Positions 1 to 64,000 of a stretch of 64,000 nt of DNA are shown here, piece by piece. The number at the start of each line of letters is the position of its first letter. The first letter of the stretch is position 1. The DNA comes from Lepidurus packardi (taxonomy: Eukaryota; Arthropoda; Branchiopoda; Notostraca; Triopsidae): positions 11,920,024 to 11,984,023 of the forward strand of contig JAKZAN010000001.1 of the NCBI GenBank assembly GCA_023053545.1, in the 5' to 3' direction. The position numbers and the translations under genes were made by a program. The notes under the pieces are model-generated. The model did not search any database. It saw nothing but the letters and a program-made list of their open reading frames with translations, and was not told the origin of the DNA.

Positions 1-284
1 TCTATGTCCCGTTTCATTGCATGCCACAATGAAATTTGTATATACCGTTGCAGTTTGGAAGAAGTTTAGCGACTTCTAAGTTTCATTCTTGACTTTGAGG
101 TTTTGGCGTTTCCCATCCCTAAATAAACTATTCTTGTGACTTAACACTGAGAAAGTTGCTGCACAAAATTTCCAACAATGTTAAAACTTCCAACAATGAA
201 TCATTTCAGTTTTGGCGATTTCAAGTTGTCTTCCAAGCTACAAACTTGATTTGGTTGCCCAGAACTTTCAGTTTGGAATCGTTT

Positions 285-400
285 ACACTGTTCCTCTTTC
301 GTTCTTTCCACTGTTGCCCGTTTTTCATTGTTGCGAGTCTGGCCGTCACTGCAACCTTAAGTTTCTTAAGCCTTGAACCAAGTTTCATTGGTGCCAACCC
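285..400 (+). repeat. Diverged repeat, inverted relative to 5515-5605
   Basis: The reverse complement of this stretch aligns with 5515-5605. Shared blocks, in the same order, are AACTTGGTT, GCTTAA, a GGTTGCAGT/GGTTTCAGT block, a CTCGCAA/TTCGCAA block, AATGAAAAA and AACAGTG. The match is partial with small gaps, as expected of an old dispersed element. No coding potential is visible. Confidence 0.5.
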
Positions 401-3303
401 CTCCTTGCGAGTGTTCGAAAGCTTTTAAGGCGCAACTTAATGGTCTTTCAATGTTATGTGTAATATTTGGAGATTCTTTCAAATGGATTTTTATGGAGCA
501 GACGAAATTGTCCTCGAAGTGTGTGATTCACATTTAGGCTTTCCGAAAAGCTATGGGGTTGATTTTTTTTTATTTCTTCTTCTCTCCACGGCGTGATAAG
601 TTCGTCTTGTTTTTTGTTTTTTTTGTTGTTTTTTTTAATCTATTTTTTTTTTATCCGGGGGAAGATTCGTTTCGTCAAGTCGTAAATGCATCGAATTGGA
701 GAGAGTTTGCTCATTCATGTGGTGAATGGGGGGAAACGTGAAGCGCGTTTTGTATCCACCACTTTCCGTTTGATCGATACTAGGGGTCATAAACTACCTT
801 CTGGAGAGCAACTTTTTTTTTCTTCTTTTTTTCCCCTCTTTTTATTTCGTTGCAGCTTGTTTATTTGGATTCCGAAAGGGTTCAAGTTGTCGGAAGCATT
901 CGAGCACAAGAGAATGCCTAAACATTCTAAAGTGCGTCATTTTACACGGAACCCTCGTTTGTTTGTTACCCAGCATGAAAAAAGGAAAAAGAGGGTGGGT
1001 TGGGTTGTTAGTAGTGTGCTATGGGTGTCAATTGGGGTTGTCCGGTACTTTGTACTGGCGTGGTGTGGGGGTAAAGCCCCCGGGGCTATCCGGAACTCGA
1101 TCCTGGTTGATTGGCTGGATTGTGGCAGGGATTTGCGGCCGGACTTTTCCGCTCTCTCACTTTCTTCCCTTTAAAATTGGGAAGAAGGGTAAAGCTTGTC
1201 CCTCGAGTAGTCCCACTTCTTTTTTTCCCCTTTTCGGGGTGCTTTTTCCAAGCGCCTTGGGCTTTGCTACCCAAAAAAAGTCAAACGACTTTCCGCCAGG
1301 GCACTTTGTCTGCCTTTTTTGGCTTGCTGGTGCACTAGGAGGACTTTGTGCACGTGGTGGAGGACTTTCCGTGCTTTCGGTGCTTTGGGTGCTTCGCACC
1401 ACCTCGTAATCGAGAATGAACATCTTGATATCTGATCCTAGCGTGAAGCGCTTGAGGGTGGATGGGTGGTGTGCCGACAAGTGGGACAAATGGGAAGGTG
1501 GTTGGAAAGTAGGGAAAGGGGGTATTGTAATCTGAAGAGGGATGCAATTCCGTGGAAAATGAAGAAGAAAAGGCAAAAAAAAAGTATTGGACAAAGTTGG
1601 TTGGGAGTCAAAAAGAGCGGGAGAGATTTGGAGGGGCGTCAGCTTGATAGTTTTTTTTTTTTTTAGTTTTTCTTTGGGGGCTGGTTGTTGTTGTTGGCGG
1701 TCTCATTTGCATGGCGAATGTCTTCACTTAAGAGATGTTATTAGATTCTTGGGAAAGCACCCCCCGAAAAGGAAGGCAAAAGGCTTAGGTTCTTATATTG
1801 GGTTTGGATGGGCCGCAGAAAAGCCGTCACAGAGTGTTATGGCACGTGTTATCAACGCTAAAAGAGCGATAACGTGAGAAAACAGCTGTTACCTTCCAAC
1901 CCAACTTACCCTCCTCTTTCTAGGGTTTATACGAAGAAGAAGAGACGGGGGGGGGGGGGGTGAGGCTTTTGGAAAATGACCTACTTGAAAAGGTGGATTA
2001 GATTTGCATGGCTACAGTACAAGTAGAATCGTTAGAAAAAATCGTTGTTTTTTTTTTATTGGTGGAACGATGCTACTTTTCCTCTTGTTCGGGGAGGGAA
2101 GGGAGGGGGGGTAGGACAGTTAGCATATGAATTTGGTGTGTAATCTCCTTGGTCTTACAAGTTACGTCCTTAGTTGGGCTCATGCAGTTGGTAATCGGCT
2201 TATTCGGACACTGGAAACGTGTTTGACTGTAGCCCGAATGTAGTTATAAAGTCGAGTCAACATCTTGATCGTTTGTGTCGTTAATCGTGTATTTTTTTTT
2301 ATTTTTAAAAAAAGCTTGGGGTTTCTAACGTTATGTTCGCTTCATTTCTGGGGCTACAGAGGAAGGGAACGATACAATCCAGCTTGTCTTGGGCGAGATT
2401 TACTGTTATCATAACATCTTGGAATGAAGGTTTCGTTTAGTTTGTAAGAAGTTGAGAAATTTTGGCAAGCGAGACTTGCAACCCAGGTGGACAACACACG
2501 TCACGTTTTAAAGAGGAACTTTTAAAACCTGTCGTATTGTGAGGAGTCTACAAACAATCCCAAGGCAAAAGCGTGGATGTCACATATACACAATAGAATA
2601 AATAACATAACACAACAGACAAAGCTTTTGGGACCGTATGGCAACAGGGACACTTGGCCCTCGCGGTAAGAATAATAAACTCTTATGGGCCCGTATACCT
2701 TAGCTTATTGATGCAAAACAATCACAGATGTCACTGATGTTTGGTTATTGTTTCTGCAAAAGCCTTGCGTACAAAGTAAAAGAGAAATGGATAGCTAATT
2801 GCTAATTGTTTTGGTTCTAAGAAGTACAACTTATCACCACAGTTTGCTGTAGCAGCAATGGCCCGAATCATATCGTCGAAGATTCGGAACAAGATTTTTG
2901 GAAAACTTGAGTGCTTCTCTGGTGACACGTACGATTTGAAAGCAACCTAAGACAAAAGGTTTTTAGCAGCTAGTTCACAACCGAAGGACATATTGTCAGG
3001 CATCGTATTTCACAGGGTTGCAAACTTAATTTGCAAGTTACTATTGTATTATTATTTCAAATCTTCATTGGAATTAATCTTCATTGAAAAAAAGGTGGAT
3101 TGGTTGTGCACTAGCTCTTAGAATGCTCAAGCTTAACTGTCAGAGTTTTTTCATTAAATGTGCTAGTTTTAACGAAAAGTTGTTCCAGAATTCCCAATGC
3201 TAACCGTGTAAACAGAGCTAAAGTACACGGGAGCCAAGCCCCCTTTTACGCACTCAACGTACCCTTCCGAGCGAACGAATCACAATATTGAAATATCGCA
3301 CAG

Positions 3304-3537
3304 CACTGAAATATATAACTACAATACAGAAAGTTAGTAGAAGGCTAGAAGGTATATGCAATTGAACAAAAAGTCACAACATGCACAACACTGAAATATA
3401 GGAGTACAACACAAATGGGTAGTAGAAGGTGAGAAGGTATATCCAAATCGAACAATCACAACATACACAACACTGAAATGCAGGAACACAACATAAACGG
3501 ATAGTAGAAGGTATACATACAAATCGAACAAAAAGGA
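3304..3537. repeat. Three-copy tandem repeat, unit about 82-85 bp
   Basis: Three consecutive units start at 3304, 3389 and 3471, each with CACTGAAAT. Each then has a GTAGAAGG block, GGTATA, and an AATCGAACA or AATTGAACA block; the first two units end with a CACAACAT block. The copies differ by substitutions and small indels. Open frames across it are by-products of the repeat. Confidence 0.75.
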
Positions 3538-5514
3538 GGTTGTAAATCTCCGAAACCCGAGTTGACAAGACTGTTTTACAATCTTTAGTCATTCATTTCT
3601 TGCGAAGGAAAACCACCAGTAGTAGCTTCTACCTTATCTTTCTTTCTTTAACCCCCTGAGGGCAATTTTTTAGTTTAAGAAGCTAACAAATTATACGTGC
3701 CACGCTTGTCCGGGTTCATTAGCATTCTTAAGCATTGGGCGGTGATGGGGGGATTCAAGTCCGGTGGCTAACGTGGCTGAGAGAAGAGGAAAGGCAAGTT
3801 ATCTAGTTTGTCGTCATCTGCGACTCTTGGCGAGTCCGTCTTGAGGATTTGTAAGATTTGGGAGGATGAGGAAAAGGTACCCGAAAGGATTATACAATGT
3901 GTCGCAAGTTTGGGGACATTGTGCTCTGGCCCTGCTACGTGGGTTTGCAAGAAGCTGGCTGTATAGAAAGAAGGCTTTTTTTTAAAAAAAAAAAAAAAAA
4001 AAAGGATGGGTGTATGTGGGGACTTGAAGTTTGGCTCAAGCTTTTCGTATTCATGTATTCATGGCCAGTTGTCAAAGGTGTTAGCAGCGCCCTTCTTTTG
4101 ACCAAGTGCTACTGTAGGTGCACGGACTACAGTATTAGAAGGCATTAAAAAATGAATAAGAAAAAGTTCAACTTTTTTATTTATTTTTTCTCCTTTGGGG
4201 GTTTAAGAGTAGTGTGACAAGGACCCGCAAGTTTTTTTTTATATTTTACCTATTCATGTGCATACGAGTATGAAAGATAACGAGATACGGCTCCTGGAAA
4301 AACGGAACGAGAGAGAGAGAAATGACGCTTTTCAAAAGAGCAACAGTCCCCCCCCCCCCCCCAACTCAACTCAACAAGCCCTTTTAGCTTTAGCTTCCCC
4401 ACTTTTAGTGTTAAAGGAGGAACACACTAACACTAGACTATACGGTTGACATGGCGCTCTTGGTGGCGTTTTTCTATACAGAGGACCATGCAGAGTCAGT
4501 GGAGCGCTGCTAAATAGCAGAAGCCGATTTTCATAGACTCGCATAGGGGGGAGACCGGACAGGTCTTTGACTTCTAAATGCTTTTCAAATTGGAACGAGA
4601 ATGAGTTTTTATTTTATTTCATTTTTTTTGTTGGGGGGATGTTGATTCGAGACCGGTAGTTTAGTTAGGTAGGTAGTAGGTAGGAGTAGTGAGAAAGAGA
4701 GAGAATAAATGAACAACTCACGCGGAAGTCCGGAGAGGTTTATATACATGCCTTTAGAAATCAGATTTATCGTTTTGCACCGTTTTTACCTGTAATCCTA
4801 ATTTACGTTGTTTTTAAATTATATATATTTTTAATTTCTTGGTAAGAAATCCAAAGTAAGGATTGCCTTCTTACGTGGTCAAAAAATGGTAGTAAGTTTT
4901 ATTTTATATTTCTGAAAGATTTAATTTGCAATGGAGAATAGAAAATGGAAGAATTACGTGTATTAATTTACATTAAAAAAATAAATAATCCGCGTAGGCA
5001 AAGGCCGTTTGTCAATCTGTTTATTATTCGGCTTTACCGTTTTTGATATCGTTATTGTTTTTGTAGATTGGGGCTATTACATACAGTAAAGGGAAAGGGA
5101 CGAGAGGGTAGGCGCGCTAATTTATAAGTAAAAGTAGAGAAGGACCCTTAAATATGAAATAAAGTTTTCTTACCAATTATAATTACTTACAAAATTGTAA
5201 AAAGTTACGGAAAGTGGTTCTAAAGTGCTAAAATTGTCACTGCTAAATTGAAGTAGTGGCACTTCAATTGGTAAGAATACAAGTTTACCATTAGACTTTT
5301 AAAATGACGTTAAATATGGAAGAACTTGAAGAATTGTTAAGTACTTTCGGGGAAAGAAAAGTGTAACATCTTTTACGAAGTATTGCTGATGTGTTTTTGG
5401 ATCATTCGGGTAGCACTGCAACAGCTGTCGCACTGGATTTATTTCGGTAGTGTTTGTTTTGGAAATCACATATTCAAACACCATTGCTGTCTGAAAGCTT
5501 TCGATGGTTTGGCA

Positions 5515-5605
5515 ACAGTGGAACTTGGTTTAAGCTTAAGGTTTCAGTAATGTCAGATTCGCAAGAATGAAAAATGGGAACAGTGAAAAGGGTGAAAGAT
5601 GACGC
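5515..5605 (-). repeat. Diverged repeat, partner of 285-400
   Basis: This is the inverted partner of the repeat near the left end of the window. The copies are about 5.1 kb apart and imperfect, so they look like two members of a dispersed family rather than a recent inverted duplication. Confidence 0.45.
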
Positions 5606-6965
5606 TTGATGGCTTGTAGGCGTAGTTGGTATATCCTTTTCGAAATTTCACTGTTGGTTGGTTGAAATCGCATGCCGGCATAGCAACTTATATTGCGATT
5701 TTGTTTCTGAGGAGCATAGAAAGTACTGCTAGGAGTATTTGTATTGCCCTAGAGTTTTAGAGTAATTAAGATTTCGAACGTTTCGAGGTTGATTGATCGC
5801 GGAAGTTATGAAACTAACGGCATTGAAAAGGTTCTTTCTGCACCCAAAAAAGGACAAGCGAGGGAAGCTTGTAACAGTCAACTTAACTCGTATTAGGATG
5901 CTCTATTGTCGGGTATAATGTGACCAAGCTGTCGGCTATTGATAGTATGTTGTAACGTACTAAGCTTATAGAGGGATAGACCGGACCCTTTTTACTTGTG
6001 CTAATGCTGTGCACTGGGGTTTTGAAAAGAATCGTCGGATCGGCAGAGCTTGACTTGCTGCTGGACGGACTAAGTAGCCATTGTATATTGTCAAACCCGA
6101 GGACAGCCCTTGCTACTCCATTCTGGAAGCTCTTTGGCTCTTTCTATATCCTCTCTCTTATATATATGTCCGTCTCCTTCTCCCTATAACCCCACGTACA
6201 CACCCTTCACGGTTTTGAACTCAATTTGTATTGTTCAGTGAATTTTTGGGTGTATGATATGAAAGATTTCCAGCTGGGAAGAATAAATAGGATTAGGCAT
6301 GGAAAACGACTTTGACTCACTGGGAAATTCCCGACAGAACGTTTTTCAAGCGTTTTCAAGTACATATACACGAATTCCAGTTCGCGTGGTTGAGTTGCAA
6401 ACGTTCCCCCTTCATATATATGCACAAAGTCGTGGCTTATTAGACATTTGTTTGACATATAAGGGTAGATAGTTTGAGACCAAGAATGCCGTTAGTAAAC
6501 TATAACCTATTTTTCATTGTTGCAGTTTTGTTTATTATGTGTGGACATCGCTTTTTGACCTAGATAGCAGCATACTTGACGTGCAATGTTCATTAAGCGA
6601 GTTATCTGGTGGTCGAGTATGGTAGTCATATAATAAACCGTTAAAAGGTAGTGCCATACGTAATATATACGTACACACAATTTCCCGATACTGGGCAAGA
6701 CTGGTCTAGTTAGAGGCGGTGGTATTAGCGTTATCTGAAGCCCAGAATAGTAACAGTTAAAGTCAATAAGTTAATCCTGCGCCGGGGAAAGAAGGGAAGG
6801 GTGTGTGTGTGTAATGTGTAAGAACAAGCTTAATTGAGGGTTGTATATAGGGGGCAATCTGTTTTATGAGAGCAGCGGCGACAGATGGACATAAAGCTTT
6901 TGGTACACAAGTCATGTCTATGTCGTGTGCGGTAGTTAACACATACGCCACACACCAAAACCTGG

Positions 6966-7252
6966 CTCCAGTTTTACAAGCTTGGAACACTCACCGCGAT
7001 AACATCCCTTAATTCATTGTTGGGACCTATGCCGCTAAGTCTAGCTTTCGTAAAACATAACGTTTTTCGAGTTAAAAGCGACCATTAGGAGCTTTGAACT
7101 TAAGGTTCGGAAGGCATTCTCCAGTTTTACAAGCTTGCAACACTGCCAACGCGATGACTCCCTTAATTCATTGTTGGGACCCTTGCAGTGCAGTCTCGCT
7201 TTCATAGGATATAATGTTTGGGAGCTTAGGCGCTACACTTAAGGTTCGGAAG
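6966..7252. repeat. Tandem duplication, period 153 bp
   Basis: The segments starting at 6966 and 7119 both begin CTCCAGTTTTACAAGCTTG. Both continue with CTTAATTCATTGTTGGGAC about 45 bp later and end with CTTAAGGTTCGGAAGGC. The second copy is slightly shorter and diverged. No terminal inverted repeats or coding sequence were seen. Confidence 0.8.
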
Positions 7253-8635
7253 GCGTTGCTTGAATCCACGTTTAGATATAAAAACAAGGGTCAGGTTGCA
7301 ATTTGGAGTTGCAATATCGATAGAAATTTGGAATTTTCGATAGAAATGGGGGGTTTTATTAGGGCTATTTTAGGATGATTTGTAGTTTAAGTTTCAGAGG
7401 GTTGGGGGACTACAATAGAGGCGTTAGATTTTGGTCAACCAGGAATTGAGGGATTGAGCATTTAGCTTTTACAGGAATGCGAGTATCTTCAGCTGGCTGT
7501 GGCACTGGCAGTTCCCCCCTATTAGGAAGTTTCTCAATAGAATGAACGGCTGGAAGTCACTCGGGCTACTTGAAGAGAGGAAGTTTGCCACAATAGTTCA
7601 CTGACAACAGTTAAAAGACTTTTTAGGAGGGGGAAAGACCAACTGACTAAATAGTACGACTAAAAAGGGGGGGGGGGGGAATTACTCTCTTTTACCTTTT
7701 ACCAAAAGTCAGACCCACCAATGGGCCGTTTTGGGGCAGGGGTTTCCTAGAGGAGTACTACTTTTATTCACGAACTCATGAAAAGCGTTGTGAATCAAAA
7801 GGGCCCCAAGACCCCTGCGTCGTCGGGAGAATAGGAAAGGCAAAACTTGATGGGGAAACTGATCACACAAAGAGAGAGAGAGAGCTCAATGAATTGAGTG
7901 TGAAACCTATACCATTGTTAAAAGCTGGCTGAGTAACATGAACTTCTCGAATAAATCGATTAATCCCGTATAATTTATACATATGGGCCGTCCAATAAGT
8001 CATCTTCTCTATCCCCGGCTAACTTGCGTACAACTTTCGGGTTGCAAAGTTGGAACTAATAGTCTTAGTTAGGCATTAAACGAGTTTCTTTGGTTCCAAA
8101 AAGTCTCCACAGAGCTGAATTTCCAGTAATATGGTGCTTTTTCTGAACCTAGGCTTTTACTTAGCCTTCGTTTAGGTTGAAAAGATCCACTGGAAGTTAA
8201 AGATACAGGACGGTTTCTAACTCAAGTCAAAAGAGGAAGAGAAACTTCACACCCTACATGTATACAACCTATACCCTATATAGGGTCTTGAATAGACCAG
8301 AGGACGAAGATCCTAAAGTCTGAAAAAAGAAGGGGCCGGGCCGGAAGTTCTTAAAAAGGGAAGAGACATTACATTTCTTTGTCCTATTGAGAAGTAAACT
8401 GTGTATAGGAAATGGTTTCTGGGGGATCTTCCAAAAGGAATGAGGTTGAGCTATATCTATGAACTTCTTTTCTGTGATAGTTAAGGAATTTTAACATGAA
8501 ATGGGCAGTTTGCGTGTAGTTTAGTATAAGTACAGTACTTTCCGCGTTGGGAAGTCATTTTTCTCAAGTAATTGTAATTTATTTCATTTTCTTTCTTTTT
8601 TTTGGCGTTTTTGTGGCATTTTGTTGGCTCTATAG

Positions 8636-11100
8636 GTCGTAAGAAATTGGACCCGTCTTGCTGTCCAGCGTGTAGCATAACTCTGCGCCCTGGCGATGTG
8701 CACATGCATTTGGCTCAGGAAATCGAGCGTCTGGATCGACTCACACGTACTTATGGTGCAGGACATCGGCAGAGCCCTAATACCACTAGCGGAGCAGCTT
8801 CTTGTAGCAAAAAGGACAATGCGTCAGACTCGAGATGGGAGGTAAGTTATCCTTTGCAAGTGTTTGGAACTAGTAGCCAAAAAAAAACTGGGGAAAAAAG
8901 GGGAAAAAGAAAAAAAACAGAAGGAAAGTTTCTTAAGGGGGATGCTTTTTTCTTTGTTTTTTTTGTTGTTTTTTTTTTTTTTTGGTGCTTAGACATACCA
9001 TCGCGTGCGAACCAATCGCCAGAGTCGAGTACGTGCCAAGACGCGCAAGCGGCGTATGGATGCGGAAGAATCCGATGAGGGATTGGCGTCGGGGACGCCT
9101 GCGTCGGACTCAAATGGGGCGGTACTTACTAGGACAGCTTGCCCCATATGTGGAGACAGACTAGTCGGCATGCCTGATCAATTAAACGCTCACGTAGTCC
9201 AATGCCTGAGGAAGGTAAATTTAGTTACCAGATTTTTAACATTTTATTGTCCTGCATTTGAAGTTGCCATTTTGTGTTGTTTTTTAAACATGTTGAATAT
9301 TTATGGGAATGATTCTTATAGCAGGAGGGCATGAAAGGAGAGGAAGATGAGCAGCTAGATGTGGAAGGAGATGCCGGCCAATTAGGAGATGCTTATGAAG
9401 AATATGAATGGGCGGGACAGAAACGAGTCAGAACCAGTACCTTATTGCAAGGTGGATTTGCTGGTAAGTTTTTGTTATGGTTTTATTGCAGTGGATTTAG
9501 CCACGTAAAGTACTTTAGGCTTAAAATATAACTCGATAATCAAGTTTTCCACGATATTTTTCTTTCTATTGTACGCCAATTAGTGACTGAGATATTAATA
9601 GATAGTGTTAGTAATAGTCACATCACGTGATTGGATGATGCCCAAGGCCAGCCTCCACGGCACTTACTCTGTTTGCTGCTTTGCCGTTGAAGTACAAGTT
9701 TTAAATAAATAATAACCTACGGCTATACTGTTTGTCCATTTTATTACATCGTGAAAAAACTTAGTTGGATTATTTGTTAAACTTGAAATAGGAAAGCTAA
9801 CCCGATATGTAGTTTCGAGTGATAGTTTTCTTTTCCTCTTGCGGAATCAGTACTTAAAGCTATTAAAGAACGCAATTAGAAAAGGGTAGTCATGTCTTCC
9901 TGACGTCATGGACGTACCCGAGAACTTTGTTTACTGTTTTTAAGCATGAAAGTCAAAAGTTAACCGTTGTAATCAAGTGCCGTCAACCCACGCCATCTTA
10001 CGGCTATGACGTCATGGTCACGAGTTTCAATAGCATCAGACGGTTAACGGCTTTATTTAAATCGTCTTTCGTAGAATGGTATGGATTACAGCATAAGTAT
10101 TCATCAACATTTCAGCGTGTAATTGTGGTACTTTTATATTTCAAGAGCTTATTTATTTAAAACTATGCAGACTTTTAAAAAGGATTAAAAACTTCTTGAA
10201 GTAATGTAGAATATACGCAAAGAGTAAAGAAGTTAATTTTTCATAGCTAAGGAATACAAATAAATAAAATATTCAGGAATAGAGTTAAAAAGAAAATTAA
10301 ATAAATTTGATTTTTTGTAGCGTTGGGCCTGCAGACGTGTAAGAAAGAAGAAGAGGATGACTGTGATGTTGTTGTGGACGGCGATGAGGCGGTTTATGGC
10401 ACTCCTCAGTATACAGAGTCCGATGTGATGACTAGCGTGAGCGAAGTCAATGAAAGCACTGTGAATCATCCGGAAACCATCACGAAGTATTACTTCTTAT
10501 TTTTCATTTGTCTTTAAACAAGTTGGTGGAATTAATCATATTTTTTCTTTAATCCTAGTGGGACTGCATCGGCAGCGAGTCTGAATGAAGAATCTCAACA
10601 TTCTAGCAGTGACTATGGAGTTGATTCTCAGTCAGTTGCAGTCAAATCCAAGCACAACCATTGGTTACCAGGCTTAGGTCCGGGAGAAGGCGCCGATGAG
10701 CAGAATTTCACCCCTCCAGTACAGCAAATACTCGATGCTCTTAAGCAAAGGATATCACAACTTGAAGATGAGACCAAAGAAGTCAAAGATAAATTCAAAT
10801 GCCTGATATGTTTGGTAAGTTCTTGTTTTAATACCAACAAGTAACTTATTTTTAATCTGTTTTCTTGTTGTTTCTTTCATTAGGGTAGTTACAAGCATCC
10901 TTTGGTATCAACAACGTGTTGGCATGTCCATTGCGAAGATTGTTGGCTACAATCATTGGTAAGGGTACTTAATAGATTTAAAATGAGGAAAACATTACTT
11001 AATAATTTCTTTTATTTTCGTTAATTAGGGAGCCAAGAAATTGTGTCCGCAGTGTAGTGTTATTACGTCGCCATCTGGTTTACGAAGGATCTATCTGTGA
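8636..11100 (+). CDS. RNF220: E3 ubiquitin ligase RNF220, C-terminal exons (partial at 5' end)
   Basis: Exons read as 8636-8841, 8993-9214, 9325-9463, 10321-10486, 10559-10814, 10884-10958 and 11029-11100, all with GT-AG junctions and one open frame. The product has the RNF220 layout. A CPAC...H zinc-binding block is followed by QEIERL. Then come a basic stretch (RTNRQSRVRAKTRKRR), a second CPIC...H...C finger, the hallmark EYEWAGQKRVR, and a short coiled coil (ALKQRISQLEDETKEV). A C-terminal C3HC4 RING (CLIC, CWHVHCEDC, CPQC) ends in LRRIYL and stop. The family attaches ubiquitin to nuclear targets such as Sin3B and modulates Wnt/beta-catenin and Hedgehog signalling in vertebrates; target identity here is unknown. 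The exon at 8636 starts with two nucleotides of a split codon, so upstream coding exons are missing from view. AATAAA lies at 11201, 100 nt past the stop. Confidence 0.9.
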
Positions 11101-11200
11101 ATGTACTTTAGCTATTTCTGTGCGATCAGTTTTTAGGCATTCCTATTAGTAAATAGCTTGCTCTGTTACGCGAAAATTTGTCAAAAGGCTGGGTTATGTA

Positions 11201-11206
11201 AATAAA
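11201..11206 (+). terminator. Polyadenylation signal of RNF220
   Basis: A canonical AATAAA stands 100 nt after the RNF220 stop codon and well before the convergent NDUFB11 gene. Confidence 0.6.
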
Positions 11207-11942
11207 AGGAGAACAGAACAAAAATTCTTTGATTTACTATAAATCTTTACATTTATTTCAAAATTTCGACTAATTTGACCTACTTTTTGATCTTCAAACG
11301 TATGTGTAGCTATGGGTCAACTATAATTTATATACCTTACCTAAGCACGTGAGTATTTTATAGCATTTGAATACTAAATCTGAAAAGGTTTGTCTATGCT
11401 TTTCAACATTGTTTACATTTCGTCAATAGGCTGTAAAACAATAACATACGTCGTCCAGCAATATTGGCAAATTTGCTACACTTTGCTAATTGTTAAATTG
11501 CACAGAAATAAGGAGAAACTAATTCTTCATATCACTACCAGTACCTGAATAAATAAAGATGAATAACATTCTTCCGCAGAATAAGTTTATTTACCTGCGT
11601 GTTCCATTTAAAAGCTGCAATTAACGTTAACGTATTGTATACCTAGGTATATCTGACAGTTTGCTTGTTCATAAGCTGAAATATTACAGAAACATTAACC
11701 ACCTGCCTGAAATTGTAAAAGATCCGTCAAGAGTAAAACTGAACGCATTTTATACATTATTATTATGTAATTATACTGAGACGTAAAGACAATTAGCGAC
11801 CACACAGAATGTACGCAACTGACAAGATGACACTTGATATTGTCTTCTGAAGTCTCCCAATAATATTTCTATACAAGATGTTCTGGCTACACACCTTCAG
11901 TTCATGGGCGAGGAGTACAGTTTCGATGAACTAAACGAAGAG
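11207..11942. other. Intergenic spacer between convergent RNF220 and NDUFB11
   Basis: AT-rich sequence with no supported exon or RNA. It contains TTTATT (AATAAA on the minus strand) at 11586-11591, a possible but distant poly(A) signal for NDUFB11. Confidence 0.5.
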
Positions 11943-12640
11943 TTAAATAATGATCTCCGCATCACCCAATTCTTCATCTGAGGGTAAAATAACCGTTGTC
12001 GGATCCACCAGGTTACCATCAATCAAAGGCAAGCCTTCTCTTTCTCTCCTGCGCAATTCAATATAGGCTTCACGATGGGCCCAATTAGATAAACTAAATC
12101 CAAACGACAATTCCAAAATGAACGGCAAATTCAGAGTTTGATAACAAGCTTTTTATACCGGAAATCAGGCGTGTACATCTTCCACCAGCTGCCGAATATA
12201 ATTACGCCAGTGACAGCAAGTAAAAATACACCGTGGGTTACAACTCTGTCTTCGGTTTCATTAGTGGTATCATAGCCAAAGCTAATCCATTTCTATAAGG
12301 AAATAAGAATAACATTAAACACTCATTCCTTTTATTTATTAGATATAATAGTATAAATATATACTACCGTATGGTAGTAGAAACTATCACAGAAAGTGAG
12401 AAACGGAACTAATTTATATTATGTTCTGAAAGTTGGGTTTACTTTTGTTGTTGCTGCATCAGTGGCAGTAGATTCTTTTGCTACTGCTGGTTCTTGTGAG
12501 ATTGCATGTGGGGCAACAACAGACTCTTTCTTTCCTTTTGATGTGGAGATGTATCGGCTGGAAACATTACGACCTAGGTTTACATAGAGGCTCCTTTGAG
12601 GGCCTAACTTCCTTAAAAACACTCCAGAAAAAGATGCCAT
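11943..12640 (-). CDS. NDUFB11: NADH dehydrogenase (ubiquinone) 1 beta subcomplex subunit 11, mitochondrial
   Basis: Three exons on the minus strand, 12443-12640, 12159-12292 and 11943-12093, join to 160 aa. The N-terminal third is rich in Arg, Ser and Ala with few acidic residues (MASFSGVFLRKLGPQRSLYV), as expected for a mitochondrial presequence. The middle carries one membrane helix (GVFLLAVTGVIIFGSWW) followed by YTPDFR. The tail WAHREAYIELRRREREGLP and ILPSDEE matches the NDUFB11/ESSS family. The protein is an accessory subunit of the membrane arm of respiratory complex I. I chose the ATG at 12640 because it begins the presequence; an in-frame ATG at 12730 would add a hydrophobic leader untypical of the family. 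Length and topology fit the family. Confidence 0.88.
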
Positions 12641-12744
12641 GTTTTTTTCAGTCAGCCAAACAAGGAACGAAAAGCGCAAGGGAAGTATGAGGATGAAGAA
12701 GTTTACGGAGAAGACGCTTCCCCATAGCATTGAAGTTTGGGAGA

Positions 12745-12845
12745 ACTACAAACAGAGCCATCTATAAAACTTTATTGGATCAGATTAACTGTTTTAAGCC
12801 TTAGTGCGCCAACATTTTCCTAGAGCCATCTAGTGAAGCTTTATT
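12745..12845. repeat. Two diverged short copies around GCCATCTA
   Basis: GCCATCTATAAAACTTTATTG at 12757 recurs as a diverged form (GCCATCTAGTGAAGCTTTAT) at 12825, each followed by GG(A/T)(T/C)CAGA. The spacing is 68 bp. The second copy contains a CTCF-like CCATCTAGTG core. Confidence 0.55.
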
Positions 12846-12870
12846 GGTCCAGAATGTTGGTAAAGCCTAG

Positions 12871-13815
12871 CATTACGCACCAGTCTCTTTGATTTCGTGT
12901 CTAGCGAAAATTTTCGAACGTTTACTAGTAAAAAGATTAAATTGGATAACTGAAAAGTATAACATAATTTCAATATATCAAACGGGGTTTAGACCAGGAA
13001 GAAATACAATAGATCAACTAGTTAGACTGAAGGAGGACGCCTACGAATCTGTCCAGGCGGGAGATTGTACAGCTATACCCCTACTAGATCTTAAACAGGC
13101 ATATGACTCGGTTTGGTCAAGCAAACTATTAGCAAAATTAGGGGAAGTAGGCTTTAAAGGAAAAATATTACAGATTGTACAGGACTTGCTTACGAACAGG
13201 ACAATGGAAGTCAGAATAGGTGCGATGACATCAAGAAAAGTAAGCTTAAGCAAAGGTATACCACAGGGATCAGTTTTGAGTCCATGGCTCTTGAATATTA
13301 TGATTAGTGATTTCCCGACAGATTTGTATAGAATGAACACCTCGATCTATGTAGATGATATGGCCATCTGGACAAGGGACAAAACTTTAGGCAATGCTAT
13401 GAGAAGAATAGCTAACTCAGCGAAAGAGGCAGAAATATGGTGTGATATGAACGGTTTTTAAATAGTAGCCAAAAAAACGAAATGCCTAGTTATAACAAAG
13501 AAAAGAAAGACAGAAACAAAAGCTAAAGTCAAAAACAGAGGAACGGAAATAGAAAAAATAAAAAAAGGAAAATTTTGGGGGATCACTTTCGCCAAAGAAC
13601 TACAATTTAAGCAGCACATGGAAAAGATGAGAGAAAGGGGAATGAAAGCTACCTTAATACTTCAAAAATTGGCAGGGACAAGCTGGAGAGCAAATATAAA
13701 TACAATGCTAACGCTTTATAAGGGACTAGTAAGAGCAAAATTAGAATATGCTTCAATAGTGTTTAAAGACGCCAATAAGATCATGTTAAAACGCATAGAA
13801 ACGGCACAGTTTTGA
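12871..13815 (+). pseudogene. Decayed non-LTR retrotransposon reverse transcriptase (jockey/CR1-like)
   Basis: One frame reads through classic LINE RT blocks: YAPVSLISCLAKIFERLL, TGFRPGRNTIDQL, LDLKQAYDSVW, GIPQGSVLSPWLLNIMI and the catalytic YVDD (SIYVDDMAIW). The 5' end is truncated; an in-frame TAG precedes the first block. The frame is broken by TAA at 13459-13461, yet matching thumb-like sequence (WGITFAKELQFKQHM, LVRAKLEYAS) continues in the same frame to a TGA at 13813. No endonuclease domain, 3' tail or target-site duplication was identified. It is a fragment of a mobile element that encodes RT, inserted between NDUFB11 and the GH31 gene, and cannot be active. Confidence 0.88.
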
Positions 13816-14158
13816 ATGAAAACAGACCAACAACAACAGCGCACCAGTCGTGAGGCTTCTGACTAAATTTTCGGTCGTAAATTTCTTAAAAAAATAATAT
13901 CTTTAGATGAGAATAGAAGACAGAGATAAATAAGAAAGGCTACTATCTTTCTAATGCAAAATAATAAGAGAGAAATACAAAGAAGGATCTGTATTTAAAG
14001 CTGTTGTATTAAGTGATATTAAGACTGACATTGAATAATATGGCAGTGTTCATGCTAAAGTATAACCGATAATTGCCATTACACTTGATGGTAACACTAT
14101 TAGTCTATTGTGGATTTTGATCAAACTTTCGACTTTTAGTTAAGTAATTAATAACAGA
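13816..14158. other. Spacer between LINE relic and GH31 3' end
   Basis: AT-rich, with no exon or structured RNA seen. It may include the remaining 3' part of the retrotransposon and the GH31 3' UTR. Confidence 0.4.
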
Positions 14159-17100
14159 TTAATAGCTAATCTTAACTTGCCACTTTACTTTCATTGACAA
14201 TATGGCCGAGCCGGTATTCGTGATATCGAGAACCAGTTTATGCGTAACAGCATCAAAAGAGAAAGACGTGAAGTCTACGGCCGGAGTTTCGTCAACGATT
14301 AATGAAATAGCTGCTGGATTGCTCGGCGCTCCCAGGATCTCAATAGTACCCATCAAAATCGAGTCCCATAATTCTGCTTTGGGAGTCACGATAGCCATGT
14401 TCAGCATTCCAATCTAGTAGAATACAAACATAGATACGATCATTTACGCTGAAATTCACCTTAGAAACAGAGAAAACGAAGGATGAAACAAAGTTATATC
14501 AATACACCCTACTTGTTTTCCGTCGACCATTAAAGTGGTATAGCTAAACTCATAGAAGCTAAAGAGATTGCTAGTAACAGGGTCTTTAACTTCACCATCG
14601 TCCCAATAGAGGTCTCCAAATGCTGTAGGCATTCCTTCTTGGTTATCGCCTAAGGCTACAATGAGCTCAAAATGGTTTTTCCGGCTTCAGACCAACAAAC
14701 ACATATGTAATTATACCTCATTTAGCAGATATATATTCTACCTGAGCATGGTGTTCATACCTGGCTTCTGTGCAGGTAAAATGCTTCCTCCTCGGATATG
14801 CAAGTTGATACTCTCTACGGGCGTTGTTTTGTTAACGTAGCCAACCTTTGCTTCTTTCAGTCCCTATTAAATGTATAACATTAAGATCAACCTGTAAACA
14901 CCTACTTAAATACAGAGTTCATAATCAAGTTAAATGTAAGAAGCACGTATTTACCGTGTAGTAGTCATACCACACGTCGTTGGGTAAATACATTTTCAAG
15001 TCCGTAACTCCTTCATGAACAACAGGCGAAATGAGCAAGGCTGAACCCCACAAGAACTGCTCATCAATCAAGTAAGTCTCATTGTCTAATGGGAACCTAC
15101 AAAATCGTACCCCCAAAAAATCTTATATTATTCTAATCAATTAAATTTTGGAAATGTATGAACGCAACTCATGAAAGAGTGGCCGAAGGACTGTCGACCC
15201 TTGATCGTTCGCATGGTAGAATAGTGTGTACAAGAAAGGCAGTAGGCGGTAGCGAATATCTAAAGCTGTCTTTGAAGCTTGTGCTACAACTTCCCAGACT
15301 CCAGGGTCTTGACGGGTATTTCCTATGCCGTTATGATTGCGAGAAAAGGTGTAGAAAGCTCCTAGTTCCATCCAACGAGCACAGAGTTCTTCAGTGGCAT
15401 TTCCAAAGAACCCACAGATATCCGCGCCGATGTAGGGAATGCCAAAGAGGTTGAATTCCAGGATTCCAATGATAGATTGTTTCATTTGTTCCCAGGTGGA
15501 AGCATTGTCGCCTAACCAATGCCCCGCCCATTTTCCAGAACTTGGGTAAGTGGATCTTGAAATAACCACACTACGCTTCCCAGTAGCTTGTTGAGCAGCC
15601 CTTAAATAATATTTTAAAGACTACGTTATTCGTGAAAAGAAAGGCTAGTTTTGAAAGGTAGTCTTACAGTAAAGTTGATTCTGTTTGAGACCATCCGTAG
15701 AGATTATGCACTTGGTAATGCAAATATTCGTCTTGTTCACCCAGGACGGCTACCATGCACAAGGTTTTATCCGAAATCCTAAAACTGGGTCCTAACTGTG
15801 CTGCCTCTGTAAATTGTTTAAGTTTTTTTCACAATTCTCAGTTCAAAAAGAAAAGCAATACTAGTAACGTATGGCGGGTCATCCCACTTATTGACGGGAC
15901 ATTTCAGGTTCCAGTACGGTAGAGCATCATCTGGCCAATTGAAAGGTTTCTCCATGTTGGTATCAAAGTTGGCAGGTTCATTCATATCCTAGCGGCATGG
16001 AAAGAGTATTGACTTTATTAAACGATGTTACAGTATTGACTTATTGACATATTGAGTATTGACTTAGAAAAATTATATTGAAATAAAAACTAATCTTACA
16101 ATCCAGAGGCCATCGAATTGAAGTGTTTCGCGAAACAAGGTAATCTCATTCGTCCACCATTGTTGGGTTTTGGCTTTAAAGAAATCCGGAAAGGCTACTT
16201 TGCCCTTAGGCCATACCTGTCAAGAATGACAGCATAGGGATTAAGCTTTATTTATCTTTCCGTATTTTTGCTTACGTAGCCCAACATGGTATCATTGGCT
16301 TCTGCGTAATCAGCATCCGGAATTAAGGACCGATTAGCCCATTTGATGAACACGGAGTCAGCTTTGCCCCTGGCATATGTGGGGTACGCTTCTGCGGTCC
16401 AGTTGGTTATAATGGCCGGGTCCAAGATAATGATAAAGCGCAATCCGTCGGTTTTAACCGCTGCCACGTACTCCGATAATCCGGCGTAATTAACGCCATC
16501 TATGGAGAAGTCCTTGCGTTCGTCCATGTAGTCAATATCCACATATTGTATGTCCTAAATGAAGGCAATACATGGTAATACATTATAATCTCACGCATTT
16601 TATCTTTTACGAAGAAAATCAGAAAATTACCTGTGGTACACCATGATCTCGGGTAGTATTGACAGCAATTTGCACGTTTTCCAAACTATTGTAACCATAT
16701 TGAGATAACTGGAAGCCTAGACTCCAATATGGTACCAGGTACGGTCTCCCAATCATATCCGTGTATTGACTAACCACATCCTCGTGGGAAGGACCCATGA
16801 AAACGTAAAACTCCAAGTTTCCTCCAATGGTGCGGTAAACCAATCCAGGATTTGGCAAAGTTTGTATATCTTATTATAATAATAAACAAATAATACTAAT
16901 TAAGCATTCCTTCTAAAAGTGATGCTAAAGAGGAGTCTAACGAAGAGTTCAGGTATTTACCAATGGAGTGACTATTGAAAAAGAAAACGCCATGTGAAGA
17001 GCCATCGTACTCGGTGCATGTGTAGAAAGGATGAGATCCATATAGATTCGTACCTTCCTAAACTCAAAAAATAAACAAAACTGGTATATCAATCCGTAAT

Positions 17101-20100
17101 GTTAAAAAGGGTTGGTGTGCTTATATTTGTGAGTTCCATATGGCGTTAAGTGTTCAATGTTTATGTTTTTCAATCGTAGATGGTGTTGCGATCTAAACGT
17201 AGAAGGTATTTGCTTACCCCTCCAGGAGGTTGATCCCGGGCGAATAATGGCCACAGACGATTGTTCATGTCATGTTTCAAACTATTGTGGGTGTTCTCTC
17301 CAATTCCAAAGAGTCTATCAGAAGGGAGTGTGGTTGCAATCATCAAAAACTGGTCAGCTACGGTTAATCCTCCGATACTGGTATCGAAACTGGGATTGAA
17401 TAGAGATAACGGTTAGGAATCGAAGGATCTTTCAGAAGAGTTCTTGGGAACTTACATGACGGTATTTGTACTGGAACGGACGATTTGTATGGCAAAGGGG
17501 GCGCCTTGGGTGTCGTTAATTAATTGAACTTTGTACAATGGATTACTGGGTGTGGTAGGCACAGTGATGTTCATGGGAACGGGTACTTTGCCAGCATCCG
17601 GTCCCTTAGACTTGTCATAGATCTAATCAGTCAGTAATGAAAGGTTAAGAGCAAATCGTTGTAATCTTTCACGGGATTTTTAATTACTGTGAAACCTAGC
17701 ATTTGATTGCTGTAATACTTGACGTCAAGTACGATTTCCATTGCGTCATCCCCGTAGAGAGACGTGCTTGGGGTGTCCGTGGTAGACATCCGAATTAGAT
17801 TCACTCGCAGTCCGCTGTCACTAGTGGATTGACTGGCAATCTAAGCAGGAAATTAAAGTATAGAAGGGAACTTGATTGAAGGGAATTAAGAGATGTGGTG
17901 GAAGTTGTTACTTTGTAGCCGTATCTTGTGTAGTCTGGTAGATAGCAAGAAGGTGCTCCTTCGTCTTGGGAGGCCCACAGGCAACCAGCTGCTGTACAAG
18001 AGGATTCCGTAACATGGCTGTCTAAGAAAGAGAATAATTCCGCTTCATAAAAGAAAGCCGGTTCAAGTTGATGGAAGGAAACATAGGTTATACGCAAAGA
18101 ATGAAATTGACGAAATCCTACTTCACAGGGGGTGAAAGTCCAGAGAAGACGACATAAGAATTAAGCGGTCTAGGTACAAATAAAATAAGTGTAATATCTC
18201 GAGCAAATCTATACATTCACGCTGTGTCATGTCGGAAAGATATGTATGTATAGTTCATATGGACTGGTATGATGTCATCTACATGTCCTCAATTGGAATG
18301 TGACCCCTAGGGCAGTTATGCTTGGTGCGAGGTCAGTTAGGAAAGGTGAGAGGGAGAGAGCAGTAAGAGTTGAGCGTCAGCACAGTCACGAACGTTAGCT
18401 TTTTGTGCCACACGTATAGAGTCCAATACACGAAATCTTAATACCAGATTTAAGACTAAAAGTCATACCATGGACTATAATTATAATCAAGTGGCTCTGA
18501 ATTTAATGCTATTTTTCATTTATTAAGGTTCACACGATAACTGAGGTGTGGCTTTATCACTGATAAACAGAAGTAGTAACGGATTTTGACGTTAATTCAA
18601 CTGTATTACTAACAATATTTATTCCTGATTTGACCTTCGAAAATGTTGGTTACGTGGTAGTCGCTAAATCTAGTGTGGTTGTAACAGATTTCATGGTGAT
18701 TTTATGCTGCAGTAGCTGTTGGCGGGTTTGTTGATGTCACGGAGTTTGACGCTGGTTCGATTGTAGTTGTTACGGCGTCTGTTGTTGGATCGACTGTAGT
18801 TGTTACAGCGTCTGTTGTTGGTTCGACTGTAGTTGTTGATTCCACTGTAGTTGTTGGTTCGACTGTAGTAGTTGGTTCGACTGTAGTTGTTGGTTCGACT
18901 GTAGTAGTTGATTCGACTGTAGTAGTTGGTTCGACTGTAGTTGTTACGGCGTCTGTTGTTGTTGGTTCGACTGTAGTAGTTGTTACAGCGTCTGTGATTG
19001 GTTCGACTGTAGTAGTTGGTTCGACTGTAGTTGTTGATTCGACTGTAGTAGTTGATTCGACTGTATTAGTTGGTTCGACTGTAGTTGTTACGGCGTCTGT
19101 TGTTGGTTCGAGTGTAGTTGTTACGGCGTCTGTTGTTGGTTCGAGTGTAGTTGTTACGGCGTCTGTTATTGTTGGTTCGACTGTAGTAGTTGGTTCGAGT
19201 GTAGTTGTTACAGGGTCTGTTGTTGGTTCGACTGTAGTTGTTACGGCGTCTGTTGTGGGTTTGACTGTAGTTGTTACGGCGTCTGTTGTTGGTTCGACTG
19301 TAGTTGTTGGTTCGACTGTAGTAGTTGGTTCGACTGTAGTTGTTACGGCGTCTGTTGTGGGTTCGACTGTAGTTGTTACGGCGTCTGTTGTGGGTTCGAC
19401 TGTAGTTGTTACGGCGTCTGTTGTTGGTTCGACTGTAGTTGTTGGTTCGACTGTAGTTGTTGGTTCGACTGTAGTAGTTGGTTCGACTGTAGTTGTTACG
19501 GCGTCTGTTGTGGGTTCAACTGTAGTTGTTACGGCGTCTGTTGTGGGTTTGACTGTAGTTGTTACGGCGTCTGTTGTTGTTGGTTCGACTGTAGTAATTG
19601 GTTCGAGTGTACTTGTTACAGCGTCTGTGGTTGGTTCGACTGTAGTTGTTGGTTCGACTGTAGTAGTTGGTTCGAGTGTAGTTGTTACGGCGTCTGTTAT
19701 TGTTGGTTCGACTGTAGTAGTTGGTTCGACTGTAGTTGTTACGGCGTCTGTTGTGGGTTCGACTGTAGTTGTTACGGCGTCTGTTGTTGGTTCGACTGTA
19801 GTTGTTGGTTCGACTGTAGTAGTTGGTTCGACTGTAGTTGTTACGGCGTCTGTTGTGGGTTCGACTGTAGTTGTTACGGCGTCTGTTGTTGTTGGTTCGA
19901 CTGTAGTAATTGGTTCGAGTGTAGTTGTTACAGTGTCTGTTGTTGGTTCGATTGTAGTTGTTACGGCGTCTGTTGTTGGTTCGACTGTAGTTGTTACGGC
20001 GTCTGTTGTGCGTTCGACTGTAGTAGTTGGTTCGACTGTAGTTGTTACGGCGTCTGTTGTGGGTTCGACTGTAGTTGTTACGGCGTCTGTTGTTGGTTCG

Positions 20101-22929
20101 ACTGTAGTAATTGGTTCGAGTGTAGTTGTTACAGTGTCTGTTGTTGGTTCGATTGTAGTTGTTACGGCGTCTGTTGTTGGTTCGACTGTAGTTGTTACGG
20201 CGTCTGTTGTGCGTTCGACTGTAGTTGTTGGTTCGACTGTAGTTGTTACGGCGTCTGTTGTGGGTTCGACTGTAGTTGTTACGGCGTCTGTTGTGGGTTC
20301 GACTGTAGTTGTTACGGCGTCTGTTGTTGGTTCGACTGTAGTTGTTGGTTCGACTGTAGTAGTTGGTTCGACTGTAGTTGTTACGGCGTCTGTTGTGGGT
20401 TCGACTGTAGTTGTTACGGCGTCTGTTGTGGATTTGACTGTAGTTGTTACGGCGTCTGTTGTTGTTGGTTCGACTGTAGTAATTTGTTCGAGTGTACTTG
20501 TTACAGCGTCTGTGGTTGGTTCGACTGTAGTTGTTGGTTCGACTGTAGTAGTTGGTTCGAGTGTAGTTGTTACGGCGTCTGTTATTGTTGGTTCGACTGT
20601 AGTAGTTGGTTCGAGTGTAGTTGTTACAGGGTCTGTTGTTGGTTCGACTGTAGTTGTTACGGCGTCTGTTGTTGGTTCGACTGTAGTTGTTGGTTCGACT
20701 GTAGTAGTTGGTTCGACTGTAGTTGTTACGGCGTCTGTTGTGGGTTCGACTGTAGTTGTTACGGCGTCTGTTGTTGGTTCGACTGTAGTTGTTGGTTCGA
20801 CTGTAGTAGTTGGTTCGACTGTAGTTGTTACGGCGTCTGTTGTGGGTTCGACTGTAGTTGTTACGGCGTCTGTTGTTGTTGGTTCGACTGTAGTAATTGG
20901 TTCGAGTGTAGTTGTTACAGTGTCTGTTGTTGGTTCGATTGTAGTTGTTACGGCGTCTGTTGTTGGTTCGACTGTAGTTGTTACGGCGTCTGTTGTGCGT
21001 TCGACTGTAGTTGTTGGTTCGACTGTAGTTGTTACGGCGTCTGTTGTGGGTTCGACTGTAGTTGTTACGGCGTCTGTTGTTGTTGGTTCGACTGTAGTAA
21101 TTGGTTCGAGTGTAGTTGTTACAGTGTCTGTTGTTGGTTCGATTGTAGTTGTTACGGCGTCTGTTGTTGGTTCGACTGTAGTTGTTACGGCGTCTGTTGT
21201 GCGTTCGACTGTAGTTGTTACGGCGTCTGTTGTGGGTTCGACTGTAGTTACGGCGTCTGTTGTTGTTGGTTCGACTGTAGTTGTTACGGCGTCTGTTGTT
21301 GGTTCGACTGTAGTTGTTGGTTCGACTGTAGTAATTGGTTCGACTGTAGTTGTTACGGCGTCTGTTGTTGGTTCGACTGTAGTTGTTACGTCGTCTGTTG
21401 TTGGTTCGAGTGTAGTTGTTACGTCGTCTGTTGTTGGTTCGAGTGTAGTTGTTACGGCGTCTGTTGTTGACTCTACTGCATTCGTCATTGTAGTAGTTAT
21501 CGTTGTTTCAACAGTAGTAGTAACACGTTCAGTCGTCTTGCCGTCTGTGCTAGAGCTACTTGCATAGTCTTGAGTAGTGCTTGTGGTCTCCATCGGTGTA
21601 GTGGTCGTCGTTGGAGTAACAGTCCGTGGAGTAACCGATGTAGGTCTATAATCCTCTTGGGTCAACACTACACTAGGCACAATGATAACCACTGCCGCTA
21701 TGACGGTAACACCGCTGGCAATCAAAATCTTGGTCAACTTCGTTAATTTCATGTTGAATTAAATCAAGAAAATTTCTTCCTTAAACCCCTCTCGCCCTCG
21801 TCCCTAGCTGATATTCAATTATTAACTGTCTGCCCTATCACAAGTTCACCTTGTCCTAATATAGCCAGCTTCTTGTATATCAGCTAGATTTCATGAAAAC
21901 GATAAGTTTTTAACTTTCAATCTTCATATTTGACGGTTATCAGACTATACAGTACGTAGCAAACGATCCCAAGCCTCCTATATAGGTTTTAAAACTCCAC
22001 TGATAAAACTATCGAAACGTTATCGCCTATGTAGCACACAACTATTGCCGTAACCACAGGCCGTAACTCCAGTCGAACCAACAAAAGACGCTGCAACAAC
22101 TACGGTCGGCAAAAAACTAATATTTTCCTTGTTATATTATCTCTCTTGTGTTATTTCTCTTATCTCCTTAATTCCACAAACCATTTGAAAACGAAAGAGT
22201 AATGGAATTCGCCCAAGCCAATACTAAAGCAGCATTCCCAGAGGAGATATGAGCTTTAGATTCCTTATATCAAATCCAGTTAGCTTTACGTAGGTTTCGA
22301 TCCCTCGTGTTCAGAAACATTTCATTCTTACGTATGTAGCCCCAATCCAGATTTTCGTTACCTCTCCTATACTGCACATGCTATAACGTGAGAAATCAAT
22401 ACCCTGTTTTGCAGATAGACGCAACGTATTTTATTGACAAGGAAAAGGATTATATGAGTCATAGTTCAAATGTTCCCTTATCCAGAAAATCAGAAGCACA
22501 ATTTCTTTCAGATTTCTTTATCTTCATCATTAACTACGTGTTAAGGATCTTGCTCAAGCCTTCTTATAAATCCCTCGAGATGTCTTTTATCATTTAGTCC
22601 AAGGTTCAGAACCGTTACATGAATTTGAATGCTACATTCATCGCCATCTAGCGGCTACGATGTACTGCCCCTTCCGCATTCAGAATCACTTAAAACAGAT
22701 ATCTCCCAGAAATATTTATAGATTATGGGACCTTACCTAATGGGAAGCAAGCAATGGAAATAGCCAAGTCCTGGGAATCTCCCTCCCTCGCCGACAATAC
22801 AACCGCAATAGGCACCGCAATCGCTGCTAGTAGCACTATGAGGAAAACTGTGTACATTATAACCTTCTTGGTGGAACCCGAAGAGCTTCCTTCGGACTCC
22901 GGTGTGGTAGTAACGTCGAACCCCTTCAT
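14159..22929 (-). CDS. GH31 alpha-glucosidase, membrane-anchored with trefoil domain (maltase-glucoamylase/sucrase-isomaltase-like)
   Basis: Sixteen exons: 22737-22929, 17912-18021, 17688-17840, 17456-17622, 17218-17389, 16961-17057, 16631-16869, 16276-16554, 16100-16216, 15862-15988, 15668-15803, 15169-15600, 14955-15096, 14742-14863, 14513-14684, 14159-14413. They total 2913 nt, 970 aa, with phases matching at every junction. Residues 1-22 are cytoplasmic and about 23-47 form a signal anchor (type II). A trefoil (P-type) domain spans about 61-97, and then the GH31 barrel. The retaining nucleophile is Asp510 in WIDMNEPANF and the acid/base is Asp628 in HWLGDN. RNHN, WDDG and a C-terminal beta domain follow. 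The enzyme releases glucose from the non-reducing ends of maltose and starch oligosaccharides at the cell surface, probably gut. The trefoil lacks one disulfide pair. Intron 1 is 4715 bp and contains another gene; the other introns are about 50-150 bp. Confidence 0.92.
18022..18701. other. 3' part of GH31 intron 1, downstream of the mucin gene
   Basis: No exon seen. It carries TTTATT at 18618-18623, AATAAA on the minus strand 79 nt past the mucin stop, and ends in a good acceptor tract (TTCTCTTTCTTAG on the minus strand) for GH31 exon 2. Confidence 0.5.
18618..18623 (-). terminator. Polyadenylation signal of the nested mucin gene
   Basis: AATAAA on the minus strand, 79 nt after the mucin-like stop codon and inside the GH31 intron. 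It supports a separate transcript end rather than splicing into GH31. Confidence 0.5.
18702..21752 (-). CDS. Thr-rich mucin-like single-pass protein, intronless, nested in GH31 intron 1
   Basis: One exon encodes 1016 aa. Residues 1-10 are basic (MKLTKLTKIL), about 9-32 are hydrophobic (IASGVTVIAAVVIIVPSVV), and the rest is a Cys-free tract built from two interleaved units. These are 11 residues (TTDAVTTTVEP) and 6 residues (TTTVEP), with rare variants DTV, IEP, LEP, VER and KPT. It ends ASNSVTSTNPPTATAA. Thr makes up about half of the tract and Glu-Pro recurs, so dense O-glycosylation is expected. The topology is a signal anchor or uncleaved signal with an extracellular rod, as in epithelial or peritrophic mucins. 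No chitin-binding or catalytic domain is visible. The other strand is also open over the repeat, but only this frame has an ATG, a hydrophobic head and a sensible composition. Whether it is expressed cannot be told from sequence. Confidence 0.75.
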   Translation of the reverse strand: MKLTKLTKILIASGVTVIAAVVIIVPSVVLTQEDYRPTSVTPRTVTPTTTTTPMETTSTTQDYASSSSTDGKTTERVTTTVETTITTTMTNAVESTTDAVTTTLEPTTDDVTTTLEPTTDDVTTTVEPTTDAVTTTVEPITTVEPTTTVEPTTDAVTTTVEPTTTDAVTTVEPTTDAVTTTVERTTDAVTTTVEPTTDAVTTTIEPTTDTVTTTLEPITTVEPTTTDAVTTTVEPTTDAVTTTVEPTTTVERTTDAVTTTVEPTTDAVTTTIEPTTDTVTTTLEPITTVEPTTTDAVTTTVEPTTDAVTTTVEPTTTVEPTTTVEPTTDAVTTTVEPTTDAVTTTVEPTTTVEPTTTVEPTTDAVTTTVEPTTDPVTTTLEPTTTVEPTITDAVTTTLEPTTTVEPTTTVEPTTDAVTSTLEQITTVEPTTTDAVTTTVKSTTDAVTTTVEPTTDAVTTTVEPTTTVEPTTTVEPTTDAVTTTVEPTTDAVTTTVEPTTDAVTTTVEPTTTVERTTDAVTTTVEPTTDAVTTTIEPTTDTVTTTLEPITTVEPTTDAVTTTVEPTTDAVTTTVEPTTTVERTTDAVTTTVEPTTDAVTTTIEPTTDTVTTTLEPITTVEPTTTDAVTTTVEPTTDAVTTTVEPTTTVEPTTTVEPTTDAVTTTVEPTTDAVTTTVEPTTTVEPTITDAVTTTLEPTTTVEPTTTVEPTTDAVTSTLEPITTVEPTTTDAVTTTVKPTTDAVTTTVEPTTDAVTTTVEPTTTVEPTTTVEPTTTVEPTTDAVTTTVEPTTDAVTTTVEPTTDAVTTTVEPTTTVEPTTTVEPTTDAVTTTVKPTTDAVTTTVEPTTDPVTTTLEPTTTVEPTITDAVTTTLEPTTDAVTTTLEPTTDAVTTTVEPTNTVESTTTVESTTTVEPTTTVEPITDAVTTTTVEPTTTDAVTTTVEPTTTVESTTTVEPTTTVEPTTTVEPTTTVESTTTVEPTTDAVTTTVDPTTDAVTTTIEPASNSVTSTNPPTATAA
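18760..21475. repeat. 33-bp/18-bp minisatellite coding for the mucin tract, with higher-order repeats
   Basis: On the plus strand the unit reads GTTACGGCGTCTGTTGTTGG plus TTCGACTGTAGTT, interspersed with GTTGGTTCGACTGTAGTA units. A longer block is present four times, near 19.88, 20.09, 20.87 and 21.08 kb. It contains GTAATTGGTTCGAGTGTAG, then ACAGTGTCTGTTGTTGG, GGTTCGATTGTAG and GTGCGTTCGACTG, so segments of more than 100 bp have been duplicated on top of the basic units. Confidence 0.9.
21753..22736. other. 5' part of GH31 intron 1, upstream of the mucin gene
   Basis: No exon seen. This should hold the mucin gene promoter; a TATATAGG palindrome lies near 21978, about 225 bp upstream of the mucin ATG, and is only weak evidence. 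A CTCF-like CGCCATCTAGCGGC site is at 22642. Confidence 0.4.
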
Positions 22930-24502
22930 CTTCCTGTGGAAGTCAACACGACTTACAATCGTCTCTCTCTGAACTGATCTACGTTAGACGCAAGATAGAG
23001 GTTTACGTTTAGTAATTGTAGCAGCTGTTGTTGCCCTCTTGTTTCCATGGAAGGAAACCCATCAATAAGGATCTCTTTAGATAACGGTTTCTTTCAGAGC
23101 CATAACAACATCAGAAAGATAACAATTAAGCCCGGCATTTGTTCTTGAGAGTGGCGTTGATCTAAAGGTCCTCTGAACAATAAACTGACTTAAATTTTCT
23201 CGTAAATCATGAAACTGAATTAAACAATTAAAAATAATTGAACAAATTAAAGAGAAACTGAAACGTAAACTTTACAGTTTTTTTTTTCTTTTTAGAAATT
23301 TGTTGCCGCATAAAAGCTCAAGCTTTGTTAGATTGTAAAGCGCGCTTAACGACGTTATAAGTAAAAAAAATAGTTAGGAAACTTTATATCATGTTATTTT
23401 GTTTATAAACTTGGATCTTTTCTTGAACTGGTTTATCAAGTTTTGGAATATCAAATGTGCACTGGGTGTCAACATATTCCATATAGAAGTACATAGAATA
23501 CATTTAAGAATACAACCTTTTCTTTGCCGTAACAAAGTTCAACACAACAACTAAAAATCTACTTCTGTACAGAATATGAATCTTAGATTTTTGCCTTGAC
23601 TTTTTTCTTTCCTCATTTTTTTCTCGCCGTTATTTTTCAAACTTTACAAATCCTACATACACTTGTCTTATCATATTCAACCCACTCCCCTCCCCCTTCT
23701 GTAGACTTTCCATATCAGCAGTTCACTTCCAGGAATACCAGATAAAAGTTCAAGTCCTTATGTCCTCTAAACGCATATTTCTTATGTTATAGATATTGCT
23801 GCTTTTTCCTAGCGTTCGTCACAGTTTCTGGAGGAAATCCTATACAATTTCAAAAGATGAGTCGTGCTTTACTATCAAAACTTAACACTGTTCCTAATGG
23901 TAGGTAATTCGACTGAAATCCTAAACACTTCACCTAGCGGCGGCTTTAAACACCAACCTAATCCGCTCCGTTAACTGCGATCTTGAGCGATCCCGCTCCA
24001 GGGAACCCGCTCTTCGTTGAGGATACTAAGGAAGCCGCTGCATAGGTAAAGCTACCCTCTCTGCTCGGTTAGGAAGGGAGCGGTTCGGTTCCGGCGAGTG
24101 AAGTAGCGGTCCCGGTTTTGCTGAATACGGATACAGAACACAGAATGAAGTTAAACCTTTTTCATACAGAGTGCTTAAAAGCCGTTCGGTTTGGCACGTA
24201 AGAGAGCGGCTCTGATCGGTTCGGTTTTTGAAACCACACTACCCGCTGGGCTCGGTTAGGAAGAGAACGTTTTGGTTCCGTTACGTGAAGCAGCGGTCCC
24301 TGGTTAGATAGGGATATAGCGCTTTTAGAAGCCGTTCGGTTTGGCAAGTAAGGGAATGGGTTCGGTTCGCCTAGGAAGTGAGCGGTTCCGAGCTACCGCC
24401 AGGATAGCTGAGGCAAGGGGTATTTGGACCCCAGCCGAATTAGCTACCACTAGTTTTTACATCCAAAACTGCACTTCGAAATGTTATTAAAAACAAACTT
24501 AC
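22930..24502. other. Spacer between GH31 5' end and the PTP-PEST gene
   Basis: Contains the GH31 promoter side, AT-rich sequence, and a GC-richer duplicated block near 24.06-24.39 kb. A possible last PTP-PEST exon lies at 23875-23912 on the minus strand. After a TTTCAG acceptor it supplies 2 nt to complete the codon, then ELPTIRNSVKF and TGA. It keeps the frame and would bring the protein to 1222 aa, but it is too short to recognise. Confidence 0.35.
24064..24386. repeat. Diverged two-copy repeat rich in CGGTTCGGTT
   Basis: CTCGGTTAGGAAG at 24064 and 24252 is followed in both copies by a GTTC/GGTTCCG block, GTGAAG(T/C)AGCGGTCCC, and later AGCCGTTCGGTTTGGCA(C/A)GTAAG. The second copy is shortened by about 40 bp. 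No family is recognised. Confidence 0.6.
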
Positions 24503-27500
24503 CAACAGGTTGACGAGGTTTCTCACTCCTCGTTCGTTCAAGCCTTGTTCGTTCACTATTCTCAGCATCGGAAGCATTCTTGGAGCTTGTTCCTGTTTCT
24601 AACGCGTCTCCCAATTGTACAAACTTTGTCTTGAGACTCTGCGCCCTGGCATGGAACTTGCCTAAGGCTTTACTCAGGGCTTTGTTCGCCAAAGGCGACC
24701 CTGTCCATACTTCAGCCCCAGGCCTTGGTCCTTCGGTGAGATTAATAGAAGCTGCGATTGCATCTATATCGACTCCTACCGGCGTTGAACTAAAACTAGT
24801 ACCTGTGGCTGCCACTGTAGATACCCCACTCCCGTTTTCTGAAACAACACAAACTTATTTTCCGAGAACGGGACTCTTGCTAGACACTTACCTTTCGAAC
24901 ACTTGAACTCGCCTTCTAGTGGTAAGCTTCCCAAGCTGGAAATCCTCTTGACTCCTCTAGGTGGCGCGATAGGCGGCCTGGAAATATCTACCACCAATCG
25001 CTTACACGGCGGATCTGGCGGAGCTTGATACTTGGGCGGTTCCCTTCGTGCCTTTCTGTTGTTTTCATTGGAGGTAGAGCCACTTTCAGTTGGTAAAGTG
25101 ACATACAAGGTGGCCGGTGTCGCCGCCAAACTTTTCTTTTTGTTGACTACCTCCGTTTTGAAATTACCATCTATCGGCGATGGATAGAAATAAGATGACA
25201 TGACCTTCTTCCCGGTAGCAGGCGACTTAAGGGTGAGGGGAACCTTGTTCGAAGACTGTTCGGCCCGCATAGGCGGTTGTGGGTAGTTAACATACGGCGG
25301 TTTGCGAACCGCGGCTGGTGACGACACAGCCGATTGCTTCTTGATCTTGGCATAGTCGTCCCTAGTGCGCGTTACCGGATCCGCGACTTTCAACTCACTC
25401 AAGAGATGGCTAATCTCCCCGGACTTCTGTACAAAGATGGCTTCCTTGTTCACCAACTTGGAGTAGTCTAGATTCCGCGCTTCGGTTAGCTGCGCTTGGG
25501 AAACAGGTTGTGCGTTCGAGACCTGGATTCCGCGCTTAACGGACGGAAGATTCACATAAACCGGCTCCATGGCCACCGGTGCAGGTGCGTTACTGTCCAC
25601 CTCATCTTCTTCATGTTCTCCTCCTTCTTCCTGGCTTTGTTCCATCGCTGCCTTGCCGCTCAGCCAGATGGCTTCGTAGTCGTTCGCGTTCTTGGTCTTG
25701 ACAGGCGACGGTTGACTTTCCAACGTTTTATCCGACGACCCTACCAATACTGCTTGTTTAAAGCTATCCCGTCGCTGGCGCTGCCTTCCTTCCGCCGGAT
25801 TAGCTCCTCCTACCAACTTGGCCAGCCTTTCCTGCGCATCCCGTGCCAATTGCGCGAAATCCGGCGCCGATTCCATGGTAACAGCATGAACTTTGGCCGG
25901 ACTGCTCAGGGGCGACTTTTTCTTCTCGTTGATTAACCATTTGGCGGGTAACGGTGAGTCATCCGCCAAATACGCCTGACAGTTCTTTAGTACTTGCCGC
26001 GCGTCATCGTCCAGCGCACTCGGAACGCGTTGAGAAGTACTATGGGTGGCTTGGGAGCGTTTTAAAAGCGGCACATTCGAGTACAGGGACGCGCTACCAC
26101 TAGATGGCGGTGATATCGCGCTCACGTACTGCGGAATGGGTCGTAAATCCTTAACCGGCGCCGACTCCGCCTTAAAGATCGGCACCGCCTTCGCTTCCGT
26201 TCGCTGAACTTCGCAAGACTCTTTAGAATCTTCGATTTTCAGTACCCGGTCCAACGACCCACACGTACCCGACCACATGGACTCCTTATAGTCCACCAAA
26301 TCGGATTTTGCCTCCGGTTTCACGTACTTACTCTCCCTGCCTCGATCCAAGCTGCTAATCACCAAGTTCTTACCGGAATTTACACACTTAGTCGCAAGAT
26401 TCCGCGGTTTGGACGAGGAAGGTTCGCGACTAACGTACGCGAAGGACGGTGGGGTGATAACCTCCACTTCGGCAGGTTCTACCATTTTTTTCCGCTGTTC
26501 CAGATCGAAATCCCGGTACACCTTCATGGATTTGCTGCGTTTGATCGGTAGAATCGGTTTTTCCTCCCCGGAATGTGTCACTTCCGCTTCCAAGTCCGCG
26601 TGGAACTCGGAGGCAAGCGACAGTTTCGGCGGATGGCAGAATTCCTTGAACTCAATGATCTTTAAACCGTCTTTGCTGCCTTTCAAGTGCTCCTCCCGGA
26701 GCCGGAAGGAATTGGCCTTCTTAATCGAGCTCTTTTTGGTCGCTTTCTTCTCCGGAGATGAGGAATTCCGCGGTTCTGAGGAGGATTTCTCGAACAGGGC
26801 TTTCAGCTTGAGAATACTCGGTCGCCGGATCAAACTGGACTTAGCAGCGATGGACAAAACGGATTCTTTCCCATCAGAAGACTCTTTGAGCGTCCGATTT
26901 CGGTTCACGTCCATTTCTGGACTCGGATTCCGCTCTACGCTCACTTCCGGGACAGGAACCGGGGCTAGGATCGGTTTAGGAGGCATAATAGCGAGATGAG
27001 GCTTGGGTTTCGGGAGATTACTTTGATTGGCGAGCGTGGCGTGCAGTTGAACGACTGGCCAAGGCAAATTCTCGGAATCCGTGTCCTCGCAGACGTCATC
27101 TTGCTCGCTCACTTCAAACACCATCGATTCTATCCCTTTTTACACATAAAAAAAGATGGAAGAAACGTTAAAATCGACGATTAGCTCCAGAAAAACTAAA
27201 ATAAATCCCAAAAATACCGGTTTCTTGGTTTTGGATGAAGATCGTTTCGTAATTGGGGTCAATTTTCTGGACAGGGGTGATCAAAGGTCTTCCGTGAAGG
27301 TCAAGGTTCTCGTACGGATGCGCATCGATCATTTTCAACTGATCTAAAAACAGTTCTCTCACAGCCCGATGTACTAGAATGTACTGTTCTTTGGTTTGCA
27401 CCATTGCAATCCGTTGCTTACGCATATCGCTAATCAACGTATAGAGGCTGAAGTCCACATTCAATTTCTAATAACGGAAAACAAAGCCATTAAGACATTT

Positions 27501-28708
27501 TTTTTTTAATTTTTATTTCTTTTTCTAAGAATTTTTGGATAATTTTACCCCTGCTCGAAGCAATCCCCAGACGTAATCAATCGCACATATAGTGCCGGTT
27601 CGCCCACAACCTGCTGAACAATGTACCAGCAAAGGTAACGTCTCGGAAACTTGACAATCCCTAATTAAGCGAACCATATCCAATAATGGACGGACTAACG
27701 TAGGAACGCCATGATCGGGCCATGCGCAGTAGTGAAACTGTATGACGGTCCGCGTAACTAGAGAGAAACGAGTCAATTTCATGGGTTTTATTCAATTAAT
27801 GTTTTAAAGGATCTGGTTTTCTACTTATTTTTTCGATAAAAAAATCATGTTAAACACAATTTACGAGAGAAGTATTTGTCATTGTTATTATTTTATTATT
27901 ATTTTACCTAATTCGCTTTCATTATTAGGATAAGTTAACTCAAGGGTTCTTAGGCGGAAATCTGGACACACTGTCCTGGCTTTTAGGAGGCGAATGGTGT
28001 AAGGACCAGAGAGTTTGACTTCATCTTCCTTTTCCAGCCAATAATTCTCGCATTTGTGCTAAAAAAGGTTTTAATGAGGTTTGCCTTCCTGAAAAGGGAG
28101 ACAAGAATGAAATACTTTGCCGGATTCCTCTTCATTGCATGCCATGATGATAATCTGCACTTCACATTCCACTACCATGCGCCAAAAGTCTGTGACGGTA
28201 TTGGCTAAAGGTCCTTGACTGGCAATATACGCTGGGGAACCGCTTGCTCCACGAATATAGTTAGCGTTGATGTAGTTACTGCCTGGAACGCCCGGAAATT
28301 CTGATATGCTAACTCGCGTGCTGTCAACTGTGAATGAAAAATGTTTCGCGTGTCGGTTTATTAAAGCGACAAGAAGGCTTGAGAGATATTGGATTACATG
28401 GCAGTATATCCTTGTAGCGGTTTTTTCTTCGGTTCACTTCCTTTTCGCCTTCTTTGCATGAGTAATCAGGTAAGCCTTTAAGACTCTCGCTGAGGAGCTT
28501 AAGGTCCTAACGATTATAAAAAAGAATATAAAGAAATTGAATTTAATAGAAATTTTTAAATGGCAAATGTTGTTCTTTTTACTTGGAATTCACGTTCATA
28601 CTGGTCGTCCCCTTCATTCTTCTTGGCTTCCAGTGTTTCAACATGGTTTAGGAAGTTCTGCAGTATGATTTTTAAGGGTACACATTCGTCATAAGATGAG
28701 ACTTTCAT
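24503..28708 (-). CDS. PTP-PEST-type non-receptor protein tyrosine phosphatase (3' end unresolved)
   Basis: Eight exons are supported: 28583-28708, 28398-28506, 28116-28327, 27908-28058, 27549-27757, 27218-27467, 24892-27129 and 24503-24838, giving about 1210 aa before a final exon. The catalytic domain occupies residues 1 to about 330. It has NRYKDILPFD, YINANYI, the WPDHG loop with its general-acid Asp, the P-loop HCSAGCGRTG (Cys nucleophile, Arg) and the Q-loop VQTKEQY. HCSAGCGRTGTICAIDY and the N-terminal helix place it with PTPN12/PTPN18/PTPN22 rather than receptor PTPs. The long tail, mostly one exon, is disordered. It is rich in Pro, Ser and Lys, has an RPPIAPPRG SH3-type motif and several YxN motifs. 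Family members dephosphorylate p130Cas, paxillin or Src-family substrates in adhesion and immune signalling. The donor at 24502 leads to an uncertain last exon; reading through adds only 17 residues before a stop. Confidence 0.88.
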
Positions 28709-29551
28709 GGTGCTGTGATAGGAAAGTTTGCTTTAGTCTTTATTTCAATGCGCTAATCCTAAATATGCGAGCTTTGCAATTGCAATGCCACATTCCTAAG
28801 GGTTTCTGCGCGCACTCGTCAAGGCCGCTAGGATTCCACACAATTTAACTCACTTTGGACAGCAAATCACAAGATAGAAATAACTCAATGGACCTCGACT
28901 GTATAAAACAAAGTATCCGTAGTGAATGAAATAAACACACAGTCTCACAACAGGTCGAATTTACCAACATTACGAATTGGGTTCAAAACCATAACAAGAC
29001 CGACGGCCACCATTTTAATCCGCTGTTGTTCTACTGGAATCTAAGCCGCGAACCGACCTTCCTTTTCCATTATCGCTTGGAAATAAAAAAAAAAACATTC
29101 TCTTAAACATTTGTTCAAATTCTAAAATTTCTTAATACATTTTAGCTTTATAATGTTGTAAAATACATATCTTATTTTAATATCACAAATAACTACATAT
29201 TGTATTTACTGTATATTGTACTACTTAAATTATGTATATTTCATTTTTCCAAGGAATAGAAACATTGTCTTAAACATTCGTTCAAACTCTGCTACTTTTA
29301 ATACTTGTTCGCCTTAATGCCTTAAAAATTAATATAATTTCTTGATTTACTATGAAATAAACTAAATTAATCGTAATTTATAGGAAGGGAAAAGCAAAAA
29401 CTAAATCGCGAATGTCAACGAATGCTGTCAAGCATTTCTTAAGCAAGTGCTGTCACCTATTGAGCGCTACATACACTTCATAGTGCAATTCCCGAACCCC
29501 CGCTTGCCCACTCCCAGTTTACGTGCGAGCCGCTTGTCAACAGTTTAAAAA
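28709..29551. other. Shared 5' region between divergent PTP-PEST and HCF
   Basis: A divergent intergenic region of about 840 bp, AT-rich in its HCF-proximal half. It must contain both promoters and 5' UTRs. No TATA box is convincing on either side. A YY1-like GGCCACCATTTT lies near 29007. Confidence 0.45.
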
Positions 29552-32500
29552 ATGGGTTCCGTGGTAAAATGGAAAAGAATCGCTAGTATAACTGGGACTG
29601 CACCTCGCCCTCGTCATGGACATCGTGCTGTTTCAATCAAAGATTTAATGGTAGTTTTTGGTGGTGGCAATGAAGGCATTGTGGATGAATTACACGTTTA
29701 TAACTCGAGTAAGTTTTCGCGCATCTGTTTACTTTGTCTAGCTTGTCATTCACATGTATCAGGGTTAAAACAAGCCTTCCTTAACCTTTACCCTAACTCT
29801 TTCATTCAGTCGTTTTCAGTTCATACGTTTTCAACATCAAAACCAATGTGTTCACTAATACTAGCGGTCAAATTCATATTTCACGGGCAGTATTTACAGA
29901 GCGCTCCTTTGGTTCCAAGATGGCGGCCTCCGCCACCTAAACAGAAGGCTTCAGTTTTTCCCGCGTTTTCTACCATCAGTTGTCATCGTAGACCGTTCAT
30001 TTAAATTTTCTGTAATAGTCAGAAGATAATCTTGTTATTATCATTAAGTACATTGGTCTCTAAAGTGTGAGGAATTCAACAATGAACAAGAATCGAGACT
30101 GGCGCCCGAAAAAACAATGTTTACAGCGTATCCAGCCCAAGCTTTCCGAAAACCTGGCTAGGGAGCCAAAAGGGATTTTCGCTCAAGCATGTACTGGATC
30201 ACAAAAACCTGTCTGGCCCGGCGGGATCTTGCAAGCTTAGAACGCTTTCACTTCCTTTTTTCCATTTAAACGATTAATAGATTCTGCTAAAACTATCCTA
30301 AAACTCATTTCCTGCTGATTCATTTTGATTTATGTAATTTATTTTTTATTTTATTTGTTTGTAGCTACAAATGTATGGTTTTCGCCTCCTGCCAAGGGCG
30401 ATATACCGCCAGGATGTGCAGCTTTCGGATTCGTATCGGATGGTACCCGACTTTTGGTGTTTGGAGGCATGGTGGAGTATGGGAAGTACTCAAATGAGCT
30501 CTACGAATTACAGGTAAATTAGCAAAAATAATATAAGTGGCCCAAAATTGAATTGGAATTAAATTTCGACCAAATTTCCATATTAAAGTATAAATTAAAA
30601 AGAAAATTACTATAAAATTTTCCGTTTTGGCTTAGGCGAGTCGTTGGGAATGGAGAAGACTTCGCGTACGTGCTCCAGAGAATGGACCGCCCCCTTGCCC
30701 TCGCTTGGGACACAGTTTTACGCTCATTGGGAACAAAGCGTACTTGTTTGGCGGCTTAGCGAATGAGAGCGAGGATCCCAAGACGAATATCCCTAAATAT
30801 CTTAACGATTTATACACTCTAAACTTACATCCATCTGGTACGAAGGAGTATTGGGAAATTCCGCGAACATATGGCGAACCTCCGCCTCCTCGTGAATCTC
30901 ATTCCGCGGTGGCCTATGGTGGCGTCGGAAGCAAAGGATGGCGATTGATCATCTATGGAGGCATGAGCGGCTCTCGTTTAGGGGACTTGTACATCCTTGA
31001 AATAGGTATAATTCCCACTTAGTCTTTATAATTTAAAAAACTTAAATAAAGAGAAAAGATTTCATGTTACCATTTTTGGCGGGATTTGTGCTTGCTTCAG
31101 ATTCTTCAACATGGATGAAGCCGATGATTCACGGAATCCCTCCATTGCCAAGATCTTTGCATTCAGCTAATTTGGTGGGACATAAGATGTTCGTTTTTGG
31201 AGGCTGGGTGCCCATGTTAGCTGATGACGTCAAAATGGAAGTTCACGAGAAAGAATGGAAGTGTACCAATACACTTGCATGTTTGAATTTAGGTAATTTC
31301 GGCAAACTACTTCAGAGTCTTCGAATCATTTAAAGTTTAAACTATGATTATTTTCTAATTAATCCTTTAGGTAGCAAATCATTCAGACTTTCATTAAATA
31401 CGATTTATTCACTACTTCCAATCAGATTTTTCCGTACTTTCAGTCAAAAATCCTTTTACTATATATGTAAAGGTAATTAAGCTTTGGAAACTTCGTATTT
31501 TTAAGAATATTCAAGAAAATTAAAAATTTTTAAAAAATAAGAAAATTTTTAAAAATTCGAGGATTAAGAATTGATTATTTGAAGGTTTATGCGTACTCAT
31601 TAATTAAGATTTCTTGAATTTAACTGATTTATTTATTTTTTTAGATTTTTTTAAATTTATTTATTAAATATTTCTAATCATACTGTCTTGTTTTTTCGTT
31701 AGAATCCATGTCCTGGGAACCTTTAACTATGGAAGTGTATGAAGAATCCATGCCACGCGCACGCGCAGGCCATTCTGCAGTTGCCATTAACTCGCGTTTG
31801 TTCATTTGGTCGGGTCGTGATGGCTACCGGAAAGCTTGGAATAACCAAGTAACTTGCCCTTTTATTTTCAATTTCAATTCATTCATCCTTATTTAGAAAA
31901 GTAGAACAAAAAATAGCTAAATTCATTCATTATTCCATTTATTTATGAAACTGACTAAATTAATATGAAATAACTGAATAGTAAATATTAAATAATAAAT
32001 AAACTACTGACTAAATTTGACTCTCGTTCGTTTAGGTATGCTGTAAAGATCTATGGTACCTGGAAACCGAAAAACCAGCTGCTCCAATTCGCGTTCAATT
32101 GGTCCGCGCTTCCACCAACTCGTTAGAAGTGAGTTGGTCTTCCGTGGCTGCAGCAGATGCATACCTTTTGCAAGTCCAGAAATACGAAATGCCACCTACG
32201 CCTCCAACTCCTACTCCCGCTCCTGAAACTCGTAAATTTCCATATAATTTCTTAAATTTGACATTTAATTAAAAATACGTATTTTTTTTTGTGTTTTTAG
32301 CTGCGGCTCCTTTGACTGCTCCATCGCCTATGAAAGCTCTAACACCTGTAATGCGACCAATGACCCCAGGCGCGCCTGGAAACTTCGTTCGGCTACGTAC
32401 CCCAGTAACAGCTATTCGCAATGCCGGTCCACGCACTCCAGGCCAAGTTAATATGTCTGGCATTCAAGCGTTGGCTGTCGCAGCGAGTGGCGCACAGCGT

Positions 32501-35500
32501 TTGCCCAGTCCAGGCAATCAAACCATACGGGTTATGTCCCAACAAGGCCTGAGAGGCGCGACTCCTGTTACTGGCGCCACAGCTGGCCAAACTATCCGTT
32601 TGTCGACCAGTACAGGAGCCACTATTCTGAAAACCGGTACCACTTTACAGAGTTTACAAGCTTTGCAAGCGTCTGGCAAGCAAATCATCCTCCAAAAGCC
32701 TGGAGGTGGCGGTGGGGCGGGGCAGCCCCAAATTGTCACGTTGGTCAAGACTAGCCAAGGCGTAACTATGGCAACAGTACGTAATTTTCGCTTTTTTCTA
32801 TTTTTTTTTCGCTTTTTTCTAATTTTTTTTTCGCTTTTTCTAATTTTTTTCGCTTTTTTAATAAAAATTTTTTCATACAATTTCATTTTTTCATTTATTT
32901 AATTATTTTTACGTAGATTTAACGTGATGAATTAAATTAATATAATTAATTTAACGTAATTAATATCGTAGTTAATTAACGGCTTAATTGCTGTAATCTT
33001 CTTTTGGGGTGAATTTTAGGTGCCTAAGATGGTCCAAGGTGGTCAATTGCCAAAAGGTTTGCCTCAAGGTGCAACTATTGTTAAATTGGTTGGAAGTCAA
33101 GCTGCTGCAGGTGACTAAAACAATAAAATCTTAAATAAATCCTATTATTTATGGAAAAAAAATCTTTTTCTTTTTTAAAGCGAAAGCTGGAACTGTATTG
33201 ACAACGTCAACTGCAGGAGGCGTTCAGTCGCCAGAAGTTTCTAAAGTGTTATCAGCAATGAAATCCGGTGGAACCGTCACGACACAGACGATTGGCGGCA
33301 AGCAGACGATTGTGATTTCGCGGCCAGCAGGAGGCGGGGCTAATATCATGAAAACGGCAGGGGGACAACAAGTGATTGTGGTTTCTTCCACGGGTGGCTT
33401 GAAAACGATGCAAGCGCTCTCAACAGCCCAAGCAGGCTTCACTGGCACCCAAACCGTGTCTTCCCTGGGTTCCAAGATGATTGTAGTGTCAGGAGCAAAC
33501 GCTAGTGCAATGGCCGGCAAAGCTGGAATGGGCAAAACGCAGATTTTGACACTACCTGCCAACTTACAACCCGGACAACAAGTAAATTTCTGTTGTGGTT
33601 TTATTCAGTTTTTATATGTACATTTGGAATATTTCGCTTTCTTGTTCATTGAATTAAGGATACTTTGAGTAATTAAGGACTTTTTGAGTTAATTTCAGAT
33701 GATTTCATGTTGGCTTCTTTCATGTTCACTTAGTTACGGAGAGGCGTTAACTTATTGTTTATTAATTAAGAATATTTTGAGTTAATTAATGAGTTTTGGG
33801 GTTTGGTTTGTAGACTTTGATGATTGGAGGGAAACCAGTGACAGTGCAAGTATCGGCCGGAAGTGGGCCCAAGACCATGACCTTGGTATCGGCAGGGGGC
33901 GTGGTTAGAACGGCGACAGCAGTGAGCTCTGCCCCAGCACCTGTGAAAGCACTCGTTGCCCCTCCTGTAGTAGCTGCTGAACCTATTGCACAGGCGCCAT
34001 CTTTCCCGTCTGCTACCATAAGTAAAGATTATGAAAAAAAAAATAGATTTTTTATGACATTTTTGTTCTAAACCAGGTTTAACAGACGGACCGGTGACGT
34101 CAGATGCAGCATTGGCGGCTTTGGCTGCCGAAGCTGGTTTACTGGACCCGTCACCTGAAGAAGCCGCTTCTGTGAAGCCAGAACCTGCTGCTGCTCCTGC
34201 TATTACTGTCCCAGATGTTAAAACAGAAGTTCCAGTTCCTGCAACTGAACCAGCAGCTCCTGTTGAGTCGAAACCTGAGCTTAAAACGACAGCTGTAGTT
34301 GAGGAAGTCCTCCCAGCAGCAGCTGGTGCTCCTGTAGTGAAAGCTGAAACGGAAAAGGTGGCAGAAATTCCCATTTCTAAAGAAGAAGCCAAAGAGGAGA
34401 CTTCTGTACCAGCAGCTGTTGAGCCCAGAGATGAAAAAGTGGACGAGAAAATGGACGTAGATGAGATTCAGTCTGCAGAGAAAGCTACAGAAGTTGCTGA
34501 AGCAGCGGAAGCAACGGATGAACTAAAAGAAGCTGCAGAAACCACACCAGTAGGAGCCACGCCCTCTGAGCCAGTACCTAATATCACAGATATGGCCGGC
34601 AAACTCAGCGCCATGTTATCCAGTGCGGGGAAAAAGCCTGAGGAACAGCCAGAAACCACGCCCTCTAAGACTGAATCTTCGATGGAAACAGACACTACAG
34701 ACCCTTTGACGACATTAGCGTCTGCGGCGGTCAATTCCGCCCAATCGGCAGCCATAACCAGCCCTGTTCCTAACCCAGAACAAGTTCCAATAGCTCCAGC
34801 CACTCCTACGCCAACGCCTACTCCGACTCCAGTACCCACCACGCCTGCTCCTCCCACTCCCAAACCAGAGGAGCGTAAAGAAGATGATAAAGACGCCAAG
34901 AAAACATTATGGTATGATGTCGCAGTGGTTAAAACCACTACAGCGTCAGTGGCGGGCTTCTATGTACCCAAAGCAGGTCATATCGGCTTGGAATACCGCA
35001 ACGACATTGACCCAGAAACGATCATGGCCTTTGTGGAAGAACATTTCAGTAAAGTTGACCTGGTACCCGGTACGGCTTACAAATTTCGCGTAGCTGCCAT
35101 CAACGCATGTGGACGAGGATCCTGGAGTGAAGTAAATCTTTTTCTTTTTTAAAATTTTGCATTAAATGTACTCAAGTGGATAGTATTAGTTCGTTTAGTA
35201 TCGAATTAATCTATCTAGAAATGAAAATCTACTTCATTTTATCTAATTTTACTTTAAATAGAAGATAGATAGGATTACTTCGGCTGAAATCGAATTAGTC
35301 TATTTAGACATTGAAATTGGTTTTGTACAAGATACGATTGCTTGAATGGGAACTTTTTGAACTTACTTGATTTTGTGTTTTGTTTAAAAGTTCGACATGC
35401 TATTGTTTGAAATTTACCATAACTTGTGTATAATTAAGTTTCTATGGACTTGAAATCAAACTTATGTTGTTTTATTTTAGGTTTCAGCGTTCAAGACATG

Positions 35501-36020
35501 TTTGCCTGGATTTCCTGGAGCGCCTTCTGCTATTAAAATCTCTAAATCGCCTGAAGGAGCGCATCTTTCTTGGGAACCGCCTCAAAGTACGTCTGGACAG
35601 ATTACAGAGTACTCGGTTTATCTGGCGGTTAAAAGTGCGGGGAGTCAGCAAGCAGCGGCTGGTGCTGGTGCTGTTCCTCAGTTAGCGTTCGTTCGAGTAT
35701 ACTGTGGTGCGACTTCGCAATGTACGGTATCGAATGCTTCCTTAACCGCGGCACATATCGATGTGACCAACAAACCGGCAATTATCTTTCGAATTGCTGC
35801 CCGTAATGAGAAGGGATATGGACCTGCCACTCAAGTTAGGTGGTTACAAGGTAAACAAGAGACTTGGGGGGGATTTGCGTTCCGATTTTTAGTCTGTCTC
35901 TTTTCAAATGTTTGTTTAGATGCCCATACCGCACCTGCAACGCCTAAACCTGCTGTTAAACGAGTGGGAGAACCGCCCAAGACGCCTATGGTGAAGAAAG
36001 CGCGGGAAGATGGCATTTGA
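29552..36020 (+). CDS. Hcf: Host cell factor (HCF) transcriptional co-regulator
   Basis: Thirteen exons: 29552-29708, 30365-30513, 30636-31005, 31101-31292, 31703-31848, 32036-32231, 32301-32776, 33020-33110, 33181-33581, 33814-34021, 34077-35131, 35481-35850, 35920-36020. They join to 3912 nt, 1303 aa. The N-terminal 370 or so residues form the Kelch propeller with strongly conserved blocks ([80 protein letters not shown]). A basic/Gly-Thr-rich middle and an acidic Ala-Glu-Pro stretch follow. The C-terminal Fn3 pair ([39 protein letters not shown]) is the self-association module, and a Lys/Arg tail ([18 protein letters not shown]) is a likely nuclear signal. HCF tethers Set1/MLL, Sin3 and OGT complexes to DNA-binding factors through HBM tetrapeptides. 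No HCF-PRO cleavage repeats are present. The ATG at 29552 begins right before the propeller. Confidence 0.93.
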
Positions 36021-36517
36021 ATGTTGAATTTGGAATGTTTGCGTACAAAGATGATGTTTAGCATTTTTTTTATTGTTTCATGGTCCTAGTTTTTCTTTTG
36101 CTTTAGTTAATATGAAATTAGAGCTTGGTTGTATTACTGATTTTACAGTCTTGTTTGGACAGGGCTTCAAAGTACATCAATACAAGTTTTGAAGAGCTTT
36201 GACAAAAATCGAACGTTTCTTGGATCCCTTTTTTACTATATCTTAATTAATTGAGGAATCGGTTTTACAATATGCAGAGGTTTTATTGATTAAGAGAATT
36301 AATCATTATTCATTTTATTGATTAAGAGAATTAATCATAAATCATTTTATTGATTAAGAAAATTAATCTTTTTCACCTTATTTCTGTAGCCGCTTTGGGT
36401 CAACATTCGTGGTTTTACTTGTACAAAAAGTGGCAACGCTGGAAAAGGTGCATTGCAGACTGAAGTTTCATCAGCCGTAAGGCATTGGTTTTTGTGTAAT
36501 TTAAACTTTAGGTGAAA
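36021..36517. other. Spacer between HCF and seryl-tRNA synthetase
   Basis: HCF 3' UTR plus SerRS promoter, under 500 bp. It has a 32-bp tandem repeat (separate entry) and otherwise nothing recognisable. Confidence 0.5.
36281..36369. repeat. Three-copy 32-bp tandem repeat
   Basis: TTTTATTGATTAAGA(G/A)AATT starts at 36281, 36313 and 36345, an exact 32-bp period, with 2-3 substitutions between copies. It contains AATTAATC and ATTGATTA palindromic halves. Confidence 0.85.
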
Positions 36518-38985
36518 ATGGTGTTGGATTTGGATTTATTCCGGGAGGATAAAGGTGGAAACCCTGCTGCTATTAGAGAAAACCAAGCCAAAAGGTTTAA
36601 AGATGTAACTCTTGTAGACGCTGTAGTTGAAAAGGATAATCAATGGAGACAATGTGCGTTCTTTTTCTTTCTTTAACTTTTCTCTAATTATCTATTATAC
36701 ATTTAAACTAAGAAAATTTTTTCTTATCTAGTACGATTCAAGCTGGACAACTGCAACAAATTAAAGAACATATGCAGCAAGGAAATCGGCGACAAGATGA
36801 AGGTAAACTTATTTCATAGTCTTTCTACCGTAAGTTAGTACTTCGAGCATGTTCTTAGCCATCACCGAAAGTGACAACAGATGTTCCGACTTGCATTGGT
36901 TCGACTATAAATCTATTTTCTTCATTCAGTAGTAAAGAAGCCGGCTTGAATTTAATGTTTCTTTTAATCTAAACTAAAGACGTCTATGCTATGGAAGACT
37001 ATTGAGTCTGCTTAAGACTATTAAAGCTATTGAAGTCTAATATAAGCTATTTCAGTTCTTTTAAGACTGTTTTTCATTATAATAAGTGATAAATAAATAT
37101 ATGATGAAAGTGCATTAGAAAAATCGTAAACAAATGTGGTGAAAGTACTGAAACTTGACTAGTATTGATTAATTGACCAAATGGAATATAACTGACTAAT
37201 TTGCAGAAAAAAGAGCCAGTGGGCACTGATGGCACTGTTCCTGAAACACTTTTAGCGAAGCTCGACTCTCTAACTTCTGAAGATCTGAAACCGTTGACTG
37301 TAACTCAGATCAAGCTATTACGAACAGCCATCGACGAGGCCATCGAAAACACCAACAAACGGTTAGCCGAAACCGAAAAGGAACGCAATGAAGCCTTAAA
37401 AGAAATGGGCAACCACTTACACGAGTCCGTTCCCGTTTCAAACGATGAGGTTCTTACACATACTAAAAAATAAGCAACGGTTTTCAAGTGAATTCTGTCC
37501 TATTTAGGATGAAAACCGTGTTGAACGCACATCTGGAAACATTACTCAACGTAAAAAATATTCCCATGTCGACTTAATTCACATGATTGGAGGAATGGAT
37601 GGAGATCGAGGTGCGGTTACTGCTGGAGCTAGAGGATACTACATGCTGGTACTTAAAAAAAACAAAAAACAATAAGGAAACTTGGATTTCTTTTTCAAAA
37701 AATTTTCCAAAATGTCTTATTAAAAAAGGGGGCGGCTGTTTTTCTGGAGCAAGCGCTGATTCACCTGTCGTTACGGATGTTGAATGAGAAAAGTTACACT
37801 GCCATTTACACGCCGTTCTTCATGAGGAAAGAGATTATGCAAGAAGTAGCCCAATTGTCCCAGTTCGACGACGAATTGTATAAAGTTATTGGCAAAGGGA
37901 GCGAGAAAGCTGAAGATAAGGAAGTGGAGGAGAAATATCTCATTGCCACTTCCGAACAGCCTATCGCCGCGTTCCATCGCGATGAATGGTTGGCTGAATC
38001 TTCCCTGCCCATACGTTATGCTGGACTCTCAACCTGCTTTCGTCAGGAAGTAGGATCCCATGGAAGGGACACGCGTGGCATCTTTCGGGTTCACCAGTTT
38101 GAAAAAGTAAACCTATTTCCACACTTTTTCCATTATTTACTGGAATTTTATGATACATTTTACGATCTTTTACTGTCATTTTATTTTATTTACTGTCATT
38201 TAGAATCGTTGTACTCGTCAAGGGAATTGTGTTCAATATTGTAGCTTTTGTTCTATATTGAATGTATTATTTAGTTTTTAATTTAGCGTTTATTTTGTAA
38301 TATTTTAGGTGGAGCAGTTTTGCATAACCTCGCCTCGTGATGGCGAATCTTGGAAAATGATGGATGAGATGATTGACAATGCCGAATCTTTCTGTAAAGC
38401 GTTGGGTATTCCTTATCGCATTGTATGCATCGTCTCAGGTGCTTTAAACAACGCTGCCGCTAAAAAATTGGACTTGGAAGCTTGGTTTCCTGGTTCTGGT
38501 ATGTACAAGTCTTCCAAAATGAAATTATTAGAAATTATGAATGATGAATTTGAATTATTTTATGTTTATTTTTTAGGAGCATTTAGGGAATTGGTATCTT
38601 GTAGCAACTGTCTGGATTACCAATCACGTCGGCTGTTAATCCGTTATGGACAGACGAAGAAGATGAACGTTCAAGCAGAATTTGTGCATATGTTGAACGC
38701 TACCATGTGTGCTACCACAAGGGTCATGTGCGCTATCATGGAACTCAATCAAACCGAGACCGGCATTAAGGTTCCTGATGTCTTAAAACCCTTCATGCCT
38801 CCTTGTATGTTAAAAACAATATCTAATTAATTTCAAGTAGAATGTCTGAAATTTGTTAATGTTTTTTTGTTGTTCAAAAAGGTTACCAAGAAGAAATTCC
38901 TTTCATCCGGCCAGCGCCCATTGATGAAATTCAGCAGAAGAAGGAACTGAAAGGCGGCAAGAAAACGGCAGTTAAAGAAGAATGA
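36518..38985 (+). CDS. SerRS: Seryl-tRNA synthetase, cytosolic
   Basis: Eight exons: 36518-36653, 36732-36802, 37207-37449, 37508-37648, 37729-38106, 38309-38498, 38577-38804, 38882-38985, total 1491 nt, 496 aa. It charges tRNA-Ser (and tRNA-Sec) with serine using ATP. The start [20 protein letters not shown] is the highly conserved eukaryotic cytosolic N-terminus. The tRNA-binding coiled-coil arm (about residues 70-130) is rich in Glu/Lys. Class II motif 1 lies around [20 protein letters not shown]. Motif 2 is [20 protein letters not shown] (about 301-320), and motif 3 lies in the segment [29 protein letters not shown] and ELVSCSNC line the serine pocket. The C-terminal extension is short and Lys-rich ([15 protein letters not shown]), as in animal SerRS. 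The exon-4/5 junction uses an unusual A-rich acceptor (AAAAAAG) but preserves the frame. The donor after NDE (GTTCTT) is also weak. Confidence 0.93.
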
Positions 38986-39621
38986 GGAAGCAAAAATGTC
39001 TTGGGGAGTTTGAAGAGAGCTGCACTGCTTACGCCTTTAAATGTTGCTTTAAACTTAAGTTTACGAGTGCAAGCATATAAAAGGGGAAGGGTTTTTCTTT
39101 TTTCTTCAATACATTAAGTGCAAGAAAGTATTACTGGTAAAATAACGCAAAAGCAGTCTGTATTTATAAACGAAACGAGATTGATTAGCATAATTTCTTG
39201 CAGTACTGTGGCTAAGACAACTACGGACCGATTTATACTTATACTTTTTAAAGTTTCGAGTGAAATCATCATTGTACATTAGTTTTCCACCAAGAATGAG
39301 CTTTGGAAGACTTCATCTCTAGACATACGAAGTTATTCCTCTTCCTTTAGTAAAAAAAAGTGCAGATTTGGTTTGTGGTTATCATAACATCGTACGTACC
39401 ATTTTATGCGCAGAAACCATGCGCGTTCATGTACCTAGTGTCATCTATGTGACGGTTAGGGAGAAACTAGCTCAGCTAAAACGATAAGTTGAGAATAGTA
39501 AGTTTGTTTATTTATTTAACGGCTAGAACATCGCATAAAACACACTCAATTATAAAATTTAACATGAATTGAGTTTCTGAGCGTAGCAGAAGGACATAAC
39601 ATAACAAAAGGAGAAATATGA
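38986..39621. other. Spacer between convergent SerRS and the tail-anchored protein gene
   Basis: Two 3' UTRs. It contains one of three copies of the dispersed 27-bp GC-rich sequence (39403-39429) and TTTATT at 39507-39516, overlapping AATAAA hexamers on the minus strand about 110 nt past the next gene's stop. Confidence 0.5.
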
Positions 39622-40882
39622 TTAAGCAACAGCATAGTGAAGAATCACCCCTAGGACGATTCCGAAGGCAATGACACCCAAAATGCTCCATAAAACCACA
39701 ACATTGCCACGGCAGCAAGTGTTGTAATTAATGCACCTCGTTTCTTTGGCTTGAGAGACGCGTGAGAAATTCATAGTTCCGCTATGCGGTTTCCCATGGC
39801 TCTCTGAGCTTAGGGGCAATTTGGATGGAAGGGGAGGGGCTTCGCTACTCCGTACAGGAAGTCGTTCAGTCTCTCCCTTCTCGGATAGGACTAACGGTCG
39901 TGGACGTTGTAGAGGAGGTAGCAAGTTCATAGGAGGTAAAGGCGGTAACGAAGGCGGTCCTCGGTGCATACTTTTAGGGGTAGGTGGCAAGCGGGGCAAA
40001 GGCGCGTAAATATGTTGTTGTTGTTGTTGAGCGAAGGCTAGTTCGTGAGCCGAGGGCGGTCTGAGCATGCTAGGTGCGCTGTAGAGCGGCACGGGTGGGA
40101 ACTGGTGTTGGGGATGGTGCATCATGGCAGGAATGTTCGTTAGCGAAGTCCCGTGGACAGGGCAAGGCTCGCCGTCCCACGTATGCGAGGGCGGGGCTCC
40201 CAGAGAAGGCATGCCCATCCCCATGCCTACCATACCATAACCTACGGGGACCAGTCCTCCAGGGATGGGAGTAAAGGCACCGTTAAACTGTAATGGAGCC
40301 ATTAACGGTATGGATTGGAGGGATCGCATAGTACCGCTTGTACCTGGACGGGATGCTGGAACGGGCCTATATTAAACAAGTAAAGGGGAAACAAAAGAAG
40401 GATAAACAAAAAGGGACGGTAAAATTTGTAAGCGTGAAGGTGTCTATCTTTTTCTTACCTGTCGAATTGGGATTCACTTTCTGTTTCGGTCTCGGTTTCT
40501 GTGCCCGTTTCTTCCTCTTCGCCCGAGCCTGGAAGGGCAAGATTAGCCGGGTTTCCTCGAGAGTGATCCGAGGAAGAACGAAACTTGCTCTGGGAGTAGC
40601 CTGAACGAGAGGCGAAGCTTTGGGACATGCGATCAGAGGATAAGGCACTAGCGGTCGTTTGGTCTACAGGAATTGGAGAAACAAATATACAAGAGGTTAG
40701 AAGCGATTTCAAGGAATTGTTATTGCTTAGTACATCCTGTTTCGTATACCTATTTCTCCTATCGACATTTGCTGATAGTTCATGTCCCGTTGTTGCCAAG
40801 CTATTGGTGTCCGGGAGCCATCTGCGCTTCTTCCTCGTTCTTTTTGTCGCTCTCGATCTCGTCGTTCCATGCGCCGTTCCAT
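39622..40882 (-). CDS. Unrecognised proline-rich, tail-anchored membrane protein
   Basis: Three exons, 40750-40882, 40459-40663 and 39622-40366, give 360 aa with matching phases. I do not recognise a family. The N-terminus is an Arg/Glu-rich helix (MERRMERRDRERQKERGR). Next is a Ser-rich stretch ending in an acidic run (GEEEETGTETETETESES). A long Pro/Gly/Met-rich low-complexity region follows, with GYGMVGMGMGMPSLG, a QQQQQ tract and PPLPP motifs. At the extreme C-terminus, after the Cys-containing CINYNTCCRGN, sits a single hydrophobic helix (VVVLWSILGVIAFGIVLGVI) followed by only LHYAVA. That is tail-anchored topology: a large cytosolic disordered domain with its C-terminus in the ER, outer mitochondrial or plasma membrane. 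An in-frame TAA lies just upstream of the ATG. PPLPP and PPLP sites could bind SH3 or WW domains. Confidence 0.75.
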
Positions 40883-42299
40883 AGCTGAATTCCTTTTTTA
40901 CCTTGGGAGGATAACAAAAAACGTGTGGAAATCTTAGCATAAAAGCCGAGTCACCAGGGCACACAACAAAGCAACCTGTATCACGCTAGATCTGTTAAGT
41001 GAAATGTTTGCCTGAGTTTACAAGATGTGAAAAAAGAAGTGTGAGTGTTTTCCGCTACTTTAACATTATAATTTGTCAAAAATTGCCCCTTAAAGAAAGA
41101 ATTTAAATTAGCCTATCAAAATACACTATCCTTTCCGCATCCTGGAAGCACGGTTCAAGGACAGAGTTTCCTTGTCGTTTACAAGCCGAAGGATGTCCTA
41201 ACCTTTACCGAAGTACTTAAGTTAAACTTTACCTTCTTGGGCAAAAATGTAATATCCGAGAGAATAACCTCTAATACTGGGGGCTAATTTAAGCGTACAT
41301 CGGAAACGAATCTAGGTTTTAAAAGTATACTAACTTACAGTGAGAAGGATAAACCAACAAAATAGCAGTGAAGAACTTCACTATAATGAATGAATGGTAG
41401 AAAAACAGGGCAGTATCCAAGGGATCGAATTATACACGTCTTTCTCACTTAGTCCTTTGTAAGGTTCTGTCTGAACTCCTTGTGGACTTGTGGTAAGCTC
41501 GGAAAAAACCCTGGAGCATGCACACCTGAACAGGTTTGAAGGCCCCCTTTTGCATGTCATCGACCTGCAGTAGTGGGGAGAACTATTCTCATCACCCGTA
41601 CAACTTGCATTCCATTGGGATTCTTATGAGGGAACTTATGGCTTCAAGCAATGCCTAATAATATAGAGGGATGCCCTCGCCATTGGGTAGACACGGTTCA
41701 AGGTTGCACTGCACGGTGTGTTGACGTTTTGCAGCGGAACAGATTCATATAATTATACCCTTACGCATCGCTTATTTATTTGCAGATTTTAGGTCATAAA
41801 TGATAGGAATGATGAAAATGACATTGTAATAATGACGCTGTACGCGATGTGATTCGGATTTTCAAGGAGTGGTGCTATGATATTAATGCTCCATTATATG
41901 AGTTATTAAACAAAACTACAGACTTTTTATGAATACAATAAGCCTAACGTTCCCTTAAGCTTACACGAGTTCGGAGGGTTTACATTATTTCTCCATTCTA
42001 ATTATTAAAAGCATCAGATACTAAGCTTAATCCTTGGAAACGGAATTCTTTTCCTTTCGTCTAATAATACATGAATTTAATAACGGTCTTACGAAACAGA
42101 CACAATTTATCTACAACAAAGGTGAAGCGGAATTCCCGCATTTCCGTGTTCAGTAACGTTATTCAGGTTTCCAGGCAACACGTTCTCCGGATTTAGTTAC
42201 AAAAGTATATAACGTATCCCGGAGTCAAAAATGATATGCGTCACTGTCTAATAAGGAATTTTAACTTTTTCAGCTAGTGAAGTGAAAGAAATTGCAAAT

Positions 42300-42339
42300 T
42301 TAACGATTCTCATCAACAAAAGCTGATGAGAATCGTTAA
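42300..42339. repeat. Perfect 16-bp inverted repeat (hairpin)
   Basis: TTAACGATTCTCATCA at 42300-42315 and its exact reverse complement at 42324-42339 are separated by the 8-nt loop ACAAAAGC. Confidence 0.95.
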
Positions 42340-42395
42340 CCTAACCTATCCTAACCTAATCTAACCTATCCTAACCTAACCTAACCTAACCTAAT
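42337..42395 (-). repeat. Interstitial telomere-type repeat, (TTAGG)n on the minus strand
   Basis: About ten pentamers of CCTAA or one-base variants (CCTAT, TCTAA) run from TTAACCTAACC to CCTAACCTAATGC. TTAGG is the usual arthropod telomere unit. The last five copies are perfect. Confidence 0.85.
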
Positions 42396-42971
42396 GCATT
42401 TTCAATCCAGCAACCAATTTTCAACTTGAATTACACCTGTTTGTCATTCGTTTCCAGATAACGTTTTGCAACAAAAATATACACCAGTCTCATTTTACCT
42501 CCGAGTTCTGAAACTGGAGAACCTTTTGTCCAAGAACCCCAGAGGTGCGGGAACCATTAACTTATCACCATCTAGCGGCGGTTTGGCAGCATACCTTTGC
42601 ACGAGTTCTACGGATTTTCGATTTTTTCCTGACTTATTTCTAGAAAAATACGATTTTTTCTTGCGTTCATTCTCATAGCAAAATTTTTTGCCCCTTTTCA
42701 CCTGAACTACTTAGCGCTCCTATGAAAAGTAGCAATGTTTGACGTATAAAACATTGAACGTATAACAAAATTCCCGCTTCTGTTCTGTCAGGAACGCCAT
42801 CCGCTGTTCAGGAAACGCGAGTGTTCGCTCCACCCAATCATGGCCTTGGCCTCCCTCCCATCGGTTTGTTGACGGTAACGCCCAGAACGGTAACTAAGAA
42901 AAAAAAGTGCCCAAGTCTAAGTGTAAGCTGCAACTGATTATTTAACCTCTATCACCCAAAGATATTACAGT

Positions 42972-44001
42972 ATGACTTACCTGGAATTTTTTGGATGCAC
43001 TCTGCTGGCTTTTGCGCCGCCTTTGAGTCTATTTATCTTCACCATCGCCAAGGATCCTATTCGAATTATCATCATGATTGCCAGGTAAGAAAAACTTATG
43101 AATGAATACCCTCTTAAATACTTTAATCCTTTTTGAATACGTTTCGAAACCTTACTAGAACACTCTTATTACAATACTATTGCAATATGAGCTAATATAT
43201 GTATTGAAATTTGTCTTTTTCAGTGCGTTTTTCTGGCTGCTATCCTTCTTCATATCATCGCTATTATGGCTCATCGTCTCAAAACTTGGGGGACCCATTG
43301 TTGTAGGTGTTTGTTTCTCAGTTCTGTTCCAAGAACTCTTTCGTTTCTTCTTCTATTTGCTCCTGCGCAGAGCTGAAACCGGCCTCAAGAAGCTCACCGA
43401 TAATAACTCCGAGCTGGTCACCAATAAACATATCTTAGCCTACGGTATTACATTTTATTTATCATTTAGCTGAAAAATTAATGTATTGGTTCGTCGTTCC
43501 CATTCATCTCTTCAGTTTCTGGCCTGGGCTATGGTGTCATCGCCGGTTGTTTTGCATTGGTCAACATCCTGGCCGATGCCATAGGGCCCGGTACTGTGGG
43601 TCTTAAAGGCGACACCGATTGGTTCTTTCAAACGTCAGCGGTAATGACCCTCTGTCTCATCATGTTGCACATAGTTTGGGGCGTCCTTTTCTTCTACGCA
43701 TTGGACCGTAAAAGAATAGTGATCCTGTGTTGGGTCCTTGTATCGCACATGACCGTGTCATGTCTAGTAAGTGTTAAAATTCCTGCAAAAAAATTGTCCG
43801 TGACAGAACCAAACCGATTTTTCTTCTTTGAAACAGTCGCTACTGAACGCAAACCACGTGTATTGGGCCACTCTACTTCCGAGCTATGCGATTCTCATCG
43901 TGACAAGCGTATGGGCTCTGAAAGTGGCAGGAGCCACTTGGAAATCCTTCGTACTTTGTATTAAGCCTGGTCATTTAACACTGCCTGTAAACATCGAATA
44001 A
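42972..44001 (+). CDS. aph-1: Gamma-secretase subunit APH-1
   Basis: Four exons, 42972-43084, 43224-43444, 43516-43766 and 43837-44001, encode 249 aa. Seven membrane helices are visible, starting MTYLEFFGCTLLAFAPPLSL. Hallmarks are KDPIRIII after helix 1, FQELFRF, and the helix-4 GxxxGxxxG motif (GLGYGVIAG) needed for packing with presenilin and nicastrin. The two conserved intramembrane histidines are in LHIVWG and VSHMTVS. APH-1 scaffolds the aspartyl protease complex that cleaves Notch and many other type I membrane proteins. Length matches animal APH-1 (about 240-265 aa). The gene is compact, with introns of about 140, 71 and 70 bp. The stop codon lies inside the AATAAA poly(A) signal. 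Confidence 0.94.
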
Positions 44002-44002
44002 A
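43997..44002 (+). terminator. Polyadenylation signal overlapping the APH-1 stop codon
   Basis: GAATAAAAT contains both the final Glu codon plus TAA stop (43999-44001) and a canonical AATAAA. If used, the 3' UTR would be only 10-30 nt. Confidence 0.55.
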
Positions 44003-47000
44003 ATGTTCTCGTAAACTCAAGATACTGTCTCAATCCCTCACGGTTATGTAGTTCTGTATGAAGAGTAATTCAGTTTCTATCACCGTGGATCCTTTGAAGA
44101 AGAAAATTTAGTGCCTGCCGTTTCATTTCTTGGTATTTTTATGACATATAAGGGTGTTTTATTGCTCTTTGAAATCCCATCAACCAGGATTTTTCGCTTC
44201 TGACGCGACTAAACGCAAAAAAAAACACCGCTCTCGTATACCTTTTAGTCGGTACCATGGGGAAGTGCGGAGCAACTTGTAAAAACTAGTGCACTTGATA
44301 CAAAAACGCATTAACAGTGAAGTAAAGCATATTAATTGCTCGTCCCCAGCTCAAACAGATTTTTCATAATGAATTAGTAGTACGGAAACAAGAGTTTTGT
44401 TGACTTCCTTCCGCAAGTTTATGACGTCAGCGCCTTCTAGTGACACACTTTTCTTTTCGTACGGTAAAACAAGTGTCGAAAATTTGCCAGCAATCGACTA
44501 TTTATTTGTTTTTTGTACTTTCCTGCAATCCATTCTTTTTACCTTTCTTTTACCTTCTAGTAAGACTTCTAAACGCATATTAGGCTGTCGCAAAAACAAC
44601 AAATATCAGCGCCATCTATGATTGCTCGCATCAAATAGCAAAGGAATACGGGTATCTTAACATGAAGAGCGAAATGAAATTAAAAGAGATATAGCTAATG
44701 AGTTCTTATCAATCAACGAGTTCCTACCAATTCATTATTCTATTAAGGCATGTTTTGAAACATAATAACTAGTTCTTGAGAGTTGTTAAACACGCAAAGT
44801 TCAGTACAAGCAAGAAAAGAACCAAGTGCCTTTTTTGCCTTATTTCTGCCCCCGTTTCCTTCCTGAATTTCAATTAGGGCGTTCTGCGTGTCTGCATATT
44901 AAGCATGCCAAGTTATTTCCGAGTTCTCTATCTTTTCCATTGAATACCAAGCAGTAATATGCCACGCCTGCGCGTTCCATGGCTGCACTCGCGAAGCCTG
45001 CGTCGGAACTGAGCCTTGTGGTGTCTTATTTCAAAGGCCAAAGGGTTTGGAACACCCCAAAAAGGGGACAGTTTCTCTTCAGAATTGCTGCAGCTTATAC
45101 CTGAGTTTGGTTTTCCCCCACTGATCTAAAAACAAACAAGAAAAACTAGTTTTTCTCTGCAAAATTATTTTCTTAAAAAATAAAGAACATTTACAACATT
45201 ATGAACTTGATGAAGAGCGAACCAAAATAGTGTTAATGCAGTGCTCGGTGGTTATTTCTATATTTCTAAAAGTGCTGTGACATTGGCAGAAGTATTTTGG
45301 GATCTTCTTGGCGACACACTTCTTTTTCGTTCAACATCCAAGCCAAACCATCTTGGTGCCTGTAGGAAACTCTGTGGACCAATCCGATCCAACCCACCCA
45401 AGTAAGGTTTCAATTTAATTTGCTGGCCACATTACTGCGCTGCTTCTGTTCTATTTTCCCTCCCAGCTGTGGCAGTCGAGAAAACAAAGCATTTAGAGCA
45501 AAAGCCGCCACATGCTGTGTACAGCTTGCGTAATTTATCTTGAAAGATAGGCACCAAAGGAAAAGGAGAAAAATGAATATAAACAGAAAAAGAACTGTCC
45601 ATGTGCTTGTCTAAGCTCCAAAATTAATTCTTAGCGATAGCATATTCTCAGGAACTAACAATGGCATGCTGATAACCCGCAAGTCCGTCTGTTGAGAAAA
45701 AATCCCAACACTTTGAGGCTAGTTGGGAACGGGGGAGGGAGGTTGGGTTGGCTCTCGAAAGCAAATGGGGTAGTCAGTCGTTAGTCGTATATATATAAGG
45801 AGAGTGCCTATCGATCCCTTGGTTTTCCTTCGGTCTTGTCCTATATGACACTTGAAGATGAACCAGCAATAATGTCCTAGCGGATTTATTTAGCCCAATG
45901 TGGTTCGAACCAACCGAGTTAGAATGCGGGCTAAACGTGGGGTTAAAACATTATCGAACCGCGAACGCGTGGTGAAATTTGTTAACTTTGCCACGTGTTC
46001 GAAATGTTTTATTATTTTCTTCCCTTACCCAACGGAAGAAAACAACAAAATATTCCTTTTCAATTTCTGGAGAGAAAAGGTAATGAATTGTAGATCAATA
46101 AGCAGGATTGTTATCATTTTTTCTTAAGGGTAAACAACACAACATGCGATGCTTGAGGGTACTAATTCCCTTAGTGGCGTGCCATTATTGATTCCATATT
46201 TTAGTTTCCTGGGAGTGTTGGAAATTATTCCGCTTTAGTGACTCGACTGGCGAGCAAAAGCGAAAAGGGCTTAGCGTGTGCTCTCCCTTTTGGTTCCTGT
46301 GTTCTACTTCTCTAAAGCAGTAGCACATACACGCGAATACGAATACGAAAAAAGAAAGGATAGAGAGAAAAAATATATAGAAAAAAGGGACAGTCGTGTG
46401 CCAAAGAAACGCTTAACCAGGTTCTAAGAGGGCATTTACAGGAATTGAATTCAGCTCCTCTGACGTTACGTGACGTGAGAAAGCGAAAGGTGGTGGCAAG
46501 TGGTAACAAATAAAGCATGTTGATCGCTACTCTATGCAGTATTCATTGAACGAGGGCCAAGTATAATGATGTTCGGTAGTAGTACATTTCTCTTGCCTCA
46601 GCTCTTTGCCAAGAGCTATGCGTGCAGAAATTACTCGGGGGAAAAGGTTCGTTCGCCGGTATGCATAAACTTCACCGCTAAAGGGGGCAGAAGAACCCGT
46701 AGAGGCGTGGTTTGGGATTAACGAGGGAAATGTCAACAGAAAAGGATCGCGTTCCTATATAGATGGTTATACTTTTGCTATTACCCATCAGTTTATCATT
46801 TAGCACCCAATTTATGTGATTTCTTTATTTGGTTATCGTTTTTTTAGTTACAACTATCTCGTCTTTTCTCGTACAATCTTAGGTTTATTTTACTCTCTTT
46901 ATTTCTTAGCACTTTATTTCTTTGGTCATGTGGTAATTTAGCGGTACCTATTAGCTCTACTTATTAACGCTTTCCTAGTTTTTTTTTCGAAATAGCGGGC

Positions 47001-47940
47001 GTAGGTTTGAAAGCCTATTGCCAAATGTTTTTTTAATTTATATTTTAGTGGTATCATCGGCTTTTTCGGTTGTACCTCAGCTGTACTTTTGTTACGTTTT
47101 CGGTTATACTTTTTTCATCTGTATACAGTATTCGCAATGCTTTCTTGTTTATAGTATTTTACCCAAGAAAGCTACCGAGTATAAAACTTTACTGCATAAT
47201 ATTTATTGCCTTCTCGTATTTCTAACCTAACTGTGAAGTCCACCTCCTCCAGTATGTATATCTTCATAGATACTTCAAGAAATATAAGCGCGGCACTAGG
47301 ATTTTATTTGCCTAACTGAAATGATAAAACAAAACGAAGTTACCGATGAAGGGAATGTCAAGACTAGTCCCCGTTAGGACTAGCATTCGTTCAGAAAAAT
47401 TTTATTATTCATTATTGTAGCGTTGGTGCAGCACCAAGGTAGGCCGGGCTAACGGTATACTATGCGAGCACTCGCATAACCTTATCGGAAAACGTTCGTT
47501 AGCTTTTACTTTTTTGGATACGGTTTAGCTCCGCTTCTTTCAAATTTCTTACATTATAGTTTTGCCTATGTTTTATATTACAAATCAGTCGTATAGTGCG
47601 CTATACATATACATTCTAAGTTATATTGTTTGTGTGCTTGTATCCTCTCTTTGATCTACTTTATTTAAGGGTAACAGCCACCATAAATCCCGTTTTGACC
47701 TATTCTTTGATTCTTGTAGTCAATTTAAACAAAAAAAAAATATGCATTTTGTTTCACGTTTTGTCAAAGAATCGTTCCCTAATTATTCAAGGTTTGTCCA
47801 CCTTCCCGCCATTAGAACCATGACGTCGAAAAACAAACAAATACGTGGCTGTAGCGCGCTGTCAAGCCTGGTGTGACGTGTGACGTGTTTTGGTGCAGAT
47901 CTTGGTCAGAAAATGAGAGTAACGAGCACAATAAAGGTGA
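44003..47940. other. Gene-poor region downstream of APH-1
   Basis: No supported exon. Short open frames are uneven in composition and match nothing. A TATATATATAAGG box at 45788-45800 could be a promoter, but the next ATG opens only a four-codon frame (ATGAACCAGCAATAA). CTCF-like GCGCCATCTATG is at 44609. Confidence 0.4.
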
Positions 47941-48200
47941 AAAAAACGTCAAGGTTGTCTACTGTGCTGTATTTTTGCCGTGTAATAACACTTCTGGGTA
48001 TAGTATAGTGCATGGAGGATTGTTTTCTTACCCTAAAGAAGAAAGTAATAGGAGACAGCAATGGATCTCAGAAGTAAAAGTAAAAAGGACCCGTCTAGAT
48101 TTTATGGTTGTCTAAAGTACCAATATGTGTTTTCGATTACCCATTTTACTGCCGATCAATATGACGTAAGTGGTTATCGTCAATTAGCCATGGGATTTCG
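47941..48200 (+). pseudogene. Broken THAP zinc-finger domain relic
   Basis: The first frame gives YCAVFLPCNN (Cys pair), GGLFSYPKEE (the conserved Pro) and RRQQWISEVK (the conserved Trp). The frame then shifts by one base around the A-rich 48075-48090. The next frame gives KKDPSRF, YVFSITHFTADQYDVSGYR, which fits the second half of THAP (normally VCSxHF followed by a Tyr/Phe-rich stretch). The third zinc ligand Cys is replaced by Phe, the His is kept. THAP is a C2CH DNA-binding finger shared with P-element-type transposases. With both a frameshift and a lost ligand this is most likely a dead gene or transposon fragment; no transposase catalytic domain was seen nearby. Confidence 0.55.
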
Positions 48201-51200
48201 AACCAAAAAACAAGACAAGCCATTAATAATCTACAATTCAATTCAATAATCATGAGGCCATTAACAGTTCTTGTTCTTCTAGTGCAACAAGGTTTATGGT
48301 AACTAATAATAATTGAGTTGAGATTAATAAAGTTAGGGTCAAGCTAAATTAGTTAATTTCGCTGTAAAGAACACTTGAAAGCTGGCCGTTATAGCGAACT
48401 TGTCCGTTTGCTCACTGCAACGGAACGAAGTGAACCCGCCGGCAAATTCCGTTATTTTAATAACGCAGTTAGTATTTCGCGCTCTATTACTCTACTTCCT
48501 TAAGATGAGGTTGTTGTACAGATCTATTTAAGTTTGTATTGTCTTTGTCTCCACTTTCTTCGTTTCGAGTAGTTAAGTTGTGTTTGTCTTTGTCTACTTT
48601 CTTCGTTTAGAGTCTTAGCTGTACGTACTAGTACTTGGAAGTTGAAGGGGCAAACTCTGTATTTCGCATGGAGTACACATCTAGTAGCCGGTACAGAATT
48701 CACCTAAGGTCTAATATAAAGCTCTAGAAGCGCTCCCACCCTAAAAAGTGCATGAACTATCCTTGTCCGAAGGGTCTGGTTACTGTGGTTGTGGAGTATC
48801 AGGAAAAATGGACACTAGGAGTAAAGAAAAATGAAGAAGGAAACCCGAAATGAAAATGAAAATAAAACAAAAAGTTGGAAAAAAAGAAGTTCTGTTGGAG
48901 TTTCTACTTAACAAGCACGCGGATACCCAACCGAGTTAGTTAGTTACTTTTATTTTTATCATGTGTTCTCTCCCTTTTGTTTCCTAACATATTATATTAA
49001 AAAAAATAGGAAAAAATTCTGGATAGATGGGTTCAAACGTGTACTAGCTTCACATACTTTCCCAGGGTTTTTAAGTGTGATACAAGAAGTATTAAAGAAA
49101 GGAAAAGCTTGATGAAGTGGCTCAGGGAAGAAGAAGACCACACTAAAAAAAAACCTCTCGAAGAAGTATACATACATTTTTTTGTATTCTTAACGTTCTT
49201 CCGCAGGGCTTTACGTGAGATAGCAAAAGGATCGTGAACCGTGATTAATTTGGACTTGGAGGAAGGAAGCGCATTTGCCGGCTTTTCTGGGACTCTTCCT
49301 TTTTTTTTTCTTTCCTTCATTGTGGAAACTCGCCCCCATAACACAAAGGGTTAATTTCTTGCTCAGGGGTGCTTAAGTTCGCGATAAAGATCTTTCCACC
49401 ACATTATGCTTCCTATGTAAATTTCTTGTCAAACTTTTTTTTCTTACCTTCTAAAAGTTTTTTTTTTGATGATGCTTGTGCTAAGTCAAACTCAAACTTG
49501 TCTTCAACACTTCCGTTTACGAGCCCTGCAATGCAGTGTAAGCCGCGGAGAACACGGCCAACACTTAAAACACGGTTTGTTCTCTTCCGTGACTCTTTGC
49601 GACTCTTTGGGAGAACGAGAACACTGCGACACCAGAATGGGTCGTGTAGTGTAGTACATGTCACATCATCCGATGGGTTTCAGTACAGTAACAAGATTGG
49701 GTCGTATACACTTAACCCCCTTTCTCCCCCTCCGCTCCGTAAAAACAGAACAGTCAAGTCAAGTGTGTACAAAAGAGGGGGGAGGTTTTTGTGGAAAGTC
49801 GTTGGCGTAAGCAGTACGTGTACTTTTACCAACTCTTACGTGTTGTTGGACGTACGTACGTACATGCGGGGCGAAAGTGCTAACTTGTACTGATTGGTCT
49901 CATGTACTTTGAGGATTCCTTGGGGAAACTTCAAAACGAGCATTGGGTTTGATTTCGCCAAAAAGCGCCCCGTTCGGCTTCAAACGACGTCACGTTGTAT
50001 ACCCCGGGCGTGCTTGGAACAGCCACACGATGCCACACGAGGGCAAGAATGAAAATTTGAGGAAAGGCATGGTTGGGCCTTGGCGGGGATTTTCCAAAAG
50101 TATTACAGGCCCTTCTTGCTTTCCTTGCTCCCACAGTATCTGTGTATACTTTTAGTCCCTTTTTGGGGTGTTTTTAGTAAACCTTTGCCTGCACTTGGTG
50201 CTCTTATCGATCTGGAACCCATCTCTTTTGCCACTGTAAAGATAAAAGGTGATTGGGTTATAAAGGTCACCTAAAGGAGTATGACATTTTCAACACTTGT
50301 GTCTTTTTCGGTTATTTCCCAGGGAAATTCTTTTGTTGTTTGCGTGTGTTTTGGGGCGGGAAATAAAAAGTGTTGTAGGTCAGATGGCTATCACGTCATA
50401 CGGGTAAAAGATGCTGGTCGGCTATTTACTCAGACGAGGTTGCTTTACCGCATAGCCCGTGGGGGAACGGAGTAAGCTCTCTGGCTCCGTCTTCTCCTTT
50501 TTTCTTTTTTATTCCCTTGGCGTTTGACGGGGGGGGGGGGGGGGGGGGGTGGAATCGATAGAAGAAAGAGAGCCTTCTCTTGGCCGGCAGCGTGTATTAT
50601 ATGTCCAGACAAATGTTGGAAGCTTAAAGTCTCTCTCTCTTTTGGTCTTGCTCTGCTTTTTTTACTACGAGGCTGTCCAAAGATTTCCAAGTCGTTTGCT
50701 TACAATCAAAACTTCCGAAGTTATTCTTCATTTTTTATTTCATAGCTGCCCGTAGTTCTTATAACCACGCAAGAAGTTTATATAACTACAGTTAAAAAGT
50801 ACCAATTCATTAGCTAAATTAGCCTTAGGGCTTATTAATTTAGTTTTCTATGACACGATAGCATAGGTACATATATACCTAAATGCATCTAACTAATTGT
50901 TATTAGAATTTAGAAATAGATTACACACCACCCATGCTGTGCAAGTCATCCCTGACACGCAAGCAATATTGTGAGCTCCCTAGCGGGTGAAAAATTGTTC
51001 GTTTCCGAGCTTTCAACGCGGCACGCATAGGCGGATGAAGAATGATTTGTTCCGAAGCTTTTAAAGCGGCATGCATAGGCGTGTGTGCCGAGATGAGGAT
51101 AACAAACAATACAACGCTGTAAATTTAGTGTACCAAATGCGATCGGAATATGATTACGAATGTCGTGCATGGAATGAAAAGTGGAAGTTCCTCCTCTAAT

Positions 51201-52405
51201 CTAACGATGTATTACGCTGTTCGAAAGCAATTTTATTTTTTCTTATGCAAACATAATAGCGGGGCTTTATAGGAATGCGCGACACTTGTGAAAAGTACAG
51301 CATTTAGAACACTTGTAAATTGCAGGGTTACGGGTTAAACTAAAAAAGCTTCGCATGCATTCTTCCTCATCGCTGGCTGAATGCCCAGTTCCCATAATAG
51401 TCGAGCTGGATATACGCGGAAAACACGCCATCGTTAACGAGAAAGAGAGTGGGAATATACCTTTTATTTTCTATTTTTTTATGTTTCCAGACTAAAAAGG
51501 GGAAGTACGGGAAGAAGAATTTTTTGTCTCCTGAGATGGAATTATTTATCTCTCCTTATCGTGTGCCTAGCCTATCCCGAAATATATAAAACATGGAAAA
51601 AATAAAGTAAAGTGGTTTGGAAACAGCCAGGATGCATGTTATTGAATTGAGATATACGATATATAGGATTTGGGCTAACCATGAAGCGTCCTTTTTGAGC
51701 ACTGTTAAAAACATAAATAGAATGCGTAAGTGAAAGAGTCTTTTGACACTATAAAAATCCTGTTACGTCTCTGTTAAGGTCGAGGCCCCTGTTCTGAGTA
51801 ATGGCGGCCGGGACGCTTGACGCGTGTCGTTTGCGCGCCAAAACTCGTGGAAGACAGCTCAATCCCCTTTTTGTTTATGATCCCTTATAATGATCGCTTC
51901 TAAAGCTTTGTGTAAACCGTATGACACTCGGGGTTTGTTACTTAATCAATTGTTGGTGTAGCTCATTCCCGTTAATGAATTTTAGCATAATTAAGGGTAA
52001 AGGATTTATTAAATAATTTCTTTAGTAAAGGATTTCTTGTTGACTTATATGAAACATGTTCGCGCTGTGGAAGAAATAGAGGCTAACAGGGTAATTTATA
52101 GCTAACAAGCCTAGGTATAATGCTACGATGATATTTTCCTCAGTTCAGATGATTGAGAGGAAAAAAAATAATAGAAAGATTAAGTGGGCAAGAATCGTCA
52201 AGGGAGCTTGTTAATCTGGATTTCTTTTCCACATAGACCACCCTTGGAGTTCAGAGTTTTTTGGGATTTATACCTTTTAATTGGGTAGACTTTTTAAGAG
52301 TTAGGATTAGTTACTGGCATTAATTTTGAAAAGTGTTACATTTTAAAGTAGATTTGTAGAATACAGGTTTTAAAATTTAACTCTGTTTTTAAAAAACAGG
52401 GTACT
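48201..52405. other. Gene-poor region before the cuticle protein gene
   Basis: No exon I can support. The longest frame, near 49.4-49.9 kb, shows no domain or conserved composition. There is a 21-nt G run at 50529-50549 and a short tandem repeat at about 50990-51085. The latter has two units of about 48-51 bp containing GCATAGGCG and AAAGC/CAACGCGGCA. Confidence 0.4.
50529..50549 (+). repeat. 21-nt uninterrupted G run
   Basis: A pure G homopolymer able to form a G-quadruplex. Shorter G or C runs of 12-16 nt occur near 1950, 4350, 7670, 61020 and 63130. Confidence 0.9.
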
Positions 52406-52411
52406 TTTATT
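52406..52411 (-). terminator. Polyadenylation signal of the cuticle protein gene
   Basis: AATAAA on the minus strand, about 100 nt past the stop codon. A near-perfect CTGTTTTT/AAAAAACAG palindrome lies just beyond it. Confidence 0.6.
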
Positions 52412-52508
52412 GTCAACAAACCCCAAATCGTAAGTTCATCATTTACGCTCATCACAGCACTGTCCAAGTCGTTTTCATGCAGAATGGGAACCGAACCGCA
52501 CCGCTTAT

Positions 52509-52925
52509 TTAAGCGGAGTAGTATCCGGCACCATAAGCTCCGTAGGGCAAAGCGCTGTAACCGTAAGCGGGGACGGCGGAATGGGCGACGGGAGCAAAGG
52601 CATGAGCGACGGTGTAGGGGACAGCGTAGGGAGCAGCGTAAGGCTGAGCGACGGGGACGGGCACGGGCACGTTGCGGTAGGTGTACTCGGGTTGTTGGAC
52701 GGTGTATTCCTGCTTGATGGTCTTCACTTCAGCGGGCTCATAGCTCACTTTGGGCAACAGAGGGGCACCCAGACCACCGGCTCCCAAAAAGACGGGTTGG
52801 GCAGCAGCCACAGCCAAAACTGCGAAGAGAGCGATCTAATGTTTACAAAACAAAGGGGAAACAAAGTTTAAATGATTAAAAGGTTCTGAATTATCCGTTT
52901 TGAATTAACTTACCAGCTTGTACAT
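52509..52925 (-). CDS. Small secreted cuticle protein, Ala/Pro/Tyr/Val-rich
   Basis: A 12-nt first coding exon (52914-52925, MYKL) splices to 52509-52835, giving 112 aa. The N-terminus MYKLIALFAVLAVAAAQP is a classic signal peptide, and an intron directly after the first codons is typical of arthropod cuticle protein genes. The mature part is low-complexity: TVQQPEYTYRNVPVPVPV, then repeated PYAAPYAVPYTVAH and a Gly/Tyr-rich end (YGAYGAGYYSA). No Rebers-Riddiford chitin-binding consensus is present, so it is a low-complexity structural cuticle protein, possibly cross-linked through its tyrosines. A TATA box stands 82 nt upstream of the ATG. Confidence 0.85.
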
Positions 52926-53006
52926 CTTGAATTGCGGAGAGAAGTGAAGACTTGGTAAGTCAGTAGAAGATGGTAGAACTGGTGCTGGTTTAGACGATCA
53001 TTTCAG

Positions 53007-53014
53007 CTTATATA
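53007..53014 (-). promoter_or_regulatory. TATA box of the cuticle protein gene
   Basis: TATATAAG on the minus strand, 82 nt upstream of the ATG. This leaves room for a start site about 30 nt downstream and a leader of roughly 50 nt. Strong TATA promoters are common for moult-regulated cuticle genes. Confidence 0.7.
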
Positions 53015-55029
53015 CAGTCGGAAAACCCTTTTCGGAAAACCTGCCTGCCTTTTGTTAGAAAGCCACACCTTACCCATAGGCTCTGTGCTAAGGTTAAGGT
53101 GCTTCACGATCTCCACCCGAACCTTCAATTACTCACCTTCTTGTTCTTTTCTTTGTTGTTTAATACCGACCTTTCCTGCTTTATAATGAACGCGGATGTC
53201 GTTTAAAAATGTGGTCGACCGGTCGACCTTGGATAGGTAAAGAGGGTGGACTGGCCTTGCACGCCCTGGACATAATTTCCTTATTTTTTTTATTATGCTG
53301 TGTACTATCTTTGGGCAGTCGTAAACGCCCTACTGCGAAATTTAGAGAGTGTGGTGGTGTAGTTGGTTTTTCGTTTTTCTGCTGGGTGCACTCTTATTGA
53401 TCGTCTTGGGTTAATTTACACGGTATTTAGTACCCTCATATTGTAAATGGAACATTCGCTTGAAGAGTCTCTACATAGAAGGCGCCGCATGCTTTAGCTT
53501 GTAGCTAAGCGTCGCTTTCCAGAAACACTCCACTCTGGCATGCATATTTTTGGAAAAAATAATAGGTAATTAGAAAAGCACAAGATTTGAAAGAAAAAAG
53601 AATGGTTACACGACATAAAGCTTCCTAAATCTGATACGATTCTAAATCTGCTGCGGCAAAAGTGACAGATTTAGATTAATATTATTTTACTGTATTATTG
53701 AAAGAAATCTATTGAAAAATAGAAAAGAATAGCATGAATAATGTTTTTTAAGATTTTTTTAAACAAAAATTGCGTATACCGCTAGTTCCGTGATTGCAGC
53801 CATACATTTTAAGTAAAATCTCGTGACAGCACAACAAGTAAATCACTGCAATGACAGTAATACGTCAACACAAGAAGAATGACAGTTGCACATGAAAAAC
53901 TTTCTCCGAAATATTCTGAAAAATGGAAATGGAATTCCCCAGTTACGCCAAAAAAGTAAAGGTTACGACATTTGGAAAGGTTTTGGGTCTCTCAAAGCAT
54001 GAATTTGTTACATGACATGAATATTTTTAACGAAAATTTGCCTTCCCATTGGGGGTAACAGTTATCAGATGCCGAAGGTTTATGCGCAGAAGCCATGCGC
54101 GTTCAAGCACACCCAGTTTAGTTACAGAACAAGTACAGCCATCTTTTGAGAATTAAGATACGTTAAACCTTGTAATAAAATGCTGGGGTTCTTAAAGAGT
54201 CTGTAGAAGGTTCCTTAAGAAAAAGTGTTGGAATTAGAAGAGTGAGATAGACATGATCGATAAACTGTTGTTCGGATCAAGCAGATGTAGATCAAGGGGG
54301 TTTTCTGTCTTCAAAGCTTGGAATACATGCATAAGGAGTGTCTTCTTGGCACTGTGTCAAACTGGCAGTAGAATTCCATGAAAGAAAGACGAGAGACCAG
54401 AGCAAGAGAGGGAGAGAGATAATATTCTGAAGACAGAAAGATCAGAGGGAACCCAAGAAAGGTAAATGTATTCACGCGGGAAACTTTGTCAGAGGTGCTG
54501 AATAACTTGAATTATTGAGTTCGAATACAAGAGAAAGGGGATAGCAAAGTTTTTTCTACTTTTTATGACTAAAAGGAATGTAGCAACTATTAAATTCTAC
54601 GTTTAAGAAAAGGAAAAACAGGGGGAAGGTGGCAGAACATAAACGGCAAAGGGGACATGTTTTTATTATCGATCGTGTGTGAGTGGGCTTTGGGGAATAT
54701 TGGAGCAGTTTGCATTATTTGTAGAAAGAAATGAAAAAAATAGAAAAATTTTTGTTTTAAACATAGTAGCAGTGAAGGTTTTCTCTAACATTTGTTTTCG
54801 TCTTACAGACGTGACCGACAATATACTTCCAAGTTTCCATGCCGATGCTGCCGTGCAATTTAGCATACCTTACGCATATAGGTATGCAAAAATAGAATTA
54901 AAAATTGTCTAAAATTATTTAACATTTTAAATATATATTTTTGTATTATATTAGTTTTAACTAAATTTTTCAGTGTAGTGTTATTGGACGAATGTGTTTG
55001 AGTAATATATCTTTCTTGCGTTGTTGCAG
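53015..55029. other. Gene-poor region upstream of the cuticle protein gene
   Basis: No supported coding exon. It holds one copy of the dispersed 27-bp GC-rich sequence (54079-54105). A stretch bounded by CTTACAG and ATAG|GTATGC (about 54809-54881) looks splice-flanked and could be a non-coding leader exon of the candidate at 55030. Confidence 0.35.
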
Positions 55030-55094
55030 GCTTTGGTTTTAACCACCTATGTCGATTCTTGACCTCATAATCCTCGTCTTTTGGCTTTCCGTGG
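55030..55094 (+). CDS. Possible orphan first coding exon with signal peptide
   Basis: A strong acceptor (CTTTCTTGCGTTGTTGCAG) precedes it and a strong donor (GTGAGT) ends it. The ATG at 55049 opens MSILDLIILVFWLSV, which looks like the hydrophobic core of a signal peptide, and the exon ends one base into a codon. I found no phase-compatible continuation in the following 9 kb. The gene would therefore have to continue across a long intron beyond the window, or the exon is chance. Confidence 0.3.
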
Positions 55095-57272
55095 GTGAGT
55101 CAAGGCTTTTTATTGTTTTACTAACGGTTTTTGTGCCTGTCCACGTGGTTCGTTAACTAAACGATGAACCGCGAACTGAAGTTCGGGTTCGACTGTTAGG
55201 CTATACTAATGACTTTGAAAGACTTGTCGCAATGTTGGGATCGGATTGAATAAGTTAACTTTAAACGAAGTCATACGCTGCTCCAAGTCTTCTTTGGAAT
55301 ATGTTTGAAAGCATACCTGAACTTCTATAATCCCTTTACGGAATTCGCAAACCCCATAAGCCCATTATACCAAAGGCTTTTGGGTCGGAGAAAAAGTTGT
55401 CATAATTTTGCTGGTGTTTTTAGAAAGTTATATTTATTCATTTAATGCATCAATTTATTGTTTCAGTCAAATTCAATTCAACGACTTGCGTTCAAACTTT
55501 GCTTTTATAAGTGATGACAGTAAGTGAGATATAAAAGCACTCCTATATAAGAATTCTGAACGTTTTTGTGAAGTTTGTTAACGGTAATGAAGATAACATT
55601 AAAATTAAGGGCATAACGCTTTCACTTTTTAAATATTTGCCCCAACTAATTTATTTAAAAGGCAACTTCATTATGCAGCTACTCGAGATAAACAAGATGG
55701 CAAGTCTCTATTACTATTAATCCCTAGGTATTAATTTACTGTAATTTTTAAAATTAGTTTCAAGTAATTTGGATGCATGGTTATAAAGTTATCGTAAATG
55801 CTGAAATGCTTATCAGAACGCCATCTAGTGACAGTAAGAAAGGATGGGAAAACAACAGAGGAACTGCAAAGTGGGCTGTGCTGCTCTCTTCTGCTGAGTG
55901 GTGTAAGTTGTAGCGTCTTTTGATTTAAAGATCTTCTAGTATACCAAGATCTTGTAGTCCTACATAGGTGGCTCTGCTAGCTGTAACTTCGGAATATCTA
56001 CAACGGTCTTACGTTCAGCAGTATATCCTACTTCCCGCCAAGCAGCCTTCTCAATTTGTTTCTTTACACTGAAAATATGTTGGCATCTTGGAAATTTAAC
56101 TGTCCAGTCTTGCGAAAGACATAATTCACAATTGTTTGACTGAAGTAGTAACTATACTCATATTGGTGTAATTATTCGCGTTTATATTTCAACTGCTATT
56201 TTCACGCCATTCATAATCCCATATCACCGAAAACGTGTTTATTAGCGTCAAAACGTCAAACTTGGCGTCACTCCTATATTTTACGCTTACTTTTCGAAAA
56301 TTTTCCTGCAACAGGTCCCTTAGGTCGATATAACCATACTTAATAGCTGTAGCATTACTTACAACTGAGCTTAATAGTTATGTTGTGATGACTGCGAGCC
56401 AAAAGATTCAACACGGGCTTATCGTGTCATCACAAGATGGCGCTGCCTTCCCCGTAGTACACATGCAACTCACTAGAGAGTGCCTACGGTCTTCTTTTTT
56501 AAAACTTGGGAAATTGTAACCGATCAATAAATAGTTTCAACTTTAGCAAAAAAAAACTAGCCAAATTACAAGGCCACTCCTCCACTCCAAGGTCTTAACG
56601 ATCCCAATGTATACGTAACCTTAGCGGATTGAAGTTGATCGATTTAATGTTACAGATTAACTAGGGTAAGACTTGGCATGTTCACTGCAAGTTAACATAC
56701 ATTATACCTTTCGAGGGGAACATGGCCCACACAATATCCCTTCAAAAATGATCTTATGAATGCGGACAATGGATTGTGTGTCCACAATGTTGACATTCTC
56801 CATTCCCGTATTATGCATCTATATAGCAAACAGTATCATTTCGTACAACAAAATGTTTTATGTATCTATCTATGCATATATAATAATCACGTTATTCTGC
56901 CATCACGTGTTGTTCAATAATAGTTCAAAAGACCGAAAACACTCATTGCTTGCGCCCCTTCACTGGGCTTCACAAGAGGGAGACAGGGGAAATGCGTCAC
57001 ACCATCTAGTCTACAATAGAATCGTCTGACAGATTAATTTGTCAATTAAACAATGCATAGTAACTCCCATGTAATATTAATTTGTTTATCACTTCCTTAG
57101 CTGTCTCCCTAACCTTTTTGACGCTATTTTGCCCCGTCTCTACGTTACAAGTCTTCAGTTGGCCCTGGGGACAAAAGCCCCAAAAAACACAGATTTATTA
57201 TTTGTCTCCCTTCCTTTGCTATGTAATTAGCTTTCACTTGGCTATGTATTGCCCCGAACACTGACAAGCTAT

Positions 57273-57444
<172 letters not shown>

Positions 57445-58000
57445 CCTTACCATTAAAAAAAAGAATTAATCCTGATTCCCAAGCCGCTTCAGATGTTCCA
57501 CTTCAGCCCCAACACACTCATACAACTCAGGAAAAATTATATATATTTTTTTTGAAGAGCGCTCATAACTCAAAACCATCCATGTAGTTCCTCATAGTAA
57601 GGGTGGAGTCTTTTGTTAGGTCTTCACTATTTTTCGTAAATTCGAATTGATAGCATTCTAAAGCTTCTTTAGAGGATCGATTCTCCCAACAACTTTTAAA
57701 CGCTTTCAAACCGAATAAGTCCAAAAACATTCGAAAAGGTACACGTGTAAAAAAAAGGTTAGGAAATACAACTCAACTCGCTGAATTTCTGCGCCCGAAA
57801 TGTAACAGCCTGATCCAAAAGAAGCGGGAGAGAAGAAGGGCATTGTTATATAGCGTTGGCAAGGTATAGAATAGTATGGTTCAAGCAATGTTACTGGTCA
57901 GGTTTAGACTAGGTCATGCATTACTATGTGAAGGTGCCCTGGAGAGTCGTGTCACGTCTCTACCGATGGATCTCGAGACAGTCGTTGGGAGCAGCGTTCT

Positions 58001-58001
<1 letters not shown>

Positions 58002-58031
<30 letters not shown>
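58002..58031 (+). repeat. 30-nt T homopolymer
   Basis: An uninterrupted poly(T); length may be affected by sequencing error. Confidence 0.85.
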
Positions 58032-58032
<1 letters not shown>

Positions 58033-58137
58033 TCTTGACGCATTTTTTTCTTACTTAAGAAAAAACTATCCCATCTTGTGATCTGGACCGGCTAGATGAA
58101 ATTTACTTGGAGTAATCTTTTTCTCCCACTTTTTTTT

Positions 58138-58174
58138 CAGTACCACCCCACCCCCCTTGAGTGGGGTGGTACTG
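58138..58174. repeat. Perfect 14-bp GC-rich hairpin
   Basis: CAGTACCACCCCAC (58138-58151) and its exact complement GTGGGGTGGTACTG (58161-58174) flank the loop CCCCCTTGA. Confidence 0.95.
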
Positions 58175-59401
58175 CCCCTTCTTAAAGCAACACACTTCCC
58201 TTCCTGTACCACCATCATTTTCGTTTGGAATGTGTTTCGCCGACTCGCGAGGCGAGTATTGGTGAAGCAAAAAAAGAACACGATACTTCCATGTCTAGAC
58301 GTAAAACGAAAGGTACAGTACGAATTTTCGAGTGTGTTTTTTGGGGAAGGTGGATATAAAATAAAAGTGGAAGTCGGGCCTACGGTTAGGATTCGTTCCG
58401 AGGAAGTCAGGAAGAGGAAGAAAGAAAAAAATTGAACAAAATGGAAGAAATGGGAGATAGAAATTAACGTTTTTTCTTCTTTTTTTATCGTGAAAGATGA
58501 CATGTGAAATGATGAAATCGAGATTTGGATCTCACCCCTGGAGACTGGATATCCTGTGTAAGGGGTTGGGATGGGATGGGCATGGCCTAATAAGGATGGA
58601 AAAGGAATGGAAATCCCTTATTTCGCATGCGGTTGTGTCAGCTTCCCGGAATTTGATACTTAATAGATAATGCGGTACGGTGCGACTTCGTGTGCAGAAT
58701 ATGGTTTCGCTTTTCGGTATTCTAAAAAATGGTACAAAGAAAAAGGGTGGATTGTTATTTTTTTTTTTTTTTAAGGAAAAGGGTGGTAAGGAATTTCTCG
58801 TCTTGTCTCTCTGATCAGGTTCTCAGTTAATTATGCATTGGATGCGTCTTTGGTTCCATTTCGTGCCGCCATTCCCCTTTGGAGAGGGATTTTTAGGATG
58901 AAAAAGGAAAGGAATCAGAATCAAATCGTCTGTAGGTAGTATAGATCTGTGTAAAGGGAAAACGGATAGAAAAAGTACCGGCTGAGCGGAACCACTGAAC
59001 CCTTGACCTGTCGGGGTCAAGTCTGTCTTACCCCCACCCTCAGTGTTGGGGACTAAGAGGGGAGCAAAAGGGTCAAATAGGTTCTGTTGAGAGGCATTAG
59101 GGTGCTTAAATCCTCCAAGGGTGGTTGATAGCTTTAAGTTTCGACTCAACGCTAGGAATTTAGCCCGAGTTAAAAGTTAATGTAGTATTCAAATTGCTAT
59201 ACCGATTAGTATACGAACATTGCTGTAAAAATAGTAAAATTGCTGTAGTAAGCTGTACCGATTTTTTTTTTATTTATTCAGGGTAGATTTCTCTAATGTC
59301 TTTGGTCAAATTGGTCCAAATCAGTTAAGGCTCCCGTACAGCTTAGCTCGTTTCTACTGAAGCTACCACTAGATGGCGCGCAGGGCTTATATGGGTGTAT
59401 A

Positions 59402-59426
59402 TGAACGCGCATTGCTTCTGCGCTTA
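59402..59426 (-). repeat. Dispersed 27-bp GC-rich sequence, copy 3
   Basis: The minus strand reads TAAGCGCAGAAG, CAATGCGCGTTCA, matching copies at 39403-39429 and 54079-54105 with a few changes. It lies 22 bp from a perfect CTCF-core match at 59366-59379. Confidence 0.7.
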
Positions 59427-60702
59427 AAGCGGCAAGGCGAATAACTTTATAACCACGTTCTCGATTAGCGTGAAAATTTTTCTGTTAAGTGCTCTAAGAT
59501 AACACTAGGACCTTACCGTTTCCAAACCGACAATTTTGCGTTTATTCGCATGGGTAAAAAAGTACTTTGCATTTCTCAAATTGGTGAAGGGATAAATAAG
59601 AAAAATAACATGTTTAGGCGTTGCTAATGATCATTAAATGTGTTACTGTCAAGAAGTTTTCACAAAAATTCCGCGTACTTTTTGCCTAAAACTGCTTCCG
59701 CCTTCCCCGTGCTATCGTGTCATAGAAAGCTAAGCTATGCATGAACTTTTAACCCAGGTTAGGTTCAAATGGAGTGGGAAAGAAATGCGTTCGCTTCTTT
59801 TGTTTTTCCCTAAATAAAACCGTCAGCATAAGAAGTTTCCAACTTTGGAAAGCACACTATATAGTATTATACGATTGATCTAAGATTTATTCATTTTTTT
59901 TTCTGGCTTAGATGAGTTTTGTAAAACAATGTTAAGGGAAAAAACAAAGTCAGGTCACAATATTTATAGTCTTTGCGTGGTAGCCTGACCTAACACTCCA
60001 AACACGGGTTTGGAATTCAACCCCCTGAAAAAAGGAACATAAAAAACACTTGACAAACCCCCAAAAAACTAGTATACGGGGGTATGGGATCGTATAATAG
60101 CACGCCAGGTTAGTTATATACACTCTTACACACAAAACAAACACATACACACGTCAGAAAGTTCAATCTTTGGCCTTATATTCCCCCAGTCCTTTCGTTT
60201 AATATTGGACATTAGACTTTCATACTTTTCGAGGTACACTGGGGGTTACCAAAACTTAACTTTTTTTATTTATGGTGTCGGTATCGTGTCCTCAGTGCCG
60301 GACTTTAGCTAAGTATTGTCCCCATAGTCTGCTATTATCTAGCTCCGAAAAACTTTTGTTCGAGAGGAAAATCCTTTTGCAAAAGATTATAAATGCCAAA
60401 ATTATACACGAGATTTGAATTCAAGATTTAATTCCACGCTTAAAATTAGAGAAAAAAAGAACTTAATAAAAGGCAAGCTCTTGCATTTTCCTTTTTGGGG
60501 GGATTTTTAACAGTAATTAACGGTATATCCCTCCGTTTGATGAGGTATCGGATGGAAACATTAAAAGTTTATCGACATAAGTCAAGGCCTATATAAGTGT
60601 GGTACTACATGGCTGCCTGACATGGTTTATTCCCTTTCTTGATACAACAGAACTTGCTAAAAATAAAATTATAAGTTGGGTTCATGCGCAATTCTATGCA
60701 GG

Positions 60703-60783
60703 GCAGGCCGGGGTAAGGCTACAAGTCCGGCCTGACGGAAAATCGTGTGCCTGCGTTACCTTTTTCACGTCTCCCAAGCTATG
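60703..60783 (+). repeat. Hairpin repeat family, copy A
   Basis: GCAGGCCGGGGTAAGGCTAC, then AAGTCCGGCCTGAC and, after a short gap, GCCTGCGTTACCTTTTTCAC. The GGCC...GGCC arms can pair. Confidence 0.75.
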
Positions 60784-61500
60784 AAAAAAATAGTCGAAAT
60801 AGGTTGTGTATTGAACTCGAAAGGAAGGAATAAACCCCATAGCGGAAAGGAAGGTTTTCATTGTAGTATTACAGAGATGTTTTCGTTCGTTTCGACAGAG
60901 GTTGTATGTTTTGGGGAAAATTGAAGGCCATTTCAGTGTTGCCTAAAGGCATTTTAGGAAGTACTCTGGCGCGCACTCTAGTGACTATAAAAGTAACTTC
61001 GTTTTAGGCTCCCTATGGAGGGGGGGGGGGGGGGTCCGAGTTGTTGGGAAAGGGAGTTCTTGTAGGAAATGGAAATAATAGTTTTTTTGTTTTTTTTTTT
61101 AGAGGGATTTTTACGTGAAGAAAAAAAAGGAAACTTTCTCTCCCCTTTTCGAGTTTTTACGAAAAAACAAAAAACTTTTGAAGACTTTTTCTTTTTCTAA
61201 CACAAAGAAAAGAAAAGAATAAAGGGACACGCGAACTGTTGGGGACTGGCTCGAGGGTTGCTTATCGACTTGGAAACTCCGTGATAGACACGCCTTCTTT
61301 CCAAGATCATTTCAGTACTTTCTCTTTCTCTCTTGTGTTTCTGGCTGATAAGAAAGAAAGAAAAAAAAGAGAAAATAAGAGAGAATCAAGGATATCTGAC
61401 TTTTATCGCGGACTACCATGGATTAGGACGATGTAACCGAATACGGTTTAGAAATTTATACAGAAATTTCTTATAGTTTATTTAATGTACCCTTATTTTT

Positions 61501-61603
61501 CATTGTCGAGTAACTGCGTGCCAAGCCGGAGCAACGCTACAAGTCCGGCCTGACACACAGTCGGGTTCCTGCGTTACCTTTTTTCACGTCCCTCAATCTA
61601 TGA
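61501..61603 (+). repeat. Hairpin repeat family, copy B
   Basis: Starts CATTGTCGAGTAACTGCG, then GCCGGAGCAACGCTAC, AAGTCCGGCCTGAC and TTCCTGCGTTACCTTTTTTC. A partial extra copy of the 3' part (TTCTTGCGTTACCTTTTC) follows at about 61630. Confidence 0.8.
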
Positions 61604-63317
61604 ATTAAGGTTTGTCATAGAATTGGGTTCTTGCGTTACCTTTTCTTAACGCGCTAGCTGTCTACCGTGTATTATGTTTCTTCGAATTTTTCTTCGTTTT
61701 ATTAGGATTTTTTCCCTTTTTAAGTCGTTTTTTCTAGGCTTGCCTGAACTTACTTTTAAATAAAGGGGCGGGGCTTATTTCCTTGAAGATGATCCATAAG
61801 AAACTCCTTGCCAGTTGCCGCTTTAATAGGTCCACGTGGTATTTTTTTTTTTAGAAAAGAAGAACAAAATTCCAACAAGATTTTTTTTTCCTCGTCTGTG
61901 TCAACTCACCCTCCCGGCGTCATGCATCTTAGAATACCCTCCTGACCCACGAAGGTATAGGAGCGAAAATGGTATATGATGTCGGAAATATAAAAATGAG
62001 ATTTTTTTAAGAAAAAAAGGGTTGGGTGGGAATCCCCGAGGGTCATAAACTCAGCCTGCGGGGTTTATATTTTTGCACCTGTCTGAAGGGTTGGGTTCAG
62101 TGTGTATATATACATATATATAAACTACGACGAATGTTTGTGAAGCTTTTTGGCTGTGTGCCTTATCAGCAGCTCGACTCGAGGGACCACGCCCCCCTCT
62201 CGGATGGTAGCTCCTATTGTTATTCGTTTTTTTTTTTTGCTTGTAGACATCCTGCCACGAAAATCCAATCGAGCTTCAACCGTGAAAACAATTGAAACTG
62301 ATTGGGAAGGAGGAACTTGGAAATAAGACCCAAATTCTCCTTTCATTTGTTTATTTTCCTTTGCATTGCTAGGAAATATTTGTTTTGTTTTTTGTAAGTT
62401 TACCTCGAGGAATTTTAATAAAAGGTGCTAATTTTGTGTTTGGGTTTTCGCGTTGGTATCTTTTCTTTAGAGGTTTTTAAGTATTTTTTAGGTTTTTAAG
62501 AGGAGGCTGGGTAGGGCAGGGTTGGGGGTGGGCCGTTAAGAGAAATACCTTGCCCCACCTGCTTGGTTGGGAAGCTTGGGGGAAGGGTTATTACTGCGCA
62601 AGTCACGTCCGGGTAGGGAAGAAATGTAAACCACTATAGCTTGTAGTAAGAACAGGCCAGTCGTACAGTACGTCGTCTCGGTTGAGCGCGTGTTGTGTAT
62701 GTATACATGTACGTACGGGATGGGATGTACAAGTAACATGTTCGCTTCAATCTGTGTGTCTGTGTAGGTGTAGACGTGACATAAGGAAGATAAATCTCAT
62801 TAAGCCCTAGAAGGGGTTGCTGCCTTGTAGTGACTGACTGGCATCGGTGGAAAAGTAAAGAGAGACAGAGAGATAAAAGTGCTGCAGTTCTTACAAGCCT
62901 CGCTCCCTTTCTTGAATATTCTGTACTTAACGTGTTATCTAACCGTAAATCCCTTCTACTGCTCTCCCAACTCATTACTGTGTCTAAAGCAGAAGGGAAA
63001 AGCTGACAAGTTTTCTTGACTCTTGAAACCTTTGAAGTATAGAACTACAGCACCGTACTGCGAGTGCAAGTCGAAGATTACATATATCTCCTAAGAAGTT
63101 TATTTTATTCAGTTCGGCCTTAGTTGCCTCCCCCCCCCCCCCCTCCCTCTCTTTTCCGAAGATTGTGCGCGTGCCCTATTACGATTTACGGGACATTTTA
63201 CAGATTTGTTAAACCGAAAAAATAAAAAAAAACACTTGATTTATAGTGGATTTATGGTAACGTACTGCGTACTTTATAAGGTCCAAGAAAGAAAGATAAC
63301 GCATTAAAAACCAGCTT

Positions 63318-63372
63318 GGGCCAGGCCGAACTTATGGCGTTACTCCGGCCTGCCCGCAGTTGCTCAAGAATT
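63318..63372 (-). repeat. Hairpin repeat family, copy D (inverted)
   Basis: On the minus strand it reads GAGCAACTGCGGGCAGGCCG then GAGTAACGCCATAAGTTCGG. It has the same block order as copies A-C but lacks the downstream CGTTACC part. Confidence 0.65.
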
Positions 63373-63645
63373 AAAATTTTAGGGACCGAGTAAAGCGTGC
63401 GGAAGATGACCGTGAGTCTTAGCTTTGGTCCGCCCTGACCAACAGCCGCTTCACGGGTCAGTCCATTCCGAGAGATAGGGCTTGTTTTGTTTCTTATTCT
63501 TTTTTCTCGTTTTATGATTTGGGCGATGGAAAGCAAATACGGTTAAGTGATGTTAAAAATTATCTATAATATCAAAGCAGATAAAATCTTACATTGTTAC
63601 TACGTTTTTGTAGAAATTCGGCATTAAGTTAATGCACCTTTTTTT

Positions 63646-63736
63646 CATTGTCGAATAACTGCGAGGCAGGCCGGACTAACGCTACAAGTCCGGGCTGACA
63701 CAAAATCGGGTTCCCTGCGCTACCCTTTCTTTGGAC
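63646..63736 (+). repeat. Hairpin repeat family, copy C
   Basis: Starts CATTGTCGAATAACTGCG, then GCAGGCCGGACTAACGCTAC, AAGTCCGGGCTGACAC and TTCCCTGCGCTACC. The arms GCCGGACT and AGTCCGG are complementary around a loop of about 9 nt. Confidence 0.8.
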
Positions 63737-64000
63737 CTTATGGCACCATGGCATCTTTTTACGTTTCTAACAGACACAACCAGGAAAGAAAAAAAAGGGT
63801 GTGAGATTGGTGGTTGCTCTATTAGGATTCTTGGGGCCAAAAGTGAGAGAAAAAATAAAGCGGTCATGCATCATAACGTGGAGCTTTCTCGATGATGCAT
63901 ATGGCCCCTTATTAACCGAAATCGATGAACAAGGGGTGAGAGTGAAGTATTGTTAGTGGCAATTTTCGTTGGGGTCATATTGTCCTTTTTTAAAAAAGAA

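Follow-up and report, generated by a model that had tools for sequence, protein, structure and literature searches.

The first intron of an intact GH31 alpha-glucosidase gene of Lepidurus packardi contains, on the same strand, a complete mucin-like open reading frame (ORF), and the arrangement is best read as two separate genes, the mucin nested within the glucosidase, which we consider likely. All coordinates refer to the window, by which we mean the whole stretch of DNA that was analyzed (64,000 nucleotides of contig JAKZAN010000001.1, positions 11,920,024 to 11,984,023), unless another contig is named, and the features are collected in Table 1. An earlier note on this DNA had described the nesting and had placed the mucin where a stalk of the glucosidase would be encoded; its observation was partly confirmed and its interpretation partly supported.

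Under the two-gene reading, the outer gene would encode a GH31 alpha-glucosidase that resembles maltase-glucoamylase and sucrase-isomaltase and has a type II membrane anchor, and splicing of its transcript would remove all 4.7 kb of intron 1. That intron would contain a second, independent gene of a single exon, probably transcribed separately from its own promoter to its own poly(A) site; its product would be a mucin-like protein, rich in Thr and anchored in the membrane, from a small family of this genome. The mucin would presumably be heavily O-glycosylated and located at the gut or another epithelial surface, and the two proteins would be functionally unlinked, with DNA alone in common.

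Table 1. Features of the GH31 gene and of its first intron (window coordinates; a slash marks a splice point).
Feature	Coordinates	Strand	Details
GH31 exon 1	22737..22929	-	Cytoplasmic tail, membrane anchor, and IACFPL, the six residues that open the trefoil match, with the first trefoil Cys among them
GH31 intron 1	18022..22736	-	4715 bp
GH31 exon 2	17912..18021	-	Remainder of trefoil domain; acceptor TTTCTTAG/ACAGCC
GH31 exons 3 to last	14159..17840	-	Mutarotase-like domain, TIM barrel with WIDMNEP, C-terminal domain, stop
Mucin-like ORF, single exon	18702..21752	-	1016 aa: anchor plus 100 repeat units, 451 Thr
Mucin N-terminal signal anchor	21651..21752	-	MKLTKLTKILIASGVTVIAAVVIIVPSVVLTQED; five related anchors in the genome
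Best phase-1 GT in the mucin ORF	21558..21559	-	CAA/GTAGCT, last exon base 21560; would allow an in-frame join of mucin anchor to exon 2
TATATA	21979..21984	-	232 nt upstream of the mucin ATG
AATAAA	18618..18623	-	Begins 79 nt past the mucin stop
Second AATAAA	18524..18519	-	Downstream of the mucin stop
Third intronic AATAAA	at 22435	-	Upstream of the mucin
Solo LTR	18265..18470		206 bp; TGGTAT...ATACCA; 5-bp duplications GTCCA at 18471-18475 and 18260-18264
Inverted array piece	22065..22108	+	44 bp, complementary to the array at up to 91%; lies upstream of the mucin start codon

The outer gene and the position of its first intron

The GH31 gene runs from 22929 to 14159 on the minus strand in 16-17 exons. 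The 17-exon model gives a single open frame of 975 aa with GT-AG splice sites and a final stop; a 12-nt exon (14459..14448) is optional and perhaps spurious, and the frame is kept without it. A single donor is weak (GTTGCG, score 0.9), with the remaining donors scoring 3.8-9.0. Introns 2 to 16, the other 15 of the model, measure 34-160 bp, compared with 4715 bp for intron 1. Pfam searches of the product retrieved the TIM barrel (9.7e-101) together with C-terminal, mutarotase-like and trefoil domains, all above their cut-offs, and its best solved relatives are maltase-glucoamylases, the top chain being 9kz6 with 1341.6 bits summed over the two GH31 units of that chain. The type II anchor (topology assigned by eye), the trefoil and the GH31 catalytic core with its WIDMNE motif, which we take to be the GH31 nucleophile motif, are held in common with maltase-glucoamylase and sucrase-isomaltase; the outer-gene model differs from these in having one GH31 unit instead of two and in that its trefoil coding is interrupted by the 4.7-kb intron.

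Exon 1 belongs to this gene and not to another one, since an alignment of the product to maltase-glucoamylase 3ton (residues 58-960) spans the exon 1/2 junction and pairs SIACFPL of exon 1 with KIDCYPD; moreover, the frame of exon 2, followed upstream from the exon, reaches a stop without passing an ATG. The in-phase junction claimed in the earlier note also held: exon 1 comprises 64 codons and one base, its donor (TAG/GTAAGG) is in phase 1, and the frame remains open when exon 1 is spliced to exon 2 at 18021 across the intervening 4715 bp.

The placement of the intron relative to the protein domains did not survive comparison with the Pfam match. Exon 1 encodes residues 1-64, and the trefoil match covers residues 59-93, so that the junction at 64/65 lies within the trefoil and follows the first Cys of that domain. 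Intron 1 therefore does not lie between an anchor exon and a trefoil exon, as had been claimed, but splits the trefoil, in agreement with the maltase-glucoamylase alignment, and because it does so the mucin is not found at a position coding for a GH31 stalk. The candidate in which the mucin is itself the stalk exon of the glucosidase was ruled out on the split trefoil together with the in-frame stops of the ORF before its ATG and at its end. A stalk between anchor and trefoil, if there is one, would need to be coded within exon 1. Elsewhere in the genome, five GH31 loci were inspected, and the matches reached the trefoil in two of them. One (L038) has an anchor, recognized by eye, and a trefoil within one open frame, and the other (L041) has a 92-bp intron immediately before the trefoil Cys equivalent to that of exon 1.

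The nested reading frame and its family of anchors

The description of a 1016-aa ORF with its own ATG, signal anchor, stop and AATAAA, inside intron 1 and on the GH31 strand, was confirmed, and the whole coding region lies within this one intron of another gene. An in-frame stop precedes the ATG, with two codons only between them. The product is mucin-like in that an anchor is followed by long Pro/Thr/Ser tandem repeats, its 1016 residues including 99 Pro and 19 Ser in addition to the Thr. The units of the array were parsed by a custom pattern, and every one of the 100 parsed units was a whole number of codons long; the repeat part of 905 residues consists of 41 units of 6 aa, 49 of 11 aa and 10 of 12 aa, with TTTVEP and TTDAVTTTVEP predominating.

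It is rather unlikely, although the array by itself would permit it, that the ORF is an expanded intronic minisatellite, open by accident because its 18-, 33- or 36-bp units contain no stops, and unexpressed. The array can likewise be read from stop to stop in three further frames (955 and 804 codons on the plus strand, 663 in another minus-strand frame), and a stray fragment of it occurs, inverted, upstream of the ATG. Codon variants were tallied in the units of 6 and of 11 aa (90 in total, the 12-aa units excluded), with sites counted as one unit of each length. The distinct variants numbered 6 synonymous and 17 nonsynonymous over approximately 15 synonymous and 36 nonsynonymous sites, or 34 synonymous and 49 nonsynonymous when counted by occurrence. 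With these additional open frames, and without clear constraint on its variants, the array is weak evidence of a gene; taken alone, it has at most weak protein constraint, which is insufficient to prove a gene. Against the minisatellite stand the AATAAA after the stop, the preservation of frame by all of the parsed units and, outside the repeats, an anchor with paralogues under protein-level constraint.

These paralogues were found by searching the L. packardi assembly (108.6 Mb, 344 contigs) with the first 39 aa of the mucin. Five other anchors were matched (E 8.1e-6 to 8.8e-5), three on contig C2, one on C7 and one on C27, all in ORFs outside this GH31 gene and all sharing with the mucin the signal anchor motif VPSVVLTQ[DE]D. 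In four of the five the anchor is followed by a long Thr/Pro repeat stalk of PTEPP units; the remaining copy, at C2:1635663, is short (75 aa). A C-terminal tail, AEAPRVE[KE]VPDSYEYQIGK..., is common to three stalked copies (L057, L058 and L060) and absent from the mucin ORF, and the mucin copy, lacking this family tail, could be truncated or decaying. The frame of the fourth stalked copy (L059) is broken within the stalk in the assembly, with array and flank matches continuing. Contigs C7 and C27 are 25 kb each, with long matches to the C2 copies at 93.6-97.5% identity; their copies may be other haplotypes of the C2 copies, and the distinct other loci could then number three.

Over 32 codons, the mucin anchor compared with each of the five copies gave pS of 0.77-0.80 and pN of 0.26-0.29, and the observed score was reached by 0 of 2000 shuffles of one family anchor, and again by 0 of 2000 when hydropathy was kept. 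The anchor is thus homologous to those of a genome family, and its protein sequence is kept more than its DNA, that is, it is under selection. Because the anchor recurs in five ORFs and pS exceeds pN, the mucin ORF is probably a real gene and not just an open minisatellite.

Descent of the mucin and host GH31 anchors from one ancestor was considered and is not supported: the score of 27 (shuffle mean 25.9) was reached by 39% of shuffles, or 71% with hydropathy kept. For the family anchor against the anchor of the GH31 paralogue L041, the score was reached in 0.3% of shuffles, or 1.65% with hydropathy kept, as one of ten comparisons, and a distant tie between family anchors and GH31 anchors is conceivable. 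Among database searches, a Pfam Apolipoprotein match to the mucin (E 1.8e-24; 86.9 bits, below the cut-off of 90) was taken as a repeat artefact, New_glue on the paralogue L057 scored 13.2 bits, below its cut-off of 31, and NCBIfam gave no match for either the mucin or L057. Decayed copies of the array past the mucin stop were suggested by eye in the translation and set aside, the DNA match not being significant (best E 0.39).

Two further observations concern the paralogues. The stalk arrays at C2:1624150 (L059, the copy with the broken frame) and C27:18467 (L060), possibly allelic, are of very different lengths, and length polymorphism, decay or assembly error are possible explanations. Exons of a GH9 cellulase adjoin two of the anchor-PTEPP stalk ORFs, lying downstream on the same strand approximately 5 kb past the stalk ends (L061, C27:9500-18000; L039/L062 on C2). 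A joining of the mucin exon to the GH9 gene at C27 was judged unlikely, the first GH9 exon being leader-like by eye and approximately 5 kb from the end of the stalk.

Signals in intron 1 and the proposed separation of the two transcripts

The TATATA upstream of the mucin is a possible TATA box. In the sense orientation, intron 1 contains three AATAAA and one ATTAAA as poly(A) motifs, one AATAAA being upstream of the mucin. Such signals also fit a further reading, compatible with that of two genes, in which the host is switched by the gene nested within it: during transcription of the mucin, the mucin promoter and the sense poly(A) signals would end the GH31 RNA early and leave an anchor-only stub. 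The run-on of exon 1 ends in GKVP and a stop, giving a stub frame of 68 aa, and interference with intronic polyadenylation is reported for mouse H13/Mcts2 (PMC13309782). We regard a switch as unlikely, however; intronic poly(A) signals in Drosophila are reported to be silent with the 5' splice site intact and rarely used (PMC3890989).

The element between the mucin and GH31 exon 2 is a solo LTR. Solo LTRs are recognized by TG...CA ends, a target-site duplication and dispersed copies, and all of these were found here, the genome having at least 39 further copies, complete or partial (40 flank matches, one of which is the place itself). The matches are confined to the element, some continuing up to 15 bases past it, and the rest of the flank is unmatched. 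LTR-related copies at a spacing of approximately 4.6 kb were seen on contigs C5 (9223884 on) and C3 (9634777 on), which suggests tandem arrays of a 4.6-kb LTR element. A genome search with the upstream flank of the mucin gave 21 matches and one candidate region, with nothing beyond the flank itself and the array. Rfam at gathering scores gave no match in the whole window, and ARAGORN found no tRNA in it.

Whether the mucin and the glucosidase could be joined by splicing depends on the phase of the available donors. The earlier note had argued against a fusion from phase, and this argument covered the 3' end of the ORF only. Among 163 GT sites in the whole ORF, 153 are in phase 0, 4 in phase 2 and 6 in phase 1, and from the best of these last (Table 1) mucin residues 1-64 could be spliced to exon 2. 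The donor after 21560 would then define an alternative GH31 first exon, and the glucosidase would have another anchor with a short stalk rich in Thr. The score of this donor, 6.2, is within the range of GH31's own donors (0.9-9.0), its phase fits exon 2, and the chimera assembled on paper still has a trefoil above the Pfam cut-off of 21: it scores 27.3 bits, the normal product 28.3, and the sequence from exon 2 onwards 26.0 by itself. Nevertheless, the window has approximately 2.9 donors of this quality per kb of each strand, so that this one is at chance density, the chimera lacks the trefoil Cys that exon 1 supplies, and a fusion leaves the remainder of the 1016-aa ORF unexplained. We consider such an alternative first exon very improbable.

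A broader proposal, which appears quite unlikely, would make the mucin and the glucosidase one regulated unit, in which mucin transcription, aided by the sense poly(A) signals and possibly by the solo LTR, toggles between the full enzyme and the anchor-only stub, or in which the 21560 donor lends the mucin anchor to the enzyme.

Relation to known nested genes and the surrounding DNA

Nesting of this kind is known elsewhere. The mucin-like, repeat-rich Sgs4 of Drosophila lies with four ng ('nested' or 'new glue') genes in an intron of dunce (PMC10835880). This is, as here, a repeat-rich mucin-like gene in an intron of an unrelated enzyme gene; the host gene differs, and Sgs4 is a secreted glue protein, whereas a membrane anchor is predicted for the present mucin. 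The mouse H13/Mcts2 pair also consists of a nested gene within a host, but it differs in being an imprinted mammalian locus with demonstrated interference (PMC13309782). Same-strand overlaps are reported as underrepresented in five metazoan genomes, and 75 parallel against 152 antiparallel nested pairs were counted in human (PMC2330155).

Because of Sgs4/dunce and the other nested-gene precedents, the locus is a tidy fresh example and not a new kind of thing. The mucin/glucosidase pair was unreported in the listed titles or abstract openings of literature on Daphnia mucin, peritrophic and signal anchor proteins and on arthropod nested intronic mucin genes. New in this locus are the solo LTR with its 5-bp duplication between the mucin and exon 2, and the 44-bp inverted array piece upstream. 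The locus shows how a repeat-rich mucin can live within a conserved digestive enzyme gene. Since the same-strand pair is clean and the other host introns are short, interference between host and nested gene could be readable from ordinary long-read RNA.

In the neighbourhood of the GH31 gene, an ORF of 782 aa, for which Pfam gave no match at E 0.01, lies upstream (24776-27124, minus strand). Just downstream, on the opposite strand, is a reverse transcriptase fragment (12889-13461, plus strand; RVT_1, 1.6e-25), and the window further contains an RNF220-like exon (8578-9078, plus strand; PF15926, 5.8e-11).
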